A stretch of DNA of 59,326 nt from a virus: IMG/VR virus record IMGVR_UViG_3300035116_000031, positions 1 through 59,326 of that record; one strand, given 5' to 3'. A model generated the notes under the pieces. The model was not told the DNA's origin. It searched no databases and worked only from the letters and a program-made list of their open reading frames with translations. Both the position numbers and the translations under genes were made by a program. Numbering within the stretch: position 1 is the stretch's first letter; each line of letters starts with the position of its first letter. This document shows positions 1-59,326 of the stretch, piece by piece.

Positions 1-2
1 AC

Positions 3-209
3 AATCGCCTGGGCATCAAGTACACCGACTTCGACAGCGAGGACGGGAAGCGCAAGGTGAAGAAGCCCACGCCCATCAACGTCACCATCCAGAAGATCGA
101 GGTGGCGTCGGAAGACCCCGACCGCTTCGCCATGGGCCTGTCGCGCTCCTTCCGCAAGCTGAACCAGAACCCCACCGCCGCGGTCGACGCGCTGCACGGG
201 AGCCTCTAA
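3..209 (+). CDS. Tape measure protein, C-terminal end (partial at window start)
   Basis: Open frame from the window edge to TAA at 207-209 (68 codons). It is charged and ends in a short helix-like tail. The motif INVTIQKIEVASEDPDRFA resembles the beta-strand plus 'DP..' tail seen at the C-termini of many tape measure proteins. It lies directly upstream of the LysM and baseplate hub genes, where a tape measure gene normally ends, and the window's right edge lies inside a tape measure gene. The identity is inferred mainly from this context. Joining base 59326 directly to base 1 does not keep the frame: the codon phase is off by two bases. Confidence 0.6.
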   Translation, partial: NRLGIKYTDFDSEDGKRKVKKPTPINVTIQKIEVASEDPDRFAMGLSRSFRKLNQNPTAAVDALHGSL

Positions 210-212
210 GCC

Positions 213-1343
213 ATGCCCATCAACACCTCGGCCAATGCGGCCCCGACGTTCGGCGGCTCGCCCGCCACGGGTAACGGGGGCGACGTCAAGCGCCAGTTCA
301 AGGTCACCGAACTGACCCCCAGCGGCGACGGCGGGGCGAAGTTCGTGTGGGACCGCGACACCCAGTCGAGCCCCATCAACGCGTGGGAGTTCGCGGTGTC
401 GCTGCGCACGGTCAAGGAGCACTACCCGGGCGTGTCGGGCAACCCCACCGAGCAGGTGCTTGGCTGGAACTACGACGACTTCGACCTGGAGGGGAAGTGG
501 GACGACCGCTATGCGGGCGCAGGCTTCGCCGACCAGACGCGCATCGCCATGGAGGCGCTCGCGAAGCGGGGGAACAAGGTGCGCCTCGAATTCGAGGGGC
601 TCAACGTCGTCGGTATCATCACCAAGGTGACCATCACCTACCGCACCAAGTGGCTCAACCGCTGGGTGCTGCACTTCTCGCCCCACTACCGCGAGGGCGA
701 CGAGCAGGTGGCGCTGGCTCCGCCGGCGGTGGCCAACCCGAACACGTACCAGGTGCAGGCCAGCGCCATCTACCAGGCCATGACGGACACGCACGCCCAG
801 GCCCCCAAGCAGTACCTCGCCGGCACCACATACTCGGACGTGAGCGACCAGGTGCAGGCCATCGGTGACACCGTGGACCTCATCGCCAGCATCGTTTCCA
901 ACCGGGTGCTCCTGGTCCAGGTGCCCACGGCGGGCAGCCAACCCGTTTCGTCCCTGGCGCGTCTCTCCCAGGCCTTCGGGTCGCTGCAGGTCCAGGCGGC
1001 CACGCTGTTGCCCTTGGTGGTGCTGCCCAGTGATACATCCCTGATGGTGCTCCAGGCGGCCCCCACGCTCGCCCTGGAGGCCTGGGCGCGTGGCCTGGCC
1101 TACCAGGCCCGGGTCATGGTGAACCTCGCCTGGCGGGCCGCCCAGGACCTCTCCGCGCGTGTGGACCCGGATGCGCTGGCGCTGTACCGCCCCAAGGCGG
1201 GCGAGTCGCTGTACAGCATCTCCATCCGGTTCTACCAGACACCCAACCGCTGGCGCGACATATACGAGCGTAACCGCTTGAGGACGTTCACCCTTTCGGG
1301 CCTGGAGACGCTGGTCATCCCGTCCACCAAGGTGGCCCGATGA
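213..1343 (+). CDS. LysM-domain tail/baseplate protein
   Basis: 376 aa. The C-terminal ~55 residues (about 320-376) form a LysM-like module: KAGESLYSISIRFYQTPNRW, then a 'DIYERNR' segment and a short beta end with VIPS. The N-terminal ~180 residues resemble phage tail proteins that connect tube or tape measure to the baseplate hub (T4 gp53 and P2/Mu-like LysM tail proteins). The gene lies between tape measure and gpD, the usual place for this protein. The ATG starts 3 nt after the tape measure stop. A structural role in baseplate or tail assembly is inferred; LysM here is more likely a protein-protein module than a lytic one. Confidence 0.7.
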   Translation: MPINTSANAAPTFGGSPATGNGGDVKRQFKVTELTPSGDGGAKFVWDRDTQSSPINAWEFAVSLRTVKEHYPGVSGNPTEQVLGWNYDDFDLEGKWDDRYAGAGFADQTRIAMEALAKRGNKVRLEFEGLNVVGIITKVTITYRTKWLNRWVLHFSPHYREGDEQVALAPPAVANPNTYQVQASAIYQAMTDTHAQAPKQYLAGTTYSDVSDQVQAIGDTVDLIASIVSNRVLLVQVPTAGSQPVSSLARLSQAFGSLQVQAATLLPLVVLPSDTSLMVLQAAPTLALEAWARGLAYQARVMVNLAWRAAQDLSARVDPDALALYRPKAGESLYSISIRFYQTPNRWRDIYERNRLRTFTLSGLETLVIPSTKVAR

Positions 1344-1492
1344 CACCAGAGCGGTGGACGTGGTGGCTCGCCAAAGCCATTGAATTTGAGGTGAATTTGG
1401 AGCAAAGCTGGTCGGCCCACTGCATCCGATGCCGCCACCCTATGCGAGTGCACAGCCTCTACCTTGAGTGCCCTAACTGGGTGCAACGATGA
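1340..1492 (+). CDS. Small Cys-containing protein between tail genes
   Basis: 50 aa, beginning with ATG inside the stop of the LysM gene (ATGA) and ending with TGA inside the ATG of the gpD gene (ATGA). Double start/stop coupling in a compact tail operon strongly suggests translation. The sequence is Trp-rich at the N-terminus (ERWTWWLAK) and carries CIRCRH followed by YLECPN, a possible half zinc site (CxxC...C). No function is recognised. Confidence 0.55.
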   Translation: MTPERWTWWLAKAIEFEVNLEQSWSAHCIRCRHPMRVHSLYLECPNWVQR

Positions 1493-2898
1493 GCGTCTTT
1501 TTCCCCCAGTGTTACGCGACGTTGAAGGTGGTCTTCGACGGCTTCGGCGGCGCCGACAGCGACCCGACCATCCTCAACGTGCGCCCCAAGACCGCCAGCG
1601 CGCACCTGAACGGGTACAAGGAGGCGGACACCTTCGAGCTGGAGTTTGACGCGGCCGCCTTCCCGTTCTCCCCCGAGCTGGTGCGCAGCATGGCGGTGGA
1701 GCTGTACATGTTCCAGACCGACACCCTCACGGGCAACGTCGAGGACTACCTGAACAATTACGACAATCTGGCGGTGGCCGGCCTGGTGGACGAAGCAGCC
1801 TACCACGCCAGCGCCGACGGGCGCACCTTCCGCGTCAGCGGCCGCGACTACACGGCGCTCATGCTGGACCGCCAGTGGGACCCGACGAAGAAGGTGCCGG
1901 TGGGCTTGCCCCTGGCCGACACGGTGCAACAGCTGGTGGACGAGGCCAGCGGCGCCGCCGCGCACGGGCGGGTGCTCACTGTGAAGGTGGTGGGCGTGCC
2001 CGAGACCCCGACCCTGGCGCCCAACGACGAGCGTAACAACGCGCTGGTCACCGCCGGGAAGTACAGCGTGCACACCACCAAGAAAGGCGTCACCACCCTG
2101 CGCGTGCCCACGACGGGCAAGGGGCACGTGCACACGAACAAGAAGGGCGTCCCCGTCAAGGGTGGCAGCAACTACTGGGACGTCATCTACCGCCTCTGCA
2201 TCCGCCATGGCTTCATCGTCTTCGTGCGCGGCACCGACGTGGTCATCTCGAAGCCCCAGGTGCTCACCGATGCCACGACGGGCAGGCTGCGGTCGGTGGC
2301 CTATGGCCGGGACCTGTCCAGCCTCGACGTCAACCGCAAGATGGGCAAGGAGACCGTCCCGCAGATCAAGTGCATCAGCTACGACCCGGTCAAGATGACG
2401 CCCATCAGCGCGGTCTACCCGCCCACGGCCAAGACGCGCACCACCGGCATCGGCACGAAGAAGGACGAGGTCCGCGAGGTGGTGGTCGACGGCGTCAACG
2501 ACCCGGGCGTGCTCCTGGACTACGCGACGATGTACTACAACGCGCTCGCCCGCAACGAAGCAGCGTACCGCGTCAGCACCAAGGACCTGAAGGACCTGGA
2601 CGGTAACGATTTGATTTGGCTGCGGCCCGGCGACCCGCTGCAGATCGGCTTCGACGCCATCAAGCCGGAGGACCTGCGCGAGCTGTCCGTCGACGAGCGA
2701 ATTGACAAGCTGCTCTCGCTCGGGTACGATGGGCTTGTGGCTTCGCTCATCGCCAACGAATACGACAAAATCAACCAGTTTCGCCAGCCCTTCTACACGA
2801 AGGCGGTGGACCTGACGTTTGCCGTTGACAGCGGCATCCAGATCGAGGCCGAAGCAGTGAACTTCATCAGCGTCGGGAGGGACGGCAATGGCCAGTAG
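1489..2898 (+). CDS. Baseplate hub protein, phage late control gpD-like
   Basis: 469 aa, close to the usual size for gpD/gp27-type hubs. It has the hub-like opening (LKVVFDGFGG, then 'ADTFELEFD') typical of proteins that form the trimeric ring between tail tube and spike. Residues ~170-215 contain a Lys/Gly-rich insertion (TTKKGVTTLR and HTNKKGVPVK repeats). It follows the LysM protein and precedes the gpV-like spike gene, overlapping it by 11 nt, the conserved hub-spike order. Hub function is inferred from order and overall similarity; confidence is fairly high. Confidence 0.75.
   Translation: MSVFFPQCYATLKVVFDGFGGADSDPTILNVRPKTASAHLNGYKEADTFELEFDAAAFPFSPELVRSMAVELYMFQTDTLTGNVEDYLNNYDNLAVAGLVDEAAYHASADGRTFRVSGRDYTALMLDRQWDPTKKVPVGLPLADTVQQLVDEASGAAAHGRVLTVKVVGVPETPTLAPNDERNNALVTAGKYSVHTTKKGVTTLRVPTTGKGHVHTNKKGVPVKGGSNYWDVIYRLCIRHGFIVFVRGTDVVISKPQVLTDATTGRLRSVAYGRDLSSLDVNRKMGKETVPQIKCISYDPVKMTPISAVYPPTAKTRTTGIGTKKDEVREVVVDGVNDPGVLLDYATMYYNALARNEAAYRVSTKDLKDLDGNDLIWLRPGDPLQIGFDAIKPEDLRELSVDERIDKLLSLGYDGLVASLIANEYDKINQFRQPFYTKAVDLTFAVDSGIQIEAEAVNFISVGRDGNGQ
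2702..2730 (+). promoter_or_regulatory. Possible internal promoter upstream of spike gene
   Basis: TTGACA at 2702-2707, a 17-bp spacer, then TACGAT at 2725-2730, inside the 3' end of the gpD-like gene and 158 bp before the spike start. It matches the other promoter candidates in this window in spacing and -35, but it lies in coding DNA, so chance is possible. Confidence 0.3.
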
Positions 2899-3208
2899 GG
2901 TCAACCGCGGGCGGCTCGGCGGCCGCACTGTCAACCGCGCCGAGGTGCGGGATGCGCTCGAGGACGGGCGAGTGCACTGCGCCCTGGGCCTGGTGGTGAA
3001 GCGGCCCAACGAGACCAGCCACTACTCGCTGGAGACCGACGACACGGGCAGCCCTGTGGACGTCCTGGTGGAGGTGGACCTGATGCCGCGCCAGGAAGCT
3101 GTGACCTGCCGACTGGGGGCCCTGGCGGGCGGACCTGGCTCGGGAATTTGGCGCATCCCGCCGCCGGGCACCGAGGTGATGGTGATGGTGCCGCGTGGTG
3201 AGCTCTAG
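2888..3208 (+). CDS. Baseplate spike/assembly protein gpV-like, N-terminal part ending at an in-frame TAG
   Basis: 106 codons up to TAG at 3206-3208. The encoded segment is an OB-like gpV/gp45 spike domain: VHCALGLVV..., 'VDVLVEVDLMPRQE', then PPPGTEVMVMVPRGEL. The expected next strand of this fold, GPVIVGEL, is encoded directly after the TAG in the same frame, so the stop interrupts a domain rather than ending a protein. The start is ATG 2888, overlapping the hub gene. A one-base change CAG>TAG, a sequencing error, or real readthrough would all explain it. Other late genes here end normally with TAG, so genome-wide TAG recoding is unlikely. Confidence 0.7.
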   Translation: MASRVNRGRLGGRTVNRAEVRDALEDGRVHCALGLVVKRPNETSHYSLETDDTGSPVDVLVEVDLMPRQEAVTCRLGALAGGPGSGIWRIPPPGTEVMVMVPRGEL

Positions 3209-3223
3209 AACGGGCCCGTCATC

Positions 3224-3535
3224 GTGGGCGAGCTGTCCACCCGCTCCGTGCCGTCGTCGCTGGACGCCGACACCCTGGTCATCATCAACCCTCGAGGCGG
3301 CATCCAGGTCTCGGGCCAGGGCGACATCGCCGTCACCTCCACCCAGGGCAACGTGACCGTACAGACGCAGTCCCTGACGGGCAGCGTCACCGTCACCGCC
3401 CCCGCTGTCACCGGCGCTGTGAAGCTGGGCCCCCAGGCCAACCTGGCGGTACTGGTGCAGGGCACCACCGACAGCATGGGCTTCCCCGTCACCCAGAACC
3501 CGGCTGCCTCGGCCACCATCGTGAAGGCGGGGTGA
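3224..3535 (+). CDS. Baseplate spike gpV-like, C-terminal part (same frame, after the TAG)
   Basis: 103 codons from a GTG at 3224, in the same frame as the segment that ends at 3208. Begins with VGELSTRSVPSSLDADTLVI, the end of the OB domain. It continues as a repetitive beta structure (GGIQVSGQGDIAVTSTQGNV, 'TVTAPAVTG') like the beta-helical needle of contractile-tail spikes. Alone it lacks a complete OB domain and has no good ribosome binding site, so it is best read as the distal part of one ~215-codon spike gene. The spike caps the tail tip and punctures the outer envelope. Confidence 0.6.
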   Translation: MGELSTRSVPSSLDADTLVIINPRGGIQVSGQGDIAVTSTQGNVTVQTQSLTGSVTVTAPAVTGAVKLGPQANLAVLVQGTTDSMGFPVTQNPAASATIVKAG

Positions 3536-3538
3536 CCG

Positions 3539-4090
3539 ATGCCCTTCTCCCCCACGGCGACCGCCACGGCCATCGCCAAGCAGATCGCTGCGTACATGGA
3601 CGCCATCACCGGCGGTACCGTGAAGCAGGACTCCATAACCGGTGGCAACAACGCCCCGGCCGCGCTGGTCGATGGCCTGCGCGCGGGCTTCGGGTACCAG
3701 GGCAGCGACGCGCAGGTCATGAACCCGGGTGCACCGTTCAGCATCACGAACGGGTCCTACAACCCGTACGGCCCTTCGTGGGCCTTCAACGCCCCGCTTT
3801 CCATGACCTACACGGTGGACCTCCAGGTCAGCGCATTTCTCACCACGGCGGGCATCTGGGCGTGCTACTTCGGCATCCGTTGCGTCAACTCGAATGGCAC
3901 CACCGATTATACGGGCAGCTACCCGCAGTACATCCATTCTGCGCAGAACACCCACGGCCGGTGGACGGGCAAGTTTCCCATCCCGATGGTGGCGGGCACC
4001 AACACGCTTCAGGTGTTGGCCCTGCCCGACACTGGGAGCACCTGGCAATTCACCAACGCCGATTACAGGCACTTCTTTGTGACGGGCTAA
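3539..4090 (+). CDS. Hypothetical virion-associated protein in baseplate operon
   Basis: 183 aa, ATG 3 nt after the spike stop. An N-terminal helix (TATATAIAKQIAAYMDAITG) is followed by a beta-rich body with many aromatic, Asn and Thr residues (GPSWAFNAPLSMTYTVDLQV; WQFTNADYRHFFV). This resembles small jelly-roll or fibre-tip style domains. No family recognised. Its place between spike and the exported proteins suggests a tail-tip or host-recognition accessory role, by inference only. Confidence 0.6.
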   Translation: MPFSPTATATAIAKQIAAYMDAITGGTVKQDSITGGNNAPAALVDGLRAGFGYQGSDAQVMNPGAPFSITNGSYNPYGPSWAFNAPLSMTYTVDLQVSAFLTTAGIWACYFGIRCVNSNGTTDYTGSYPQYIHSAQNTHGRWTGKFPIPMVAGTNTLQVLALPDTGSTWQFTNADYRHFFVTG

Positions 4091-4100
4091 GGAGACATTC

Positions 4101-5804
4101 ATGAAGCGCACCTTCCTCGTTCTGGCGTTGCTCCTGTGTCCGGTTGCTGGGCACGCGGACTTCATCACCACCAACACCACCTTGCCACCGACGAAGTCGG
4201 ACCTGCACCCGTTGCCCTCGACGGCCGACCCGACGAAGTATTGGGCGGCGGCCGACTACAACTCGCTTATGAACGCGCTCCTCGCGGTGCGCACCGCCAT
4301 CGTGCAGGGCACCTACCAGGGCCTCACGGCGCAGGCGAGCGACCCGCTGCCCGTCTATAGCACGAACTATGAGTGGCTGGGCACGAACGGGAAGCTGCAC
4401 CTGACCCTCATCGGTCCCGTTGACAACCTGGTGGTGTACGGGCCGGTGACCACGAAGGGTGACCTCCTCCCGTTCAACGGCACCACGTTCGCCCGCCTCG
4501 GTGTCGGCGCGGACGGCACGTGTCTCCAGGCCGCGAGCGCGCAGGCCACGGGGTTGACGTGGGGCGCCTGCGGCGGCGGCTCCCTGGGTAACTACACCGC
4601 GTCCGGCAACAACCTTGACATCAGCGTCGCCGGCACGATGGCGTTCGGTACCGGCAACACCAACGCGACGTCGATGACGTTCGGCAATGCGAGCGCCACG
4701 GGGCCGGTGCTGTTCAACGGCGGGCGCCTCCGCTTCCAGCAGCGCGCGCAATCCGGCGCGGGGCTGAACGCGCTTTCGATCATCGGTGGTGGCTCGACGG
4801 CCCTCACCGCCGCCACCGAGTACAGCGCCGTCAACTACCAGCTGAACCAGACGTGGGAGTTCGCCGCGGGTACCGTCGCTACGGAGCGGTTCTACCTGAT
4901 CCAGGCTCCGACGCTCACCGGCGCGTCGGCCACCGCAACGTTCACGAACGCGGCTACGCTCGCGCTCAGCGGCCCGCCCGTTGCTGGTACGAACGCATCC
5001 ATCACCAGCCCGTGGGCGCTGTGGCTGCAGACGGGCAACCTGGGCTTCGGGCCGAACGCGGCGATCGGGCAGAGCTCCCAGTCCGCCACCAACACCACCG
5101 GCTTCACTCTCAATTGCAACGTCGCCGACGGCGCGTCGTCCATCGGCTGCGCGTTCAATAACGTCACCGCCCTGACGAGTGGTAAGCTGTTCTCGTGGCA
5201 GACCGCTGGCGTGGAGCGCATGTCCCTTGCCTACGACGGTAGCACGTTCACGACGCTGACCGGGACCGCCATCGCGTTCAAGCTCGTAAACAACTCTGGC
5301 GACGGCTTCCAACTCGGCGGGTCGGGCACCGTCAATTTCCTCACCGGCGGCGCCGGAATGTACACTATGGACGGCACGTCGTTCTCCTCTGCCGGAGCGC
5401 CGCGCCAGCTCGGCACCAGCGCCGGGCCGTTCTCGTACGCGTATGTTCAGCACCCGAGTGGCGCGGGTACGGCTCCGACGAAAGCGGCCGGGGCGTGCCT
5501 CGGTGGCACCCAGACGGTTACGCTCGACGCGAACGCTCACGATGCGGCCGGAACGATCACCCTCACCGGCACGTCCACTGGAACGGCCAGCGCGACGTGC
5601 GCCACCGTAACCTTCAACTCCACGTGGGTGAACGCCCCGCACTGCCAGATTGCCCCTGTCAACCCCGCCGCATCCGCACTCAGCGGCGCGGCCGCCCTGT
5701 ACGTTGATAGTGCCAGCACCACGACGTCCGTGTTTGTCATCAAGTCGGGCGGGACGGCGCTCGTCGCCGGTACGTACATCTATACCTACGATTGCACGCA
5801 ATAA
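4101..5804 (+). CDS. Fibre-like repetitive protein with an N-terminal signal peptide
   Basis: 567 aa. It begins with a convincing signal peptide (MKRTFLVLALLLCPVAGHAD, cleavage expected near 'GHA'). Next come a helix (YWAAADYNSLMNALLAVRTA) and long Gly/Ser/Thr/Ala-rich beta segments. Among them is 'TTKGDLLPFNGTTFARLGVGADG', here only cited in part, a motif style common in phage tail fibres; the C-terminal domain ends TYIYTYDCTQ. A signal peptide on a fibre-like protein inside a baseplate operon is unusual, since virion fibres are assembled in the cytoplasm. It may be exported, or the hydrophobic end may serve in membrane or virion anchoring. The RBS AAGGAG precedes ATG 4101. Confidence 0.65.
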   Translation: MKRTFLVLALLLCPVAGHADFITTNTTLPPTKSDLHPLPSTADPTKYWAAADYNSLMNALLAVRTAIVQGTYQGLTAQASDPLPVYSTNYEWLGTNGKLHLTLIGPVDNLVVYGPVTTKGDLLPFNGTTFARLGVGADGTCLQAASAQATGLTWGACGGGSLGNYTASGNNLDISVAGTMAFGTGNTNATSMTFGNASATGPVLFNGGRLRFQQRAQSGAGLNALSIIGGGSTALTAATEYSAVNYQLNQTWEFAAGTVATERFYLIQAPTLTGASATATFTNAATLALSGPPVAGTNASITSPWALWLQTGNLGFGPNAAIGQSSQSATNTTGFTLNCNVADGASSIGCAFNNVTALTSGKLFSWQTAGVERMSLAYDGSTFTTLTGTAIAFKLVNNSGDGFQLGGSGTVNFLTGGAGMYTMDGTSFSSAGAPRQLGTSAGPFSYAYVQHPSGAGTAPTKAAGACLGGTQTVTLDANAHDAAGTITLTGTSTGTASATCATVTFNSTWVNAPHCQIAPVNPAASALSGAAALYVDSASTTTSVFVIKSGGTALVAGTYIYTYDCTQ

Positions 5805-5813
5805 GGAGAGCCC

Positions 5814-6191
5814 ATGATGTCCAAGAAGATTCTCGGTCTGTTTCTGGCCCTGGTGGTAGTGGGCTCGTTCGCCGTCGGTGGGCCCCACAAAGCGCGGGCC
5901 TCTTCGGCGGTCGTCTCCATCTCCACCAGCCTGACCTTCAACCTGGTGCAAGTCACCTACCTCTCGAACGGGGACAAGGTCGCTACGTTCAATTGCTTGG
6001 ACTCGAACGGGCAAATCAAAAAGGTGAAATCGTACATCGTTCGCACCGATGGCAGCGGGGTCTACGACACCGACAACGGCTCCCAGCTGGCGGCCAGCTC
6101 CACCACCCTCTCCGGCAACCTTGACACGTTCAAGACGAACGCGGATAGTGGCATGGCCACCGCAGCGAGCGGTGGAAAGGTGGTGTTCTAA
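5814..6191 (+). CDS. Predicted secreted small protein
   Basis: 125 aa with a signal peptide (KKILGLFLALVVVGSFAVGG, cleavage around 'KARA-SS') and a Ser/Thr-rich mature part containing one Cys (ATFNCLDSNG). It follows the signal-peptide fibre-like gene with RBS AAGGAG and overlaps the next gene by one base (TAATG). No family recognised. It belongs to a run of three consecutive genes for exported proteins within the tail operon. Confidence 0.6.
   Translation: MMSKKILGLFLALVVVGSFAVGGPHKARASSAVVSISTSLTFNLVQVTYLSNGDKVATFNCLDSNGQIKKVKSYIVRTDGSGVYDTDNGSQLAASSTTLSGNLDTFKTNADSGMATAASGGKVVF
6121..6149 (+). promoter_or_regulatory. Possible promoter for baseplate genes
   Basis: TTGACA at 6121-6126, a 17-bp spacer and GATAGT at 6144-6149, inside the 3' end of the preceding secreted-protein gene and 42 bp before ATG 6191. 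The perfect -35 and ideal spacing make it one of the better internal promoter candidates; unproven. Confidence 0.35.
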
Positions 6192-6586
6192 TGAAAACGT
6201 TCGCCGTGATGCTGGTGCTGTTGACGGGTGTCCCTGCTTTCGCCTGGCCGCACATGTCGGCCCCGGCCGATGCTGAAGATTCGCCGCGGGCGGCGGGCGC
6301 CGAGCTGGAGGTGGTGTCGGAGGTGGACCGTTTGAAGCTGGAGGTGATTCAGCTCGAGGAGGCGGTGGAGACTCTCCAGCACAACCTGCTCGCCGCGCAG
6401 CAAACCGCTGGGCAGTGCCAGGCCAACCTGATTCAGTGCAGCGCGCCCCAGCTGGAGCAGCACGAGCACGAGGCTGCCGCGAGCCGCGCGCAGCGCAAGG
6501 CAGCCATCATCGACGCCTATCACCTGAGCCCCAACGACCAGGTCTACCAGGACGGCACCATCGTCCGGCGGCCGGAGAAGAAGTAG
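6191..6586 (+). CDS. Predicted exported coiled-coil protein
   Basis: 131 aa. Signal peptide MKTFAVMLVLLTGVPAFAWP with an AFA cleavage site, then a long heptad-rich coiled coil (VDRLKLEVIQLEEAVETLQH) with two Cys (GQCQANLIQC). The C-terminal tail is SPNDQVYQDGTIVRRPEKK. Exported, coiled-coil and encoded by phage, it could be periplasmic (o-spanin-like without a lipobox) or a virion accessory. Its neighbours are exported proteins upstream and gp25 downstream. Function unknown. Confidence 0.6.
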   Translation: MKTFAVMLVLLTGVPAFAWPHMSAPADAEDSPRAAGAELEVVSEVDRLKLEVIQLEEAVETLQHNLLAAQQTAGQCQANLIQCSAPQLEQHEHEAAASRAQRKAAIIDAYHLSPNDQVYQDGTIVRRPEKK

Positions 6587-6590
6587 GCCC

Positions 6591-7058
6591 GTGCCGTCGC
6601 TGGAGTTCCCCCTTGCCAGCCCGCTCGGCGGCCCGGCCCCCGCCAGCACCGACCTCACGGCGGCGCAGCGCGACGTCTACGGCAAGGACAAATTCTTCAA
6701 TGGCGCACCCGTCGTGACGGGCAAGGGCGACTGGCAGACGGTCGAGGCGGAGGAGAACCTGCGCCGCGCCATCTTGCGCCGCATGCTCACCGCGCCGGGC
6801 ACCTACCGCGCGAAGCCGAACTATGGCGTCGGCGTGGACACCTACGTCAAGAAGCCCTACACGCGAGCAGTCCAGGACGAGCTCACCTCGCGCATCCGCT
6901 CCCAGGTGGCCCAGGACCGCCGCATCGACAAGGTGCTCGAGGTGACGGTTACCCAGGAGTTCTTCGGCGCCGACCCGGGCGTGCGCATCGTCGTGGTGGC
7001 GCAAGCCAAGGGCCGCACGCTGCGCCCCATGCAATTCTCCTTCAAGAGGACGGTGTAA
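6591..7058 (+). CDS. Baseplate wedge protein, GPW/gp25 family
   Basis: 155 aa. It carries the family signature of a leading acidic helix (TVEAEENLRRAILRRMLTAP), a central 'PNYGVGVDTYVKKP', then 'LTSRIRSQVAQDRRI' and 'VLEVTV' strands. gp25-like proteins sit in the inner baseplate wedge and contact the sheath; they are always found with the J-like protein, which is the next gene (2 bp gap). The start is GTG 6591, shortly after the previous stop. Confidence 0.85.
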   Translation: MPSLEFPLASPLGGPAPASTDLTAAQRDVYGKDKFFNGAPVVTGKGDWQTVEAEENLRRAILRRMLTAPGTYRAKPNYGVGVDTYVKKPYTRAVQDELTSRIRSQVAQDRRIDKVLEVTVTQEFFGADPGVRIVVVAQAKGRTLRPMQFSFKRTV

Positions 7059-7059
7059 C

Positions 7060-8151
7060 ATGGCCTCTGCCCCGACGTTTGACGACTACTTCCAGGCGGG
7101 CCGCGCCGAGGCCATCAACCGCCGGCCCGACCTCACCTTCGACACGGGCGACATCACCGAGATGGAGCAGGCGGCGGCGGCCGCGATGGCGGACCACCTG
7201 ACGGAGTACGCTGCGTCGCGGGTCAAGGCCACGTTCCTCGACGGGGCGTTCGGCGACGACCTGACCACGCTGGCCGACGACCGCTATGGCATCCAGCGCG
7301 AGCAGGCCAACGCGGCCACCGTCACCGTGACGTTCACCCGCTCCTCGGGTGTGCTTACGGGTACCATTCCCGGTGGCACCGTGGTCGCCACCCAGAAGGA
7401 CAGCCTCGGCAACGAGGTGCAGTACATCACCAACGCGGACGACGGGTGGAGCGTCGGCGCGCTCACCCACAGCATCGCGTGCACCTGCACCCAGAACGGC
7501 GTGGTGGGTAACGTCGCCGCTGGCGCCATCAACCGCCTGGTGACCACGGGCCTCTTTGACACGTTCACCATCACCAACGCTGCCCGCGCGGCGGGTGGGG
7601 CCGAAGAGGAGGACGACGACAGCCTCAAGGACCGCTGCCGAGCGTTCTTCACCACGCTGCGCCGGGGCACGCTGGCGGCGCTGGAATTCGGCGCCAAGAC
7701 CGTTGCCGGCTGCGCCAACGCTATCGCGGCTGAGCCGGGCGACGGCACGGTGTCCCTCTTCATCAGCGACTCGGGCGGCGGCTCGAGCCCCACGCTCATC
7801 TCCAACGTGGCCACCGAGATCGAGAATTGGCGGTCGGCCGGCGTCGTGGTCAACGTCTTCGGCGGCACGGTGTACACCATCCCGACCATCAACGTCTCGC
7901 TCACGCTGCGCCCGGGTGTGGCGGTCTCCCTCACCGACGTGCGCAACGCGGTGGTCGGGCGGGTGAACAAGCTGAAGATCGGCGAGGACCTCACCCTCAC
8001 CCTCATCAAAAACGCGGTGGCCACCGTCGACCCCGACGGCATCCTGGACGTGGTGGTCAACATCCCGGCGGGTACGGTGTCCGCGGTGGACGGCTTTGGC
8101 CGGCGGAGCATCCTGTTGCGCACCATCGCCGCCAACATCACGGTCAGCTAG
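7060..8151 (+). CDS. Baseplate J-like protein
   Basis: 363 aa. It has the J/gp6 family pattern: N-terminal helical region (MADHLTEYAASRVKATFLDG), then 'LTTLADDRYGI', the strand 'TIPGGTVVAT', and a C-terminal alpha/beta domain with repeated 'INVSLTLRPGVAV' and 'DVRNAVVGRVNKLKIGEDLT'. J-like proteins form the outer ring of the wedge. The J/gp25 pair and the downstream tail-I-like gene reproduce the conserved baseplate order. Confidence 0.85.
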   Translation: MASAPTFDDYFQAGRAEAINRRPDLTFDTGDITEMEQAAAAAMADHLTEYAASRVKATFLDGAFGDDLTTLADDRYGIQREQANAATVTVTFTRSSGVLTGTIPGGTVVATQKDSLGNEVQYITNADDGWSVGALTHSIACTCTQNGVVGNVAAGAINRLVTTGLFDTFTITNAARAAGGAEEEDDDSLKDRCRAFFTTLRRGTLAALEFGAKTVAGCANAIAAEPGDGTVSLFISDSGGGSSPTLISNVATEIENWRSAGVVVNVFGGTVYTIPTINVSLTLRPGVAVSLTDVRNAVVGRVNKLKIGEDLTLTLIKNAVATVDPDGILDVVVNIPAGTVSAVDGFGRRSILLRTIAANITVS

Positions 8152-8160
8152 GAGGCACCC

Positions 8161-9015
8161 GTGTCGGCCCTCACTTCGCACGAGCAGGAGCTGTACAACC
8201 TGGCGCTGGCGTCGCTGCCGCGCTGGTACAGCACCGAGGTCAACCCCCAGGTGGTGGTCGGCGCCTTCGCCAAGCTGTTCGGCAAGGCGTGGGACCAAAT
8301 CGATGCCTGGGTCAACATCATCTACCTCAAGCAGGCCTTCGGCATCTGGCTGGACGCCCATGCGCGCGACTATGGCACCCGGCGGCAGACCAACGAGAGC
8401 GACGGGGCTTTGCTTGCCCGCCTCGAGTCCCCACAGGACGCCCTGACCAAGTCGGCCCTCCTGGCCATCGGCAACGCCATCATCGCCGGGGCTGGCGTGT
8501 CCGACATCATCCACATCAGCGAAGGGCGCATCGACGCGGGCGGGTACTGGGACCCTGGCTTCGCCGGCGGCCGCGCGTTCTGGGGCGTGTCGGGCCACCG
8601 CTGGGACGGGCACCCGCACGACATCTACGTCATCGTCCCGGCGACAGCCGACAACGGCACCGCGGCGGCGGTGGCGGCGGCGATGCGCCTGTGGGCGGCG
8701 GGTGGTGTGGACGTGTTCGTTGAGCACGCCCTCGACTTCAGCAACGACAGCTACCAGATCGTGACCATCACCCCGCCCGCCGCCCAGGTGGCGCACGGTG
8801 GTGTCACCCAGCAGTTCACCGTCCAAACCCGCTTCGCCGACACCGTCACGTGGATGGTGAACGGAAACGTCGGCGGTAATGCCGTCACCGGCACCATCAG
8901 CGGTTCCGGCCTGTACACCGCCCCCGCCTCCGTTCCGTACCCCGAGGACGTGGAAATCGAGGCTTACAGCCCCACCTATGACGTTACAGGTACCGCGCGC
9001 GTGAAAATCACTTGA
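8161..9015 (+). CDS. Baseplate/tail protein I-like with C-terminal Ig-like domain
   Basis: 284 aa, GTG start with a weak GGAGG upstream. The N-terminal ~200 residues match the position and style of P2 gpI/gp7-type wedge proteins (EQELYNLALASLPRWYSTEV, 'FGIWLDAHARDYG'). The last ~85 residues form a bacterial Ig-like (BIG2-type) module: 'ITPPAAQVAHGG', 'TVTWMVNGNVGG', 'GTISGSGLYTAPA'. Such add-on Ig domains often bind cell-surface carbohydrate weakly. It links the baseplate to the fibre encoded next. Confidence 0.7.
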   Translation: MSALTSHEQELYNLALASLPRWYSTEVNPQVVVGAFAKLFGKAWDQIDAWVNIIYLKQAFGIWLDAHARDYGTRRQTNESDGALLARLESPQDALTKSALLAIGNAIIAGAGVSDIIHISEGRIDAGGYWDPGFAGGRAFWGVSGHRWDGHPHDIYVIVPATADNGTAAAVAAAMRLWAAGGVDVFVEHALDFSNDSYQIVTITPPAAQVAHGGVTQQFTVQTRFADTVTWMVNGNVGGNAVTGTISGSGLYTAPASVPYPEDVEIEAYSPTYDVTGTARVKIT

Positions 9016-9041
9016 CCCGCGGGTAGGCGTAGTCCTACCCT
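9012..9041 (+). promoter_or_regulatory. Candidate promoter with overlapping hairpin before the fibre gene
   Basis: TTGACC at 9012-9017, an 18-bp spacer and TACCCT at 9036-9041. The spacer includes a palindrome ACCCGCGGGT (9015-9024) and the dyad GGGTAGG / CCTACCC (9021-9027 and 9034-9040), overlapping the -10. The dyad could be an operator or a weak attenuator; there is no T-tract. Confidence 0.4.
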
Positions 9042-9057
9042 GGTAGAAGGAGCCACC

Positions 9058-10239
9058 ATGTCGATCTTGTCTTCCCGTCCCGTCGTCTCCATCGGTGAGG
9101 TGCTCCAGCCCTCCGACTTCAATACGTTGTCCGCCGGTGGGCGCGCGTACCTGAACGACTTCGCCCTGGGGGCCATGATGCGCCTCCGCCAGCGCGACCT
9201 TGGACCGCCCACCACGACCGCCGCCACGCTGTACAGCCTCGGCCATTCGGGCGGGCCGCGCGCCACTGGCACCAACCTCCGCTTCGGTTGCAACGCGGGG
9301 CCACTCTTCTACGCCCCGGCCACCCCGGCCGTCGACGGCGTCACGCCGAAGGTGCAGTGCTACTACCTCACGACCAACGAGATCGCCGCCACCCTCGGCA
9401 CCGCCGACCCCACCAACCCGCGCTTTGACGCGGTCTACGTGCGCCTCACCGAGGTGGACGGCGCACTCGTCACGACTAGCTTCGAGGACGCCACCGGAGT
9501 GAAGACGTCGCAGTCCATGGTGACCAACCGCCAGGTCAAGCTGGAGCAGCTGGTGGTCGCCGGCACGCCGAACGCGAAGCCCCAGATCCCCGCCGCCCCC
9601 GACGCCACGTGGGCCCTCTGGAGTGTGTTCTGGGTGCCGGCCACCTTCGCCAGCATCTTCGCCATCCAGCACATCTACGACTACCGTGTACCGCTGCACA
9701 CGTATACGCGCCACTTCATCGGCGCTCCTGACCTGGTGGCCTTCACGACGGCCAACATGACCGTCGACCGCTGGAATGGCACCGGCACCATGACAGGCGC
9801 GTCGGAGGTGGCGGGCAAGCTGCGCGCGCACAGCGGGCGGGTGATGGGCATCGGGTGGTCGTGGCTGGCGCACAACGCTGGTGACCCGTTCCGCATTCGC
9901 ATCAACTATCACTCCAGCGGCACCGCGTTCATGGACTCGCCCTACCGGCGCTCGGGCTACCCGAACGCCGCGATGTCGGCGACGGGCATGGACAACCTCT
10001 ACCTCTCGGGTGGCCTCTGGTACAACAGCGGCGGCACGCTGGTCACCACGTCCAGCGACGGGTATGCGTTGCTCCCCATTTGGGCCAACGGGTACGGCTG
10101 CGAGACGGAGGACCCCTCCAACATCGGTGGTGGCGGCTCGGGCAGCTCGACCGTGGAGACGGCCGTCGTGGTTGCGGGCTGCTCGGCGGCGGTGGGTACA
10201 ACCTTTTTCGGCGTCAGCTTCGACGTGGCGGGCGGGTAA
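9058..10239 (+). CDS. Putative tail fibre / receptor-binding protein
   Basis: 393 aa, RBS AGAAGGAG. The N-terminal ~200 residues resemble a baseplate attachment domain ('SIGEVLQPSDFNTLSAGGRAY', 'RFDAVYVRLTEVDG'). The C-terminal half is beta-rich with many Trp/Tyr/Gly (MGIGWSWLAHNAGDPFRIRI). A Gly/Ser linker (NIGGGGSGSS) precedes a short end domain. As the last structural gene before the lysis cassette, it is the best receptor-binding candidate. Confidence 0.6.
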   Translation: MSILSSRPVVSIGEVLQPSDFNTLSAGGRAYLNDFALGAMMRLRQRDLGPPTTTAATLYSLGHSGGPRATGTNLRFGCNAGPLFYAPATPAVDGVTPKVQCYYLTTNEIAATLGTADPTNPRFDAVYVRLTEVDGALVTTSFEDATGVKTSQSMVTNRQVKLEQLVVAGTPNAKPQIPAAPDATWALWSVFWVPATFASIFAIQHIYDYRVPLHTYTRHFIGAPDLVAFTTANMTVDRWNGTGTMTGASEVAGKLRAHSGRVMGIGWSWLAHNAGDPFRIRINYHSSGTAFMDSPYRRSGYPNAAMSATGMDNLYLSGGLWYNSGGTLVTTSSDGYALLPIWANGYGCETEDPSNIGGGGSGSSTVETAVVVAGCSAAVGTTFFGVSFDVAGG

Positions 10240-10242
10240 GCC

Positions 10243-10668
10243 ATGACGCCCCTCACTGCACACTTCTCCCTGGAAGAGCTCGCCTGCCATGACGGGACGC
10301 CGTACCCCGAGGAGTGGCGCGGCGACCGCCTGGTGGACCTGGTGGGCGTGCTCGAGACCATCCGTGTCGCCGCTGGCGTGCCCGTCACCATCCTGAGCGG
10401 GTACCGCACGCCCAGCTACGACAAGCGCCTGTACGACGCCAGCCCCAAGGACGGCTCCAAGGCCCCGCCGGACAAGAGCCAGCACCCCCAGGGGCGCGCG
10501 GCCGACATCCGCGCCGAGGGCCTGTCCCCACAGGCGCTCCACGACCTCATCATCTCGTTGTGGCGGGCGGGCAAGCTGCCGAAGCTGGGCGGGGTGGGCC
10601 TCTACCCTGGCTTCGTTCACGTCGACACCCGCCCGTGGGTCGGCCACCTCGCACAGTGGAGCTATTGA
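10243..10668 (+). CDS. Endolysin, M15-type zinc D-Ala-D-Ala peptidase
   Basis: 141 aa. The M15A motifs are complete: SQHPQGRAADI supplies zinc ligands H81 and D88, and the C-terminal FVHVDTR supplies H126 with D128. An SGYRT substrate strand lies at ~52-56. It should cleave peptidoglycan peptide cross-links at lysis. There is no signal peptide, so it depends on a holin, and holin-like genes follow immediately. ATG 10243 starts 3 nt after the fibre stop. Confidence 0.88.
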   Translation: MTPLTAHFSLEELACHDGTPYPEEWRGDRLVDLVGVLETIRVAAGVPVTILSGYRTPSYDKRLYDASPKDGSKAPPDKSQHPQGRAADIRAEGLSPQALHDLIISLWRAGKLPKLGGVGLYPGFVHVDTRPWVGHLAQWSY

Positions 10669-10669
10669 A

Positions 10670-10921
10670 ATGTGGAGCGTTCAAGCTGTTGTGGCCGTCG
10701 TGGGCCTCTTCATCGCCATCGGCATCAACCTGCTCGGGCTGGGTGTGCTGTGGGGCAAGCTGACTCAGCGCCTAACCCACCAGGATGAAACGCTGAAAGA
10801 GGTGAAGGAGCGCGGGGAGCGCACCGAGTCTCTTTTGGCTGGACTGTCGGCCAAGGTGGATGTACGCTTTGCCGTCGAAGCGGCTGGCAGGCCCGCCCGC
10901 CGCAACCGAAAGAGGAGCTAA
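10670..10921 (+). CDS. Holin-like / i-spanin-like single-TM protein
   Basis: 83 aa. One N-terminal TM helix (VVAVVGLFIAIGINLLGLGV) is followed by a coiled coil (HQDETLKEVKERGERTESLL) and a strongly basic tail (RRNRKRS). ATG 10670 lies 1 nt after the endolysin stop. Size, topology and cassette position fit a class III-like holin or an inner-membrane spanin. Confidence 0.6.
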   Translation: MWSVQAVVAVVGLFIAIGINLLGLGVLWGKLTQRLTHQDETLKEVKERGERTESLLAGLSAKVDVRFAVEAAGRPARRNRKRS

Positions 10922-10924
10922 CTC

Positions 10925-11581
10925 ATGGACATCCAAGCCTTTCTGAAGACCGCCTACGACGCCGTGATGCACCGCGACTATCGCCTGCTCGCCGCCACCA
11001 TCCTCATCGGCTTCGTGGCGGTGGCGCGCAAGTACGGCGCGCGGGTGCCGGGCAAGGTCGGCGCATTCGTCGCCAGCGACCGCGGGGGCGCTGTTCTGGC
11101 CCTGGGGCTGGCCCTCATCGGCGGCGCCGCGAACGCGCTCCTGGCGGCCCAGCCGCTGAGCCTGGCGATGGTCGGCTCGGCCATGTACGTGGCGGTCCTG
11201 GCCGCGGGCGGCTATGCCCTCGTCAAGAAGGCCGACCTGATGGGGCTGGCCAAGGTGGTGCTCTCGCGCGGTGGCGCGGCGCTGGTGCTCATCCTGGCGC
11301 TCGGGACGGGCGGCTGCGCCTGGCTCGCGGCTCACCCGACCGTGGCCGCCGCGCTGAAGTGCACGGAGGACCTGGTCCTGGCCGCGCTCGTTGACGTCGG
11401 CGCCGCGTTCTCCTCGGGCTCGGTCGACTGGGGTGCCATCGGCCACGCCGAAGAGGTCCATGGCCTGGACGCGGTCATCTGCGCCGCGCAGCGCCTGGCC
11501 AACCCGTCCCCGGGTGCGGCGGTCAACGTGAAGGTGGCCAAGGGCGCGAGCGCGTACCTGGCGGCGCGGGGCCTGAAGTGA
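10925..11581 (+). CDS. Multi-TM lysis-cassette protein with internal lipobox
   Basis: 218 aa with hydrophobic segments at about 22-35, 56-75, 78-99 and 116-132. The last one ends in an internal lipobox-like LALGTGGC. An internal ATG at 11240 (residue 106) is preceded by AAGAAGG at about 8 nt and would give a lipoprotein-type signal (MGLAKVVLSR..., lipobox Cys). This resembles a holin fused in frame to an outer-membrane lipoprotein (o-spanin-like) made from an internal start. Dual start is an inference; as one protein it is a membrane protein of unknown function. Its stop overlaps the next start. Confidence 0.5.
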   Translation: MDIQAFLKTAYDAVMHRDYRLLAATILIGFVAVARKYGARVPGKVGAFVASDRGGAVLALGLALIGGAANALLAAQPLSLAMVGSAMYVAVLAAGGYALVKKADLMGLAKVVLSRGGAALVLILALGTGGCAWLAAHPTVAAALKCTEDLVLAALVDVGAAFSSGSVDWGAIGHAEEVHGLDAVICAAQRLANPSPGAAVNVKVAKGASAYLAARGLK

Positions 11582-12255
11582 ACTTCCTGCTCGTCAACCG
11601 CAGCACGTTGGTCCCGGACCGGGCGGTCGAGCTGATCGCCCAGGCCGTCAACGTCCAGCTGAACCGCGACGTGCTGCCAGCGTGGCGGCGGCTGTCGTGC
11701 GCGGTGGTGGCGGGCAAGGTGCCGCTCCCGGGCGACCTACGCATCGACGTGGTGGACGCCCTGGACGAAACGGACGTGCTCGGCTACCACAGCGAAGACG
11801 ACAAGGGCGTCATCTCGGGCGTCGTGGGGGTCAGGGCGGTGCTGGACGCGGGCGGCGGCATCCTGGCGGCGGGGTCCAGCGGCGACTCGGTGGCGGCGGT
11901 GGTCAGCCACGAGGTGCTGGAGGCGAAGTTTGACCCGAACGCGAACCTCTACGCGGACACCCTGGGCGCGTCACCGCACGGCTCGGCCATGGCGTTCGAG
12001 CTCTGCGACCCGGTGCAGGCCTCGAGCTACTACGTCGGCCAGGTGCAGGTGAGCAATTTCGTGACGCCCAGCTACTTCGACCCGCACGGCCCCGGCCCCT
12101 GGGACTTCCTGCGGCGGCTGCCCGGCCCTTTCCAGCTGGAGGCGGGCGGCTACGGTATCTTCCGGGCCGGCGCGCAGGAGCGGGCGGTCTTCGGCGGGGC
12201 GGACGCGCGGCCATGGCGCACCCACGCCCGTGGCAAGCTGCGGGTGAACCGTTGA
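11578..12255 (+). CDS. Hypothetical phage protein with SHEVLE motif
   Basis: 225 aa; GTG start 11578 overlapping the previous stop (GTGA). It resembles a family of phage proteins recognised by AVVSHEVLEAKFDP, then 'ELCDPVQASSY', 'VSNFVTPSYFDP' and a Pro/Phe-rich end (PGPFQLEAGGYG). The HE pair and later Asp/Glu residues suggest a metal site, but there is no classic HExxH, so protease activity should not be assumed. Cytoplasmic, function unknown. Confidence 0.6.
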   Translation: MNFLLVNRSTLVPDRAVELIAQAVNVQLNRDVLPAWRRLSCAVVAGKVPLPGDLRIDVVDALDETDVLGYHSEDDKGVISGVVGVRAVLDAGGGILAAGSSGDSVAAVVSHEVLEAKFDPNANLYADTLGASPHGSAMAFELCDPVQASSYYVGQVQVSNFVTPSYFDPHGPGPWDFLRRLPGPFQLEAGGYGIFRAGAQERAVFGGADARPWRTHARGKLRVNR

Positions 12256-12416
12256 AGGACGACCGCCGCAGCACCCTACCCACCGTCCCCTGTCAGAAGT
12301 GCCCCCGAGGTCAGGTGCCGCTGAAGAAGCGCGGTCCGGGCCTGTCCATGGGCAGCTGCACCACCTGCGGCCGCACCTACGCGCGCATCAGCGCCATGCC
12401 GCGCACCGCGCAATAA
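12252..12416 (+). CDS. Small zinc-ribbon protein
   Basis: 54 aa from TTG 12252, which overlaps the previous stop (TTGA); an upstream in-frame ATG at 12213 is the alternative. It has CQKCPRG and CTTCGR, spaced as a zinc ribbon (CxxC-~20-CxxC), with basic residues between. It is the last + gene of the late block; its 3' end overlaps the convergent - strand gene by 29 nt. Confidence 0.5.
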   Translation: MKDDRRSTLPTVPCQKCPRGQVPLKKRGPGLSMGSCTTCGRTYARISAMPRTAQ

Positions 12417-12588
12417 CCAGCGTCCCGTCCTCCTCCACGAACGCCGGCGCCTCGCCGGGCACCACCACGTCCTCCCACGGGCGGCTCCAGCCGCGCAGGC
12501 CACCGCCCACGACCGCGCCTGGCGGCGGGATGGTCACGTCGGTCGGGGTGCGGTTGAAGAGGCGGTACGACGGGGTGGAAGCGTCCAT
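12388..12588 (-). CDS. Small hypothetical protein, last gene of the early leftward operon
   Basis: 66 aa. It contains YRLFNRTPTDVTIPPPG, a short beta-strand/Pro pattern seen in several small phage proteins, and a Trp-rich middle (GWSRPWEDVVVPG). Convergent with the zinc-ribbon gene. Function unknown. Confidence 0.5.
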   Translation of the reverse strand: MDASTPSYRLFNRTPTDVTIPPPGAVVGGGLRGWSRPWEDVVVPGEAPAFVEEDGTLVIARCAAWR

Positions 12589-12626
12589 GCCTTACCCTAC
12601 GGCGCGGGCGGACGAAGCGAAAGGAG

Positions 12627-13157
12627 CTATTCCAGACAGGCTCGCAGCACCGTGGCCAAGCCGTCGGCGGGCAAGGAGGAATCCAGCTGAAATTTGTCGC
12701 CCGGGAAGCTCGCGTGGAAGTTTCGCGCCTTGCTCGCCCGCCCTTTGACCCAGGTCTCGTTCTGCTTGGACCCGCGGGCCACGCGGCGGCTGCCAGCCTC
12801 GGGCGTGACCAGGTGCAGGCACACCAGGCGCACCCCGGGCGCGTTGTCCTGGAACCACTTCACCACCGACGCATTGGAGAAGCGGTCTCCGTCCAAGATG
12901 GTGAGGGGCCTGCCTGGCGCGCTCAGGCCGGCGTCCCGCCACCACTCGAGGCAGGCCAGCGCGCCGTCGTACGGTACCGTGTCCGCGCCGTCGAACGTCC
13001 CGCCGGTGTACGTACCCGCGGCGCACGCGCCAGGGGCCACCGTCCACTTGACCTTCCCGGCCACAAACGGGCGGGCATACTCCCCGAGCAGGCGCCGCAC
13101 CAGCGTCGTCTTCCCTGCGCCAGGCTCTCCCACCACGAACAGCACCGTGGGGGTCAC
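12627..13157 (-). CDS. P-loop nucleotide/DNA-base kinase of the TET/JBP module
   Basis: 176 aa from GTG 13157, set by a GTGA overlap with the dioxygenase stop. Walker A is GEPGAGKT (10-17). A signature GTFDGADTVPYDG lies at ~53-65, a Walker-B-like LTILDGDRF at 85-93 and RGSKQNETWVKGR at 128-140. This RGS.QNE.W..GR pattern recalls phage P-loop kinases found near ParB-like proteins. From known thymidine hypermodification pathways, related kinases phosphorylate 5-hydroxymethyluracil in DNA. Coupling to a TET/JBP enzyme makes 5-hydroxymethyl-pyrimidine phosphorylation the leading hypothesis, but the substrate is not shown. Confidence 0.7.
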   Translation of the reverse strand: MTPTVLFVVGEPGAGKTTLVRRLLGEYARPFVAGKVKWTVAPGACAAGTYTGGTFDGADTVPYDGALACLEWWRDAGLSAPGRPLTILDGDRFSNASVVKWFQDNAPGVRLVCLHLVTPEAGSRRVARGSKQNETWVKGRASKARNFHASFPGDKFQLDSSLPADGLATVLRACLE

Positions 13158-14011
13158 TTCCCGGCTCCGGGCGCCTTCGGGTTGTGGCCGCCCTTGGCCC
13201 GCTTCTGCTCGCGCTCGGTGCGCAGCCGGCGGATGCGGGCCAGCTCCTCGCCCAGCGGCTTGCAGTTCCAAATGGCGCGGAGCGAGTAGAACACCACCGT
13301 GAAGCGGTGCGCGTCCATGCGCGTCTTCCTAATGGGCGTCACGCCGTGGAGCACGCCTTGCCCGTCGAACAGGATGAGCGAGCGGTCGGATATCTCCCAC
13401 CCCAGTGGCTTCCCGTCGGGGCCGAGCAGCTCCGGCGTCGCCAGGTGACCGCCCTCGATGCCACGCTTGAAGCCCACCATCCCCGACCACGCCCCCTTCA
13501 GGTTGCCCGAGTCGAAGTGGTACTTCAAAGGGTTGTTATCATTGATAATGCCGGAAGTGAAGGGGGTCTGGCCCAGGCGGTAATCTGGTAGAAACTTCTC
13601 CCTGGCAAGGCCCAGATGCGCCATGTGCTGCTCGGGGTTCCACCGTGCATAGTATGCATCCACCACTTCGGCCAGGCTACATGCCACCGCGTGCTCAGCC
13701 GGATGCTCCCCCGCGGCTCCCGTAGCTGTACAGAAATCGCGCCGAAGCGTGTTACGCGGCAGGTACCCGATGGTCCTGGAATTAGTCTTGAGCCCGGCCG
13801 TTCGATAGTCGTCAACGTACCGGATTTTCTCGAAGGCTCGCCGGACATGCTCGAGGTCCTCCTGCATGTTGACGTAGACCGCCGCGATGCGCCCGCCGAC
13901 GGTGAGCACGGTGCTCTCGGTGACCAGGGTGCCGATGTCGCTGTCCTCGGCTGCCCGCATCTTGTACGCGTCCAGGTCCAGAGCCCGGCGCGAGCCCTGT
14001 AGCTCATGCAT
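13154..14011 (-). CDS. TET/JBP-like 2-oxoglutarate/Fe(II) DNA-base dioxygenase
   Basis: 285 aa from ATG 14011, overlapping the ParB-like stop by 8 nt. The double-stranded beta-helix core carries the H-x-D...H metal triad: H165 and D167 in KYHFDSGN, and H222 in GQGVLHGVTP. The likely 2-oxoglutarate Arg is R236 in HRFTVVFYS. Other TET/JBP-style features are 'TSGIINDNN', 'WSGMVGFKRG' and a Gly-His 'GGHLATPE'. These enzymes oxidise the methyl of 5mC or T in DNA. No cytosine methyltransferase is visible in the window, so thymine (JBP-type, giving 5hmU) is the more economical substrate; this is inference. A Lys/Arg-rich tail (TEREQKRAKGG) may help DNA binding. Confidence 0.75.
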   Translation of the reverse strand: MHELQGSRRALDLDAYKMRAAEDSDIGTLVTESTVLTVGGRIAAVYVNMQEDLEHVRRAFEKIRYVDDYRTAGLKTNSRTIGYLPRNTLRRDFCTATGAAGEHPAEHAVACSLAEVVDAYYARWNPEQHMAHLGLAREKFLPDYRLGQTPFTSGIINDNNPLKYHFDSGNLKGAWSGMVGFKRGIEGGHLATPELLGPDGKPLGWEISDRSLILFDGQGVLHGVTPIRKTRMDAHRFTVVFYSLRAIWNCKPLGEELARIRRLRTEREQKRAKGGHNPKAPGAGK

Positions 14012-14690
14012 CGAACGACCCCGTCGCGTAGGCGCGCAGGAGGTAGTCCACCACGCTGGTGTTGTCGGGCAGGCCTTTGTCGGCCGCGATGCGCTCGAGC
14101 GCCGCCACGACGCGGGCATGCTCCGCCGCGGGGTAGATGAGCACGATCTGGCGCAGGGCATTGTTCATGAAGGTGTCCAGCTTGTCCTCGGGCGTCTTGC
14201 CGATGTCGTCGTCCGAGTGGCGCAGGTCGGCCCCGGCGGTGTCCTGCTCGCCCCCGTCGGCGGTGGGGTTGCTGGCGCTGGGCAGCTGGCCCGTCATGTC
14301 GCGCAGCTCGTCCTCGGTGAAGCCCACCGGGCCCCAGTCGGCCGCGCCGATGCCGCGCATTTCCTCTTGCAGCACCGACACGTCCCACTCGGCCAGCTCG
14401 GCCGTGCGGTTGTCGGCCAGGGCAAACTGGCGCGCTTGCTTGGCCGTGCCCTGAAACTCCACCACGGCCAGCTTGTCCCACCCCAACGCCTTGGCTGCGC
14501 GGTAGGTGCCGTTGCCCGCGATGATCTTGCCCGCCTTGTCCACCACGATGGGCTTCTGCTGGCCCAGCTGGGCGAGCGAGACCTTGATGGCGTCCAGGTT
14601 GCGGGTGGGGTGGCGGCGGGCGTTCTTGGGATCCTCGTGCAGGGTGTCGAGGGCCCGGGTGTCCTTCAGGTTCGGATTGATGTTCGACAT
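14004..14690 (-). CDS. ParB/sulfiredoxin-fold protein of the modification module
   Basis: 228 aa. The N-terminal ~90 residues are a ParB-like domain: 'NARRHPTRNLDAIKVSLAQL', 'GQQKPIVVDKAGKIIAGNG' and TYRAAKALGW. The middle is acidic and disordered (~135-170); a helical C-terminal part contains 'LDTFMNNALRQIVLIYPAAE'. Phage ParB-like proteins often accompany DNA methyltransferases or base-modifying enzymes and may be nucleases, CTP-binding clamps or targeting factors. It is coupled to the TET/JBP gene and is the first gene after a strong promoter. It is not part of a partition system, as no ParA is present. Confidence 0.75.
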   Translation of the reverse strand: MSNINPNLKDTRALDTLHEDPKNARRHPTRNLDAIKVSLAQLGQQKPIVVDKAGKIIAGNGTYRAAKALGWDKLAVVEFQGTAKQARQFALADNRTAELAEWDVSVLQEEMRGIGAADWGPVGFTEDELRDMTGQLPSASNPTADGGEQDTAGADLRHSDDDIGKTPEDKLDTFMNNALRQIVLIYPAAEHARVVAALERIAADKGLPDNTSVVDYLLRAYATGSFDA

Positions 14691-14692
14691 GA

Positions 14693-14725
14693 CCCCGAGG
14701 ATAGACCCTCGGGGAGGGGTGTCAA
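14693..14725 (-). promoter_or_regulatory. Promoter with embedded 8-bp dyad for the ParB-TET/JBP-kinase operon
   Basis: Read on the - strand: TTGACA (14725-14720), a 16-bp spacer, TATCCT (14703-14698), then only 7 nt to the ATG at 14690, so the transcript would be leaderless or nearly so. A perfect dyad CCCCGAGG-N6-CCTCGGGG (14693-14714) surrounds the -10 and part of the spacer, the expected position of a repressor operator. It could alternatively form a hairpin at the start codon in readthrough RNA. Confidence 0.55.
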
Positions 14726-14734
14726 GCGGAAAAG

Positions 14735-15142
14735 CTACGCACCCGAGCCGGGCGTGCCGCCGTCGCACATCATGGGGCCCTGGCCCCCGCCGTCGAGCAG
14801 CTGCGCCGTGCAGTGGGGTAGGGCGTCGAAGTCCAGCCGCGCCATGTCCGCCGGCGCGGCAGGGGGCGGGGTGGGCGCCGGGGTGGCCCAGCACGTGGGC
14901 TCCCCGTTGCAGACCACACAGCGCCAACCGGGCGAGTCGTACTGGGTGCAGCACGAGCCCACGAAGCAGGTCCCGTCCACCGCGGTGACGGGCACGCCCG
15001 GGGCCACGGCGCGCACGTTGGCCGTCCCACCACACTGCCCGTCCGACACGCAGGCCGCTCCGTCCGGCAGTCGCTGCTCGAGCGCCCCGCCACCGCACCC
15101 GACCATCGAGAAAGTGAGCACCAGAGCCGCCAGCGTGCGCAT
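14735..15142 (-). CDS. Cys-rich lipoprotein, myxobacterial style
   Basis: 135 aa with a lipoprotein signal peptide (MRTLAALVLTFSMVGCGGG; lipobox MVGC, Cys16) and about ten further Cys in the mature part (DGAACVSDGQCGG, TCFVGSCC, RCVVCNGEPTC). The strong RBS AGGAGG precedes the ATG. 'C..D..C' repeats are a hallmark of secreted Myxococcota proteins. A phage-encoded surface lipoprotein could act in superinfection exclusion or as a spanin, but neither is shown. Confidence 0.65.
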   Translation of the reverse strand: MRTLAALVLTFSMVGCGGGALEQRLPDGAACVSDGQCGGTANVRAVAPGVPVTAVDGTCFVGSCCTQYDSPGWRCVVCNGEPTCWATPAPTPPPAAPADMARLDFDALPHCTAQLLDGGGQGPMMCDGGTPGSGA

Positions 15143-15196
15143 TTGAACCTCCTGGGCTCAAAGTACGCACGGGCAGCTGAAAGCGAAAGAGAATTC

Positions 15197-15538
15197 TCAG
15201 CGAGCGGGGGTAACGCGGAGCAGGGACGGGAGAAACCAGCGATCCCCGACGGACAGGGCGTGGGGTTGCAGGCCCGTGCGGAGCAGCGCGCCCCAGGCGG
15301 CGCATAGCCCGTCGGTGATGGTGGCCCGGAGCGCAGCCGACACGCCCAGCTCCAGCGCCGAGCCGCGGGCCAGCTGGACGGACGCGGCCGAAGGGCGCTT
15401 GCCAGCCGCCGCCCGCATCTCCGCCGCCGAAAGTCTGCCGGACACTACCTCGACCAGGCTCTCAGCCGCCTCGCCGACCTGCAGCTCCGGCTCAGCCCAG
15501 GCGAAGCCACCCGCTGCCACGTACCTACGCGTCGCCAT
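15197..15538 (-). CDS. Hypothetical protein
   Basis: 113 aa, Ala-rich, with RBS AAGGAGG before ATG 15538 and a 14-nt overlap with the upstream gene. It contains 'GEAAESLVEVVSGRLSAAEM' and ends WFLPSLLRVTPAR. No family recognised; soluble and probably helical. Confidence 0.5.
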   Translation of the reverse strand: MATRRYVAAGGFAWAEPELQVGEAAESLVEVVSGRLSAAEMRAAAGKRPSAASVQLARGSALELGVSAALRATITDGLCAAWGALLRTGLQPHALSVGDRWFLPSLLRVTPAR

Positions 15539-15725
15539 CGGCTTCCTCCTTGGCCAGCTCGGCCTCGTGGTTGGACTGGTTACGGACCTCGGTCTCGGTG
15601 TGCTCGAGCAGCTCGTCCCACAACCCGGCCAGCGGGTGGTCCTTCAGCTGCTCGCGCGCCTTGGCCAGCGTCTCGGCCACCTCCGCCAGCTGTTGGGCCG
15701 TGCTCTTCAGCGTGACCCGGGCCAT
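15525..15725 (-). CDS. Small coiled-coil protein
   Basis: 66 aa, almost entirely helical and heptad-like (STAQQLAEVAETLAKAREQL; HTETEVRNQSNHEAELAKEE). Its ATG overlaps the stop of the upstream gene (TGATG), indicating coupling. Function unknown. Confidence 0.55.
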   Translation of the reverse strand: MARVTLKSTAQQLAEVAETLAKAREQLKDHPLAGLWDELLEHTETEVRNQSNHEAELAKEEADGDA

Positions 15726-16018
15726 CAGTGCACAGCCCGGCGGTGGTCGTCCCGCGACATGCGGCGGGTGGCCTCGACGTTGCGCCGCATGAAGACGAAA
15801 TAGTCGAGCGCGTCCGGGTGGCGGTGGACCAGGCCACCCCAGGCGGTGCGCAGGCTGGCTCGCCACAGCTTCGGGTCGTCCGCCCGCTCCGTGACCAGCG
15901 GGAAAGTGGCCGTCGCCCACACCCGGCGCAGCCGCCCGACGGTGTGCTCGTGCACGACGGCGCGCACGTTGTCGAGCACCCCCAGCGCGACGCATTTCAA
16001 AAACGTTCTCAGCGGCAT
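15725..16018 (-). CDS. Hypothetical basic protein
   Basis: 97 aa from ATG 16018, chosen for its RBS ACAGGAGGGG; longer in-frame starts would run into the upstream terminator. Helical and basic (MPLRTFLKCVALGVLDNVRA, 'HRHPDALDYFVFMRRNVEAT'), His-rich. No recognised domain. Confidence 0.5.
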   Translation of the reverse strand: MPLRTFLKCVALGVLDNVRAVVHEHTVGRLRRVWATATFPLVTERADDPKLWRASLRTAWGGLVHRHPDALDYFVFMRRNVEATRRMSRDDHRRAVH

Positions 16019-16039
16019 GACCCCTCCTGTGTGGGCGGA

Positions 16040-16074
16040 AAAGCCCCACCCGGTTGTGTAGCGCGGGTGGGGCT
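16040..16074 (-). terminator. Rho-independent terminator
   Basis: Perfect 11-bp stem AGCCCCACCCG / CGGGTGGGGCT (16042-16052 and 16064-16074), 11-nt loop. On the - strand it is followed by TTTTCC. It lies between the gene ending at 16088 and the gene starting at 16018, so it would separate two leftward transcription units. Confidence 0.7.
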
Positions 16075-16087
16075 CGTCGCGCAAGGA

Positions 16088-16582
16088 CTACTTGTCCGAC
16101 GTGTGGCCGTCGCTGGTGGGGGCTTCCTGCAGGACGAGGTGGGCGTACTTGTTACGCGTGACCTCGGTGACGACCTTCTCGCGCAGGAGGCCTTTGATGG
16201 CGTTCGCGACGGGCCGCTGCAGCGCCGTGCCGACGCCGACCGCGCTGGCCATGGACGCCGACGTGTACAGCACGCCCGGGTTTTTCTCGAACGTGCTGCG
16301 CACCATCGTCGCCAGGTCGCCGTGGATGGCGCTGGTGGGCGGCGCGGTGGCGACCCGAGGCGCACCCGCCGGGGCGGGCGAGAAGACGGGCTGCGCAGCC
16401 GGCGGCGGACCTACCGGGACACCCAGCGCCGGTGTCGGCCGACGGGTGGGCGCTTGCCCGGTGAGTAGCGTCTCCCGCTCTTGCTTGAGCAGGCGCATGG
16501 CGCGGCGCAGGGCTGTCAGCTCGGTGTTCAGCTGCACGAAGCGCGGGTAGTTGGGGTCGGTTGGTTTCAGCTCTTTGAACAT
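16088..16582 (-). CDS. Coiled-coil plus winged-helix-like protein
   Basis: 164 aa, RBS TAGGAG. The N-terminal ~45 residues are a coiled coil (LNTELTALRRAMRLLKQERE), then a Pro/Ala linker. The C-terminal ~70 residues are winged-helix-like: FEKNPGVLYTSASMASAVGV, 'GLLREKVVTEVTRNKYAHLV'. The C-terminal arrangement resembles that of the 249-aa protein at 19211-19960, suggesting related DNA-binding or scaffold proteins. Confidence 0.55.
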   Translation of the reverse strand: MFKELKPTDPNYPRFVQLNTELTALRRAMRLLKQERETLLTGQAPTRRPTPALGVPVGPPPAAQPVFSPAPAGAPRVATAPPTSAIHGDLATMVRSTFEKNPGVLYTSASMASAVGVGTALQRPVANAIKGLLREKVVTEVTRNKYAHLVLQEAPTSDGHTSDK

Positions 16583-16591
16583 GGTGTTCTC

Positions 16592-16819
16592 CTAGTTGCA
16601 CGGTTGGAAGCAGTAGTGGGCGGCGCTGCACAGCTCCCCGCCCGGACAGTCCCACAGGTCCTCGCAAGGCGTCTCCAGGCGGTGGCCCGGCTCCGGCGTG
16701 GTGGGGCACGCTGGGACGCAATCGTTCTCGGTGTCGCACACCTCTCCCGCATCGCAGACGAGCCCGTTCGGACACGGGAAGCCCAACAGCGCCGCCACCA
16801 ACACCATCATCGCCAGCAT
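16592..16819 (-). CDS. Secreted Cys-rich (Dickkopf-like pattern) small protein
   Basis: 75 aa. A short signal-like start (MLAMMVLVAALLGFPCPNG) leads into a mature part with eleven Cys in closely spaced repeats (CDAGEVCDTENDC, CEDLWDCPGGELC, CFQPCN). RBS TAGGAGAG. The repeated 'C..D..C..G..C' style is typical of myxobacterial extracellular proteins, suggesting acquisition from such a host. Function unknown. Confidence 0.6.
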   Translation of the reverse strand: MLAMMVLVAALLGFPCPNGLVCDAGEVCDTENDCVPACPTTPEPGHRLETPCEDLWDCPGGELCSAAHYCFQPCN

Positions 16820-16827
16820 GTTCTCTC

Positions 16828-17082
16828 CTAGTGTTCGCCGTTTGTTGTGCCCAGGCACGCTTCGCATGCTGGGGTGATGCCTAATTCCTTGCAGTAGTCG
16901 AGCGCCTCCTTCTTCAAGTCCTTGCCGCAGGCGCCGCACATCGCCGTCCACCGCCACCCGGCGGGGTCCAGCATGGTCGTCAGATCCGAGCGCAGCTCCA
17001 CACCGCAGCTGGGGCACAGCGACCGCTTGAAGACGTACGCCAGCAGCGAGGCGCAGAACGGGCAGGGCTGCGGCGGTCTCAT
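16828..17082 (-). CDS. Small protein with four CxxC zinc knuckles
   Basis: 84 aa from ATG 17082, overlapping the upstream stop (ATGA). It carries CPFC, CPSC, CGAC and CEAC, enough for two zinc sites. RNA/DNA or protein binding is possible; no specific family recognised. Confidence 0.6.
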   Translation of the reverse strand: MRPPQPCPFCASLLAYVFKRSLCPSCGVELRSDLTTMLDPAGWRWTAMCGACGKDLKKEALDYCKELGITPACEACLGTTNGEH

Positions 17083-17402
17083 CGGCCGCTCCAAATCGGG
17101 CTTTCAGACTTGTGCCCCACCAGCACGGCCCCCCGGGTGTACTCTACCCACTCCTGGACCAGGTACGTCGGCCCCTGGATGGCGTGCAGCATATACAGCC
17201 GTGCCGCGTGCCCGATAGGGAAGGCCCTGGCATCCTCCAGGTGCGCCTCGTGCGCCGTCTTCCCCTCCTTGCGCCCCAGGCCCTCCACCCGCGTTCGCAG
17301 CAGCCCCCTCATCACCTGCAACACCCAATGCGGGTCCGGTCCGCCCGTGTCGTACAGCACGCGCAGGATGGCCCACAGGGCGAAATACTCGTGCGGCGTC
17401 AC
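17079..17402 (-). CDS. Hypothetical protein
   Basis: 107 aa from GTG 17402, fixed by a GTGA overlap with the upstream gene. Helical, with aromatic residues (PHEYFALWAILRVLYDTGGP) and a C-terminal 'GHAARLYMLHAIQGPTYLVQ'. No family recognised. Confidence 0.5.
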   Translation of the reverse strand: MTPHEYFALWAILRVLYDTGGPDPHWVLQVMRGLLRTRVEGLGRKEGKTAHEAHLEDARAFPIGHAARLYMLHAIQGPTYLVQEWVEYTRGAVLVGHKSESPIWSGR

Positions 17403-17656
17403 GACCCAATCCGCCGCGCCAGTAACAGGTCCGTGTTCGGGAACACCTCCCGCAGCGGCTCGAGGTTGCCGCACACCAGCTGCCCGCACTCCTCCTCGGT
17501 GGGCAGGCGGTCCCCGTTGGTGGTCATGTCCTGCAACAGCGCCACCGCCACCGCAATCTTCGACATGTGCACCCTGGAGTCAGCCCACGCCCAGGCGACG
17601 ATGGACTCAGCCGCCGCCTCCACACGCTCCGTCAGCTCTACGAGGTCCTTGCCCAT
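17399..17656 (-). CDS. Hypothetical helical protein
   Basis: 85 aa from ATG 17656, preceded by GGAGGG at 7 nt; ATG 17671 and 17689 are alternatives. It contains 'ESIVAWAWADSRVHMSKIAV' and 'NLEPLREVFPNTDLLLARR'. Coupled to the next gene by GTGA. Function unknown. Confidence 0.5.
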   Translation of the reverse strand: MGKDLVELTERVEAAAESIVAWAWADSRVHMSKIAVAVALLQDMTTNGDRLPTEEECGQLVCGNLEPLREVFPNTDLLLARRIGS

Positions 17657-17711
17657 GGTCACGCCCTCCATCGCACGCCCTGCCGCCAAGGCGCGCTGTG
17701 CAGGTCGCCTT

Positions 17712-17795
17712 TTAGTAGTCTCTGTACAAGTAATCGACGATGGCCATAAGCGAAGCCCATCCGGCGCTGATAAGCGCGATCTGCCACCAAGTCAT
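17712..17795 (-). CDS. Tiny membrane peptide
   Basis: 27 aa: a Trp pair followed by a hydrophobic helix (ALISAGWASLMAIVDYLY). ATG 17795 overlaps the stop of the 58-codon gene upstream (ATGA), with GAGGG 5 nt before it. Position, coupling and hydrophobicity support a real single-TM microprotein. Confidence 0.45.
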   Translation of the reverse strand: MTWWQIALISAGWASLMAIVDYLYRDY

Positions 17796-17968
17796 CGGAC
17801 CCTCGCGTCTAATTTTGCAAGTCTCGTCTGAATCTTTTCCTGTGCTGATTCCATGTGATCGCGTACTTCGTCCTCTTCTTCTTCGTTTTCGAATCCCTCT
17901 AGAGGACCTGCTAGCGCCTGCGATAAGGCGCTGTTAATTGCCCCCAGCTCGCACCGCGAGAAGCGCAT
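17792..17968 (-). CDS. Small acidic/helical protein
   Basis: 58 aa beginning right after the upstream stop (TGA then ATG) and ending in ATGA overlap with the tiny membrane peptide. It has a strongly acidic run (FENEEEEDEVRDHME) and a heptad-like end. The local base composition is less GC-rich than its neighbours. Function unknown. Confidence 0.5.
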   Translation of the reverse strand: MRFSRCELGAINSALSQALAGPLEGFENEEEEDEVRDHMESAQEKIQTRLAKLDARVR

Positions 17969-18208
17969 TCACACGCGCTCCGATTTCCAGCCAATGACGC
18001 GAACGACATAGACGGCCATAGCGTCATGGTTCGCGATCGCCTTGTCTGCCGCTTTGCGCGCGTCGGTGTACTCGCGGTAGTACACGCATCCGAATTGCTC
18101 CCATCGCACGCCGGTATACTCGACCGTGTAGATCGGGGTGTTGTCGCCTATCGCCCTTGAAACCTCGCCGTCGCGCATCATCGTCGTGCCCTCCGTCGTC
18201 TTTGCCAT
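17969..18208 (-). CDS. Hypothetical protein
   Basis: 79 aa from ATG 18208 (RBS GGAGG). An N-terminal Thr-rich segment is followed by 'TPIYTVEYTGVRWEQFGCVY' and 'DAMAVYVVRVIGWKSERV', an alpha/beta pattern. No family recognised. Confidence 0.5.
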   Translation of the reverse strand: MAKTTEGTTMMRDGEVSRAIGDNTPIYTVEYTGVRWEQFGCVYYREYTDARKAADKAIANHDAMAVYVVRVIGWKSERV

Positions 18209-18272
18209 CGGTACCACCTCCGTCCCCACCCGCGAGCCCACCTGGCCCGGCTCGCGGGTGGTAGCGGGGGTG

Positions 18273-18578
18273 CTACTCGGCGTCGTCGGCGCCCATCTCG
18301 GCCGCGGCGGTGAGCAGCTCCTCGACGTAGGCGCCCTCGTCAACACCGTGGGCCGCGACCAGCGCCTCGGGGCTGGCGTCCTGGCCGATGAAGACGATGT
18401 CGCCCAGCTCCAGGGCCAGCTCCGCGCGCTGGGCCCGGAGAATGCGCTGCTGACCGCGCAGCTCCGAGGTGATGGGGTGGCGCGAGCCCAGGACGTTCTT
18501 GGCGAGGCGCTTGCGGGTGGTGACGGTCTTCAGCTGGGCGTTGATGGCGACGAAGGCGTTGAAGGTGTTGGTGTTCAT
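18273..18578 (-). CDS. Hypothetical protein behind a promoter region
   Basis: 101 aa from ATG 18578 (RBS AAAGGGAG). Helical (NTFNAFVAINAQLKTVTTRK; QQRILRAQRAELALELGDIV) with an acidic C-terminus. First gene after the 200-bp gap that separates it from the HTH regulator gene. Function unknown. Confidence 0.55.
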   Translation of the reverse strand: MNTNTFNAFVAINAQLKTVTTRKRLAKNVLGSRHPITSELRGQQRILRAQRAELALELGDIVFIGQDASPEALVAAHGVDEGAYVEELLTAAAEMGADDAE

Positions 18579-18780
18579 TTGATTTGCTCCCTTTTGTTTG
18601 CTTGGGGCCTTTACCGCCGCCCCACAGTTACGAGTATAAACGCACCCGTTCTCAGGCGAAAGATGTTTTCTGCGAGTATTCTGTAACTCACCGACGGGCG
18701 ACGAATAAAAAACTCGTTTGGGAAAAAAGAAAAACTGCGGGGTAAGCGGCGGGGCGCGAGACGTGCGGAGGGCGGGCCTT
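18579..18780 (-). promoter_or_regulatory. Regulatory gap with candidate promoter and repeats
   Basis: About 200 bp without a gene, with AT-rich patches. On the - strand TATACT (18640-18635) lies 17 nt after a weak -35 TTTCGC. AGTTAC and GTAACT form a widely spaced inverted pair around two copies of CGAGTAT. The A/T runs near 18708-18735 could be a T-tract for the HTH gene, but no good stem precedes them. The adjacent HTH protein is a likely regulator of this site. Confidence 0.35.
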
Positions 18781-18996
18781 CTAGTCGGCCTTGACATATT
18801 TGTCCGCAAAGTCCGAGGTCTTGCACCCCAGCGCGCGGGCGATGCTGGTGGCGGTGGAGCCCTCCAGCGCGCACTTGCCCTGCATCAGCCTGGACATCTC
18901 CCACGGAGACATACCCGCTTCAAAAGCGAGTTTGCCCTGGGTCCAGCCCTTGAGGGCAATGAGAGACTTCAACCTCTTTGCGTCGAGTACGAGCAT
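18781..18996 (-). CDS. XRE/Cro-type helix-turn-helix regulator
   Basis: 71 aa from ATG 18996 (RBS AAGGAG). HTH_3 pattern: LKSLIALKGWTQGKLAFEAG, 'MSPWEMSRLMQGK', 'STATSIARALGCK'. Single-domain Cro-like repressor or activator, lying just upstream of a promoter-bearing gap. Confidence 0.7.
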   Translation of the reverse strand: MLVLDAKRLKSLIALKGWTQGKLAFEAGMSPWEMSRLMQGKCALEGSTATSIARALGCKTSDFADKYVKAD

Positions 18997-19010
18997 CGGC
19001 TTCTCCTTGG

Positions 19011-19208
19011 TCACAGGCGCACCAGGTGGCGGGCGGTCTCCGTCTGCGGGCCCAAGCCGTCGGCCCACTCCAGGGACACCAGGTTCCCCTCCCGCTGCTT
19101 GATGACCTGGGCGCGGCGGCGGTACTCGCGCGGGTCGGCTTTGTTTGCCCGCAGGAAGGCGGGGTCGTAGGCCACCAGGTCACCCGGGTGCAGCTTGGTG
19201 TCCGCCAC
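19011..19208 (-). CDS. Small hypothetical protein
   Basis: 65 aa from GTG 19208, two bases after the upstream stop. It has 'HPGDLVAYDPAFLRANKA' and 'GNLVSLEWADGL', a small beta-barrel-like (SH3/KOW-type) pattern, and basic residues. Function unknown. Confidence 0.5.
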   Translation of the reverse strand: MADTKLHPGDLVAYDPAFLRANKADPREYRRRAQVIKQREGNLVSLEWADGLGPQTETARHLVRL

Positions 19209-19210
19209 GG

Positions 19211-19960
19211 TTACGCCTTCACCGAGTAGGTGCTGCCTTCCTTGTTGACCTTGCCCTGCTTCGCCAGGCGCCCCAGGGCGTCCGCCGCCTGCTTGGAGGT
19301 GATGCTGCCCTCCCCCGCCGTCTTGACCAGCGTGGCGACCTGGGCGGGCGTCAGCGGCTCGGCCGCCATGCGCAGGATGCCCAGGATGGCGCCGCTGAGG
19401 GAGCCGGCGGGCACACCCACCGCCACCGGGGCCACCGGGGCTGGGGGGATGGCTTCGCCCGGCACCTCCACCGCCGGCTGCATGATGATGGGCGCGCTGT
19501 CGGCCTGCACGCGCTCGGCGATGGCCAGGGCGGCGCTGACGACCTCCACCGGGGCCGCCGGGGGCGGGGTGGGGCGGATGCCGTGGCGCAGACTGTTGGG
19601 CGTGATGCTGCCCGCCAGCGCCTCCTCCACCTGCCCGTTCTTCAACAGCTTTTCCACCTCGTTGATGGTGAAGCCGCGCACCTCGTTGAGCTCGAAGTAC
19701 AGCTTGAGCAGGTCCCCGGCGGAGGTGTTCTTGGTCGCGGCGCCCAGGTTGCGCCCCCCGCGCTTAGCCGGCGGCGGGGTGAAGCCGGGGTTGGCCGCCA
19801 CGAAGGCCACGCGCTCCTTCTTGATGGCACGGGCAGCCTTGCGCGCCGCTTTGGCCTCGGCTGACTTCTTGCCGTGGGCCTTCTTCGCATCCGACAGCAC
19901 CTTGCGGGCGGCGGTGTACCTGGCGGCGATGTCCGTGTACTGCTTGGCGATGTCGTCCAT
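19211..19960 (-). CDS. Coiled-coil protein with C-terminal winged helix
   Basis: 249 aa from ATG 19960 (RBS GGAGG). N-terminal basic coiled coil (DAKKAHGKKSAEAKAARKAA), a middle helical domain (LLKLYFELNEVRGFTINEVE), then a Pro/Val/Ala linker. The C-terminal wHTH is 'LTPAQVATLVKTAGEGSITS', 'QAADALGRLAKQGKVNKEG'. DNA-binding role inferred; lies downstream of the VWA/MoxR genes. Confidence 0.6.
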   Translation of the reverse strand: MDDIAKQYTDIAARYTAARKVLSDAKKAHGKKSAEAKAARKAARAIKKERVAFVAANPGFTPPPAKRGGRNLGAATKNTSAGDLLKLYFELNEVRGFTINEVEKLLKNGQVEEALAGSITPNSLRHGIRPTPPPAAPVEVVSAALAIAERVQADSAPIIMQPAVEVPGEAIPPAPVAPVAVGVPAGSLSGAILGILRMAAEPLTPAQVATLVKTAGEGSITSKQAADALGRLAKQGKVNKEGSTYSVKA

Positions 19961-20040
19961 TTGATGCCTCCGTATGGCCAGTAGTACGGCCTCTTCTCGT
20001 TTGGTGAAAGGACTTTTCTTCGCGATTCCGCTACCTTCTC

Positions 20041-21327
20041 CTAGACCTTGACGTTTACGACCTGGGTGCCGTCGGGCCACCCGCCCGTGCACTCCGCCAC
20101 CAGGGCGACCACGAAACGGCGGCCCGAGCGCGGTGCCGGCGGCCACGGCTCGCAAGGGTAGCCGTCGGTCAGGTGGATGACGGCGTCGAACTTCTTGTGC
20201 TGGCGGTCCAGCTCCTCGTAAGCCGGCGTGAAAGCGGTGCCCCCGCGGCCGATGTGCGTGCGCTGGGCCACCCGTGTGCGGTCCATGCCGTCGACCCACC
20301 CCGAGAATTGCACCACGGCGTCGTGCGTGACCAGGTAGATGCGGGCCTCGCCGACGTGGGCAATCTCCACGATTTCATCCACGATTTTGGACAGCTGCTC
20401 GTCGGACACCGACCCGCTCGAGTCCACGATGCAGGCGACGGAGACCTTGGTGCTCTTCCAGCCCGGGAAGATGATGCGGGCGGGCGACCTGCGGTTGCGG
20501 CGGGACATGGTCTGCTCGTCGCGGCCATGCTGGGCGACGGCACGGGCCACCGTCGACTTGAGCAGCTGCTTCCAGCGCATGGCCTGGCGGCGCTCGAACA
20601 GGCGCCCGAGTGCCTTGCCCGCCTCGGTGCCGGCGGCGATGTTGCGCGCCTGCACCGCGACCTTCTCCCATTCCTGCTCCCACTCCTGGGGCGTCTGTGG
20701 CTCTCCCGCAGGCCCGCCAGAGCCGTCAGCCTTGTCACCCTCCCCCGTACCACCCCCCGGCTCTTCCCCAGGCTCTACGCCGCAGCCGGCGCACGGCTGG
20801 GGGCCTTCCCCGCCCTTGGACCCGGTGCCGTTGGACCCACGGCCCAGCTTCAGCACCGCGCCTCCCCCGCCCTGGCCGTTCTCCCGCACCTGCTCGGCCA
20901 GCTGCTCGTACAGCTGCTCGGTGTTCTTGTCCTCCATCCCCTGGGGCGGGTAGATGGCGCAACCGGGCAGCTTGACACCCATCTCCTTGAGCACCTGGTT
21001 GATGGCCATGTCGGCCGTGATGTTGAACAGGGAGATGGGCCGGGGGTGTCCCTCGGCCGTCACCATCATGGTGCGGTTCTCCTGGCGGTAGGCGTGGTTC
21101 ATCATCAGGTGCATGATTTCGTGGAACAGCACCCCGGCCAGCTCCTGCTCGTTCAGCGTGGCTGCCCAGGCTGCGTTCACCCGCACCTTGCCGTTCAGCT
21201 GCACGGACATGGTCTCGGTCTTCTCGTCCTCGACGATGGTGAGCCGCGACAGGGCGGGCAGGAAGAACGGGTGGTTCCACCCGACGCCAATGCCCAGCTC
21301 GCGCAGCTTGTCGGTGAGCACGCTCAC
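20041..21327 (-). CDS. VWA-like metallopeptidase-domain protein (DUF2201 type)
   Basis: 428 aa from GTG 21327 (GTGA overlap upstream). The N-terminal domain has a complete zinc-peptidase-like motif HEIMHLMMNH (H69, E70, H73, H78). The middle is Gly/Pro-rich, and the C-terminal VWA-like domain has a MIDAS-type CIVDSSGSVSD near residue ~297. In bacteria this architecture pairs with a MoxR-type AAA+ ATPase, and one is encoded two genes upstream. A chaperone-like or maturation role with MoxR is likely; the substrate is unknown. Confidence 0.75.
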   Translation of the reverse strand: MSVLTDKLRELGIGVGWNHPFFLPALSRLTIVEDEKTETMSVQLNGKVRVNAAWAATLNEQELAGVLFHEIMHLMMNHAYRQENRTMMVTAEGHPRPISLFNITADMAINQVLKEMGVKLPGCAIYPPQGMEDKNTEQLYEQLAEQVRENGQGGGGAVLKLGRGSNGTGSKGGEGPQPCAGCGVEPGEEPGGGTGEGDKADGSGGPAGEPQTPQEWEQEWEKVAVQARNIAAGTEAGKALGRLFERRQAMRWKQLLKSTVARAVAQHGRDEQTMSRRNRRSPARIIFPGWKSTKVSVACIVDSSGSVSDEQLSKIVDEIVEIAHVGEARIYLVTHDAVVQFSGWVDGMDRTRVAQRTHIGRGGTAFTPAYEELDRQHKKFDAVIHLTDGYPCEPWPPAPRSGRRFVVALVAECTGGWPDGTQVVNVKV

Positions 21328-21653
21328 AGCGCACCCCCCGAGCGGTATGGGCTACCGTCACCTTTCGGCTGGCGGGCGAGCCACTTCTCTCGGCGGCGAC
21401 GGGCCGCACCTTTACCCAACCTGCTCGCCAGATAGAACGGGGTGAAAACGAGGAGTGCGACCAGTGCCACGGGCCAGATGAAGGTCAAGGTGCGCCACGC
21501 CTCCAACCCCACCCTCCCTATTTTGATTTCGTGGTCGGGTCCGTGTAACTCTTCCTGCGCACCCGATATGAATGAAAGAACAATTTGCACGAGCACCACA
21601 ACCACCACCCACGTGCCGACGATGCTGAACCCGATAATGTCCTGCTTGCTCAT
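21324..21653 (-). CDS. Two-TM membrane protein
   Basis: 109 aa. TM1 IVGTWVVVVVLVQIVLSFIS and TM2 FIWPVALVALLVFTPFYLAS, then a basic tail (RRRREKWLARQPKGDG). Coupled by ATGA upstream and GTGA downstream, inside the MoxR-VWA cluster, so it could anchor that system at the inner membrane. Confidence 0.55.
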   Translation of the reverse strand: MSKQDIIGFSIVGTWVVVVVLVQIVLSFISGAQEELHGPDHEIKIGRVGLEAWRTLTFIWPVALVALLVFTPFYLASRLGKGAARRRREKWLARQPKGDGSPYRSGGAL

Positions 21654-21895
21654 TCGAAATCCTCCAGTTTGGAGTTGTTGACCCGGAACGACCAGCGCAC
21701 GCCGTGGTACAGGTCCGGCGGCACCGCCAGGTACGCAGCAACGTCCACGTCGTGGTACTCCTCAGTCAGCAGCTCGTAGGCCAGCTGCTCGGCATCGAAG
21801 TGTTCGCGGCACCTTGCGAAGTACCCGGCCCACTCCGCCGCCACCAGGATGACTAGCACCTGGTGGCGGCGGGCCGGGGTGGGCGCGGTAGGCAT
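21650..21895 (-). CDS. Small paralogous-family protein (family A)
   Basis: 81 aa from ATG 21895; GTG 21913, 2 nt after the MoxR stop, is an alternative. It carries the two family-A hallmarks: a hydrophobic helix ending AEWAGYF, and AYELLTEEYHDVDVAAYL followed by a beta end. Its paralogs lie at 24341, 24423, 30776, 33201, 35691, 36155, 36546 and 36800. Function unknown. Confidence 0.55.
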   Translation of the reverse strand: MPTAPTPARRHQVLVILVAAEWAGYFARCREHFDAEQLAYELLTEEYHDVDVAAYLAVPPDLYHGVRWSFRVNNSKLEDFE

Positions 21896-21915
21896 GGCGG
21901 ACAGGATGCGCACAG

Positions 21916-23013
21916 TTAGCGCTGCGCCGCCTGCTTCGGCAGGGACTTCAGTATGTTCAGGCGAGCCAGCGCACCCTTCTTGCGGTGCGGGCTGTCGGCA
22001 TGCCCGTCCTCGGTGGAGCCGGAGCGCTTCATCAGCATCTTGCCGCTGGCGGCCCGCAGCTCGGCGCACAGGCGGTCGGCGACAATCATGGCGGCCCACT
22101 TGTCGCGCTCCGACACGCGGGCGATGAGGCCCACCGCGCCGATTTGGCGGCGCTTGTCGTCGGGCACCTTGACGTTCTCCGGGTCCTTCAGGCACTCGTC
22201 GATGGTGGGCAGAAACTTCCGCAGGTCCATGATGGCCTCGTACGCCAGGGCCTGGGTCTGCCCGACGTTGGAGGCGGTGACCATCTGGCGCACCACCTTG
22301 TCGCCGTTACCCAGCGCCGCGCGGGCCCGCAGCGCGCGCTCCCACGCTCGGGGCGCACCCCAGGGCTTGTTCCCCGTGACGGCCGTGTCCGGGATGTCGA
22401 TTTGGAGCAGGTCCGACTGGACGCGCAGCGTGGCGGCGAATTCCAGCGCCTCGTCGCGCAAGCCGGGCAGGGCGGCGTCCTCCAGGTCGTCAAAGAAGTC
22501 CTGCACCTCCTGGTGGGTGGGGCGCAGGTGGAAGACCGCCAGGCGGCCCATCAGCGGCGCGGACAGCTCCGAGCCACCGGGGCTCTGCTCGGGCGGGTTG
22601 GTCGCGGCCACCACCCGCGTGTCGGGGTGCAGCTCGCAGTCGCCAAAGCAGCGCTCGAGGATGCCGCGCAGCATGGCCGCCTGGACCGCCGGCGGGGCGC
22701 AGGCCAGCTCGTCCAGGAAGAGGAGGCCCGGCTGCTCGCACAGGCGGCGGATGAGCTCCAGCGGGATGCGGTCGATGCCCTTGCCGTCCACCCGCACGAC
22801 GGGCATGCCACCGAGGTCGGTGGGGTCCATGGTAGAGCCGATGACCACCGCCAGCTGCGTCCCCAGGCGCTTTGCCACCTGGCGCATCAGAGCGCTCTTG
22901 CCGACGCCCGGGTCACCGATGAGCATGGTGCCGATGTTGGCCTCGAGGCCCGCCAGGATGGCCGCCTCCGCCTGCTTGAACGAGACCTGCGGAATTTCCT
23001 TGTCAATCGCCAT
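21916..23013 (-). CDS. MoxR-like AAA+ ATPase
   Basis: 365 aa, RBS GGAGGACAGCA. Walker A is GDPGVGKS (33-40), Walker B LLFLDELA (97-104), and a sensor-1 region VVAATNPPEQ lies near 140. A C-terminal helical lid and a basic tail follow. MoxR ATPases act with VWA-domain partners to remodel or activate proteins; the VWA/metallopeptidase gene lies three genes downstream on the same strand. Confidence 0.8.
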   Translation of the reverse strand: MAIDKEIPQVSFKQAEAAILAGLEANIGTMLIGDPGVGKSALMRQVAKRLGTQLAVVIGSTMDPTDLGGMPVVRVDGKGIDRIPLELIRRLCEQPGLLFLDELACAPPAVQAAMLRGILERCFGDCELHPDTRVVAATNPPEQSPGGSELSAPLMGRLAVFHLRPTHQEVQDFFDDLEDAALPGLRDEALEFAATLRVQSDLLQIDIPDTAVTGNKPWGAPRAWERALRARAALGNGDKVVRQMVTASNVGQTQALAYEAIMDLRKFLPTIDECLKDPENVKVPDDKRRQIGAVGLIARVSERDKWAAMIVADRLCAELRAASGKMLMKRSGSTEDGHADSPHRKKGALARLNILKSLPKQAAQR

Positions 23014-23203
23014 TGCTGTCCTCCGTTTCCAAATTGTCCACCGCAACCAGAGCCCCTTCCAGGGCTTCATAGACGTCCGCGCTGTCGTAGAACCGCCGCA
23101 GCGTGGCGGGCAGGTACACCACCCGCGCCGTGGGCTCCTCGTCCCAGTCGCCCCGCCGCACGCGCCGCGTAGGCATGTCGTTGATGTGTTCGGCCACCCG
23201 CAT
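23003..23203 (-). CDS. Small hypothetical protein
   Basis: 66 aa, RBS AGGAGGG before ATG 23203; overlaps the MoxR start by 11 nt. It contains 'VVYLPATLRRFYDSADVYEA' and an acidic end (NLETEDSNGD). Possibly a MoxR accessory, by position only. Confidence 0.5.
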   Translation of the reverse strand: MRVAEHINDMPTRRVRRGDWDEEPTARVVYLPATLRRFYDSADVYEALEGALVAVDNLETEDSNGD

Positions 23204-23213
23204 CGTCGCCCTC

Positions 23214-23432
23214 CTAGTGCAGCACGGGCGCCAGCCGCCCCGCCGCCAGCATGCTTGTAACGTCCGCCACCGACCAGCTGAACGCTTCCGCCGCCGGCGC
23301 CCCGCGGGCCGTCAGCCGCGTGAACCACACCATGTCCCCCACCACCGTGAGACGGTAGCGGCGCGGGCGGCTGTGCGCGGTGGTAACGACTCCGGGCAGC
23401 GACGAGGCGTTGGAAGCGGCCAGCGTTTGCAT
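23214..23432 (-). CDS. Small hypothetical protein at a divergent promoter region
   Basis: 72 aa from ATG 23432; no clear RBS, which fits a leaderless or poorly translated gene. It has 'RYRLTVVGDMVWFTRLTARG' and 'AFSWSVADVTSMLAAGRLA'. First leftward gene beyond the AT-rich divergent region with the RuvC-like gene. Confidence 0.4.
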   Translation of the reverse strand: MQTLAASNASSLPGVVTTAHSRPRRYRLTVVGDMVWFTRLTARGAPAAEAFSWSVADVTSMLAAGRLAPVLH

Positions 23433-23462
23433 GCTGAAGTTGTAACCGGCACCGGACGTACC

Positions 23463-23481
23463 TTGCAAATATTTTTTGCAA
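23463..23481. repeat. Inverted repeat, possible operator
   Basis: TTGCAAA (23463-23469) and TTTGCAA (23475-23481) separated by 5 nt, in an AT-rich patch between the divergent genes starting at 23432 (-) and 23581 (+). A further TTTTGCA lies at 23485-23491. Its position suggests an operator controlling one or both directions. Confidence 0.4.
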
Positions 23482-23545
23482 CTATTTTGCAGCACCGGAG
23501 CGGCCCTTGGCTTTTTCGGTGGCCGGGACGCACACGATTTTGTTG

Positions 23546-23574
23546 TTGACTCGCGGCCCGCCCGTCGCTACGCT
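23546..23574 (+). promoter_or_regulatory. Promoter for the RuvC-like gene (leaderless transcript)
   Basis: TTGACT (23546-23551), 17-bp spacer, TACGCT (23569-23574), then six bases to ATG 23581. A start site ~7 nt after the -10 would fall at the ATG, matching the lack of a Shine-Dalgarno sequence. Confidence 0.55.
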
Positions 23575-23580
23575 CCTCTC

Positions 23581-24063
23581 ATGCTTGTCGCTGTCGACCC
23601 TGGACTGCACCACTGCGGTGTGTCGGTGTGGGACGGTACCGGCCGTCTCATAGACGCGCTACTGGTCAAGAACACCGTGGACATGCCGGGCCCGCTGAAC
23701 GCCCAGCCTATGGCGCGCGCCGTCGCTGCGGAGGTGGCGCTGTGCGACTGCGACCTGGTTATCGAGATCCCCCAGGTCTATTCGTTCGGCCACAGCAAAG
23801 GTAACCCGAACGATCTGATTGACCTCACTGCCGTCGCTGGGGCGTGCATGGGCCTCGCCGGCGGGGCGGTGTCGTATTACCTGCCCCGCCAGTGGAAGGG
23901 CCAGGTCCCCAAGGAGATCTCGCACGCGCGCGCCATGGCCTTGCTTACGGACGTGGAGAAGACCGCCATCCGGCTCTGTCGGCCCGCTGGCCTCTTCCAC
24001 AATGTTCTCGACGCCGTCGCTCTGGGCCTCTTCCACGTCAAGAAGATCGGGAGGCGCAAGTGA
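23581..24063 (+). CDS. RuvC-like Holliday-junction resolvase
   Basis: 160 aa. RNase-H-fold resolvase pattern: VAVDPGLHHCGVSVW with catalytic D6, LVIEIPQVY with E62, and HNVLDAVALGL with H140 and D144. Probably resolves recombination or replication branches before packaging. The only rightward transcription unit within the leftward early region; coupled to two small genes. Confidence 0.75.
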   Translation: MLVAVDPGLHHCGVSVWDGTGRLIDALLVKNTVDMPGPLNAQPMARAVAAEVALCDCDLVIEIPQVYSFGHSKGNPNDLIDLTAVAGACMGLAGGAVSYYLPRQWKGQVPKEISHARAMALLTDVEKTAIRLCRPAGLFHNVLDAVALGLFHVKKIGRRK

Positions 24064-24344
24064 GCAACCCCAAGAAAGCGGGCGTCCTGCGCGACGCCGT
24101 GTACAAGCTGCGCCGCATCCGCCGCGTGACGAAAGCCCAGTTCGCTCTCGACACCGACATCGGCCAGCTGGCCGTCGTCAGGTTTATGGGCCGCCCGATG
24201 GACGATGTCACCCGGGGCAAGATGGAGAAGTTCTGCGAGGACCGCCTGGCCGAGGAAGGTCACCTGGGCATTACCGTCGAGGCCACCTACCACGTGGGCT
24301 CCAAGACGGTCGAGTTTACAGCGCACGCGGAGGATAGACGATGA
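24060..24344 (+). CDS. Small basic protein downstream of RuvC
   Basis: 94 aa from GTG 24060 overlapping the RuvC stop. The N-terminal half is basic and helical (RDAVYKLRRIRRVTKAQFAL), the C-terminal half alpha/beta (GITVEATYHVGSKTVEF). Ends in ATGA overlap with the next gene. Function unknown. Confidence 0.55.
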   Translation: MSNPKKAGVLRDAVYKLRRIRRVTKAQFALDTDIGQLAVVRFMGRPMDDVTRGKMEKFCEDRLAEEGHLGITVEATYHVGSKTVEFTAHAEDRR

Positions 24345-24622
24345 GCAAAGCGAAGGAAGCAGCGCGGCCGGATGTGGAGGAAGCCCAGCACGTGCTGGAC
24401 GTCGCCTGCAACAGCGACTACTTCACCGAGTGGGTTTCGAAGAAGAACTCCCGCGGGACACACGCCGACTTGAGACAGGCCGCTTTGGACTTGCTCCAGG
24501 ACCAGTTCCCGAACGTGGACGTGCGCATCCGCCCGTACCAGAACTCGGATTGGGTGGACCTGGAGGTGGTGCCGGCGCGGCGAGCGGGTGAGGCCACCGC
24601 GACCGCGCCCCCGCAAGGATAG
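24341..24622 (+). CDS. Small paralogous-family protein (family A), + strand copy
   Basis: 93 aa. Family-A features: VLDVACNSDYFTEWV, then LDLLQDQFPNVDVRIRPYQ. It is the only family member on the + strand. Its 3' 200 bp overlap the convergent family-A gene ending at 24423, so two paralogs meet tail to tail. Confidence 0.6.
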   Translation: MSKAKEAARPDVEEAQHVLDVACNSDYFTEWVSKKNSRGTHADLRQAALDLLQDQFPNVDVRIRPYQNSDWVDLEVVPARRAGEATATAPPQG

Positions 24623-24881
24623 GCCGGCGCTCCGCTGCCCACTCCCTTGCCCGTCGCTGGCGTGGGCTTTCAAAATCAACCTGTATCCTAGCCCCGTTGA
24701 ACAGCATCTCCACCACCCAGCACCCCCGCCAGTCCTCGGGCCGCACGCTCAAAATCTGCATCTCCGGGTACTGGTCCCCGAACAGCTCATCCAGCTGGCA
24801 TGCGAGCCACGCGTTGCTCGTGTACTCCAAGCTGTCCGCGTAGCTGCGGATGATGTGCCCCACCTCCTCGAAGCGGCTCAC
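24423..24881 (-). CDS. Small paralogous-family protein (family A) with antisense-extended tail
   Basis: 152 aa from GTG 24881 (GTGA overlap with the PolA stop). The first ~85 residues carry the family pattern (VGHIIRSYADSLEYTSNAWL; LDELFGDQYPEMQILSVRP). The remaining ~65 residues are Pro/Arg/Ser-rich and are encoded antisense to the + strand paralog, apparently because no stop occurs after the normal domain end. The tail may be incidental. Confidence 0.55.
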   Translation of the reverse strand: MSRFEEVGHIIRSYADSLEYTSNAWLACQLDELFGDQYPEMQILSVRPEDWRGCWVVEMLFNGARIQVDFESPRQRRAREWAAERRPILAGARSRWPHPLAAPAPPPGPPNPSSGTGGCARPRSGTGPGASPKRPVSSRRVSRGSSSSKPTR

Positions 24882-26836
24882 GACGCCACCGCCACGTCGG
24901 CAACCCAGCGCACCTTCGTCTTCCCGCCCTCGGTGTACTTCTCCGGCCGCGACGGCACCAGCTTCCCGCCCACCTCGACAGCCTTGGCCCCCTTGTGCCA
25001 GCGCCGCATCAGCGCCGGGCCTGCCTTCACCGGGATGCCCTGCACCCACTCCCCCATCGACTCGCACATCACCTCGCCCAGGCGGCGGGCGGCGGCGTCG
25101 GCATCGGCCCAGGGTGGCACCTCCAAGCCGACCTCGTCGTGCATGAACAGCACGGGCCGGCAGCCGAACAGCGGCGAGCGCCCGGGGCGGCCGTCGTAGT
25201 AGTCCCCGAGGTAGCACTCCCACGCCAGGTTCCAAAGCGCCTCCTTGGCGCCATCGGCCGCGCGCCCTTGGAAGCGGGTGTTGCAGGCGGCGCAGAACTT
25301 CACGTCGCCGCGCACCCGCAGGGACCTCGACTGCACGATGGTGCCCGCGCCGTGTGGCCCCAGCATGCCCTTGATAATGCTGAAGTAACGTCGCATCTCC
25401 GGCCAAGACTTTTGCCAGGTGTCGTACAGGTCCTGCGCCATGCGCTTGGAGATGACCACGCCGAAGCCCGCAGCGTACTCACGGAACGTGTCGGGCACCA
25501 TGCCGCCCGGGAAGCCGAAGTTTGCAATCTTGCAGAGGTCGCGGTTCTTCTCCACCTCGACGTCGCCCTTCGCCCGTCGCGCCGCCACGTCGGCATAGGT
25601 GAGGCCCATCAGCTGCGCGCACATGGCCAGGTGCAGGTCCTCCCCGCGGCGCAGGGCGTCCGCCATGGCCGAGAAGCCACACAGCTCCTCACACTCCTTG
25701 GCCAGCGTGCGCAGCTCGAGGGTGTCGTAGTCGGCGAAGGCGTACAGCCACCCCGGACGGGGCACGAACGACTCGCGCACGCCGCCCTTCTTCGCTGGGG
25801 TCTGGATGGGTGGGTCCTTGGCGCTGGTGCGGCCCGTTTCCAAGAACGAGTCGTAGCGCGGGTTGAGCGGGTGGCGTGCGCCCGCCTCCATGTGCTTGAC
25901 CCAGTTCGCCAGGATGGTCTGGTTCTCGAGCCCCGCAGCGTAGATGAGCAGCTCGCGGTGGTTGGTGTTGCCGCACGTCTCCTCGTCGCACTTCGGCTTA
26001 CCCGTCGGCGTGCGGGGCACTTCCTTGCCGGCGGCGGTGTACCAGGCCTCGACCGCGGCGCCGATTTTCTTCATGTCCCGGCTACCGTCGGGCCGCATGA
26101 AGCCCACCTTCACCAGCTCCTTGACCACCTCGGCGCGCTCAGCTTGCAGCGCCCCCACCAGGTTGGCCACGTAGGCGCCATCGGTGCGCAGCCCGTGGAC
26201 GCTCATGAGGTGCAGCGCCCAGGCGGCGCGGTTCTGGTGTGCCTCGTCGGCCAGCGGTGGCACCTTCAGGCGGGCCCAGACGGCGCGCGGGTCGTTGATG
26301 TAGGCCTCCTGGCGGGTGCACACCTCTTCCGTCTTGACGGCGTCCTTGAGGGCGTACTCCACTGCTTCGGCGGGGTACGCTGAGACGGGCAGGCCGTCGA
26401 ACAGGTGGTAGTCCAGGCGCGGGGTGGCTGCCTTCTCGAGGTGCTCGTTCAGCCAATACTCGGACAGCGCCGCCAGATTGTACGTCGCCGGCACCACCTT
26501 CCCGCCGCTGCGGCGAAACTTGCGCTCCCCGCGCGCAACGTCAATCATCTTCTGGCGCAGCTGCACGTCCACCACGCGCCCGTCGCGGTAGGCCTCGAAG
26601 ATGGGGCGTAGCAGGCGCGGGTCCTCCGCCGCCAGCACTGCCATGTCGTAGGGGGTGTTCGCCCCGACCAGGCGCACGGTCGGGTCGGGGATGGTTTTGT
26701 GGGCCCAGGCCAGCGCATCTTTCCGGTCCATCAAAGCCGAACGCCCCGCCTGGCTCGTCGATAGACAAACCAGGCGGGGCGTCAGCTGACCGGGCTTGAT
26801 GCGGTGGGTTTCAGTGTCGAAAGCCACCGTGTACAT
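24878..26836 (-). CDS. polA: DNA polymerase I family replicative polymerase
   Basis: 652 aa. The N-terminal 3'-5' exonuclease begins VAFDTETHRI (Exo I, D7/E9). The polymerase domain has motif A FADYDTLELR (~365), motif B KIANFGFPGG (~436) and motif C LFMHDEVGLE (~563). The NFGFPGG form differs from bacterial NFGLIYG but is frequent in phage PolA proteins. A zinc-like CAACNTRF lies near 510. With the primase-helicase at 39694-42324 it should form the phage replisome. Confidence 0.85.
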   Translation of the reverse strand: MYTVAFDTETHRIKPGQLTPRLVCLSTSQAGRSALMDRKDALAWAHKTIPDPTVRLVGANTPYDMAVLAAEDPRLLRPIFEAYRDGRVVDVQLRQKMIDVARGERKFRRSGGKVVPATYNLAALSEYWLNEHLEKAATPRLDYHLFDGLPVSAYPAEAVEYALKDAVKTEEVCTRQEAYINDPRAVWARLKVPPLADEAHQNRAAWALHLMSVHGLRTDGAYVANLVGALQAERAEVVKELVKVGFMRPDGSRDMKKIGAAVEAWYTAAGKEVPRTPTGKPKCDEETCGNTNHRELLIYAAGLENQTILANWVKHMEAGARHPLNPRYDSFLETGRTSAKDPPIQTPAKKGGVRESFVPRPGWLYAFADYDTLELRTLAKECEELCGFSAMADALRRGEDLHLAMCAQLMGLTYADVAARRAKGDVEVEKNRDLCKIANFGFPGGMVPDTFREYAAGFGVVISKRMAQDLYDTWQKSWPEMRRYFSIIKGMLGPHGAGTIVQSRSLRVRGDVKFCAACNTRFQGRAADGAKEALWNLAWECYLGDYYDGRPGRSPLFGCRPVLFMHDEVGLEVPPWADADAAARRLGEVMCESMGEWVQGIPVKAGPALMRRWHKGAKAVEVGGKLVPSRPEKYTEGGKTKVRWVADVAVAS

Positions 26837-26837
26837 C

Positions 26838-27188
26838 TCAGCCCTCCTTCGTGTCCAGGCGCGCGGCCGACGCGGCGTGCGAGTACCCCCGCGGGTACCG
26901 CAAGGCCAGCTTCATCGCGTTGATTTCCAGCAGCTCCTCGAGCGTCCACCCGTACGAGCGGGCGAGCCGCACCAGGTACCACAGGACGTCGCCCATCTCC
27001 TTGGCGACGTCCCCCGCCAGCGCCGGCCGGCCGTGGTAGACCTCTTTCTTGACCAGCTCGGCCACCTCACCCGCCTCGCCACACAGGCCCAGGGCGTAGT
27101 ATTCGCGCTCCTGGGGGCCGTTGGGCTCGGTCTGCTCGGTGGCCTCCAGGTACGCCCTGGTGAGCGCTCCGTTGGCGTTGGTGCCCAT
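26838..27188 (-). CDS. MazG-like nucleotide pyrophosphohydrolase
   Basis: 116 aa. All-alpha NTP-PPase motif: GEAGEVAELVKKE with E38, E41 and E44, then KEMGDVLWYLVRL with E64 and D67. ATG 27188 overlaps the upstream stop (TGATG). It may remove unwanted (d)NTPs or lower an alarmone signal; substrate unknown. Confidence 0.75.
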   Translation of the reverse strand: MGTNANGALTRAYLEATEQTEPNGPQEREYYALGLCGEAGEVAELVKKEVYHGRPALAGDVAKEMGDVLWYLVRLARSYGWTLEELLEINAMKLALRYPRGYSHAASAARLDTKEG

Positions 27189-27811
27189 CACTGGCCTCGT
27201 CCGCGACGGGTGAACGCCTTGGCCAGCGACTGCTCCAGCGGGCACATCTGGCAGTGGGGGTCGTTGCAACGCGTCAGCTGCTCGGTCTCGGGCGCCGGGG
27301 TCGGCACCTTCAGCGGCTCGCCCGTGCGAAACCACTGCTCCTCGTCGGGCGTGAAGGCCTGCGCCAGCGGCCCGTCGGGCTCGGTGATGGGCAGCTCCAG
27401 CTGCGCGTCCGCGGCCTCCGAGACGGGCGGCGTGGCCGTGTACTGCGGCTCCGGCGCAGGACGGTTGTCCAGCTCTCCGGGCAGCCTGCCCGCCTCGATG
27501 GCGGCGAGGGTCTGCATGTAGCCGAAGGCGTTCCACGCGATGGCGGCGGCGTGGTCCTCCTCGGGCTCGCCCGCCACCAGGCAGTTCACGTGTCGCATCA
27601 TGCTGTCGATGTAGCGCATGAGGGGCTGACCCTTCTCCCAATTGCGGTCGCCGTACTTGGCAGCGCCGCGCTCGTAGAGGCCCGCCAGGCGCCGCAGCGG
27701 CTCGGTGGGGATGAGGTCGTAGCGCCCCTTGCCCGTCGGCAGGTCACGAACCGAGCCGGTGCCGAATTCTTGCCGCGCGCCACTGTCTTTGGTCACGTAT
27801 TCTTTGCTCAC
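27188..27811 (-). CDS. dATP/dGTP diphosphohydrolase-like protein (MazZ/DUF5664 type)
   Basis: 207 aa from GTG 27811 (RBS AAAGGAG). N-terminal domain: KGRYDLIPTEPLRRLAGLYE, 'GAAKYGDRNWEKGQPLMRYI', 'HVNCLVAGEPEEDHAAAIAW', the pattern of the dGTP/dATP diphosphohydrolase N-terminal family that includes MazZ. The C-terminal ~80 residues are Pro/Glu-rich and end with a Cys cluster (RCNDPHCQMC). MazZ acts in 2-aminoadenine phages, but no PurZ is visible, so general dNTP control is more likely. Confidence 0.7.
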   Translation of the reverse strand: MSKEYVTKDSGARQEFGTGSVRDLPTGKGRYDLIPTEPLRRLAGLYERGAAKYGDRNWEKGQPLMRYIDSMMRHVNCLVAGEPEEDHAAAIAWNAFGYMQTLAAIEAGRLPGELDNRPAPEPQYTATPPVSEAADAQLELPITEPDGPLAQAFTPDEEQWFRTGEPLKVPTPAPETEQLTRCNDPHCQMCPLEQSLAKAFTRRGRGQ

Positions 27812-27833
27812 GACGTCTCCTTTGCTGTGGACA

Positions 27834-27869
27834 AGCAAAGGGCCCGGACGGTGGTTGGCCGCCGGGCCC
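27834..27869 (-). terminator. Hairpin terminator
   Basis: 8-bp stem GGGCCCGG / CCGGGCCC (27840-27847 and 27862-27869), 14-nt loop, followed on the - strand by TTTGCTT. Between the OB-like gene ending at 27897 and the GTG at 27811; the short T-run suggests partial termination. Confidence 0.5.
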
Positions 27870-27896
27870 CTTGGCTCCCCTGGTGGGTGGTGCGGG

Positions 27897-28331
27897 TTAC
27901 GCGGTGGGCTCCTCGTCGGCCTGCCACGTCACCTTCGTGAAGTCGCTGCCCGACTTGGTCTTGATGTTGCTCGCGCTCACCTTCATGACCGTGTCACGCA
28001 GCGGGTTGCCCGCGCTCACAATGAGCTCGATGGCCTTGGCCGTGACTTCCTTCGGCTGCACACCGTTGGCCGCCGCAGCGAAGGACTTGATGTTGCCCAG
28101 CGCCGGCTCTTTGTCCAGCTTGACGACCCAGCTGCACACGGTGCCCTTGGGGAGCGCCGCCTCGCTCGACTCGAGCAGCTCGCACTCCACGACGAAGGTG
28201 CCCACGCCCTTGCGGTCCTTGAGGGCCTTCACCGACAGGATGCGGGCCTTGTACGCTCCCGGCTTGAAGTAGACGCCACCCTCGGAAACCCGCGCGCCTT
28301 CGATGCCATCAAAGCTGACCGAATTATCCAT
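27897..28331 (-). CDS. OB-like ssDNA-binding protein candidate
   Basis: 144 aa, RBS GGAGAG. Beta-barrel pattern: FKPGAYKARILSVKALKDRK, 'VGTFVVECELLESSE', 'WVVKLDKEPALGNIKSFAAA', acidic C-terminus (ADEEPTA). This resembles phage DUF669/SSB-like proteins encoded near recombination and replication genes. An ssDNA-binding role is inferred. Confidence 0.6.
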   Translation of the reverse strand: MDNSVSFDGIEGARVSEGGVYFKPGAYKARILSVKALKDRKGVGTFVVECELLESSEAALPKGTVCSWVVKLDKEPALGNIKSFAAAANGVQPKEVTAKAIELIVSAGNPLRDTVMKVSASNIKTKSGSDFTKVTWQADEEPTA

Positions 28332-28356
28332 GTTCGCTCTCCTTGTCCTTCGTTCG

Positions 28357-28707
28357 TTAGTTTCCCGAGGCGCCGCCCATCGGCGTCCCGCGGTAGGTCT
28401 CGTTGCCGTCTTTGTCGCACAGGACCAGGGTCGGCTGGCCCGGGGGCACCGCCATGCACACCTCGGTCGCCTCGCCCTGGGCTTGGTTGCGCTTGTGGAT
28501 GAAGGCGGTGCTGGTGCCCCACGGGCAGGTCACCGCCATGCAGATGGCCGGGCGGCCGCACGCGGGGCAGGCCTCCACGGTACGGGTCAGGAGGATGGCC
28601 TCCACGCCGATTTCGTTCTGGGTGTAGTCGGTGTCGGGCTGGATGTCGAGTTCGCGGCGCTGCCAGATGTACTCGGGGCCGTCGACGACCTGAATGGAAT
28701 CGCTCAT
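28357..28707 (-). CDS. Hypothetical protein with Cys site
   Basis: 116 aa from ATG 28707 (RBS AAAGGGTG). It has ACPACGRPAICMAVTC, a probable zinc or redox Cys cluster, followed by 'VCMAVPPGQPTLVLCDKDGN'. Overlaps the upstream stop by 4 nt. No family recognised. Confidence 0.5.
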   Translation of the reverse strand: MSDSIQVVDGPEYIWQRRELDIQPDTDYTQNEIGVEAILLTRTVEACPACGRPAICMAVTCPWGTSTAFIHKRNQAQGEATEVCMAVPPGQPTLVLCDKDGNETYRGTPMGGASGN

Positions 28708-29072
28708 TTGCTCACCCTTTGCTTTCTGGCACCCTTGCGGGCAGCCATACGCTGCGCCAATACGTTGCGTTGCTTGAGTGCAACCTGGTGTTTTTCCAGG
28801 GGGCTTTCCTGCAGGGTGCGCACCCGTGGCCGCGCAGCCGGGCGGTTTTCCAGGGCCCACGCGCGGCACCGCTCACGGTTGCGCTCGGCCTCCAGCTTGT
28901 GTGCCTGTGGGTCGCGCAGGCGGCGGCGAGCACGCCAGTCCTTCACGCGCTCTGCCACCTTCACCTTCTCGTACGCCAGGCGGCGGTTCATGACGGTGTC
29001 GATTTCACTGTCTTGGTCGTCAGCCAGGCGGCCAAATTCCTCCGCCACTTCGCTCTCCAGGTCAGACCACAT
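28704..29072 (-). CDS. Basic helical protein
   Basis: 122 aa, RBS GGAGGAG. Starts acidic (SDLESEVAEEFGRLADDQDS), then is Arg/Lys-rich and helical to the end (KDWRARRRLRDPQAHKLEAE). DNA or RNA binding is likely from charge. Overlaps the helicase stop by 11 nt, suggesting a functional link. Confidence 0.5.
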   Translation of the reverse strand: MWSDLESEVAEEFGRLADDQDSEIDTVMNRRLAYEKVKVAERVKDWRARRRLRDPQAHKLEAERNRERCRAWALENRPAARPRVRTLQESPLEKHQVALKQRNVLAQRMAARKGARKQRVSK

Positions 29073-30783
29073 CGTCTCCTCCTTTTCCCATCGATTTGCT
29101 TGCCATCAACAGCTTCTGCGGCTGCTTGAAATTCTCCAGGGCGTACTCAGCGTCGAGGTGCGCCTGCTTCCACGCTGCCCAGCTGGCGCCGCTCGGCATC
29201 ACCAGGTCCACGTACACCTCGTCGTGGGTCTGCCCCTGGCGGTGCGTGCGCCCTAGCAGCTGCTCCCACACCTGCCCGTTGCCGGGGCACTGCAGGACCA
29301 GGTTCCACCAGTACCTTTGCAGGTTTAGCGAGCGGTGGAACGCCTGGATGCTGCACGCCACCACCGGCGCGCGGCACGCCTTCAGCGCGCGGGTGTCGCC
29401 ACCGAAGAAAGCGGGTATGCCAGCGGCGGCCAGCGCCTCGCCCATGCAGTCGTTGGCGAACCACACGATGCCCTGCTCGCCATTGGCGCGGCGGGTGGCG
29501 GCCCAATCGGCGGCGAAAGCCACCAGGTACGTGGAGGTCCAGTCCACCACCGTGGGGGGCTGCGGGCGGTCGCGCACGGCGTCCCAGGCCTGCCACGCGG
29601 CAAGGCCACCGTCCCACTTACCCGTCTTCGCCGCCTCTTCCAACAGCGACGGCGAGTCCATGCCGGGCCGGTTATTGTAGCGGAGGTAGGCGCGGACGGC
29701 GCCGAACCACCCGCTTCGGGCGGCCACCCACTCCTCGTCCACGACGCCGCCGGGCCAGTCCCACCGCAGGTAGTAGCCCTGGGCCAGCTGGCGCTCGGCG
29801 GCCGAGACGGCCATGGCCTGGTCGAACAGCTCCTCGCCCACCCGCCATTCGCCGCGCAGGGTCGCCAGGGCGTCTTTCACCGCCTGGGGCTGGGGCACAT
29901 CCACCCGGCGGATGTAGAGCGCCGCAGAGCACGAGCCGGCGGTCGTAATCACCACGCCTGTGGTCTCGGACAGCCGGCGCTGGAAGGCCGAGCGCACGTC
30001 CTCTCCGGGGTTACACCACGCGGCCAGGGCCCCGGCTGGCGCGCGGTCCTCGCCCGCATCCAGCGTGGCGCTCCAGGCCAACAGCTCCCGGTAGGCGAAC
30101 GGGACGGGCGAGCCGCTGCGCAGCGCCCACTCGCAGAAGTGGGCGTAGTCGAAGATGGAGCGGGTGGTCAACGTGCCCGACAGGAAGCAGAAGCGCACCC
30201 GCGGCCGCGCCACAACGAAGCGCTCGAAGCGCCGGCTGCGCGCCGAGGTCTTGTCGCGGAGGCAGTGGGCCTCGTCGCATATGACCAGGTCCAGGTCGGG
30301 GTCGCAGAACAGCACGTCCGCGTCGGAGTCGGTGCTCAGCGACTCGTACGTCTCGATGCGCAGGCGTTCCAGTGGGAGCTCAAAATGGGCGCTGTAGTAC
30401 GGGATGTCCTCGTTGAGGAGCTGCTCCTTCACCGTCGCCGGCACCAGCAACAGCGCGCGCCTGGAGCGCATCACGTCGGGCAAGAGCAGCGTCGTTAGGG
30501 TCTTCCCGCTGCCCACCGCGGCGCTGGCCACCAAGCCCCCGTGCCCGGCGCGCGCTGCGGCCGCTTCCCACAGCATCGCGTTCTGTATGGGCCGCAGCCC
30601 CAGCGTGCCACCCGGACGCGCGTACAGCGGCGTCAGGTCGGGCACGGCCCCAGGGTCCAGCACCCGGCGTGGAAGGCGCTCGATGCGCTCCACCTCGTCG
30701 GTGCGCTGGGGCCCCTGGGGCATCCAGTCGGGTCGCGGCGGGGGAGGTGCCCCGAGCGCCGCGTAGAAGGCGTCGTCACTCAT
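29062..30783 (-). CDS. SF2 (SNF2/DEAD-type) helicase/translocase
   Basis: 573 aa from ATG 30783 (8-nt overlap with the upstream stop). Motif I SAAVGSGKTLTTLLL (~90), motif II ICDEAHCLRD (~170), motif III-like FLSGTLTTRS, motif VI LGRTHRQGQ (~510). SNF2-like ATPases of phages remodel DNA-protein complexes or act in replication restart/recombination. It lies between small unknown genes. Confidence 0.8.
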   Translation of the reverse strand: MSDDAFYAALGAPPPPRPDWMPQGPQRTDEVERIERLPRRVLDPGAVPDLTPLYARPGGTLGLRPIQNAMLWEAAAARAGHGGLVASAAVGSGKTLTTLLLPDVMRSRRALLLVPATVKEQLLNEDIPYYSAHFELPLERLRIETYESLSTDSDADVLFCDPDLDLVICDEAHCLRDKTSARSRRFERFVVARPRVRFCFLSGTLTTRSIFDYAHFCEWALRSGSPVPFAYRELLAWSATLDAGEDRAPAGALAAWCNPGEDVRSAFQRRLSETTGVVITTAGSCSAALYIRRVDVPQPQAVKDALATLRGEWRVGEELFDQAMAVSAAERQLAQGYYLRWDWPGGVVDEEWVAARSGWFGAVRAYLRYNNRPGMDSPSLLEEAAKTGKWDGGLAAWQAWDAVRDRPQPPTVVDWTSTYLVAFAADWAATRRANGEQGIVWFANDCMGEALAAAGIPAFFGGDTRALKACRAPVVACSIQAFHRSLNLQRYWWNLVLQCPGNGQVWEQLLGRTHRQGQTHDEVYVDLVMPSGASWAAWKQAHLDAEYALENFKQPQKLLMASKSMGKGGDDVV

Positions 30784-31105
30784 CAAACGCACCCAGCTCC
30801 CACGGGCGCCAGAACACGTTCTGCAGTGGCTTCAGCCGGACCCACTGGCCGGGCCGCACGTCGAAGTGGTACTTCTGCCCGAACAGGTCCTCCAGCGCGG
30901 CCACCAGGCGCGCACGCTCCTCGCGGGCGATGTTGCGCGCCCCCGTGTGGCCGCCCGCCGCCAGGTGAATCAGGTTCTCGGTGTCGGCGACGGCCATCTG
31001 CATCGGGTTGCTGTGCATGTCAGCCGTCGGCCCGAAGTACCCCTCTTTGTAGGCCAGCCACACCACCTGCTCTATCTCGTCCTGGCTCTCTTCAGCTTTG
31101 CTCAT
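30776..31105 (-). CDS. Small paralogous-family protein (family A)
   Basis: 109 aa from ATG 31105 (ATGA overlap). Family features: EIEQVVWLAYKEGYFGP and LVAALEDLFGQKYHFDVRPG, with a central insertion (HLAAGGHTGARNIA). Coupled to the helicase gene. Function unknown. Confidence 0.6.
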   Translation of the reverse strand: MSKAEESQDEIEQVVWLAYKEGYFGPTADMHSNPMQMAVADTENLIHLAAGGHTGARNIAREERARLVAALEDLFGQKYHFDVRPGQWVRLKPLQNVFWRPWELGAFDE

Positions 31106-31356
31106 GGGCTCGGCTCCGGCTCGGTCTTGCACGTGTCGTCCAGGTGGCGTTGCAGGGCGTCGTACTCGGCCGGGTGGTCGAGCTCGATGTGGTAGGACAG
31201 CAGGTCAAAACCGCTGACACGCCGCCCCCCATCGCGCGTGACCCAGACCGGGCGGTCCCAGTCCGGGCAGAAGCGGCACCTCACGCGGCGGACCGTCTGC
31301 GTTTGCAGCATCTCCACCGTCGGTGTCCCTCGTCTCCGTCTAACAGGTCGTCTCAC
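31102..31356 (-). CDS. Small C2H2-like zinc protein
   Basis: 84 aa from GTG 31356 (GTGA overlap). A very basic N-terminus (RRPVRRRRG) precedes CRFCPDWDRP and LLSYHIELDHP, spaced as CxxC...HxxxxH. Likely nucleic-acid binding. Coupled to neighbours on both sides. Confidence 0.55.
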   Translation of the reverse strand: MRRPVRRRRGTPTVEMLQTQTVRRVRCRFCPDWDRPVWVTRDGGRRVSGFDLLSYHIELDHPAEYDALQRHLDDTCKTEPEPSP

Positions 31357-31505
31357 GGGTGCATCTCCAGCGCGCGCTCGAGCGACCGGGCCAGAGCGTT
31401 CCACGCGTGATTGATGGAGGCCCACCCGTCCCCGCTACGGGCAGGCCTCCATCCAATGAACAGCGCACGGACGACCATGCGCGGTATGCGGGGCAATCGA
31501 CGCAT
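31353..31505 (-). CDS. Small basic protein
   Basis: 50 aa; ATG 31505 overlaps the upstream stop (TGATG) and its own stop overlaps the next GTG. Arg-rich N-terminus (RRLPRIPRMVVRALFIGW) and a helical end (NALARSLERALEMHP). The double coupling supports translation. Confidence 0.45.
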   Translation of the reverse strand: MRRLPRIPRMVVRALFIGWRPARSGDGWASINHAWNALARSLERALEMHP

Positions 31506-31780
31506 CACCGGGCAACCACGTACAGGTGGTCCGACAGCTCGCTGACGGTGCCGGCGCCTATGACTCCACCGCTCCAGAAAAGCCTGTACCCTCGGATGCT
31601 GCCCCCGCGGCCTCGGGGTTCAAAGTACACCGTGAATTCACCCATCAGCACGTCCTCGAGGTCGGCCTTGATGAGCGGCCACTCCTCGTCGGTGATGCCC
31701 CTGATGTCCCACCGGCGGGCCAGGTCGCTCCCGGACAGGTAGCGGGCCAGCACCTCGCGCGCTTCTTCCACGGCCATCAT
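31505..31780 (-). CDS. Small paralogous protein (family B-like N-terminus)
   Basis: 91 aa from ATG 31780 (ATGA overlap with the protease stop). The start VEEAREVLARYLSGSDL matches the N-termini of the proteins at 37272 and 37574; the middle DLEDVLMGEFTVYFEP resembles the family-A core. It appears to link the two families. Confidence 0.55.
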   Translation of the reverse strand: MMAVEEAREVLARYLSGSDLARRWDIRGITDEEWPLIKADLEDVLMGEFTVYFEPRGRGGSIRGYRLFWSGGVIGAGTVSELSDHLYVVAR

Positions 31781-32373
31781 GCTGGCACCCCGCCGGGCAG
31801 GTGCTCGGCCAGGAACGCCTGTATGACGGGCAGGGGCACCGCGAAGCCGATGTTGCCCAGCGTGCGGTTCTCTTCCCGCTCTATCTGGTGCGGCACACCC
31901 ACCAGCTGCGCGTCGTAGTTGCACAGCAGCCCGCCCGATATGCCCTGCACCGCCAGGCCGGTGAATTGGTACCAGGGGTAGGATGGCCCCAGCGCCGCGC
32001 CGGGCAGGGCGGTAATCACCACCTCACCCGCCGTGCCATACAGGCCCGCCGCCGACCCCATGACGTAGCCGCGCTCGTAGATGCCTGGCTCGTCGGGGGC
32101 GATTTCCACCTCGGCGCGGTGCGGGATGCGCTGGGCCGTGCGGATGAGGGCCAGGTCGTTCACCACGTCGACGGACACGATGCGCGCGTTGACCCGCCGC
32201 ATGCGCCCGTTCTCCAAGAAGGCCACGGTGACCACCTGCTCCCCACGGACCACGTGCTCGCAGGTCAACACCCAGCTGTTGCGCGCCTGGTGCAGTACGA
32301 TGGACCCAGAGCCGACCAGGCCCCCCTCGACCTGGACGTAGCTCTGGGCCATCTTGTTCAACTCCTCGGTCAT
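31777..32373 (-). CDS. Trypsin-like serine protease (cytoplasmic)
   Basis: 198 aa from ATG 32373 (ATGA overlap). S1/HtrA-type fold with a plausible triad: H40 in LTCEHVV, D73 in VNDLALIR, S146 in VQGISGGLL. No signal peptide and no PDZ domain. It lies in the early region away from the capsid genes, so it is probably not the prohead protease; it could process a phage or host protein. Catalytic identity is well supported, substrate unknown. Confidence 0.7.
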   Translation of the reverse strand: MTEELNKMAQSYVQVEGGLVGSGSIVLHQARNSWVLTCEHVVRGEQVVTVAFLENGRMRRVNARIVSVDVVNDLALIRTAQRIPHRAEVEIAPDEPGIYERGYVMGSAAGLYGTAGEVVITALPGAALGPSYPWYQFTGLAVQGISGGLLCNYDAQLVGVPHQIEREENRTLGNIGFAVPLPVIQAFLAEHLPGGVPA

Positions 32374-33164
32374 CGGCCCGCCTTGCGCCCGTAGCGACGG
32401 CCACCGTAGTAGAAAGTCCCGTTGGCGAATTGAATCTGCGTCACGTGGAAGGTACGCCCGTTGCCCTCCACCTGGACCAGCGCGAAACCCTGACACCACG
32501 CATTAGGCTTCTTGGCGTACTTCATGGCGGGCGAGTCGACGTCGGCCAGATGGCCCGTCACGTACCCGGCCTTCTGCTTGCCCAGCGCCGAGCCGTAGAA
32601 CAGCTGCGGCGTGTGACAATGCCCGACCATGACCGCGTGTCCGTACGCGTCCAGGTGCTTCGCCGCCGCGTACTTGTTCGTCCATCGGCCGTGCGTCACC
32701 AGGAGGCGGCCCAGGCGGCAGTACGCCTCGGGGTAGCCGCGGTGGTAGACAAAGCCGCGCTCCTCCAGGTGCAGGCGCTTGCCGATGTCGGTGCCCTCGT
32801 CGTCCAGCCACACCGCGTTGTCCCCGCTGGTCATCCAGCGGCGCAGGCGGTCTTCGTGGTTGCCGTCGATGAAGTGGTTGTGCGTGCACTGCGGGCCGGC
32901 GGCGGTCATCCAGCGGTCCAGCTGGGCGTTGCCCTCGTTGAAGCTGTCCTTGATGCGCAGGCCTTCCAGCTCAGCGACGGAGCCCTTGGCATGCTTGGAC
33001 ACCTCGATGAGGTCCATGTAGTCGCCGTTTACGACCAGGCCGTCGGGCTTGATGTCGTGCATCAGCTCGCCCACTGCGTCGCAGGCGTTCTGGTCCTGGT
33101 ACTTAACGTGGACGTCGCTGACCACGGTGTAGAGCAGGGAAGTATCGTTTCTTTGAAAGCGCAT
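32370..33164 (-). CDS. Calcineurin-like metallophosphoesterase
   Basis: 264 aa. Full motif set: SDVHVK (D17, H19), VNGDYMD (D48), DGNHED (N102, H103), LLVTHGRW (H158), VGHCHTP (H182, H184). RBS GGAGGAAC, strong promoter upstream. Could hydrolyse nucleotides, nucleic-acid ends or phosphoproteins. Confidence 0.82.
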   Translation of the reverse strand: MRFQRNDTSLLYTVVSDVHVKYQDQNACDAVGELMHDIKPDGLVVNGDYMDLIEVSKHAKGSVAELEGLRIKDSFNEGNAQLDRWMTAAGPQCTHNHFIDGNHEDRLRRWMTSGDNAVWLDDEGTDIGKRLHLEERGFVYHRGYPEAYCRLGRLLVTHGRWTNKYAAAKHLDAYGHAVMVGHCHTPQLFYGSALGKQKAGYVTGHLADVDSPAMKYAKKPNAWCQGFALVQVEGNGRTFHVTQIQFANGTFYYGGRRYGRKAGR

Positions 33165-33175
33165 TTGTTCCTCCG

Positions 33176-33204
33176 ATATTGAGACGGGTTGATTAGGGTG
33201 TCAA
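33176..33204 (-). promoter_or_regulatory. Leftward promoter for the phosphoesterase-protease operon
   Basis: On the - strand TTGACA (33204-33199), 17-bp spacer, CAATAT (33181-33176), 12 nt before the ATG at 33164 with GGAGG between. Consensus -35 and ideal spacing. Confidence 0.6.
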
Positions 33205-33437
33205 GGTCTTAAAGAGCCGCCAGCAGAGCACCAGCACGCGACCCCATCGGGACCGCAAGCGACCAGCTCCCACGCACCCGCCGGACAGGCCTTCCAGTGC
33301 AGCTTGACGTCGTTGAATTCCTCGCACAAAACAGCGCGCGCAGCTTGCACACAGGCTTCCCGCTCAAAGCCGGTGCAGCAGCCCTTCACCTCCGCCAGCA
33401 CGAGGAGCCTCATGGCAAGCTGCGCGCGCGTCTCCAC
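33201..33437 (-). CDS. Small paralogous-family protein (family A), Cys-rich
   Basis: 78 aa from GTG 33437 (TAGTG overlap). LLVLAEVKGCCTGF corresponds to the first family helix and ARAVLCEEFNDVKLHWKA to the core; five Cys in total. The promoter for the next operon lies at its 3' end. Confidence 0.55.
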   Translation of the reverse strand: METRAQLAMRLLVLAEVKGCCTGFEREACVQAARAVLCEEFNDVKLHWKACPAGAWELVACGPDGVACWCSAGGSLRP

Positions 33438-33667
33438 TAGCGCACCACCGTCGGCACGCCACCCGCCACCACGACGCAGGCCTGCTCCAGCTTGCGCTGG
33501 ACCTTCTTGAGCAGGGCATGGGTCGCCACCACCTCTTCCTCCCGCTGGCTCAGCATCAGGCGGGCCAGGCGCAGCTTCTCCATGGCCGCTTCGTGGTTGG
33601 TCTTCGCGTCTCGGTGCTCGAACGCGGCGCTCTGCAGGTCCTCCAGCTGCTCCGGCGTGGCGCCCAT
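33437..33667 (-). CDS. Small coiled-coil protein
   Basis: 76 aa, ATG 33667 overlapping the nuclease stop (TAATG). Nearly all coiled coil (EHRDAKTNHEAAMEKLRLAR; 'LLKKVQRKLEQA'), with a short beta end. Possibly a partner of the upstream nuclease fusion, by coupling. Confidence 0.5.
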   Translation of the reverse strand: MGATPEQLEDLQSAAFEHRDAKTNHEAAMEKLRLARLMLSQREEEVVATHALLKKVQRKLEQACVVVAGGVPTVVR

Positions 33668-35529
33668 TAGCGCACCTCCCCGATGACGGTGATGCCTTCC
33701 CGCGCCAGGGCGATGTCCAGGAAGTCCTGGGCCTCGGGGTGGCTGGTCGGCACGTACAGCACGGCGGGCAGCTGGGAGAACAGCGCCTTCATCACCACCG
33801 CCAGCGCTCCCGGCCCGTTGCCGAACTTGATGAGCTTGTAGTGCGGGACCTTGGTCTGGGTGACGACCTCGGCGTGCACCAGGCCCATCCACTTGTGGAA
33901 GGCGGTGGGGTCCAGCTGGTCACCACCCACCAGCGGCCGGCAGTTGATGTAGATGCGCGAGGCGGGCAGGCCACCCGTGGGCGCGTCGCCGGTCATGACG
34001 ATGTCCTTGGACGGGTCGGTCGGGTGCGGCTGGATGCGGTCCAGAGCACCCTGGGGCGCCGCCGGGGGCTCACTGGGCGCGCTTTCGGCCGCGGGGGCGG
34101 TGGTGGCCGGGGCCTCTTCCGCCGGCGTCGTGGCGGGGCTGGCAGGGGCCTCAGCGGTGGTCTTGCGCGGGCGGCCGCGCTTTGCCTTCGGCGCCTGGTC
34201 GGCGGCCGGGGGCGGGGCGTCCTGCGCGGTGGCTTCGGCCACGGTGGTCATCGGGCACGGCGCGTCCGGCGGGGAGACCTCCGGCTGCCCCTCGCGGTGG
34301 GCGCACTGCGGGCACTTGTGTCCGGCTTCCACCGGGATGAAACCTTGCCCGTTGCTCGAGGCGTACCAGCCGCGACCGTTGCACGGCTGGCCCGGCTTGT
34401 AGCCGTCCACACCGAGGTCGCCCGGCGGTGGGGTGGTGTGCTGGTAGGGGGCCATCACCTGGGACGCGGGGGCCGGCGCGGCGGGCTCGGCCGCCACCGG
34501 GGCCGCCGGGGCCACCGGGGCCGCCGGGAGCTGCTTCGTGCGGGCGGCCATCTTCGCCTGGAGGCGGGCGGCCAGTTCGTCGACCTGGGTGGTTCCGGGG
34601 CTCGTTTCCATGGATTCTCCTTTGGTTGCTTCGGTTTGGAACAGGTTACTCAGCGAAGTCTCGCCCTGGACCAGGGCGTTCAGCGCGTTGGCTTCGGGGC
34701 AACGACCCTTGTGGTCGCAGCCCTGGTACATGTGGCACCGCTGGGCCGTGGCGTCACCCTCGACCTCCTGGATGAGCAGGTCCAGGCGGGCGGGCTCGTT
34801 GATGATGGCGTGCAGGTCGTCCCAGAGGCGGTCGCCCAGGGCCTCCATGTCCTTGACGTCGGCCACGATGCCCGCCCACTCCTTGGCGACCTGCTCCCAC
34901 TCCACCCACACCTCGACCTGCTTCGCGTCACCGTGGCGGACGACGTTCTTGGTCTTGATGTAGTTGTGACGCAGGCGGACGCGGTCCAGCCCGTGCTCCC
35001 AGATGGGGAGCCACTCGGGCGGCAGGATGTTCCAGCCCACCAGCTGCGGCAAGCGGAAGAGGTAGTAGGCGTAGATAATCAGCTGGGTGTTCTCGGCCAG
35101 CTGCTCGGGCGTCTTGGCGTACTTCATGTCGCTGGTGGTCTTGTGGTCGTCCACGCCAGCGACCACCAGGCCGGGGCTGGACGTCCGCCACGGGGGCAAG
35201 GCCACGTCTATGCCGCCGACCATGACAGGCCCGCCCGGGTACACCTCGAACTCGAACTCGTGCTCCACCAGCATGCCCGCCAGGCGCGGGGTGGGCAGCA
35301 TCGGGGCCACGGCGTCAAACTTGGTCAGGTGCGGGTGGCCCAGCGAAGGGTACGCCCCCGTCAGCAGGTAGTCCTCGAGCATCGCGTGGACCTCGGTCCC
35401 GGTGGCCAGCGCGCCCGTCTCTAGCTTGGGTCGCGTCAGCTCGGCCAGCTTCTCCGCCGCCCACAGCCGTTTGCAGCTGCGATAGGTGGTAATCTGGCTC
35501 GCCGAGACGTGGTGTTTCGGCCGGCTCAT
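33667..35529 (-). CDS. Cas4/RecB-like PD-(D/E)XK nuclease fused to linker, AT-hook and unknown C-terminal domain
   Basis: 620 aa, ATGA overlap upstream. The N-terminal nuclease has C19 in TTYRSCKRLW, the catalytic strand VVAGVDDHKTT (~125) and QxxxY-type NTQLIIYAYYL. Three Cys in QRCHMYQGCDHKGRCPE complete a likely 4Fe-4S site as in Cas4. An Ala/Pro-rich linker follows, then a Cys pair (KCPQC), an AT-hook-like KAKRGRPRKT (~447-456) and a C-terminal ~115-residue alpha/beta domain (YINCRPLVGGDQLDP). Probably end-resecting recombination nuclease; the fusion is unusual. Confidence 0.7.
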   Translation of the reverse strand: MSRPKHHVSASQITTYRSCKRLWAAEKLAELTRPKLETGALATGTEVHAMLEDYLLTGAYPSLGHPHLTKFDAVAPMLPTPRLAGMLVEHEFEFEVYPGGPVMVGGIDVALPPWRTSSPGLVVAGVDDHKTTSDMKYAKTPEQLAENTQLIIYAYYLFRLPQLVGWNILPPEWLPIWEHGLDRVRLRHNYIKTKNVVRHGDAKQVEVWVEWEQVAKEWAGIVADVKDMEALGDRLWDDLHAIINEPARLDLLIQEVEGDATAQRCHMYQGCDHKGRCPEANALNALVQGETSLSNLFQTEATKGESMETSPGTTQVDELAARLQAKMAARTKQLPAAPVAPAAPVAAEPAAPAPASQVMAPYQHTTPPPGDLGVDGYKPGQPCNGRGWYASSNGQGFIPVEAGHKCPQCAHREGQPEVSPPDAPCPMTTVAEATAQDAPPPAADQAPKAKRGRPRKTTAEAPASPATTPAEEAPATTAPAAESAPSEPPAAPQGALDRIQPHPTDPSKDIVMTGDAPTGGLPASRIYINCRPLVGGDQLDPTAFHKWMGLVHAEVVTQTKVPHYKLIKFGNGPGALAVVMKALFSQLPAVLYVPTSHPEAQDFLDIALAREGITVIGEVR

Positions 35530-35663
35530 CCGTACACCGCCGCCACCACCACGTTCGCCACTCCAAAGAACAGGTTCCACCAGGTGTTGAAGGTGACCTT
35601 CCCGTCCGCGATATTCACGGCGGCACTGTGCAGACACGCTCCTCCGACGATTGCGTTGAACAT
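35526..35663 (-). CDS. Small membrane-associated protein
   Basis: 45 aa with strong RBS AAGGAGGTT before ATG 35663 and ATGA overlap with the nuclease gene. C-terminal hydrophobic helix TWWNLFFGVANVVVAAVYG. Coupling plus RBS make it a convincing microprotein. Confidence 0.6.
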   Translation of the reverse strand: MFNAIVGGACLHSAAVNIADGKVTFNTWWNLFFGVANVVVAAVYG

Positions 35664-35690
35664 GCTAACCTCCTTGCTTTCTTTTTCGGG

Positions 35691-36158
35691 TCATTGACGC
35701 ACCTCGAAGCGCAACAGCACCTTCCAGCCGTGGTGCGCGGCTGTGATGGCGCCGAGCAGCCCGCGCGGGCGGGCGCCGGCTGTCAATGCCCCGTTCTGCA
35801 CAGCGCCCCAGCGCACGCGCACCCGCACGTTCGGGTACTGTCCAGCCAGGAACTCCTCCCAGGCAGCCTCCATGATGCGGGCTCGCTCACCGCGGCGGCG
35901 GGCGTTGACCTCGCTGTACTCGCGCGGCGCGGCTGCCTTGCCCAGCGTATCCACCACCATGTCGCGGGCCCACCCGTCCCCGCCCAGGCGCACCAGACGC
36001 ATGATTTCGTCGATGGTCTCCTGCGGCGCCAGAGGTGCCAGGGCGGCGGGCCGCTGGGCCGGGCCGTGGAAGGCGCGCGGCCGCGAGCGGCGGAAGTCGG
36101 CGGGCCACAGGTCCCTGGTCCGGTACAGGAGCCTGGCCATCGTCACCTGGCGGGTCAC
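35691..36158 (-). CDS. Small paralogous-family protein (family A)
   Basis: 155 aa from GTG 36158 (GTGA overlap). Family pattern: IDEIMRLVRLGGDGWARDMV, then AWEEFLAGQYPNVRVRVRWG and a C-terminal beta pair (GWKVLLRFEVRQ). Part of the tandem array 35691-37282. Confidence 0.6.
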   Translation of the reverse strand: MTRQVTMARLLYRTRDLWPADFRRSRPRAFHGPAQRPAALAPLAPQETIDEIMRLVRLGGDGWARDMVVDTLGKAAAPREYSEVNARRRGERARIMEAAWEEFLAGQYPNVRVRVRWGAVQNGALTAGARPRGLLGAITAAHHGWKVLLRFEVRQ

Positions 36159-36553
36159 TTGGACGTCCTCACCTGCCGCAACCGCCCGTCGCGCAGCCAC
36201 TGGCGCAGCTCCACTTTGATGCGGCACCACGGGTGGGTGTCTTCTTCGGTGCAGCTCCATTCGTCTCTGCGCCAGCCTCGAACCCCCACTCGGACCTCCA
36301 CCTCCGGGTACTGCCCCTGAAGCAGCTCGTACGCGGCGTTCTGCACGCGGTGGCGCAGCACCTCCCACCCCACGGTGGCCTCGTCCACGCGCCCACCTGG
36401 CTTCTGGTCCAGGTCGTCAAACAGTCCCGCCCTCCACGCCAGCTGCACCACGCGGTCGGCTTCAAGCAGCTGGCGCTGGCGCTCGGCGGCCGCTTCTGGC
36501 GTGCGCGCCTGGACGCTGCGCCGCTCGGCACGGGTGCGGCGCTGTTTACCCAC
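36155..36553 (-). CDS. Small paralogous-family protein (family A)
   Basis: 132 aa from GTG 36553. Basic N-terminus (GKQRRTRAERRSVQAR), ADRVVQLAWRAGLFDDLDQ, then AAYELLQGQYPEVEVRVGVR. The LAW..GLF and QYPEVEVRV parts are nearly identical in style to the protein at 36800, showing recent duplication. Confidence 0.65.
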   Translation of the reverse strand: MGKQRRTRAERRSVQARTPEAAAERQRQLLEADRVVQLAWRAGLFDDLDQKPGGRVDEATVGWEVLRHRVQNAAYELLQGQYPEVEVRVGVRGWRRDEWSCTEEDTHPWCRIKVELRQWLRDGRLRQVRTSK

Positions 36554-36803
36554 GGGTGCACCGACGGCGGCGGGCGAAGACCACGTTGAAGCGGTACCCC
36601 TTGTAGGCTTTCTGACGCCACACCTTCACTCGCAGGGTGGTCGGCAAGGTGCCCGCAAAGAAGTCCAGGACGATTCGCTTCACCGTATTGGCCGAAGCCC
36701 AACGGGTCCACGCCAGCGCACCCTCTTGGTCCGCCATGCGCGCTATACGGACGCACTCGCTGGCGTCCCTACTCCAAGACCTGGGCCGACGCGGGGCTCT
36801 CAC
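36546..36803 (-). CDS. Small paralogous-family protein (family A), divergent
   Basis: 85 aa from GTG 36803 (GTGA overlap). Contains IARMADQEGALAWTRWAS and VKRIVLDFFAGTLPTTLRVK with a very basic beta end (FNVVFARRRRC). Lacks the QYP triplet but keeps the helix-strand layout. Confidence 0.5.
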   Translation of the reverse strand: MRAPRRPRSWSRDASECVRIARMADQEGALAWTRWASANTVKRIVLDFFAGTLPTTLRVKVWRQKAYKGYRFNVVFARRRRCTRG

Positions 36804-37282
36804 CGGCGCACCGCTGCTTCAGCGCCGCCGAACGTGCGCGCCGGGCACTGCTTCAGCCGCTGCACATCGGTCCACGCGTCGAGCCGAATCTTGACGTGGA
36901 GGTCCGCGTACTGCTCGGCGAGCAGGTCGTAGGCCACACGCTTGATTTCTTCCACCACCGGCCCGACGTCCAACTCGCGCAGCCGCATCGGCACCGTGCG
37001 GTCGCCCCAGATGGCCTCATGGAAGACGCGCGCCTCCCACGCCAGTTGGAGCACACGGTCGGCCTCGGCCATGCGGTCCAGCTGGCCGATAAACTCCAGC
37101 GCGCCTGCTTCACGCGCGGTCTGCGAGAAGCGCTCGGCCGCGTACGGGTAGGGGTTGATGGTCCCGCCCGCCTTGTCGGCCATCTTGCGCAACAGCCGCT
37201 CCTCGAGCGCCTTGCCGCGGGCGGCGGTGGCGTCCTGGCGCACTTCGGCATCGGTGCGCGTGTCATGCATCTTATAGGGCAT
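36800..37282 (-). CDS. Small paralogous-family protein (family A)
   Basis: 160 aa from ATG 37282. An extended N-terminal helical region (ARGKALEERLLRKMADKAGG) precedes ADRVLQLAWEARVFHEAIWG and VAYDLLAEQYADLHVKIRLD. Clear paralog of the 36155 protein. Confidence 0.65.
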   Translation of the reverse strand: MPYKMHDTRTDAEVRQDATAARGKALEERLLRKMADKAGGTINPYPYAAERFSQTAREAGALEFIGQLDRMAEADRVLQLAWEARVFHEAIWGDRTVPMRLRELDVGPVVEEIKRVAYDLLAEQYADLHVKIRLDAWTDVQRLKQCPARTFGGAEAAVRR

Positions 37283-37574
37283 CGTCGTCCAGCTCCTTCA
37301 GGTAGGGCCCGTAACCAAACTCGGGCTGCACAATCAGGTCTCCTGCGTTGCCTGTCCCCCCGAAACGGTCTCTGGACGCGGCAACGCTGGCAATCACGAA
37401 GCAGGACATGGCGTACGACTCACGCAGGTCCCAGCCGGCGTCGCGCGCCACCGAAACAGCCAGGGCCCACATCTCGGGCTTCAGGTGCACCCATTCGACC
37501 TTCGACCCGGGGAGCGGGCAGGGCTCCCCGCTCAACAGCTTGGCCAGGATGTCCTTGACCTCCTCACGGGACAT
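37272..37574 (-). CDS. Small paralogous protein (family B)
   Basis: 100 aa from ATG 37574 (TGATG overlap). N-terminus SREEVKDILAKLLSGEPC and C-terminus PEFGYGPYLKELD are both mirrored in the next gene upstream. Function unknown. Confidence 0.55.
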   Translation of the reverse strand: MSREEVKDILAKLLSGEPCPLPGSKVEWVHLKPEMWALAVSVARDAGWDLRESYAMSCFVIASVAASRDRFGGTGNAGDLIVQPEFGYGPYLKELDDDAL

Positions 37575-37822
37575 CACAACCGCACCAGCGACGGGCCGTA
37601 TCCGTACTCTTCAGCGGTTATGAATTCCCCCCTCGGGTGCTCGTCTTCGGTCTGGTTACACACGAGTTTTCCGGTGTTCGGCTCGACCAGCTTCCACCCG
37701 CCAGGTTCAAGCACCGCGTTCAGCTCCTTGAGCACCTTCCTAGCGTTCAGGTATGTCCAGGCCCTCAAGTCCTCCCGCCCTTGCACGTAATGCGTCAGGA
37801 CGTGGACGGCCTCCTCGCGCAT
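37574..37822 (-). CDS. Small paralogous protein (family B)
   Basis: 82 aa from ATG 37822 (TGATG overlap with the HD gene stop). REEAVHVLTHYVQGRED and AEEYGYGPSLVRL match the termini of the protein at 37272; the middle differs (LEPGGWKLVEPNTGK). Confidence 0.55.
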   Translation of the reverse strand: MREEAVHVLTHYVQGREDLRAWTYLNARKVLKELNAVLEPGGWKLVEPNTGKLVCNQTEDEHPRGEFITAEEYGYGPSLVRL

Positions 37823-38553
37823 CACGGCACGTCCCCCAGGTCCGCCCGCACTTCGCGGTGCTCTAGGTCGCCGCCGCAGTCTCCACACACCCGGCGCCAG
37901 TACCCGCCGACGAGCGGTTCCACACCGTCGGTGTGCACCACCAGCACCCCGCCGCACGTCCGGCACGCGCCGGCACCGTTGCGGGGGTCGTCCAGGTACA
38001 GGTCGGCATAGCGGCGCAGGAACGTCGCGCGTGCGTTGTCGGCACCCCAGGGCACCACCGACCCGCGAAACTGGTAGGCCTGGGGGTTGCGCAAGGCCTC
38101 GGGCTGGCGCGTCAGGTCGCGCTGCTCGGCCGCGCACACCACCATGTCCGCCTCGTGCACCGCGGGGCTGCCCCACGCCGTCAGGCCGAAGCGCAAGGCG
38201 ATGGCCGACTCGAACACCTGCTCCACGGCGCGGTACCCCAGCATCTGCGGCGCCTTCTTGAACGGGCGGGGGATGTCCTTCAGGTAGGCCTCGGCCGCGT
38301 CGTGGAGCAGGGCCTCCAGGCGCAAATGGCGCGGCACGTGCCAGCTCACGAGCACGCAATGCTGGGCGACGGAGTAGTGCTCCCGCACATGACCGCCGAA
38401 GCGGCACTCCAGGGCCAAGGCGTGGGCGATGTCCTCGATGTGGAGGTCGTCCACCACAGGGCGCGTCGGGTCCACCAGCACGCCGTGGGGGTACGTGCGG
38501 ATGGCCTGGCGCCGCGGGGCAGGTGGCGGCGGTGGCGTGGCGGCGGGGTGCAT
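37822..38553 (-). CDS. HD-domain phosphohydrolase with C-terminal zinc ribbon
   Basis: 243 aa, RBS GAGGAG. HD motif: H65 in SVAQHCVLVS, H84-D85 in ALLHDAAEAY, D136 in VHEADMVV, the YfbR/DatZ-type layout, with KDIPRPFKK after the HD pair. The C-terminal ~50 residues add a zinc ribbon (CRTCGG ... CGDCGG). Likely a dNTP hydrolase; the ribbon is an unusual addition. Confidence 0.72.
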   Translation of the reverse strand: MHPAATPPPPPAPRRQAIRTYPHGVLVDPTRPVVDDLHIEDIAHALALECRFGGHVREHYSVAQHCVLVSWHVPRHLRLEALLHDAAEAYLKDIPRPFKKAPQMLGYRAVEQVFESAIALRFGLTAWGSPAVHEADMVVCAAEQRDLTRQPEALRNPQAYQFRGSVVPWGADNARATFLRRYADLYLDDPRNGAGACRTCGGVLVVHTDGVEPLVGGYWRRVCGDCGGDLEHREVRADLGDVP

Positions 38554-38554
38554 G

Positions 38555-38980
38555 TTACTCCTCCTCTTCTTCGTACCGGCCCTGGGCAGTAGCGCCCTCG
38601 GCGTCGGCAGGCTGCGCGCTCACCAGCACGATGGGGCCGGTGGTGTCTTCCTCGCTGTCGCGGCGCGGGGTGGGTGGTGCCAGGTTGGCCTCCAGCACGT
38701 TGCGGAGCTCCAACAGCGTCCCACCCAGCGCGCGCTGGAGGTCGGCCACCGGCCCGCCCGGCGCACCACCCTGGTACACCTCCAAGGCGTGGTGCACGGT
38801 GTGGGCGGTGGTAGTCAGGCGAAGCGCCTCCTGCAGCGCGGGCGCCAGGTGCGTGACGACCACCTCCAGCGCGCGCAGGCGGTTGGTAGCCGAACGAGCG
38901 CGCTCTTTGGCGTCGTCCAGCTGGTCTTGGAGCTCATCGAGCTCGAGGGCAGAGGGTGCAGCTTGCGCAGAACGTGACAT
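38555..38980 (-). CDS. Coiled-coil protein
   Basis: 141 aa, RBS GGAGAC. Long helix with heptads (LELDELQDQLDDAKERARSA), central 'LQRALGGTLLELRNVLEANL', acidic tail (RYEEEEE). Its stop lies in the RBS of the HD gene. Function unknown. Confidence 0.5.
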   Translation of the reverse strand: MSRSAQAAPSALELDELQDQLDDAKERARSATNRLRALEVVVTHLAPALQEALRLTTTAHTVHHALEVYQGGAPGGPVADLQRALGGTLLELRNVLEANLAPPTPRRDSEEDTTGPIVLVSAQPADAEGATAQGRYEEEEE

Positions 38981-38994
38981 GTAAGTCTCCGTTT

Positions 38995-39029
38995 ACAAAG
39001 GCCCGGGGGTCACTACAGCGCCCCCGGGC
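38995..39029 (-). terminator. Hairpin terminator
   Basis: 9-bp stem GCCCGGGGG / CCCCCGGGC (39001-39009, 39021-39029), 11-nt loop, then CCTTTGT on the - strand. Follows the gene ending at 39046. Confidence 0.55.
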
Positions 39030-39045
39030 GGTTTGGGCTGTGGGG

Positions 39046-39669
39046 CTAGCGTCCCCGACTGAAGGCTCGGACCAGCTTGCGGGTGGCTGCCCGCTCTTCC
39101 CGGCCCAGGGTGGCGCGGTTGCTCATGAGCAGCTCGGTGATGTACTGGTCGGCCAGCGCGGCACTCAGGCAGTTGGAGGGCTTGTCGCCCACGTCGATGG
39201 GGCCGAACAGGTCCTGCGCGTAGAAGTGCTCAATACCGTACATCTCGGACAGCTCGTAGCCCAGGCTGGCCCCGTCCTCGTAACCCTTCTTTTCCACCGC
39301 GTTGGCGGCGGTGGCCATGGTGCCCAGCAAGCAGGAGCACGAGCGCCCACCGTCGCCGAAGGTGGAGCCGTCAACCTTGCCACGGCGCAGGCGGGCCAGC
39401 ACGAATTCACCCTCGTACAGCGGCGCGGCGGCGATGACGTCCACGAGGCTGTTGTGCTGGTACTCGAGGTCCGTCTGGTCGTAACTGTTGAGGCAGGTGT
39501 CGTAGAAGCCCTTCGCCTGCGCCCAAGCCACCACCGCGCCGCGGAAGGTGTTCAGCTCGACGGGGGGCTCGGGTAGCTGGTGCCGAGCGAAGCCCTGCCC
39601 GATGCACGCGCGGCACTCCGACATGGGGTTGGTGTGCCCGTTGCTCAATCCTTCTTCTTTGATGTCCAT
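39046..39669 (-). CDS. Hypothetical protein
   Basis: 207 aa, RBS AAGGAGACC. Contains CRACIGQGFARHQLP, 'GAVVAWAQAKGFYDTCLNSY', SCSCLLGTMATAANAVEKKG and 'MSNRATLGREERAATRKLVR'. Acidic, Cys-containing, soluble. Encoded directly after the primase-helicase, so a replication accessory is possible; no family recognised. Confidence 0.55.
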   Translation of the reverse strand: MDIKEEGLSNGHTNPMSECRACIGQGFARHQLPEPPVELNTFRGAVVAWAQAKGFYDTCLNSYDQTDLEYQHNSLVDVIAAAPLYEGEFVLARLRRGKVDGSTFGDGGRSCSCLLGTMATAANAVEKKGYEDGASLGYELSEMYGIEHFYAQDLFGPIDVGDKPSNCLSAALADQYITELLMSNRATLGREERAATRKLVRAFSRGR

Positions 39670-39693
39670 TGTGGTCTCCTTGGTTGTCGGTTT

Positions 39694-42324
39694 CTAGGTC
39701 TTGTTCGCTATCGTTTGCAGGTCGTGCAGTGTCGCCGGCGGTGCCGGGGTGCTGGTGGGCGCGGTGGCCAGCGTGTCGGCGTCCACCGGGGCGTCCACCC
39801 GCGCTTGCATGGCGTCCACGTCACCCACGCCGTTCTCCGTCGCCCAGTCCACCACCATACGGACGTTGATGTCGTGGCACCGCACGCCGCCGATGCGCAC
39901 GCCTTCGGGGTACGCGCCAGTGGACAGGCCCTTCAGCGCGCGGGCGATGGCGGCGGTGGTGGGCGGGTTTTTGTCGCTGGTGATGTACTGGTCCCAGTAG
40001 TCGCCCACCACCTTCGCGTTGACGGCCAGCTGCCCGCCGCCCACGCGGATGGGGGCCGTCTTGGGGATGCCGGGGCTGGGTGCGTTGAGGTGCCCGGCCA
40101 GCCACTCGACGATGAGGCCACGCATGCCGCGCGTCGCGATGTTCTGGTGGACGCGGGTCTGGTGGCCCATGACGGCCAGGCGGCCCGTGCGCGCCACTGG
40201 GCGGTTGTCGCGCAGCCACAGCGCATGCCTAGCGATGACGTCGTTGTGCACCCAGCCGTGCTCCTGCGGGTAGTCGGTGCCGAGGCTGGCCAGGTACGGC
40301 GCGGCTCCAGCGCACTGGATGTGTAGGAAGCGCTCGGCCACCGCCTGCATATCCTCGGGGGTCATGTCCTCGTTGAAGGCCAACATGTTGTCGTTGTTGG
40401 CGGCCAGGATGACCCGCACGCACCCCTCGATGTCGATGTTGGCCAGGTGCTTACGCGCCAGGGTGTGGCGGTTGCGGGTGATGAATTCGCGTAGCTCGGC
40501 GCTGGTCTGCTTGCCGTGCCACTTGGTCGGCAGGGCCTCGTCGGCGAAGATGAGGGGGCAGCGCGCCAGGTCGGCGTTGAAACCGTCGCCGATAACGCGG
40601 GCCATGACGGTGGGGTTGCCGCCGTTCCACAGCCTGGCCAGCCCGTTGGCAAAGAGCGACTTGCCGGCGCCGCGGGGGCCGTCCAGGTAGATGGCGCAAC
40701 TGGGGATGTGGAGCAGCGTCACCGTGGCCACCCAGTCGAGCAGCTTGTCGGCGTCGGTGCCACCCAGCGCGCGCAGCCACCCGTCCACCTCGGGGTTGTG
40801 CTCCGGCGCCAGGTCGCGCAGCGGGCAGGTGGCCTCGTGGAACATGCGGGTGGTGGGGTCGTAGTAGCTGTTGTCCAGACGTAGGGACGCTTCGGCGCCG
40901 ATGGCCGTGCTCGAGTAGTCGGCCAAGAGGTCCTGGATGGTCTTCTTCTCAATCTTCTTGCCCTTCGTTGTGACCCAGCTGAGCGGGGCGCGCTCGAGCC
41001 ACTGGTACAGGCCCGGGTCCAGCGCTGCCCGTCGCTGCGGTGGGCTGTAGCCGAAGTGACCGTTGGTCTGCATGAGGACGTAGAAGCTGTCGGCCACCTG
41101 CACCACCCAGCGCTTGTTCAGGTCGCCGATGGTGCAGCGCGCGGTGGCGGCTGCCTCGGTCAGCTCGGCCTGGGTGTACTGCGCGTCGGTGGGGGCGGCC
41201 AGCGGGTCGGGCTGGTCGTTGTAGCCGAGGAGGTCCTTCATGGCCTGGTCTTCGGCCTGCACCCTGGCGCGCTCTACACGGGCGTCGGCTTGTGCACGGG
41301 ACAGCTTGTCGGTGCACTTCTGAAGCTCTTCGCGGAGGGTCTTGGTCGCGCCTGGCTCACCCGCCCACACCGCCAGCGACGGGCGGAAGACCTCGTCAGC
41401 CAATTGGCGCGGGTCGTTATCCGGCGCCATCCATGCCACCACCGACGCCATCTGTTGCAGGGCGCGGTCACGCTCGGTGTCGGCGAACGACTGGCCCGCA
41501 ATCAGCTGCACGGCCATCGCATGCTTCACCACGTCCTTGAGGCGCGCTAGGCGGCCAAAGATTTCTTCCTTGGTGAACGTGGTGGCGGCGGGCGTGGTGG
41601 CGGTGGTGCTCGGCTGGGGCTGCACGGCGGGTTTCGTGGTCGGCACCGCCACAGGCGCAACCAAAGCAGCGGTCCAGTCCGCGGCGGGGCGGCGCGGTCC
41701 GTTGGCGATGATGAGCTCCACGGGCCTCGGGTTGGCGGTGTCCTTCCAGTTGAGGGTGCCCGGGACGCGCAGCACGCGGGTGCATTCGGCCGTGTTGTCG
41801 ACGTGCCAGCCCTTGGCTGCGCCGGCTTTGATGACCCGTTCCTGCAGGGCCTCCAAGACTGCTTCGTAGTTGGCCACGTCGGCCGGGGTGTTGAACACCC
41901 ACGGCGCGTCGAACAGGTAGTAGGCGTGCAGACCGTAGCCCGAGTCAACCACCTGGGTGGGCTCCACGCCCAGCACGGCGAGCAGCGCGGCTGCATCAGC
42001 CATGGTGGGTGGCAAGGCGTGCCTCGTCTTGTGCACGGTGCTCGGGGCTGCGATGTCCACGTCCACGTAGAGGCCCGCTGCGTACAGCACGTCGGCCTTC
42101 TTGCCGCGCTTGCTTGGCTCCAGGGCGGTGCGGCGGGCGTTGACACCGACATACACGTCCTCGTGGCGCGTCTCATCCACGTTGCGCCCCAACCACGCCA
42201 CCGCTTGGTCCGCCGTTTCTTCGTAGCGGGTGCGCTTGCTCGGCAAGGACCACAGCGCCAGCCACCCGGGCGACGGAAACAGCGCACTCAAAAAGGTGTG
42301 CTGGTCCTGGGCGTCGTTACCCAC
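39694..42324 (-). CDS. AEP-type primase fused to SF3-like helicase
   Basis: 876 aa from GTG 42324 (overlaps the regulator stop). The N-terminal primase region has AAGLYVDVDIA (~83-93), 'GYGLHAYYLFDAP' and RVLRVPGTLNWKD, the archaeo-eukaryotic primase/RepB-type pattern. The C-terminal helicase has AIYLDGPRGAGKSLFANG (Walker A ~547), 'CPLIFADEALPTKWHG' and RVILAANNDNML (sensor), like D5/VirE-type ATPases. Probably opens and primes the replication origin, which may be the AT-rich region upstream. Confidence 0.78.
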   Translation of the reverse strand: MGNDAQDQHTFLSALFPSPGWLALWSLPSKRTRYEETADQAVAWLGRNVDETRHEDVYVGVNARRTALEPSKRGKKADVLYAAGLYVDVDIAAPSTVHKTRHALPPTMADAAALLAVLGVEPTQVVDSGYGLHAYYLFDAPWVFNTPADVANYEAVLEALQERVIKAGAAKGWHVDNTAECTRVLRVPGTLNWKDTANPRPVELIIANGPRRPAADWTAALVAPVAVPTTKPAVQPQPSTTATTPAATTFTKEEIFGRLARLKDVVKHAMAVQLIAGQSFADTERDRALQQMASVVAWMAPDNDPRQLADEVFRPSLAVWAGEPGATKTLREELQKCTDKLSRAQADARVERARVQAEDQAMKDLLGYNDQPDPLAAPTDAQYTQAELTEAAATARCTIGDLNKRWVVQVADSFYVLMQTNGHFGYSPPQRRAALDPGLYQWLERAPLSWVTTKGKKIEKKTIQDLLADYSSTAIGAEASLRLDNSYYDPTTRMFHEATCPLRDLAPEHNPEVDGWLRALGGTDADKLLDWVATVTLLHIPSCAIYLDGPRGAGKSLFANGLARLWNGGNPTVMARVIGDGFNADLARCPLIFADEALPTKWHGKQTSAELREFITRNRHTLARKHLANIDIEGCVRVILAANNDNMLAFNEDMTPEDMQAVAERFLHIQCAGAAPYLASLGTDYPQEHGWVHNDVIARHALWLRDNRPVARTGRLAVMGHQTRVHQNIATRGMRGLIVEWLAGHLNAPSPGIPKTAPIRVGGGQLAVNAKVVGDYWDQYITSDKNPPTTAAIARALKGLSTGAYPEGVRIGGVRCHDINVRMVVDWATENGVGDVDAMQARVDAPVDADTLATAPTSTPAPPATLHDLQTIANKT

Positions 42325-42556
42325 GGGCGCCCTCGGTGGCAAGGGCGGCCTGCAGGCGGGCGCGCGCCGGGGCCCGGTAGATGAGCGCCTGCACCTGCAC
42401 GCCCAGGGCGGTGGCACAGCGGGCTGCTTTGCCCAGCGACCAATGCGTCGCACAGAGGTCGCCCACCGTAACCTGGGCGCGCGCCGCCAGCGCTGTGAAG
42501 GTAAGGTCCATCTCGGCCATGGTGCGCATCATCAGCGTGCGGTTGACCTTGTACAT
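42317..42556 (-). CDS. Small HTH regulator at head of early operon
   Basis: 79 aa from ATG 42556. Helix pattern MRTMAEMDLTFTALAARAQV, 'VGDLCATHWSLGKAARCATA', LGVQVQALIY resembles XRE/Cro-type HTH proteins. First gene of the leftward block, adjacent to the control region with dyad TTGCCAAGGCAA; likely autoregulatory. Confidence 0.6.
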   Translation of the reverse strand: MYKVNRTLMMRTMAEMDLTFTALAARAQVTVGDLCATHWSLGKAARCATALGVQVQALIYRAPARARLQAALATEGARG

Positions 42557-43209
42557 TGACACACCCCTAATAGCGCTACGAAGCGCCGTCCGTGGTGCGT
42601 TTGTGCACGGCGCGGGAAAAAGCTGCAACGTATTTTTTGTGTGCTGGCCCCTAACTACTGGCAAAGCCTGTAAACAAAAATTGCCAAGGCAAGAAAAAAT
42701 TTATGACCACGCCCGAGCGAATTTGCAATTTTGTAGGCACTCGGTATTGCGCGCCTTTTGGTCGCTCGGTAAGGCGAGGAAGGTGTTTGCACACATCGCC
42801 CCACTGTGTCGGGAACCGTATGCCGAACGAATGGTGGGTGGCCTACAATACACAACGCGGTGCGCAAATGTTCAAGGCGGATGGGTGGCCCAACCACCTA
42901 CAGGGGGCTACAAACCCCACACATCTCGGGTGCGCTGACTACACACTCGTACAGTGGCGCTAGGCCCTATTTGTAACGAAGGCCACACACCTGGAAAGTG
43001 TATCAGCGCATACGGTTTCAAGGGCCACATCCGAGTGAAAACGTCCAGAAATCATCGTGATGGAATTTTTTTAAACAGGTGCGCCAGGTGCGCTGGAATA
43101 ATTGCGCGACGCGTCACCAGCGCAGTAACAGCGCATACAAATCACATGCGGGCGCAATGCCAACAGCCCCCGAGCATGCCCGCCCACCCCCCGCGGCGCG
43201 ACTGCGGCC

Positions 43210-43245
43210 GGTAATTTTCAGCGTGCGGTAAATTGCGCGGTAATT
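43210..43245 (+). repeat. Three iteron-like GGTAA(A)TT repeats
   Basis: GGTAATT (43210-43216), GGTAAATT (43227-43234), GGTAATT (43239-43245), two of them preceded by GCG. They abut the AT-rich segment, the arrangement of initiator-binding iterons next to an unwinding element. Confidence 0.4.
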
Positions 43246-43249
43246 GTAA

Positions 43250-43345
43250 CTTCTTATTCTTATTATATATTTTATTCTTTTACCACTTTTACCAGAAAAA
43301 GAAGAAAATAAATATAAGAAGAAAGAAGAAGAAAAAAAGTATAGA
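43250..43345. repeat. AT-rich imperfect inverted repeat
   Basis: A ~40-nt pyrimidine/AT arm (from CTTCTTATTC) is followed by a purine/AT arm (AAAAAGAAGAAAATAAATAT and on), pairing imperfectly about a short centre near 43281-43293. The composition is extreme against the GC-rich genome. DNA unwinding element or extruded hairpin is plausible. Confidence 0.45.
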
Positions 43346-43595
43346 GTAATAGCAGAGGGGGGTGTTTTCTGGTTTGTGGTAACCCGTCGCTGCGCATAGC
43401 TAAGTACCATTACAACCCCCTGGAATTTGGCGGCGAGAGCCCCGAAATGATTAGTGCACCGCGTTAAATGGCCGCCAGCTGCGCGCGCCGCGCGGTGGGC
43501 GGGTAGGGCCCGTGCTCGGGCGCCAGGCGCAGCCACAGCCCCGTAGGGACGCGTTCGGCCCAGCGCCGGCACCAGGCGCCATGCGATGATTTCCC

Positions 43596-43623
43596 TTGCA
43601 AATTTCGGCGAGCAATTTATAGT
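43596..43623 (+). promoter_or_regulatory. Candidate promoter for terminase/late operon
   Basis: TTGCAA (43596-43601), 16-bp spacer, TATAGT (43618-43623), about 106 bp before the terminase small subunit ATG. Best rightward promoter in the intergenic hub. Confidence 0.45.
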
Positions 43624-43729
43624 CATCAGATATCATGGTTTTCGACGAGAAAAGGCCAGCTGGTCGCGACGCTGCGGCCAGAGTTTCAGCCGGCTCCACC
43701 GTCGGTGCCGCTCGAGGAGACGGGTAGTC

Positions 43730-44290
43730 ATGGCGAAGGTCCAGCTGGGGGGCTTCACGGTCAAGGGCGAGCGCGGCCAGCGTGTTCGCTTCGCGATGAT
43801 GCTCCTGACGCAGATGCTCCACCCCCGCGTGTGTCTCGACAAGCTGATGGACAAGTACCAGGTCACCTCCAAGGCGGCCCGGTCGTACCTCGTGGAGGCG
43901 AAGCGCATCCTGGCCGAGACGCCCCCCATCGACCTCGACGAGCGGCGCGAGCAGATGCGGGCAGCCTTCGGCCTGGCCTACGTGGAGTGCATGGCCAAGG
44001 GCAGTCACGGCCCGGCGGTACGCGCGCTCCGGGAGCTCGCTCTCCTGGACGGCCTGTATCCGGCCAGCTCGCTAGGCGGACCGCTGGCAGGGCGAGGCGG
44101 CGATGCCGGTGATACGGGCGAGGGCATCGCTGACGCCGACCCAGCGCTCGCGCGGCGTCGTATGGCGGAGCTCATGGACCGTCACCGCGAACGCCTCGAG
44201 GCCATCCGTGCCGAGGCGAAGCCGACGCACGCGTCCGCAGTGGAGACGGGCAGTCAACCCAAGTCGAAGACGGAGAAGACCGATGTCTGA
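43730..44290 (+). CDS. Terminase small subunit (putative)
   Basis: 186 aa, RBS GAGGAG about 10 nt upstream. N-terminal HTH-like region (LTQMLHPRVCLDKLMDKYQV, 'SKAARSYLVEAKRILAE'), central helices for oligomerisation, disordered charged tail. Two genes before the large subunit, the normal place for the DNA-recognition subunit. Confidence 0.65.
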   Translation: MAKVQLGGFTVKGERGQRVRFAMMLLTQMLHPRVCLDKLMDKYQVTSKAARSYLVEAKRILAETPPIDLDERREQMRAAFGLAYVECMAKGSHGPAVRALRELALLDGLYPASSLGGPLAGRGGDAGDTGEGIADADPALARRRMAELMDRHRERLEAIRAEAKPTHASAVETGSQPKSKTEKTDV

Positions 44291-44606
44291 CCAGACCGCA
44301 CTCGTCAAGAGCACCCGCGCCGGCATCTTCGCCCGTCCCGACTTCAAAGGCGCACGGCGCGACGCCAACACCGACGGCCTGGTCTTCGCGTGCAGCTGCG
44401 GATGTGGCGGCCACGTGCTGGTCGATCGCTCCGCCATGGAGCGCCTGGAGGTCCTGCGCGCTGCCCACACAGCGACGGCCAAAGCCAAGGGCTACGCCAC
44501 CGCGGTCTTCGGCAACGCGTGCTACGTCAAGGGTCACGAGCCGCTGGGCATCATCGGTGAGTCGGTGAGGACGGGCGAGCGGACCCACCTGCGCGCGACG
44601 TCGTAA
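44283..44606 (+). CDS. Small protein with CxCGCGGH site
   Basis: 107 aa from ATG 44283, 8-nt overlap with the small terminase. FACSCGCGGHVLVDRSAMER suggests a zinc site; one more Cys (FGNACYVKGHEPLG). The CxCG-H element recalls the four zinc-type proteins downstream. May help packaging. Confidence 0.55.
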   Translation: MSDQTALVKSTRAGIFARPDFKGARRDANTDGLVFACSCGCGGHVLVDRSAMERLEVLRAAHTATAKAKGYATAVFGNACYVKGHEPLGIIGESVRTGERTHLRATS

Positions 44607-46039
44607 TGCAACGTTCGGCCACCACCCGCATCGCCGCCCCTGCGCCGCTCTCCCTCGAGGAGCGCGAGCTCTGGGCGATGCTCGAGAACATGGACGGCGT
44701 CCGGTCGCTGCTCGACTGGGTGCCGCTGATGACGCCGAAGTACAAGCCCCCGACGCACCTGACCCCGCTGGCCGACGCGTTCCACCGCGCCGACCTCGGG
44801 GAGCAGGTGTTCTTCCTGTCGTCGACGCCGCCACGCCATGGCAAGTCGGAGTCCATCCTGGCCTGGGCAGCGCGCCACCTCTCGAGGCACCCCGACCAGA
44901 AGATCGCGTACCTGACCTACGCCGACGACTTCGCCTCCGAGCAGTCGGGCAAGGCGCAGCAGCTCGCGTCGCGCGCGGGCGTCCGCTGGAAGGGCAAGCG
45001 CAAGGCGTGGTTCACGCCACAGGGCGGCGGCATGTACTTCACGGGCATCGGTGGCCAGCTGACGGGTCGCGGCTTCAACCTCATGATCGTCGACGACCCC
45101 GTCAAGAACCGCGAGGACGCCGAGTCGCCCACCATCCGGCAGAAGATCCACGAGTGGTTCACGTCGACGGCGCTCACCCGCCTCAACCCCGAGGTGCTGC
45201 CCCAGGTGATTATCAACATGGCCCGGTGGCACGACGACGACCTGGTGGGTCGCCTCATCACCGACACCCTGGCGGCCAAGGCCGACGACCCGTTCGCCGT
45301 GCGGTGGGAGTACATGAACCTCCCCGCCATGAACGAAACGGGTGGGGCCCTGTGGCCCGAGGTGTGGGGCTCCGACGCCCTCGAGCAGCGCCGCCGCATG
45401 GTCGGCGAGTACGACTGGGCGTCGCTGTTCATGGGCTCCCCGATGCCGCGCGACGGGTACGTCTTCCGCGAGCCGTCGCGGTACGACTTCCCCGAGCTGG
45501 CCGGTGCCCGCATCGCCATCGCGTGCGACCCCGCCGCCACCGCCAAGACCAGCGCCGACTACTCGGTCATCCTGGTCATCGCGGCAAAGGGCTCGGGCCT
45601 CCAGCAGAAGGCGTGGGTCCTCGACGTGTGGCGCGGGCAGGTGGAGATCCCCGCGCTGGTCAAGCAGCTGCACGCCACGCAACAGCGATGGCAGGCGCCC
45701 GTCTACGTCGAGGCGGTGGGTGGCTTCAAAGCCGTGCCGCAGATGCTGCGCCAGATCAACCGCGAGCTGCGCGTCGTCGACATCAACCCCACCAGCGACA
45801 AGTTCCTCCGCTCCCTGCCAGCCAAGGCGGCGTGGAACGACGGGCGGCTCATGGTGCCGGCGGTGGGCTCCAAGCCGTGGGTGGACACCTTCGTCGGCGA
45901 GGTCACGAAGTTCACCGGCAAGGGCGACAAGCGGGACGACCAGGTGGACGCCCTGGCCCACGCCTTCACCGCTATCGACCAGCGCTTCCCCGCCGGTCAG
46001 CGCGGCGTGGTGTCGCTCCCGTACGGACGGGTGGCGTGA
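44606..46039 (+). CDS. terL: Terminase large subunit
   Basis: 477 aa. ATPase: Walker A STPPRHGKSES (~73-83), Walker B NLMIVDDPVK (~157-166), coupling motif INMARWHDDDL. RNase-H-like nuclease: AIACDPAATAKTSADYS (~306), 'VYVEAVGGFKAVPQ', KRDDQVDALAHAF (~441-453). Starts one base into the previous stop. Packages DNA into proheads through the portal. Confidence 0.9.
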   Translation: MQRSATTRIAAPAPLSLEERELWAMLENMDGVRSLLDWVPLMTPKYKPPTHLTPLADAFHRADLGEQVFFLSSTPPRHGKSESILAWAARHLSRHPDQKIAYLTYADDFASEQSGKAQQLASRAGVRWKGKRKAWFTPQGGGMYFTGIGGQLTGRGFNLMIVDDPVKNREDAESPTIRQKIHEWFTSTALTRLNPEVLPQVIINMARWHDDDLVGRLITDTLAAKADDPFAVRWEYMNLPAMNETGGALWPEVWGSDALEQRRRMVGEYDWASLFMGSPMPRDGYVFREPSRYDFPELAGARIAIACDPAATAKTSADYSVILVIAAKGSGLQQKAWVLDVWRGQVEIPALVKQLHATQQRWQAPVYVEAVGGFKAVPQMLRQINRELRVVDINPTSDKFLRSLPAKAAWNDGRLMVPAVGSKPWVDTFVGEVTKFTGKGDKRDDQVDALAHAFTAIDQRFPAGQRGVVSLPYGRVA

Positions 46040-46203
46040 TGCAGCCGGACATGCTCGATGACAGCACCTGGGGCATGCGGTGCAAGTGCGGCCACACCAT
46101 CGGCGAGCACACGTTCGCCGGCACGTGCGTGGAGTGCGAGTGCCGTGAAGAACGACCACTACCCGCTCAGGTGAAGCTGGGCGGTCTGCCGGAGGTGACG
46201 TGA
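46039..46203 (+). CDS. Small CxCGH zinc-type protein 1
   Basis: 54 aa, TGATG overlap with the terminase. MRCKCGHTIGEHTFAGTCVE continues with CEC, giving CxCGH-x4-H-x~6-C-x2-C-x-C, a compact zinc site. First of four tandem related genes. Confidence 0.6.
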   Translation: MQPDMLDDSTWGMRCKCGHTIGEHTFAGTCVECECREERPLPAQVKLGGLPEVT

Positions 46204-46400
46204 TGGCCGGCCCTCGCCACAGCCTGGGCATGGACGAGCCGTGCGGCCGCTGCGGCGACATCTACCGCGAGCACGGTGTGCCGTGGACCCTTCCCCCCGG
46301 CTTGGTGGGCGACACGACCATGCCGCTTTGGTGGCCGCTGGCCGACCACATCTGGGTCGCCCCGGCGGCGCGCGTGCAGTTGGCCGGGCGACCGGAGTGA
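46203..46400 (+). CDS. Small CxCGH zinc-type protein 2 (reduced)
   Basis: 65 aa, TGATG overlap. EPCGRCGDIYREHGVPW keeps the first half of the motif (C..CG....H) but the second Cys cluster is replaced by a Trp/Pro-rich part (TTMPLWWPLADHIWVAP). Possibly degenerate or partner-dependent. Confidence 0.55.
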   Translation: MAGPRHSLGMDEPCGRCGDIYREHGVPWTLPPGLVGDTTMPLWWPLADHIWVAPAARVQLAGRPE

Positions 46401-46403
46401 CCC

Positions 46404-46580
46404 ATGCGACACATCTGGGGCAACCGCGCAGTCCTGGCCGACATGGCACGTCTCTGCGCGTGCGGTCACCGAAACTACGAGCACGGCCTGTGGATCGACA
46501 GCATGTGCCGCTGGGATTGCACCTGCCCGAACTTCTTCGTCGGCGCCCGCGTCCGCCTGGGCTCCAAGTGGGCGCCATGA
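46404..46580 (+). CDS. Small CxCGH zinc-type protein 3
   Basis: 58 aa. RLCACGHRNYEHGLWIDSMC continues RWDCTCPNFF: full motif CxCGH-x3-H...C-x3-C-x-C. Ends in ATGA overlap with the fourth copy. Confidence 0.6.
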   Translation: MRHIWGNRAVLADMARLCACGHRNYEHGLWIDSMCRWDCTCPNFFVGARVRLGSKWAP

Positions 46581-46792
46581 GCCTACCCCATCGCTGCGTC
46601 TGTGGCCACCTGTACACCAACCACACCCTCGCCGTCGGCTGTGCGGCGTTCGAGTGGAAGCCGGGCCGCCCCAGCACGAGCATGTGGTGCGACTGCACAG
46701 GCTACCACCGCCGGGTGGCCGCTGTGCGACTCGCAGGTCGACCACCGCTTGACCTCTGCCGGAAAACCGACTACACTGGAGAGCTGAAATGA
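46577..46792 (+). CDS. Small CxCGH zinc-type protein 4
   Basis: 71 aa. HRCVCGHLYTNHTLAVGCAA, then STSMWCDCTGYHRR; same motif with longer loop. The 3' end contains the portal-gene promoter and overlaps the portal start. Confidence 0.6.
   Translation: MSLPHRCVCGHLYTNHTLAVGCAAFEWKPGRPSTSMWCDCTGYHRRVAAVRLAGRPPLDLCRKTDYTGELK
46749..46777 (+). promoter_or_regulatory. Promoter for portal and head genes
   Basis: TTGACC (46749-46754), 17-bp spacer, TACACT (46772-46777), 11 nt before the portal ATG with GGAGAG between. Very close to the capsid promoter at 50940. Confidence 0.6.
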
Positions 46793-48516
46793 CCCCAGTC
46801 TACAAGCAACTCGCCAAGGTCAAGCACCCCGAGTACGACGCGGTGTACTGGCGCAAGATTCGGTCGCTGTACGCTGGCATGAGCCAGATCCGCAAGGACA
46901 TGGGCGACAACGAGTTTCGCGAAGTCCTGTTCCCAAAGCACATGGGCGAGGAGGACTGGGTCTACGCCGAGCGCTGCAAGCGCATGCTCTACGACCCCTA
47001 CATGGGGTATCTCATCGACACCATCGTCGCCCAGCTAGGCAACGACCCGTTGCGCATCAGCGAGGACACCGACGAGAGCGCCGCCCCCTCCGCCCAGCCG
47101 AAGGGCAAGCAACGCCCGAACACCAAGACGGGCAAGACCACGCCCCCGCCCGCCCCCGCCGCCCTGTCGGGCAAGACCAACGGCGACCCGTTCTACGACG
47201 CGTTCTTCCAAAACTGCGCGCCGCGCAAGGCCGAGAAGAAGTCGTTCAACCAGCTGGTCCGCGAGCAGATCCGCACGGCCCTCCTGTGCCAGCGCGCCTG
47301 GACGCTGGTCGAGATGCCGCCCGCCCTCAACGAGCCGGCGAACCGCGCGCGCGAGCAGGCCGAGGTCAGTGACGGCACCTACGCGTGCGGCGTCGACCCG
47401 GAATGCGTCTACGACTGGGAGACGGGCGAGGACGGCGAGCTGACCTGGGCCCTGGTGTGCATGGTCACCGCGCGCCGGCCCGACATCACCAGCGAGCGCA
47501 AGCTGCGCCGCGAAGAGTACACGGTCTACACGGCCGAGGGCTGGGAGAAGTTCGTCTACGAGTACGACCCGGAGAAGAACCCACCGAAGGACGAGCAGCC
47601 GCCGGACAGCTCCGACTCGGGCACGCACTCGTTCAAGCGGGTGCCGCTGCTCCAGTTCTGCCTCCCCGAGGGCCTGTGGGCCGGAGCCAAGATCGAGTCG
47701 CTGGCGGCCGAGCACCTGAACAAGCTGTGCGCCCTGTCGTGGAGCCAGTACCGCTCGCTGTTCCAGTTCCTGGGCATCAAGCTGGGTGCGCCCGACCCGC
47801 TCAACCCGGTCACCGAGGATCAGAACCGCGCCGTCAACCAGCCCCTCGGCCCCGGCCGGGTCTTCGTGATGGGCGACAAGGATGACGCGTCCTACGTCGG
47901 CCCGGACTCGGCGCCGTTCGTCGTCGCCCTGGACTTCCTGAACCACCTGCGCGACGAGATGCACCGCGTGCTCAGCATGATGGCCATGTCCGTCGACAAC
48001 AGCGGCGCCGCCCTCAAGCGCAGCGCCGACTCCAAGCAGGTGGACCAACAGCAGTCGGCCACCGTGCTCAAAGACCTGGGCCGCCGCTGCCGCGAGCACG
48101 GCGAGCTGATCTACGAGACCGTCAGCGACGGGCGAGGGGACGACAAGGCCTGGGTCGGTCAGGGCATGGACCAGTTCGACGAAGTGTCCATGGACTCCAT
48201 GGTCAACGAGGCAGCCCTCCTGGAGACGGTGCCCATCCCGTCCCCGACGTTCAAGGCGCTGTACAAGTTTGAGCTCGCGCGCCGCGCGCTGCCGGGTGCC
48301 ACCGACGATCAGCTCGAGACCATCATGGACGAGCTGCAGAGCAACATCAGCGCCGAGGACGAGATGGACCAGGCCTCCAAGGAGGTCCAGTCCGACCGCC
48401 TCGAGGACGGCGTCCTGCCCGGCGAGACCCCGCCGCCCGAGGATGGTGCTGCACCGCCGAAGGGTAAGAAGCCCGCAGCCAAGGGCGGCAAGTCCGCCAA
48501 AAAGAAGGAGAAGTAG
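46789..48516 (+). CDS. Portal protein
   Basis: 575 aa. Location after terminase, size and content fit a portal: an acidic N-terminal wing, 'KIESLAAEHLNKLCALSWSQ', 'HRVLSMMAMSVDNSGAALKR', helical 'EELQSNISAED'-like end and a Pro/Lys-rich tail (PKGKKPAAKGGKSAKKKEK). Forms the dodecameric DNA gate at one capsid vertex. Identity by order and style. Confidence 0.72.
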   Translation: MTPVYKQLAKVKHPEYDAVYWRKIRSLYAGMSQIRKDMGDNEFREVLFPKHMGEEDWVYAERCKRMLYDPYMGYLIDTIVAQLGNDPLRISEDTDESAAPSAQPKGKQRPNTKTGKTTPPPAPAALSGKTNGDPFYDAFFQNCAPRKAEKKSFNQLVREQIRTALLCQRAWTLVEMPPALNEPANRAREQAEVSDGTYACGVDPECVYDWETGEDGELTWALVCMVTARRPDITSERKLRREEYTVYTAEGWEKFVYEYDPEKNPPKDEQPPDSSDSGTHSFKRVPLLQFCLPEGLWAGAKIESLAAEHLNKLCALSWSQYRSLFQFLGIKLGAPDPLNPVTEDQNRAVNQPLGPGRVFVMGDKDDASYVGPDSAPFVVALDFLNHLRDEMHRVLSMMAMSVDNSGAALKRSADSKQVDQQQSATVLKDLGRRCREHGELIYETVSDGRGDDKAWVGQGMDQFDEVSMDSMVNEAALLETVPIPSPTFKALYKFELARRALPGATDDQLETIMDELQSNISAEDEMDQASKEVQSDRLEDGVLPGETPPPEDGAAPPKGKKPAAKGGKSAKKKEK

Positions 48517-48519
48517 CCC

Positions 48520-48771
48520 ATGGCCATGAACGAGAACAAGACCGCCCTCGCCAACGCAGCGCTTCCGGTGGCGAATTACAGCCGCTTCACCCTCGTGGCC
48601 GCCTCGGGCACGACCATCAACGTCAGCTTCGACAACGGGGCGACGTTCGTGGCCTACTCCACGACCACCATCCCCGCCGCGGGCTTCCTGACCATCAGCG
48701 ACTCCATGACGCACGTCAAGCTGAACGCGAACTATCGCGTGATTGGCGTCGTCAGCGTCGCGAGCCTGTAG
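48520..48771 (+). CDS. Small beta-rich head-associated protein
   Basis: 83 aa, ATG 3 nt after the portal stop. Beta-strand pattern (NYSRFTLVAASGTTINVSFD; AGFLTISDSMTHVKLNANYR). Similar in feel to the 52199 protein; could be a decoration or stabilising protein. Confidence 0.5.
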   Translation: MAMNENKTALANAALPVANYSRFTLVAASGTTINVSFDNGATFVAYSTTTIPAAGFLTISDSMTHVKLNANYRVIGVVSVASL

Positions 48772-48773
48772 CC

Positions 48774-48971
48774 GTGGAGAAGGCCGAGAAGTGGGGCCTG
48801 GTCGTCACGGTGCTCGGCTTCCTGGTCGAGGCGGGCGTCAGCATCTACCAGGCGAGCCAGGACCGCGCCGAGCAAGAAAGGCTTGACGAGCTGGAAGAGC
48901 GGGTAGAGACTCTCGAGAAGGCAGGCAAGCCCAAAGTCAGGCGCCGGCCCAAACGGGGAGACGACAAATGA
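48774..48971 (+). CDS. Small TM/coiled-coil protein
   Basis: 65 aa from GTG 48774. A moderately hydrophobic helix (WGLVVTVLGFLVEAGVSIYQ), coiled coil (LDELEERVETLEKAG), basic tail (RRRPKRGDDK). The same layout as the holin-like protein at 10670. Confidence 0.5.
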   Translation: MEKAEKWGLVVTVLGFLVEAGVSIYQASQDRAEQERLDELEERVETLEKAGKPKVRRRPKRGDDK

Positions 48972-49132
48972 ACGAAGGCGCAGCCAAACTCATCCGCCGC
49001 ACCACCAGCCGCATCGCCAACCCGCGCGACCGCGCCGAGGCCCGCGCGCTGCTCACCCGCTCGTGGGTCGAAGGCAACCACCGCGAGCGCGGCCAGCTCC
49101 GCCGCCTGATGCTCCTCCGCGCCCGGGGCTAA
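48968..49132 (+). CDS. Small basic protein
   Basis: 54 aa, ATGA overlap with the upstream gene. Arg-rich helices (AKLIRRTTSRIANPRDRAEA; QLRRLMLLRARG). The MuF-like TTG start follows one base after its stop. Function unknown. Confidence 0.5.
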   Translation: MNEGAAKLIRRTTSRIANPRDRAEARALLTRSWVEGNHRERGQLRRLMLLRARG

Positions 49133-49133
49133 A

Positions 49134-50072
49134 TTGCACCCGACCCACCGCACCGCGAAGGCGCTGCTCCGCCAGGTGAACGAAGACGTGGCGAACCTGG
49201 CGGAGGCGCCATTGCGCGCGCTGCTCGGCCCGATGGTTGCGGCTGAGCAGGAGCTGACAGCCGACCTGGCTGGCCTGGTGGGGCGAATGGGGGAGACCTA
49301 CAGCGCCCAGGCGCTCCGCAACAGCTTGCTCCAGGTCCGGTCGTCCCTCAACGCGGTGCAGCGCCTCCGGCCCGAGCTGCGCGATGAGCTCGTGAAGGCG
49401 GGCAGACGAGGCCGGCTCCTGTCCACGGCCAGCCTCCAGCTTCAAGTGGCCAAATTCGCTATCCATTTCGACAAGACCATCAAGCCGGTGCCCCTCATCC
49501 CGGCCACCAAGATCGCCGAGCGCCTGCACCTCGAGCGCTTCGCGCGCGCCGCTGGCAAGTACACCACGGCCGTCCAGGCCGACATCCGCCGCCAGTTGAC
49601 GATCGGCATGCTGCGGGGCGAGTCCGTGGGCCAGATGGCCGCCAGGCTCACTGGGACGGGCCGTAAGGGCGTCGCACGCGTGATGGCCCTACCACCCCAG
49701 GGCCAGGCGAAAGAGGTCTCCCACGCGCTCTGGGAGCGCTACAGGTACCAGGCCCGGCGCCTGGTGCGGACCGAGGTCCTGCACGCCTACAACGAGGTGA
49801 CCCAGGACCAGATACTGGAGCTCTCCCGCGAGGACGGCCCCGGCTGGGGCAAGAAGTGGGTCGCCGAGCTGGACTCCCGGGTTTGCCCGTTCTGCCGCGC
49901 GCTGGACGGGGTGGTCGTGCCGGCGGACGCCAGCTTCCCCAACACCTTCCCGGGGGCGCCGCCGGACCACCCGCAGTGCAGGTGCACCGTGGTCGCGTGG
50001 CACGAGCGCTGGAGCGGCGCGGCGAACCGCCCGCGAGGCGTGCGCCTGGGTGGCCCGCCGGAAGTAGAGTGA
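49134..50072 (+). CDS. Head morphogenesis protein, MuF-like
   Basis: 312 aa, TTG start. The C-terminal domain has the MuF signature: RTEVLHAYNEVTQDQIL, 'ELDSRVCPFCRALDG' and PPDHPQCRCTVVAW, with metal-type Cys/His residues. Helical N-terminal part. MuF proteins are minor head proteins often ejected with DNA. Confidence 0.8.
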   Translation: MHPTHRTAKALLRQVNEDVANLAEAPLRALLGPMVAAEQELTADLAGLVGRMGETYSAQALRNSLLQVRSSLNAVQRLRPELRDELVKAGRRGRLLSTASLQLQVAKFAIHFDKTIKPVPLIPATKIAERLHLERFARAAGKYTTAVQADIRRQLTIGMLRGESVGQMAARLTGTGRKGVARVMALPPQGQAKEVSHALWERYRYQARRLVRTEVLHAYNEVTQDQILELSREDGPGWGKKWVAELDSRVCPFCRALDGVVVPADASFPNTFPGAPPDHPQCRCTVVAWHERWSGAANRPRGVRLGGPPEVE

Positions 50073-50185
50073 CGCGGTGGGTCGACAGCACGTGGCGCCT
50101 GACCCGGGCCATGTTCTCGGTCACGGACCTGCTCATCGTACTCGTTTTCTGCTTGACGCCCGAATGCATCGCTCGTAAACTCTGA
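50069..50185 (+). CDS. Small possible membrane peptide
   Basis: 38 aa from GTG 50069, overlapping the MuF stop (GTGA). Contains the hydrophobic VTDLLIVLVFCLTPECIA. The scaffold promoter lies inside its 3' half, so the reading frame may be incidental. Confidence 0.3.
   Translation: MTRWVDSTWRLTRAMFSVTDLLIVLVFCLTPECIARKL
50153..50181 (+). promoter_or_regulatory. Promoter for scaffold gene
   Basis: TTGACG (50153-50158), 17-bp spacer, TAAACT (50176-50181), 23 nt before ATG 50205 with RBS AGGGAG. Near-consensus. Confidence 0.6.
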
Positions 50186-50204
50186 GACCACAGGGAGATA
50201 CACC

Positions 50205-50918
50205 ATGGGTGCTGACGAAGAGAAGCAGGCTGCAGAAGATGCGAAGCGCGCCGAGGAGCAGCGCATCGCCGACCTCGTGAACAAGGCTGCGGCCGACCAC
50301 GCGAAGCGCGCGATGGCCAAGGTGGAGAAGCAGATCGAGGAGCGCGACGTGCGCATCGCCCAGCTGGAGGCACGCCTGTCCGACCGCGACGCCGGCAAGC
50401 AGACCCCGGCCGCTGGTGCCCCCGCCGCTTCGCAGGCCGCGCCGGTCGCCGCCGACCCGCGCCTGGCCGAGCTGGAGGCCCGCATGCGCGCGGCCGACAA
50501 GCGTGCCGAAGAAGAGCGCGCCGCCCGCGAGGGTGAGCGCAAGGCCCGCCTCGCCGAGGAAGAGCGCAACCTGACCGTCCAGGCGCTGGCCGCCGCGGAG
50601 ATCACGGGCGAGCTCCAGGAAGGCGCGCTGCTCGTGCTTCAGGCGCAGGGGCGCATCGGGCGTGACGAGGCCGGGAAGGTGGTCTGGCTCGAGCAGAAGG
50701 AAGGCTACGTCGACAAGATCCCCGTGGCCGACGGCGTCAGGAAGTGGGCGACCGAAGGCGCCGGCAAGGCCTACCTCCCCGCGCGCGGCGTGGGCGGCTC
50801 GGGCACCAAGCCCCCGACGGGTGCCAAGCCCCCGGCGGCCGGCAACCGCAACGAGCGCATCGCCAGCGCCAAGAAGGACCTCGTCGCCGCTTTCTTCGGC
50901 GGCCAGGGCCAGTCGTAG
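50205..50918 (+). CDS. Capsid scaffolding-like protein
   Basis: 237 aa, highly charged coiled coil (AKRAEEQRIADLVNKAAADH; DKRAEEERAAREGERKARLA) with Ala/Pro linkers and a short ordered C-terminal part ('KKDLVAAFFGGQGQS'). Position before the capsid and composition are typical of scaffolds. Confidence 0.7.
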   Translation: MGADEEKQAAEDAKRAEEQRIADLVNKAAADHAKRAMAKVEKQIEERDVRIAQLEARLSDRDAGKQTPAAGAPAASQAAPVAADPRLAELEARMRAADKRAEEERAAREGERKARLAEEERNLTVQALAAAEITGELQEGALLVLQAQGRIGRDEAGKVVWLEQKEGYVDKIPVADGVRKWATEGAGKAYLPARGVGGSGTKPPTGAKPPAAGNRNERIASAKKDLVAAFFGGQGQS

Positions 50919-50939
50919 CGACGGGCGCGCTCGCGCCGC

Positions 50940-50968
50940 TTGACTTCCACCCCCACCCAGGTTACACT
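50940..50968 (+). promoter_or_regulatory. Strong promoter for the major capsid gene
   Basis: TTGACT (50940-50945), 17-bp spacer, TACACT (50963-50968). The ~100-nt leader contains a hairpin GTGCTC / GAGCAC (50978-50994). A dedicated promoter suits high capsid demand. Confidence 0.65.
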
Positions 50969-51078
50969 GTAATTACGGTGCTCGTCCTGAGCACTGAACG
51001 ACCTGGGCTCCATTCCGGGTTGCACGCTCGGCGCGGCGTTGATGCGTCAGGTGGCAGCACGTAACACGGAGCCCTATC

Positions 51079-52119
51079 ATGGTCAGTCTGTCTAATATTT
51101 CCAGCTCGCTGGCGACGATCTTCGAGAACGATATCGTCAGCCAGTTCAACCGCTCGGTCGTCCTCACCCAGCTGCTCCCGTTCAAGTCGGGTACCCAGAA
51201 GCAGCTGGCGTGGACGCCGGAGTTCGACGGCACCGACACCTCGGGCGCCATCGCCGAAGGTGCGGACGTCGCGGCCTACAGCGACGACACCATCACCCCG
51301 GCGTTCTTGCCGTGGGCGAACTACTCGGACGCGTTCTCGGTCTCGGGCCTCGCGCTGTCGGCGGCCGCCGCGACGGGCAACCCGGACGAGCTGGCGAACC
51401 TCTTCGCCGAGAAGCTGGACCGCTCGGTCATGCGCCTCACCCGCGCGCTGAACCGCGACTGGTACTCGGGCCAGGGTGCCTCGGCCTCGCCGGGCCAGAT
51501 CCAGGGCCTCCTGGACACCAACGGTGCCCTCCAGGCGACCAGCGCCTACGCCGGCATCTCGAGCGGCTCGTTCTCCACGTGGGCCTCGAACGTGAAGGCC
51601 AACGGTGGAACGCCCCGCGCGCTGACGATCGACCTCATGCGCGACCTGCGCGTCAGCATCTTCAACGCCTGCGGCGAGCGCCCGGACCTCATCATCTGCG
51701 ACGCCACCCAGCAGGAGAAGTACGGCCTGATGCTCGGGCCCGCTCGTCGCTTCACGCAGGACGTCTACCTGCGCGGCCAGAGCATCAAGCTGGACGGCGG
51801 CTACCAGGCGCTCGACTTTGACGGCATCCCCGTCATCGCCGACCCGAACTGCCCGGCCGGGAAGATGCTCTTCCTGAACACCCGCTACACGTTCGTCCGC
51901 CAGCTGCCCCCGGCTCAGATGCCGATGGGCATCTCGAGCGCGACGATCCGCCTGCACGGCACGGCGGAAGAGCAGCTGGGCCAGATGGCGACCGCCCTCA
52001 CGGCGCGCATCAACCTGTTGGCGGTCACCGGCGACGCCTACAAGTTCCAGCTGATCCTGTACCCCCAGCTCCAGGTGCGCCGCCCGAACGCCTGCGGCGT
52101 CATCGCGGACCTGTCGTAA
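51079..52119 (+). CDS. Major capsid protein
   Basis: 346 aa. Between scaffold and terminator, with its own promoter. Contains 'ENDIVSQFNRSVVLTQLLPF', 'DRSVMRLTRALNRDWYSGQG', 'LIICDATQQEKYGLMLG', 'FDGIPVIADPNCPAGKMLFL', the pattern of HK97-fold phage capsids (N-arm, then P- and A-domain strands). No protease-type N-terminal delta domain is visible; scaffold is separate. Confidence 0.8.
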   Translation: MVSLSNISSSLATIFENDIVSQFNRSVVLTQLLPFKSGTQKQLAWTPEFDGTDTSGAIAEGADVAAYSDDTITPAFLPWANYSDAFSVSGLALSAAAATGNPDELANLFAEKLDRSVMRLTRALNRDWYSGQGASASPGQIQGLLDTNGALQATSAYAGISSGSFSTWASNVKANGGTPRALTIDLMRDLRVSIFNACGERPDLIICDATQQEKYGLMLGPARRFTQDVYLRGQSIKLDGGYQALDFDGIPVIADPNCPAGKMLFLNTRYTFVRQLPPAQMPMGISSATIRLHGTAEEQLGQMATALTARINLLAVTGDAYKFQLILYPQLQVRRPNACGVIADLS

Positions 52120-52127
52120 CAAACCTG

Positions 52128-52170
52128 GCCGCCGGTGGTCGCCGATATCGGTTGACCACCGGCGGCTTTT
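52128..52170 (+). terminator. Rho-independent terminator after capsid gene
   Basis: Perfect 13-bp stem GCCGCCGGTGGTC / GACCACCGGCGGC (52128-52140, 52154-52166), 13-nt loop, then TTTT at 52167. Would limit the capsid transcript. Confidence 0.8.
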
Positions 52171-52198
52171 CTGAGACCCTCGAACGGGAGAGCTACAC

Positions 52199-52516
52199 AT
52201 GGCCAAGAGCAAGAAGAATCAGTCGTTCGTCCTGGGCACCACGGGCAACGACTCCAACGTCAAGGACGTGTCGGGCGTGACCTCCGCCCGCGTCCAGATC
52301 ACCGCCTCGAACTGGACCGCCGGTTCGTACCAGGTCATGGAGACCTACGACGGCACAAACTTCGTCAACGTCGGCTCGGCCGTCACCGGCGCCAACGCCT
52401 CGGTCGCGGTGTCGGACGCCGCGCTGGCCGTCAAGGTCCACACCACGACCGCCGCCACTGCCGGCGGCGCCGCCGCGGTCAGCGGCGTGTCGCTGCTCGG
52501 CGACTCGGGTCTGTAG
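52199..52516 (+). CDS. Small beta-rich protein, candidate capsid decoration
   Basis: 105 aa, RBS GGGAGAG. Beta pattern with Thr/Val/Ser (VTSARVQITASNWTAGSYQV; ETYDGTNFVNVGSAVTG). Follows the capsid gene, where decoration/head proteins often lie. Confidence 0.5.
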   Translation: MAKSKKNQSFVLGTTGNDSNVKDVSGVTSARVQITASNWTAGSYQVMETYDGTNFVNVGSAVTGANASVAVSDAALAVKVHTTTAATAGGAAAVSGVSLLGDSGL

Positions 52517-52526
52517 TCCGCTCGGC

Positions 52527-52558
52527 CTCGCCGGCGGGCAATCGTGCTCGCCGGCGGG
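52527..52558 (+). repeat. Direct repeat / hairpin between head genes
   Basis: CTCGCCGGCGGG occurs at 52527-52538 and 52547-52558, 20 bp apart; the self-complementary CGCCGGCG parts can also pair with each other. No T-tract. Possible leader structure before the gene at 52587. Confidence 0.4.
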
Positions 52559-52586
52559 TGTCGGCACAGGGGAGCAGGAGAAGACC

Positions 52587-52994
52587 ATGCGTTTCAAGAA
52601 CTTCGGCCTCGAAAGCAAGGACGAGAAGGGCAAGCCCGTCGTCATCCGGTGCGCCGCGAAGGCGAAGGGCCCGGGGCTGGACATCAACGTCCCCTTCGGG
52701 GAAGAGGTGGAGATCCCCGAGCTGTGGTCGCAGCCGACCCGCTACGCCAACGGTGCGCGCAAGCCGTCGCCCATCGAGCAGGTCGCGCCGCAGCTGAAGC
52801 CTGCGGTGGACACCGACCGCGAGGTGTGGGAGCAGATCCCGCCGGAGCCGACCAAGGCCACGGGTGCGGCGCCGCAGCAACTGTCGGTGAAGGCGCTTGC
52901 CTCGCAGCTGGGCATGTCCGAAGGTGCCGTGGCGCTGCTCCTGGAGCAGGTGAAGGCGGCCCGGGCGGCCACCACCCCCAAGGAGCAGGAGTAA
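52587..52994 (+). CDS. Head-region protein
   Basis: 135 aa, RBS AGGAG. Beta start (RFKNFGLESKDEKGKPVVIR; NVPFGEEVEIPELW), Pro linker, helical C-terminus (SVKALASQLGMSEGAVALLL) that could be an HTH-like or connector helix pair. Function unknown. Confidence 0.55.
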   Translation: MRFKNFGLESKDEKGKPVVIRCAAKAKGPGLDINVPFGEEVEIPELWSQPTRYANGARKPSPIEQVAPQLKPAVDTDREVWEQIPPEPTKATGAAPQQLSVKALASQLGMSEGAVALLLEQVKAARAATTPKEQE

Positions 52995-52997
52995 CCC

Positions 52998-53426
52998 ATG
53001 GCCCTGTCGCCGGCGCAGCGCGCGCAGGTGCGCACGTACCTGGGCTGGTCGGCCCGCTTCCATCAGATGGACAGCGCGCTCGAGCAGGCCATGAACGCCC
53101 TGGACCAGGACGCGGACAGCCTCGCCCTGGTGCAGACGCCGACGACGGGGCTCCTGGACCGCATCCTGGACGTGGATACGAAGCTGCTCGGCGCTGACAC
53201 GACGCTGTTGGTGACCGCGGCGGGCAGCGTGCAGCTGGACCCAGCGCGCCAGGTGGCGCTCCTGCGGTCGAAGGGCCGGATGTTCGTGGGGCGCCTGGCG
53301 GCGCTGCTCGGCGTCCCGGTCCGAGAAGACTACTTTGCCGGCGCCGGCCCGAAGGGGCCGTTCTGGGGCATGGCCGGCTCCAATGGTGGCGGGTTGCCAG
53401 GTGGCAACATGCCGAGGCTTGGATGA
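52998..53426 (+). CDS. Head-tail adaptor-like helical protein
   Basis: 142 aa. Mostly helical (SPAQRAQVRTYLGWSARFHQ; ALEQAMNALDQDADSLALVQ) with 'VGRLAALLGVPVREDYFAG'. Size and position fit gp6/gp15-type head completion adaptors. Confidence 0.55.
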   Translation: MALSPAQRAQVRTYLGWSARFHQMDSALEQAMNALDQDADSLALVQTPTTGLLDRILDVDTKLLGADTTLLVTAAGSVQLDPARQVALLRSKGRMFVGRLAALLGVPVREDYFAGAGPKGPFWGMAGSNGGGLPGGNMPRLG

Positions 53427-53430
53427 GAGT

Positions 53431-53473
53431 CCCCACGGGTGCACGTGCCCCCCTGTCGCGTGCACTCGTGGGG
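53431..53473 (+). terminator. Strong hairpin without T-tract (attenuator-like)
   Basis: 15-bp stem with one G.T pair: CCCCACGGGTGCACG (53431-53445) and CGTGCACTCGTGGGG (53459-53473), 13-nt loop, followed by cgtaggt. Perhaps an RNA-processing or attenuation site between adaptor and stopper genes. Confidence 0.5.
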
Positions 53474-53485
53474 CGTAGGTAGACG

Positions 53486-53989
53486 ATGCCGAACAGCACA
53501 CTCGACGGCAACATCATTGACCAGCTGGTCCCCGTGTTGGACCTGGTGCGTGGTGTCGTGAACCCACTGGTGGGCAACCGCCAGTGGAACGTTGACGTTG
53601 TGCGCCGCACCTGGCCCTCGGGCGAGGTGGGAGACTACAGCGCCGGCAACCCCACGCTGTCGGTGCTCCAGCTGACGCCGGCCCCGTCGGTGGTGTTCCC
53701 CGCCGGCCCCGGTGGTCTCCACTATCAGCTCGAGGGCGGTGGCCGTGAGGAGCAGGGCGACGCGGAGCTGCACGAGGTCAGCCTGGCCTACACCGAGGAC
53801 GAGCTGGCGCCAGTGAACGTGCCCGCCGGGACGGAATTCTTCTACCGCCTCACGGACGGGCAGGGCCAGAGCCTGGACACCCGCCATTACGTGCCGTCGG
53901 CCGCGCCGATCGCCGACCGCATCAAGGAAATTGGCTGGATCGTGAAGCTGCGCCGCCGCCACCTGAACAACGAGGACACCGAGCTGTGA
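53486..53989 (+). CDS. Neck/head-closure protein candidate
   Basis: 167 aa. Begins DGNIIDQLVPVLDLVRGVVN, then a beta-rich body (SVLQLTPAPSVVFPAGPGGL) and 'IADRIKEIGWIVKLRRRHLN'. In the connector slot between adaptor and gp10-like protein. Function inferred from order. Confidence 0.5.
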   Translation: MPNSTLDGNIIDQLVPVLDLVRGVVNPLVGNRQWNVDVVRRTWPSGEVGDYSAGNPTLSVLQLTPAPSVVFPAGPGGLHYQLEGGGREEQGDAELHEVSLAYTEDELAPVNVPAGTEFFYRLTDGQGQSLDTRHYVPSAAPIADRIKEIGWIVKLRRRHLNNEDTEL

Positions 53990-54558
53990 GCGTGACGGTC
54001 AAAATACCCGCTGGCGGGCTCGGCGCGCACCTCCGCGCGACGGCCAAGGCCAACATCCGCGCCTTGAAGAAGGCGACGAAGCGGGCGACCGTGCGCGGCG
54101 TGGCGCTGCTCAAGAAGCTGACCCCCGTGGACGAGGGCGTCGCTCGAGCCGCGTGGCGGGCGAGGCAGTTCAGCACGGGCTGGATGGGCATCGAAAACCC
54201 GTCGCCCCACATCGGCATCCTTCTGCGCGGCGCGCGCCCCCACGCGGTCAACGCAGAGGGCGTGGCGGCCATCAGGGAGTGGGTCATCCGCAAGGGGCTC
54301 ATCCTCATCAACCAGCCGTTGCGCAAGGGTCACCAGGGCCCGCAGCAGATGCGCCCGCTGCGCCGCAGCGAGGCCCGCGACGAGTTTGCCTGGAAGGTGG
54401 ATGAGGTCGTTTGGGCCATCATCAACAAGCTGAAGAAGTACGGGTACAAGGGCGACGACTTCGTGGAGCGCAGCATGCCCGACCTGGTGGCCTACCTCGA
54501 TGCCGAGGTGACCATCGCGCTGGACGAAGCGGCGCGCGCCCCAGGGGGTGAGCCGTGA
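53986..54558 (+). CDS. HK97 gp10-like tail completion/neck protein
   Basis: 190 aa from GTG 53986 (overlap). Characteristic 'RATVRGVALLKKLTPVDEGV' and 'RAAWRARQFSTGW', then a loop with 'PHIGILLRGARPHAVNAEG' and a helical end. gp10-like proteins join the tail end to the head. Confidence 0.65.
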   Translation: MSVTVKIPAGGLGAHLRATAKANIRALKKATKRATVRGVALLKKLTPVDEGVARAAWRARQFSTGWMGIENPSPHIGILLRGARPHAVNAEGVAAIREWVIRKGLILINQPLRKGHQGPQQMRPLRRSEARDEFAWKVDEVVWAIINKLKKYGYKGDDFVERSMPDLVAYLDAEVTIALDEAARAPGGEP

Positions 54559-55178
54559 GCGCCATCAAGCGGGCCGCGTGCGACGCCATCGCCGCCGCCT
54601 TCCAGGCGCAGCTGGGCTCGGTGCCCATCAAGGCCATCCAGGCGGCGTACGAGAAGGAGATGGTGCACCCGTCGGTGCAGCTGCTCCCGAAGCGGTTCAC
54701 GTTCACCGCCTTCCAGGACGAAGAGGTGGACACCACCATCAGCGACCGCAGCCTGGTCGTGGTGGGCTGCTTTGAGGGCCAGGTGGAGATCCGGGTGGCC
54801 GCGCTCTCCAAGAAAGAGCGGGAGGACATCCAAGACCTGGTGTGGAACGCGCTCAATCAGGACGAGTACCGCATCGGCGTGCTCTTGGCCCAGACCCCCG
54901 CCGTGAAGGTGGCGGGCACCCAGTTCGTCTACGCGGCGACGGTGTCGTGCGTGCTGCCCGACAGCGACGGGGCCGAAGAGTGGCGGGAGGAGGCGGTGTT
55001 CGAGGCCAGCCGCTACTCGTACATCACGCTGGACGTTTCCTACCCAGCAATGGTAAACCGTCAAGTGTACACCATCGAGCAGCTCTCGGTGGCGTTCACC
55101 GAAGACCTCACCAGTGACAACCCCGCCATCTCCGAGGAGCGGGTAATCAACCAGGACGGTACGACCGTCAACATTTGA
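54555..55178 (+). CDS. Tail terminator / tail completion-like protein
   Basis: 207 aa from GTG 54555 (overlap). Alpha/beta with central 'IRVAALSKKEREDIQDLVWN' and beta hairpins ('FVYAATVSCVLPDSDG'). Directly upstream of the sheath, where terminator proteins lie. Confidence 0.55.
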   Translation: MSAIKRAACDAIAAAFQAQLGSVPIKAIQAAYEKEMVHPSVQLLPKRFTFTAFQDEEVDTTISDRSLVVVGCFEGQVEIRVAALSKKEREDIQDLVWNALNQDEYRIGVLLAQTPAVKVAGTQFVYAATVSCVLPDSDGAEEWREEAVFEASRYSYITLDVSYPAMVNRQVYTIEQLSVAFTEDLTSDNPAISEERVINQDGTTVNI

Positions 55179-55188
55179 GGAGAGACCC

Positions 55189-56661
55189 ATGCCCGCACCG
55201 TTCTTCACGACCAACGAATCGGAGATCCCGCTCCTCGAGGGCCTCTACATCAAGGAGCGCACCCCGCCCGCGGCCATCTCCGGCGCGAACCTGTCCGAGG
55301 TGTGCATCGTCGGCACGACCATCCGGGGCCCGGTCGGTCGCGCCATCGAAGTGACCAACGAGGCGCGCTTCGAAGACGTCTTCGGCGCCCGCGACCTCAC
55401 AGGTGGTGTCAGCGCCATCCAGAATAACGTCTGGAAGTCGCTCATGAACAAGCCGTTCGGCCTGGTGAAGGTCGTGCGCGTGGCGGCGGCCGCGGCGGCG
55501 ACGGCGACGCACAATTTCTCGGACGCCGTGCCCACGGTCATCTTCCGCCTCGACGCGAACGGACCGGGCGCCTACGGTAACTCGGTCAGCGCCACGGTGG
55601 TCGTCCCGTCCACCGACGGTGTCGCCGGGCGCTTCGACCTGAAGGTCACCGACGAGAAGGGTAAGCAGGTCGTCTACCCGAACCTGGACCTGACGGGCAC
55701 CAACGACAACAGCGCCGCGGTCATGGGCACCGACGACGCGAACGTGGTCGTCCTGACCAAGGTCAACTCGGGCACCCCGGTCGCCGCCACGTCGTCCCTC
55801 TCGGGCGGCACCGACGGCACGGTCGCGGATAGCGACTACACCACCACGGGTAAGGGCCTCCCCGTCGCTGCGGCGGCCAAAAACTGCGCCGTGGTCTTCG
55901 TCGCCGAGTACATGAGCGCCGCCGTCAAGGCCAGCATCCTGACCCTGTCGGCGACGGTGAACGACCGCATCTTCCTGATGGGTGCGGACAACGAGACGAT
56001 CTCCGAGGCGACGGCCATCACCGACGTGGCCAGCTTCCGCTCGGACCGCATCGTGTACTGCTTCAACCACCCGTACACCCAGGACCCGACCACGGCGGGT
56101 GAGATCATCTCGCGCCCCGAGTCGTGGCTGGCCAGCATCCTCTCGCAGATTGACATCGACATCCACCCGGGCGAGGAGGACACCAAGCAGTACACGGCGG
56201 GCATCACCCGTCTGTACCACGAGGAATACCTGCGCAACGACTACAAGGCGCTCAAAGCGGCGGGCATCTGCGCGCTCGAGGACAACGAGGGCTTCGCCTT
56301 CGTCTCCGGCGTGACGACCAGCCTCACCAACGGCAAGACGCAGATCACCCGCCGGCGCATGGCGGACTTCCTGCAGCTGTCGGTGGCGGACGCGCTCAAG
56401 CACAGCGTCAAGAAGAAGAACACCGACAAGCGCCGCAAGCAGAACGCGGGCATGATCATCGACTACCTCCAGGGCCTCCAGGACGAGGAGCGGGTGGTCA
56501 ACGCGTACCAGGTGGACACCGAGAAGCTGAACACCCCCAGCGGCCGCGCCGCGGGTATCGAGCGCATCCTGATGCGGGTGGACCTCATCAGCCACATGTT
56601 GGAGCTGGTGCTGGAGACGGAAATCGGCACCAACGTCGTCATCGTTACGGAGCGGTCGTAA
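55189..56661 (+). CDS. Tail sheath protein
   Basis: 490 aa, RBS GAGGAGAG. N-terminal 'ANLSEVCIVGTTIRGPVGRA' with 'EDVFGARDLTGG'; C-terminal domain 'LSQIDIDIHPGEEDTKQYTA', 'RVDLISHMLELVLETEIGTN', the conserved contractile-sheath core. Followed by the tube gene. Contraction drives the tube and spike into the cell. Confidence 0.85.
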   Translation: MPAPFFTTNESEIPLLEGLYIKERTPPAAISGANLSEVCIVGTTIRGPVGRAIEVTNEARFEDVFGARDLTGGVSAIQNNVWKSLMNKPFGLVKVVRVAAAAAATATHNFSDAVPTVIFRLDANGPGAYGNSVSATVVVPSTDGVAGRFDLKVTDEKGKQVVYPNLDLTGTNDNSAAVMGTDDANVVVLTKVNSGTPVAATSSLSGGTDGTVADSDYTTTGKGLPVAAAAKNCAVVFVAEYMSAAVKASILTLSATVNDRIFLMGADNETISEATAITDVASFRSDRIVYCFNHPYTQDPTTAGEIISRPESWLASILSQIDIDIHPGEEDTKQYTAGITRLYHEEYLRNDYKALKAAGICALEDNEGFAFVSGVTTSLTNGKTQITRRRMADFLQLSVADALKHSVKKKNTDKRRKQNAGMIIDYLQGLQDEERVVNAYQVDTEKLNTPSGRAAGIERILMRVDLISHMLELVLETEIGTNVVIVTERS

Positions 56662-56679
56662 GACCGAAAGGAGCGTCCC

Positions 56680-57123
56680 ATGGCCGTCGACCGTATTCGT
56701 GGTCAAGAAACTACCCTCCAGGTCGCCATTGATGGGCAGACCATGGACGGGTCGTTCACGAAGGTGGAGAACTTCAAGTGGAACCCCCGTCAGGACCTGA
56801 CGGACAGCGATTTCGTTGGTGAGACCGAGTCGGAGCCGGACATCATGCACCACGGCTACGACATGTCGTTTCTCATCCACGAGAAGGAGAACGGGGCCGT
56901 CGACAACGTGCTGCTCCCCATCGTCAACGCGCTCACCGCGGGCCTGCCCCTGCCTGCGGTCACGCTGACCTTCATCAAGCGCTACCGCGACCCCAGCGTG
57001 CCGACCAAGACGCTGGTGTTTCAGAACGTGAAGATGAAGCTGGACAGCCAGGAAGCGGGCGGCCGCAAGGACTACGTCAAGAGCTCCTTCTCGGCCAAGT
57101 GCCGCAAGATGAAGTCGTTCTAG
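56680..57123 (+). CDS. Tail tube protein
   Basis: 147 aa, RBS AAAGGAG. Beta-barrel tube pattern: TLQVAIDGQTMDGSFTKVEN, 'ESEPDIMHHGYDMSFLIHEK', 'PAVTLTFIKRYRDPSVPTKT'. Standard order sheath-tube-chaperone. Stacked hexamers form the inner tube. Confidence 0.8.
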   Translation: MAVDRIRGQETTLQVAIDGQTMDGSFTKVENFKWNPRQDLTDSDFVGETESEPDIMHHGYDMSFLIHEKENGAVDNVLLPIVNALTAGLPLPAVTLTFIKRYRDPSVPTKTLVFQNVKMKLDSQEAGGRKDYVKSSFSAKCRKMKSF

Positions 57124-57124
57124 C

Positions 57125-57171
57125 TTGACGGTGGGCACCCGGGCGTGCATCATCCATAGCACGCCCGGGTG
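57125..57171 (+). promoter_or_regulatory. 13-bp hairpin overlapping a promoter-like element
   Basis: TTGACG (57125-57130), 17-bp spacer, CATCAT (57148-57153). The same DNA forms a perfect 13-bp stem CACCCGGGCGTGC / GCACGCCCGGGTG (57136-57148, 57159-57171) with a 10-nt loop and no T-tract. It sits between tube and chaperone genes, so it may lower chaperone expression relative to tube or protect the 3' end. Confidence 0.5.
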
Positions 57172-57195
57172 TCGCCGGGCCAACAGGAGGACGAC

Positions 57196-57546
57196 ATGGT
57201 CACCGTCAGCTACAACATCGAGAAGTACTCGCGCGCCGACTCCCCGCTCAGCTGCAAGACCTTCACCGTGAGGGAGATCAACAGCAGGGACGAGGACACC
57301 GCCGCCGCCACTGCCAGGGCGAACGGCAAAGAGGGCATCGGGGCCATCATGGACGAGATGTACCGCCTGTCGTTCACCGAGGTCGACGGCGTCGCAATGA
57401 GCGCCGACAACCCGTTCAAGGCGTGGGACACGTTCAACGTGCGCACCCGCACCATGATGATCCGGGCCTGGCAGAAGCTGAACGCCGTGTCGTCGGAGGA
57501 CAGCGAGGGTTTTCTGAAGGCGGGGACGCTGAACCCGACGCCCTAA
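57196..57546 (+). CDS. Tail assembly chaperone (gpG-like)
   Basis: 116 aa from ATG 57196 (RBS AGGAGG). Acidic helical protein ('DEDTAAATARANGKEGIGAI', 'WDTFNVRTRTMMIRAWQKLN') between tube and tape measure. Near its end, GAG GGT TTT CTG contains the slippery heptamer GGGTTTT, allowing -1 frameshift into the downstream frame. Confidence 0.75.
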   Translation: MVTVSYNIEKYSRADSPLSCKTFTVREINSRDEDTAAATARANGKEGIGAIMDEMYRLSFTEVDGVAMSADNPFKAWDTFNVRTRTMMIRAWQKLNAVSSEDSEGFLKAGTLNPTP

Positions 57547-57740
57547 GCGTCTACCGCCACCGTCGCTGGAACTTCTGGAGGACCTGGGTGCGGCAAGCGT
57601 GGTATCTCGGTGGTGGGCTCAAGCCGTGGGAGCTGGAGCGACTCAGCCTGCGGGACAGAAAGGACCTCCTGGACGCCATCGACTGGAAGATTGAGCAGGA
57701 GAACGAGGCCCTCGAGAAGGCCACGCAGAAAGGGAAGTAG
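57513..57740 (+). CDS. Tail assembly chaperone -1 frameshift extension (gpT-like part)
   Basis: After G-GGT-TTT (57507-57513), reading slips to the -1 frame and continues 75 codons to TAG 57738-57740. It has no good start of its own. The segment is Trp/Arg-rich then helical (RHRRWNFWRTWVRQAWYLGG; KPWELERLSLRDRKDLLDAI). The fusion would be ~181 aa. A low-frequency gpG-T product binds the tape measure during tail assembly in many phages. Confidence 0.75.
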   Translation, partial: SEGGDAEPDALSVYRHRRWNFWRTWVRQAWYLGGGLKPWELERLSLRDRKDLLDAIDWKIEQENEALEKATQKGK

Positions 57741-57742
57741 CG

Positions 57743-59326
57743 ATGCCCACCACGGTCTACGACGTCGCCATCCGATACGAGGTAGAGGACAAGGCGTCGC
57801 ATGGCCTCGAGGGCATGGCCAAGCATGCGGAGAACGCCGAGCGCCACACCATGGGCCTGAAGGAAGGCCTGGTGGCGCTCGGCGAAGTGTTTCTCGTCGG
57901 GGAAGCCTTCCACAAGGGCAAAGAGCTCTTCATCGACTGGAACCGCGAGATCCAGAACATGCGCATCCAGGGCGCGGCCATGCTCCAGGCCAACGACCTG
58001 GCCAAGACCTGGGACCAGGCCACCATCAGCGCCGGGAAGATGGTGGACGAGTTCAACCGCTTCGCCGTCACCTCGCCCGTCACCACGCGTGAGCTCGAGG
58101 GCATGGCCAACGGGGTCAGTACCGCGGTGGCGCAGGCGGGCGGCGGCATCAAGGACATCGTCAACGTCACCGAGCAGGGCATCATCGCGGCCAAGGCCTT
58201 CGGCATGGAGTCGTCCATGGCGGCGCTCCAGATCTCCGAGGCCATCTCGCGCGGTGCGCACGTGCGGGAACGCTTCACCGCCACGCTCATCAAGACCCAG
58301 AACATGACGCTGGAGGAGTTCAACAAGCTGGACCCCACCAAACGTGTGGCGCTCATCGAGAAGGCCCTCAACAGCCCCGCCATGAAGAACGCCGCGCGCG
58401 CGTTCGGCGACAGCTGGGACGGCGTGTGGTCGACGCTGCAGGACAAGGTGGAGATCACCTTCGGCCACGCCGGGCACCAGATGTTCATGGCCATCGCGGG
58501 CGAGGTGAAGGCCATCAACGTCTGGCTCACCGACAACGACGCCCTGGTGGAGCAGTGGGGCGCGAAGCTGGGCATGTACCTCAAGGAGGGCTTCAGCCAT
58601 GTGCGCAGCGCTGTGGCCTTCCTGGTGGAGCACAAGGACACCCTCCTGAAGGTGGGCGAGGTGTGGGCGGCGAGCAAGATCCTGGGCAACATGGGGGCGT
58701 TCAGCGGCGCCGGCATCGCCGGTGGGGCGGGTGGCATGGGCGCGTTCTTCGGCGGGGCCAAGATGGGCCTCCTGGGCACGCCAGGCCAGTCGGCCAACCT
58801 GTCGCTCGGGCAGGTGCTGGGCGGCGCAGCGTCGTCCGTCTTCCTGTCGAAGTACCTCGGCGCCGACAAGCTGCAGAGCACCGTTACGGGCCTGACGGGT
58901 GCGCTCTCCACCCTACCCGGGCCACTCGGGTTGCTGGGCTCGGCGCTGAACGGGCTGGTGCTGGCCATCGAATACGCTGAGAACGAGCTGGACAAGTCTC
59001 ACCGCGAGCAGGTGGAGAAGACCGCCGAGCAGGGTGCCATCATGTCCGCCCTCAAGGAAGCAGTCAAAAACGACGCCTTCATCGACATGGCCTTGAACGG
59101 CAAGAATCAGATGACGCGTGAGGTGGGCGCCGCGCAGGCCGACATCACCCTCGGCAAGATCGTGGAGGAGGTGCACGCCGCGGGCGCGTACACCAAGGAC
59201 GCCCAGCTGGACATGGTGAAGATGTCGCAGTACCTGGCGGGCATCGGCATCCAGGGCGAGACGCAGAGCCAGTACCTGAAGATCGCGGCCGACGCGTTCA
59301 AATACTTCGGCGCCGGCTCCGAAGTA
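57743..59326 (+). CDS. Tape measure protein (partial, runs off window)
   Basis: 528 codons without a stop, ATG 57743 two bases after the chaperone stop. Helical, Ala/Gly/Lys-rich. 'EGMAKHAENAERHTMGLKEG' and 'AVTSPVTTRELEGMANGVST' are typical tape-measure N-terminal features. Hydrophobic Gly-rich stretches follow at ~310-335 (GAFSGAGIAGGAGGMGAFFG) and ~390-412. Sets tail length and is ejected with DNA. The C-terminal part probably lies at 3-209. Confidence 0.8.
   Translation, partial: MPTTVYDVAIRYEVEDKASHGLEGMAKHAENAERHTMGLKEGLVALGEVFLVGEAFHKGKELFIDWNREIQNMRIQGAAMLQANDLAKTWDQATISAGKMVDEFNRFAVTSPVTTRELEGMANGVSTAVAQAGGGIKDIVNVTEQGIIAAKAFGMESSMAALQISEAISRGAHVRERFTATLIKTQNMTLEEFNKLDPTKRVALIEKALNSPAMKNAARAFGDSWDGVWSTLQDKVEITFGHAGHQMFMAIAGEVKAINVWLTDNDALVEQWGAKLGMYLKEGFSHVRSAVAFLVEHKDTLLKVGEVWAASKILGNMGAFSGAGIAGGAGGMGAFFGGAKMGLLGTPGQSANLSLGQVLGGAASSVFLSKYLGADKLQSTVTGLTGALSTLPGPLGLLGSALNGLVLAIEYAENELDKSHREQVEKTAEQGAIMSALKEAVKNDAFIDMALNGKNQMTREVGAAQADITLGKIVEEVHAAGAYTKDAQLDMVKMSQYLAGIGIQGETQSQYLKIAADAFKYFGAGSEV

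Follow-up and report, generated by a model that had tools for sequence, protein, structure and literature searches.

The viral record IMGVR_UViG_3300035116_000031 from IMG/VR is linear, and the window that we analyzed is the entire record of 59,326 bases, with a GC content of about 68%. Its terminase, portal, DNA polymerase A, and primase-like genes mark the source as a tailed phage. IMG/VR states no completeness for this record, so that genes for enzymes not found in it may be located beyond its ends. An earlier note on this DNA had placed a ParB-like, a TET/JBP dioxygenase, and a P-loop kinase gene on the minus strand, and our ORF calls recovered all three (Table 1). The GC content at codon position 3 is 0.83-0.94 in these ORFs, the range that genuine genes should show at 68% GC. 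The ParB and TET genes overlap by 8 bp and the TET and kinase genes by 4 bp, an arrangement that suggests translational coupling. Among the proteins with signal-peptide or lipoprotein-like starts, one is short, Cys-rich, and encoded directly upstream of ParB.

Table 1. Positions of the three-gene unit, its putative control elements, and other features in the window
Feature	Position	Strand	Remarks
ParB/Srx-like DNA-binding protein, first gene of the unit	14004-14690	minus	228 aa, ATG start
TET/JBP Fe(II)/2-oxoglutarate dioxygenase	13154-14011	minus	285 aa, ATG start
P-loop nucleotide-kinase-fold protein, proposed to phosphorylate the hydroxymethyl group in DNA	12627-13157	minus	PF18751; 176 aa, GTG start
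Sigma-70-like promoter TTGACA-16-TATCCT	14698-14725	minus	Consensus match, 7 nt before the ParB ATG
Perfect 7-bp inverted repeat CCCGAGG-N6-CCTCGGG	14694-14713	.	Overlaps the -10 element; candidate operator
dATP/dGTP pyrophosphohydrolase-like protein and MazG	27188-27811 and 26838-27188	minus	PF18909, PHROG 801
Deoxyribonucleoside 5'-monophosphate phosphatase-like protein, nucleotide-pool enzyme	37822-38553	minus	PHROG 318, E=2e-53
DUF2201 metallopeptidase/VWA-like protein near MoxR-like AAA ATPase	20041-21327 and 21916-23013	minus	
Proteins with signal-peptide or lipoprotein-like starts	4101-5804, 5814-6191, 6191-6586, 14735-15142		

The site before ParB is the sole perfect match to TTGACA-16-TATnnT in the window (0.32 sites expected with at most one mismatch), and the 3-kb region contains 1 promoter-like site, versus 0.1 in shuffled sequences. 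A single promoter had been proposed for the three genes; given one consensus match upstream of ParB, a common ParB-TET-kinase transcript is plausible, and the ParB transcript is possibly leaderless. The inverted repeat is the window's only mismatch-free copy, imperfect matches are no commoner than chance, and it may represent a putative operator.

We compared the dioxygenase with sequence and structure families. It scored 32.0 bits against Pfam Tet_JBP (PF12851, E=8.9e-8; cut-off 34.9), and the TET homologues of phages Tonitrus, Nigel, and Phelemich likewise scored under the cut-off, as did relatives in phages that carry a Tet-like annotation. It also matched PHROG 6059 (E=8e-33). The iron/2-oxoglutarate site HFD...H...R previously read from the sequence held up, as the iron ligands H165, D167, and H222 and the 2-oxoglutarate-binding R236 do not vary among 51 homologues. 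A profile built from nine phage TET homologues retrieved from the PDB mainly TET2, CMD1, and NgTet1, weakly, plus one unrelated protein. The earlier note had also called for a structure-based search of the dioxygenase. In the AlphaFold2 model (pLDDT 93.5), the predicted double-stranded beta-helix is closest to TET/JBP structures: TET2-DNA, CMD1-DNA, NgTet1-DNA, and CcTet ranked above FTO and AlkB proteins, with TET2, CMD1, and NgTet1 first. The Pfam match, the profile search, and the predicted fold bear out that the window dioxygenase is a TET/JBP-family member.

PHROG 6059 labels the TETs of KayaCho (L005, 810-1766) and Nigel (L009, 776-1744) as queuine tRNA-ribosyltransferase; Saguaro gp2 has the same name, yet its alignment marks it as unrelated. 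A more distant, second clade of TET-like proteins (L096, L103, L122, L125, and similar loci) has HTD/HQD, Asp for Asn at position 170, and AHN for GHV, and also adjoins PF18751-like kinases. At locus L093, a TET of this distant clade is paired with the kinase closest to that of the window.

The kinase scored 33.9 bits against Ploopntkinase3 (PF18751), above the cut-off of 27, and its model (pLDDT 94.5) matches small-molecule kinases best; the score and the predicted fold agree with its earlier identification as a P-loop kinase. G10, G15, K16, G57, D59, G90, and R92 are invariant in 47 kinase homologues, and R128 and Q132 are nearly so. The link to phage 5-hydroxymethyluracil kinases drawn in the earlier note stood only in part. 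In its favor, the window kinase shares PHROG 800 with gp54 of phage M6, which we take to be the biochemically studied 5-hmdU DNA kinase of that phage. However, PF18751, and not the 5-hmdU DNA kinase family PF18748, is among the matches listed for the window kinase, whereas M6 gp54 matches PF18748. Judging from its neighbors and its PHROG rather than from PF18748 membership, the window kinase may work like a DNA kinase in this context. The activity of the purified M6 5-hmdU DNA kinase has been mentioned (PMC6449724), and we found no biochemistry of PF18751 in the literature.

PHROG 800 is labeled terminase small subunit, and this name is given to the Pops kinase (L012, 1-567) and to M6 gp54 (L176, 21686-22249). 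We rejected this identity for the window kinase: the label is misleading, as M6 gp54, a PF18748 protein, is also placed there.

The ParB-like protein scored 24.3 bits against ParB_N (cut-off 26.3) and matched PHROG 620 (E=7e-35). The canonical CTP-binding box of ParB is GERRxRA. The corresponding box reads AGNGTYRAA in the window and AGNHT in relatives, and thus departs from the canonical arginine-rich form. A nuclease function had been offered as one option for ParB, but we found no evidence for it; the protein is instead a near-constant partner of TET. The role of ParB beside DNA-modifying enzymes has been described as unknown (PMC12783734).

A single-protein search of IMG/VR with the TET found nothing, and an alignment search found 567 TET relatives. 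The closest loci are L013 (TET 52% identical, same three-gene order) and L093 (kinase 55% identical). In the 83 best TET-anchored loci, a descriptive sample of best-scoring loci with near-copies included, 76 of 85 TET genes have a same-strand ParB partner, and the third gene is a kinase in 20 loci, 12 of these with an amino acid:DNA transferase (ADDT). Elsewhere this place is taken by the TET-associated glycosyltransferase (TAGT, PF20691), by a further glycosyltransferase-like cluster, by an FkbM-type methyltransferase, or in rare cases by a C5-methyltransferase. Mapped onto a tree of 73 TETs, the third-gene labels need 12-16 changes, and the TETs of L021 and L019, one kinase-linked and one glycosyltransferase-linked, are sisters (support 99). 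Such a pattern would arise if the hydroxymethylated base stayed the same and only its tailoring step were swapped. The survey points to a plug-in design in which ParB and TET form a constant core and the third enzyme is interchangeable.

The closest TETs in GenBank, 30-37% identical over most of the protein, come from Rhodococcus, Gordonia, Mycobacterium, Microbacterium, and Arthrobacter phages. Margaery and Kharcho carry ParB-TET-kinase, the Gordonia phage Wooper carries ParB-TET-ADDT-kinase, the Rhodococcus phage Tonitrus does likewise with small extra genes added, and Phelemich carries ParB-TET-ADDT-FAD protein-kinase. The arrangement is not new: identical or extended cassettes exist in actinophages, and that of Tonitrus has been published as a five-gene putative thymidine hypermodification system (PMC11955845). 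In the window, the ParB, TET, and kinase genes are adjacent, co-directional, and ordered as in the actinophages, and they are a further example of a known, mostly uncharacterized cassette type. In the Arthrobacter phage Bumble, the unannotated 3' region of the GenBank record (L007, 3850-7275) contains ParB, TET, and two further frames, which we named by eye as glycosyltransferase-like and PIG-L deacetylase-like.

We propose that the unit probably oxidizes a base, most likely thymine, in the virus's own DNA and then adds a phosphate. The families and folds of the three proteins, the linkage of their genes, the recurrence of the cassette, and the absence from the record of the enzymes that usually supply hydroxymethyl-dUMP or 5-methylcytosine were computed; what we infer is the base, the sequence of the reactions, the function of ParB, and phosphate as the end product. 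After replication, the TET/JBP protein, using Fe(II), O2, and 2-oxoglutarate, would turn thymine in phage DNA into 5-hydroxymethyluracil (5hmU) by hydroxylating its 5-methyl group. ParB, as the constant partner of TET, would bind DNA and help to choose or present sites. The kinase would then use ATP to phosphorylate the hydroxymethyl group; the resulting base, 5-phosphomethyl-dU, bulky and negatively charged, would block restriction enzymes. We lean, with modest confidence, towards such a self-contained phage unit, in which TET acts on T in DNA, ParB aids site choice, and phosphorylation follows, all after replication. The sequence of oxidation in DNA and then phosphorylation, already suggested in the earlier note, matches the related cassettes that add ADDT. 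In the M6/ViI-type pathway, 5hmdU is first phosphorylated by the kinase, and the transferases follow (PMC6449724).

We wondered whether 5hmU itself might be the end product, with the kinase having another job, for example in DNA packaging or nucleotide metabolism. PF18751 proteins directly precede terminase genes and persist without TET, as in Pops (kinase then terminase) and Saguaro (ParB-DpdA-like-Que genes-kinase-terminase), whose kinases keep the conserved residues; the kinase-bearing contigs L164, L105, L124, and L142 also gave no TET match. The PHROG 800 label and the resemblance of the fold to small-molecule kinases point in the same direction. In the window, however, it is the TET gene that the kinase gene overlaps, with the terminase about 30 kb away, and Kharcho encodes a PF18751 kinase together with a separate terminase small subunit. 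The PHROG 800 name is no guide here, as M6 gp54 scores as a 5-hmdU DNA kinase, and a kinase-anchored scan of IMG/VR found 55 of 80 best-scoring loci to have a TET no more than 7 kb away (ADDT in 39 of 80). We therefore consider 5hmU unlikely as the end product. In TET-less phages with PF18751, either the kinase has another role or unrecognized hydroxymethylating enzymes remain.

As to which base is oxidized, the record contains neither a C5-methyltransferase (PF00145) nor a thymidylate-synthase/dUMP-hydroxymethylase (PF00303), in agreement with the earlier note, which had seen no cytosine methyltransferase and no dUMP hydroxymethylase. PF00303 was found in none of the 42 records that are TET-anchored or from named phages, many records being fragments, and this rarity is as expected if TET replaces the hydroxymethylase. 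The only hit among 39 kinase-anchored records is on a 288-kb contig with a kinase and ADDT and no TET. PF00145 scored above cut-off in 3 of the 42 and 4 of the 39 records, 7 of 81 in total. The TET sequence does not show the base, since the TETs adjoining C5-methyltransferases (L020, L069, L073) do not differ from other TETs in their active-site residues. None of 28 active-site positions separates C5-methyltransferase-linked from kinase-linked TETs, and the residue aligning with what we take to be TET2 H1904 is mostly Leu in all main-clade classes. The counts of PF00303 and PF00145, the link to ADDT, a thymidine-pathway enzyme, and the reported selectivity of a 5-HMU DNA kinase, which phosphorylates hmU in DNA but not hmC (PMC6457204), make thymine the better guess.

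In a cytosine route, 5mC made in phage DNA by the host or a partner would be oxidized by TET to 5hmC, which the kinase would phosphorylate. This would fit the solved-structure homologues, which act on 5mC or were solved with 5mC-DNA, the three relatives next to C5-methyltransferases with unchanged active-site residues, and a TAGT family member whose presumed substrate in T6-like phages is glucosylated hydroxymethylcytosine (PMC13390438). Yet the window has no C5-methyltransferase and few related records have one, the DNA kinase studied so far does not take hmC, and the kinase partners carry ADDT. We regard the cytosine route as rather improbable.

A dATP/dGTP pyrophosphohydrolase-like protein (PF18909, E=4e-19; PHROG 801) lies beside MazG and DNA polymerase A, which suggested Z-genome (2-aminoadenine) chemistry. 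We rejected this chemistry, as no PurZ-type PF00709 was found in the record.

Returning to thymine, we asked what may follow phosphorylation. Neither ADDT (PF18724) nor TAGT (PF20691) was detected in the window at E<=1. Since no ADDT or glycosyltransferase was recognized in the record, the phosphate may be the final product; this possibility is what is unusual about the unit. In vitro, phosphorylation of hmU is by itself enough to make DNA resist additional Type II enzymes (PMC7653180); a phosphate end product would therefore be useful. We tentatively suggest, as a possibility short of even, that thymine is oxidized in finished DNA and the phosphate is final, leaving 5-phosphomethyl-deoxyuridine at ParB-chosen sites in the virion; our literature search found no report of this nucleoside as a terminal phage base. 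That the unit is instead a decaying or incomplete ADDT cassette, with the missing downstream enzyme supplied by another, unrecognized gene of the phage, seems very unlikely: many relatives have ADDT plus FAD or amidotransferase genes and many window genes lack a family match, but PF18724 and PF20691 are absent at the above threshold, and the short cassette is a recurrent form, being present in Nigel, KayaCho, and L013 as well.

If the proposal is true, phages need not rebuild the nucleotide pool to hypermodify thymine; two enzymes and a DNA-binding partner acting on finished DNA suffice. The three-gene form in the window is among the smallest to assay, and its value is that of a minimal testable example; it would make testable which base phage TETs oxidize and what ParB does beside DNA-modifying enzymes. 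The names attached to PHROG 6059 and PHROG 800 are misleading and conceal such systems.

Mycobacterial viruses were already known to carry DNA-armoring gene sets, and the cassette is a compact member of that family. In Nigel and KayaCho, mycobacteriophages of the Bclasvirinae, ParB-TET-kinase occurs at the left genome end in the same order as in the window with no added gene, the TETs being 32-33% and the kinases 26% identical to those of the window. Their kinase gene runs straight into the terminase gene, whereas in the window a long distance separates the unit from the terminase, and a promoter-like site of its own precedes it. Tonitrus and Wooper share ParB, TET, and the PF18751 kinase with the window, but add ADDT (PF18724) and a further protein, and the window lacks PF18724.

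The phages M6, ViI, and phiW-14, whose hypermodified thymidine derives from 5hmdU, resemble our proposal in that a phosphate is placed on the hydroxymethyl group of uracil in DNA, and the M6 kinase falls in PHROG 800. In this type, however, a thymidylate-synthase homologue installs the hydroxymethyl group at the nucleotide stage (M6 gp58 carries the annotation thymidylate synthase), while the window has no PF00303; moreover, the M6 kinase belongs to PF18748 and is accompanied by ADDT, whereas the window kinase belongs to PF18751 and is not. JBP oxidizes T in DNA. The ParB-TET-TAGT cassettes of IMG/VR contigs (such as L038 and L173) and base J synthesis are like the window in using a TET and a tailoring enzyme after hydroxylation, the cassettes also in having ParB. 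In these cassettes and in kinetoplastid base J, the third step adds a sugar, whereas in the window we propose that it would add a phosphate.
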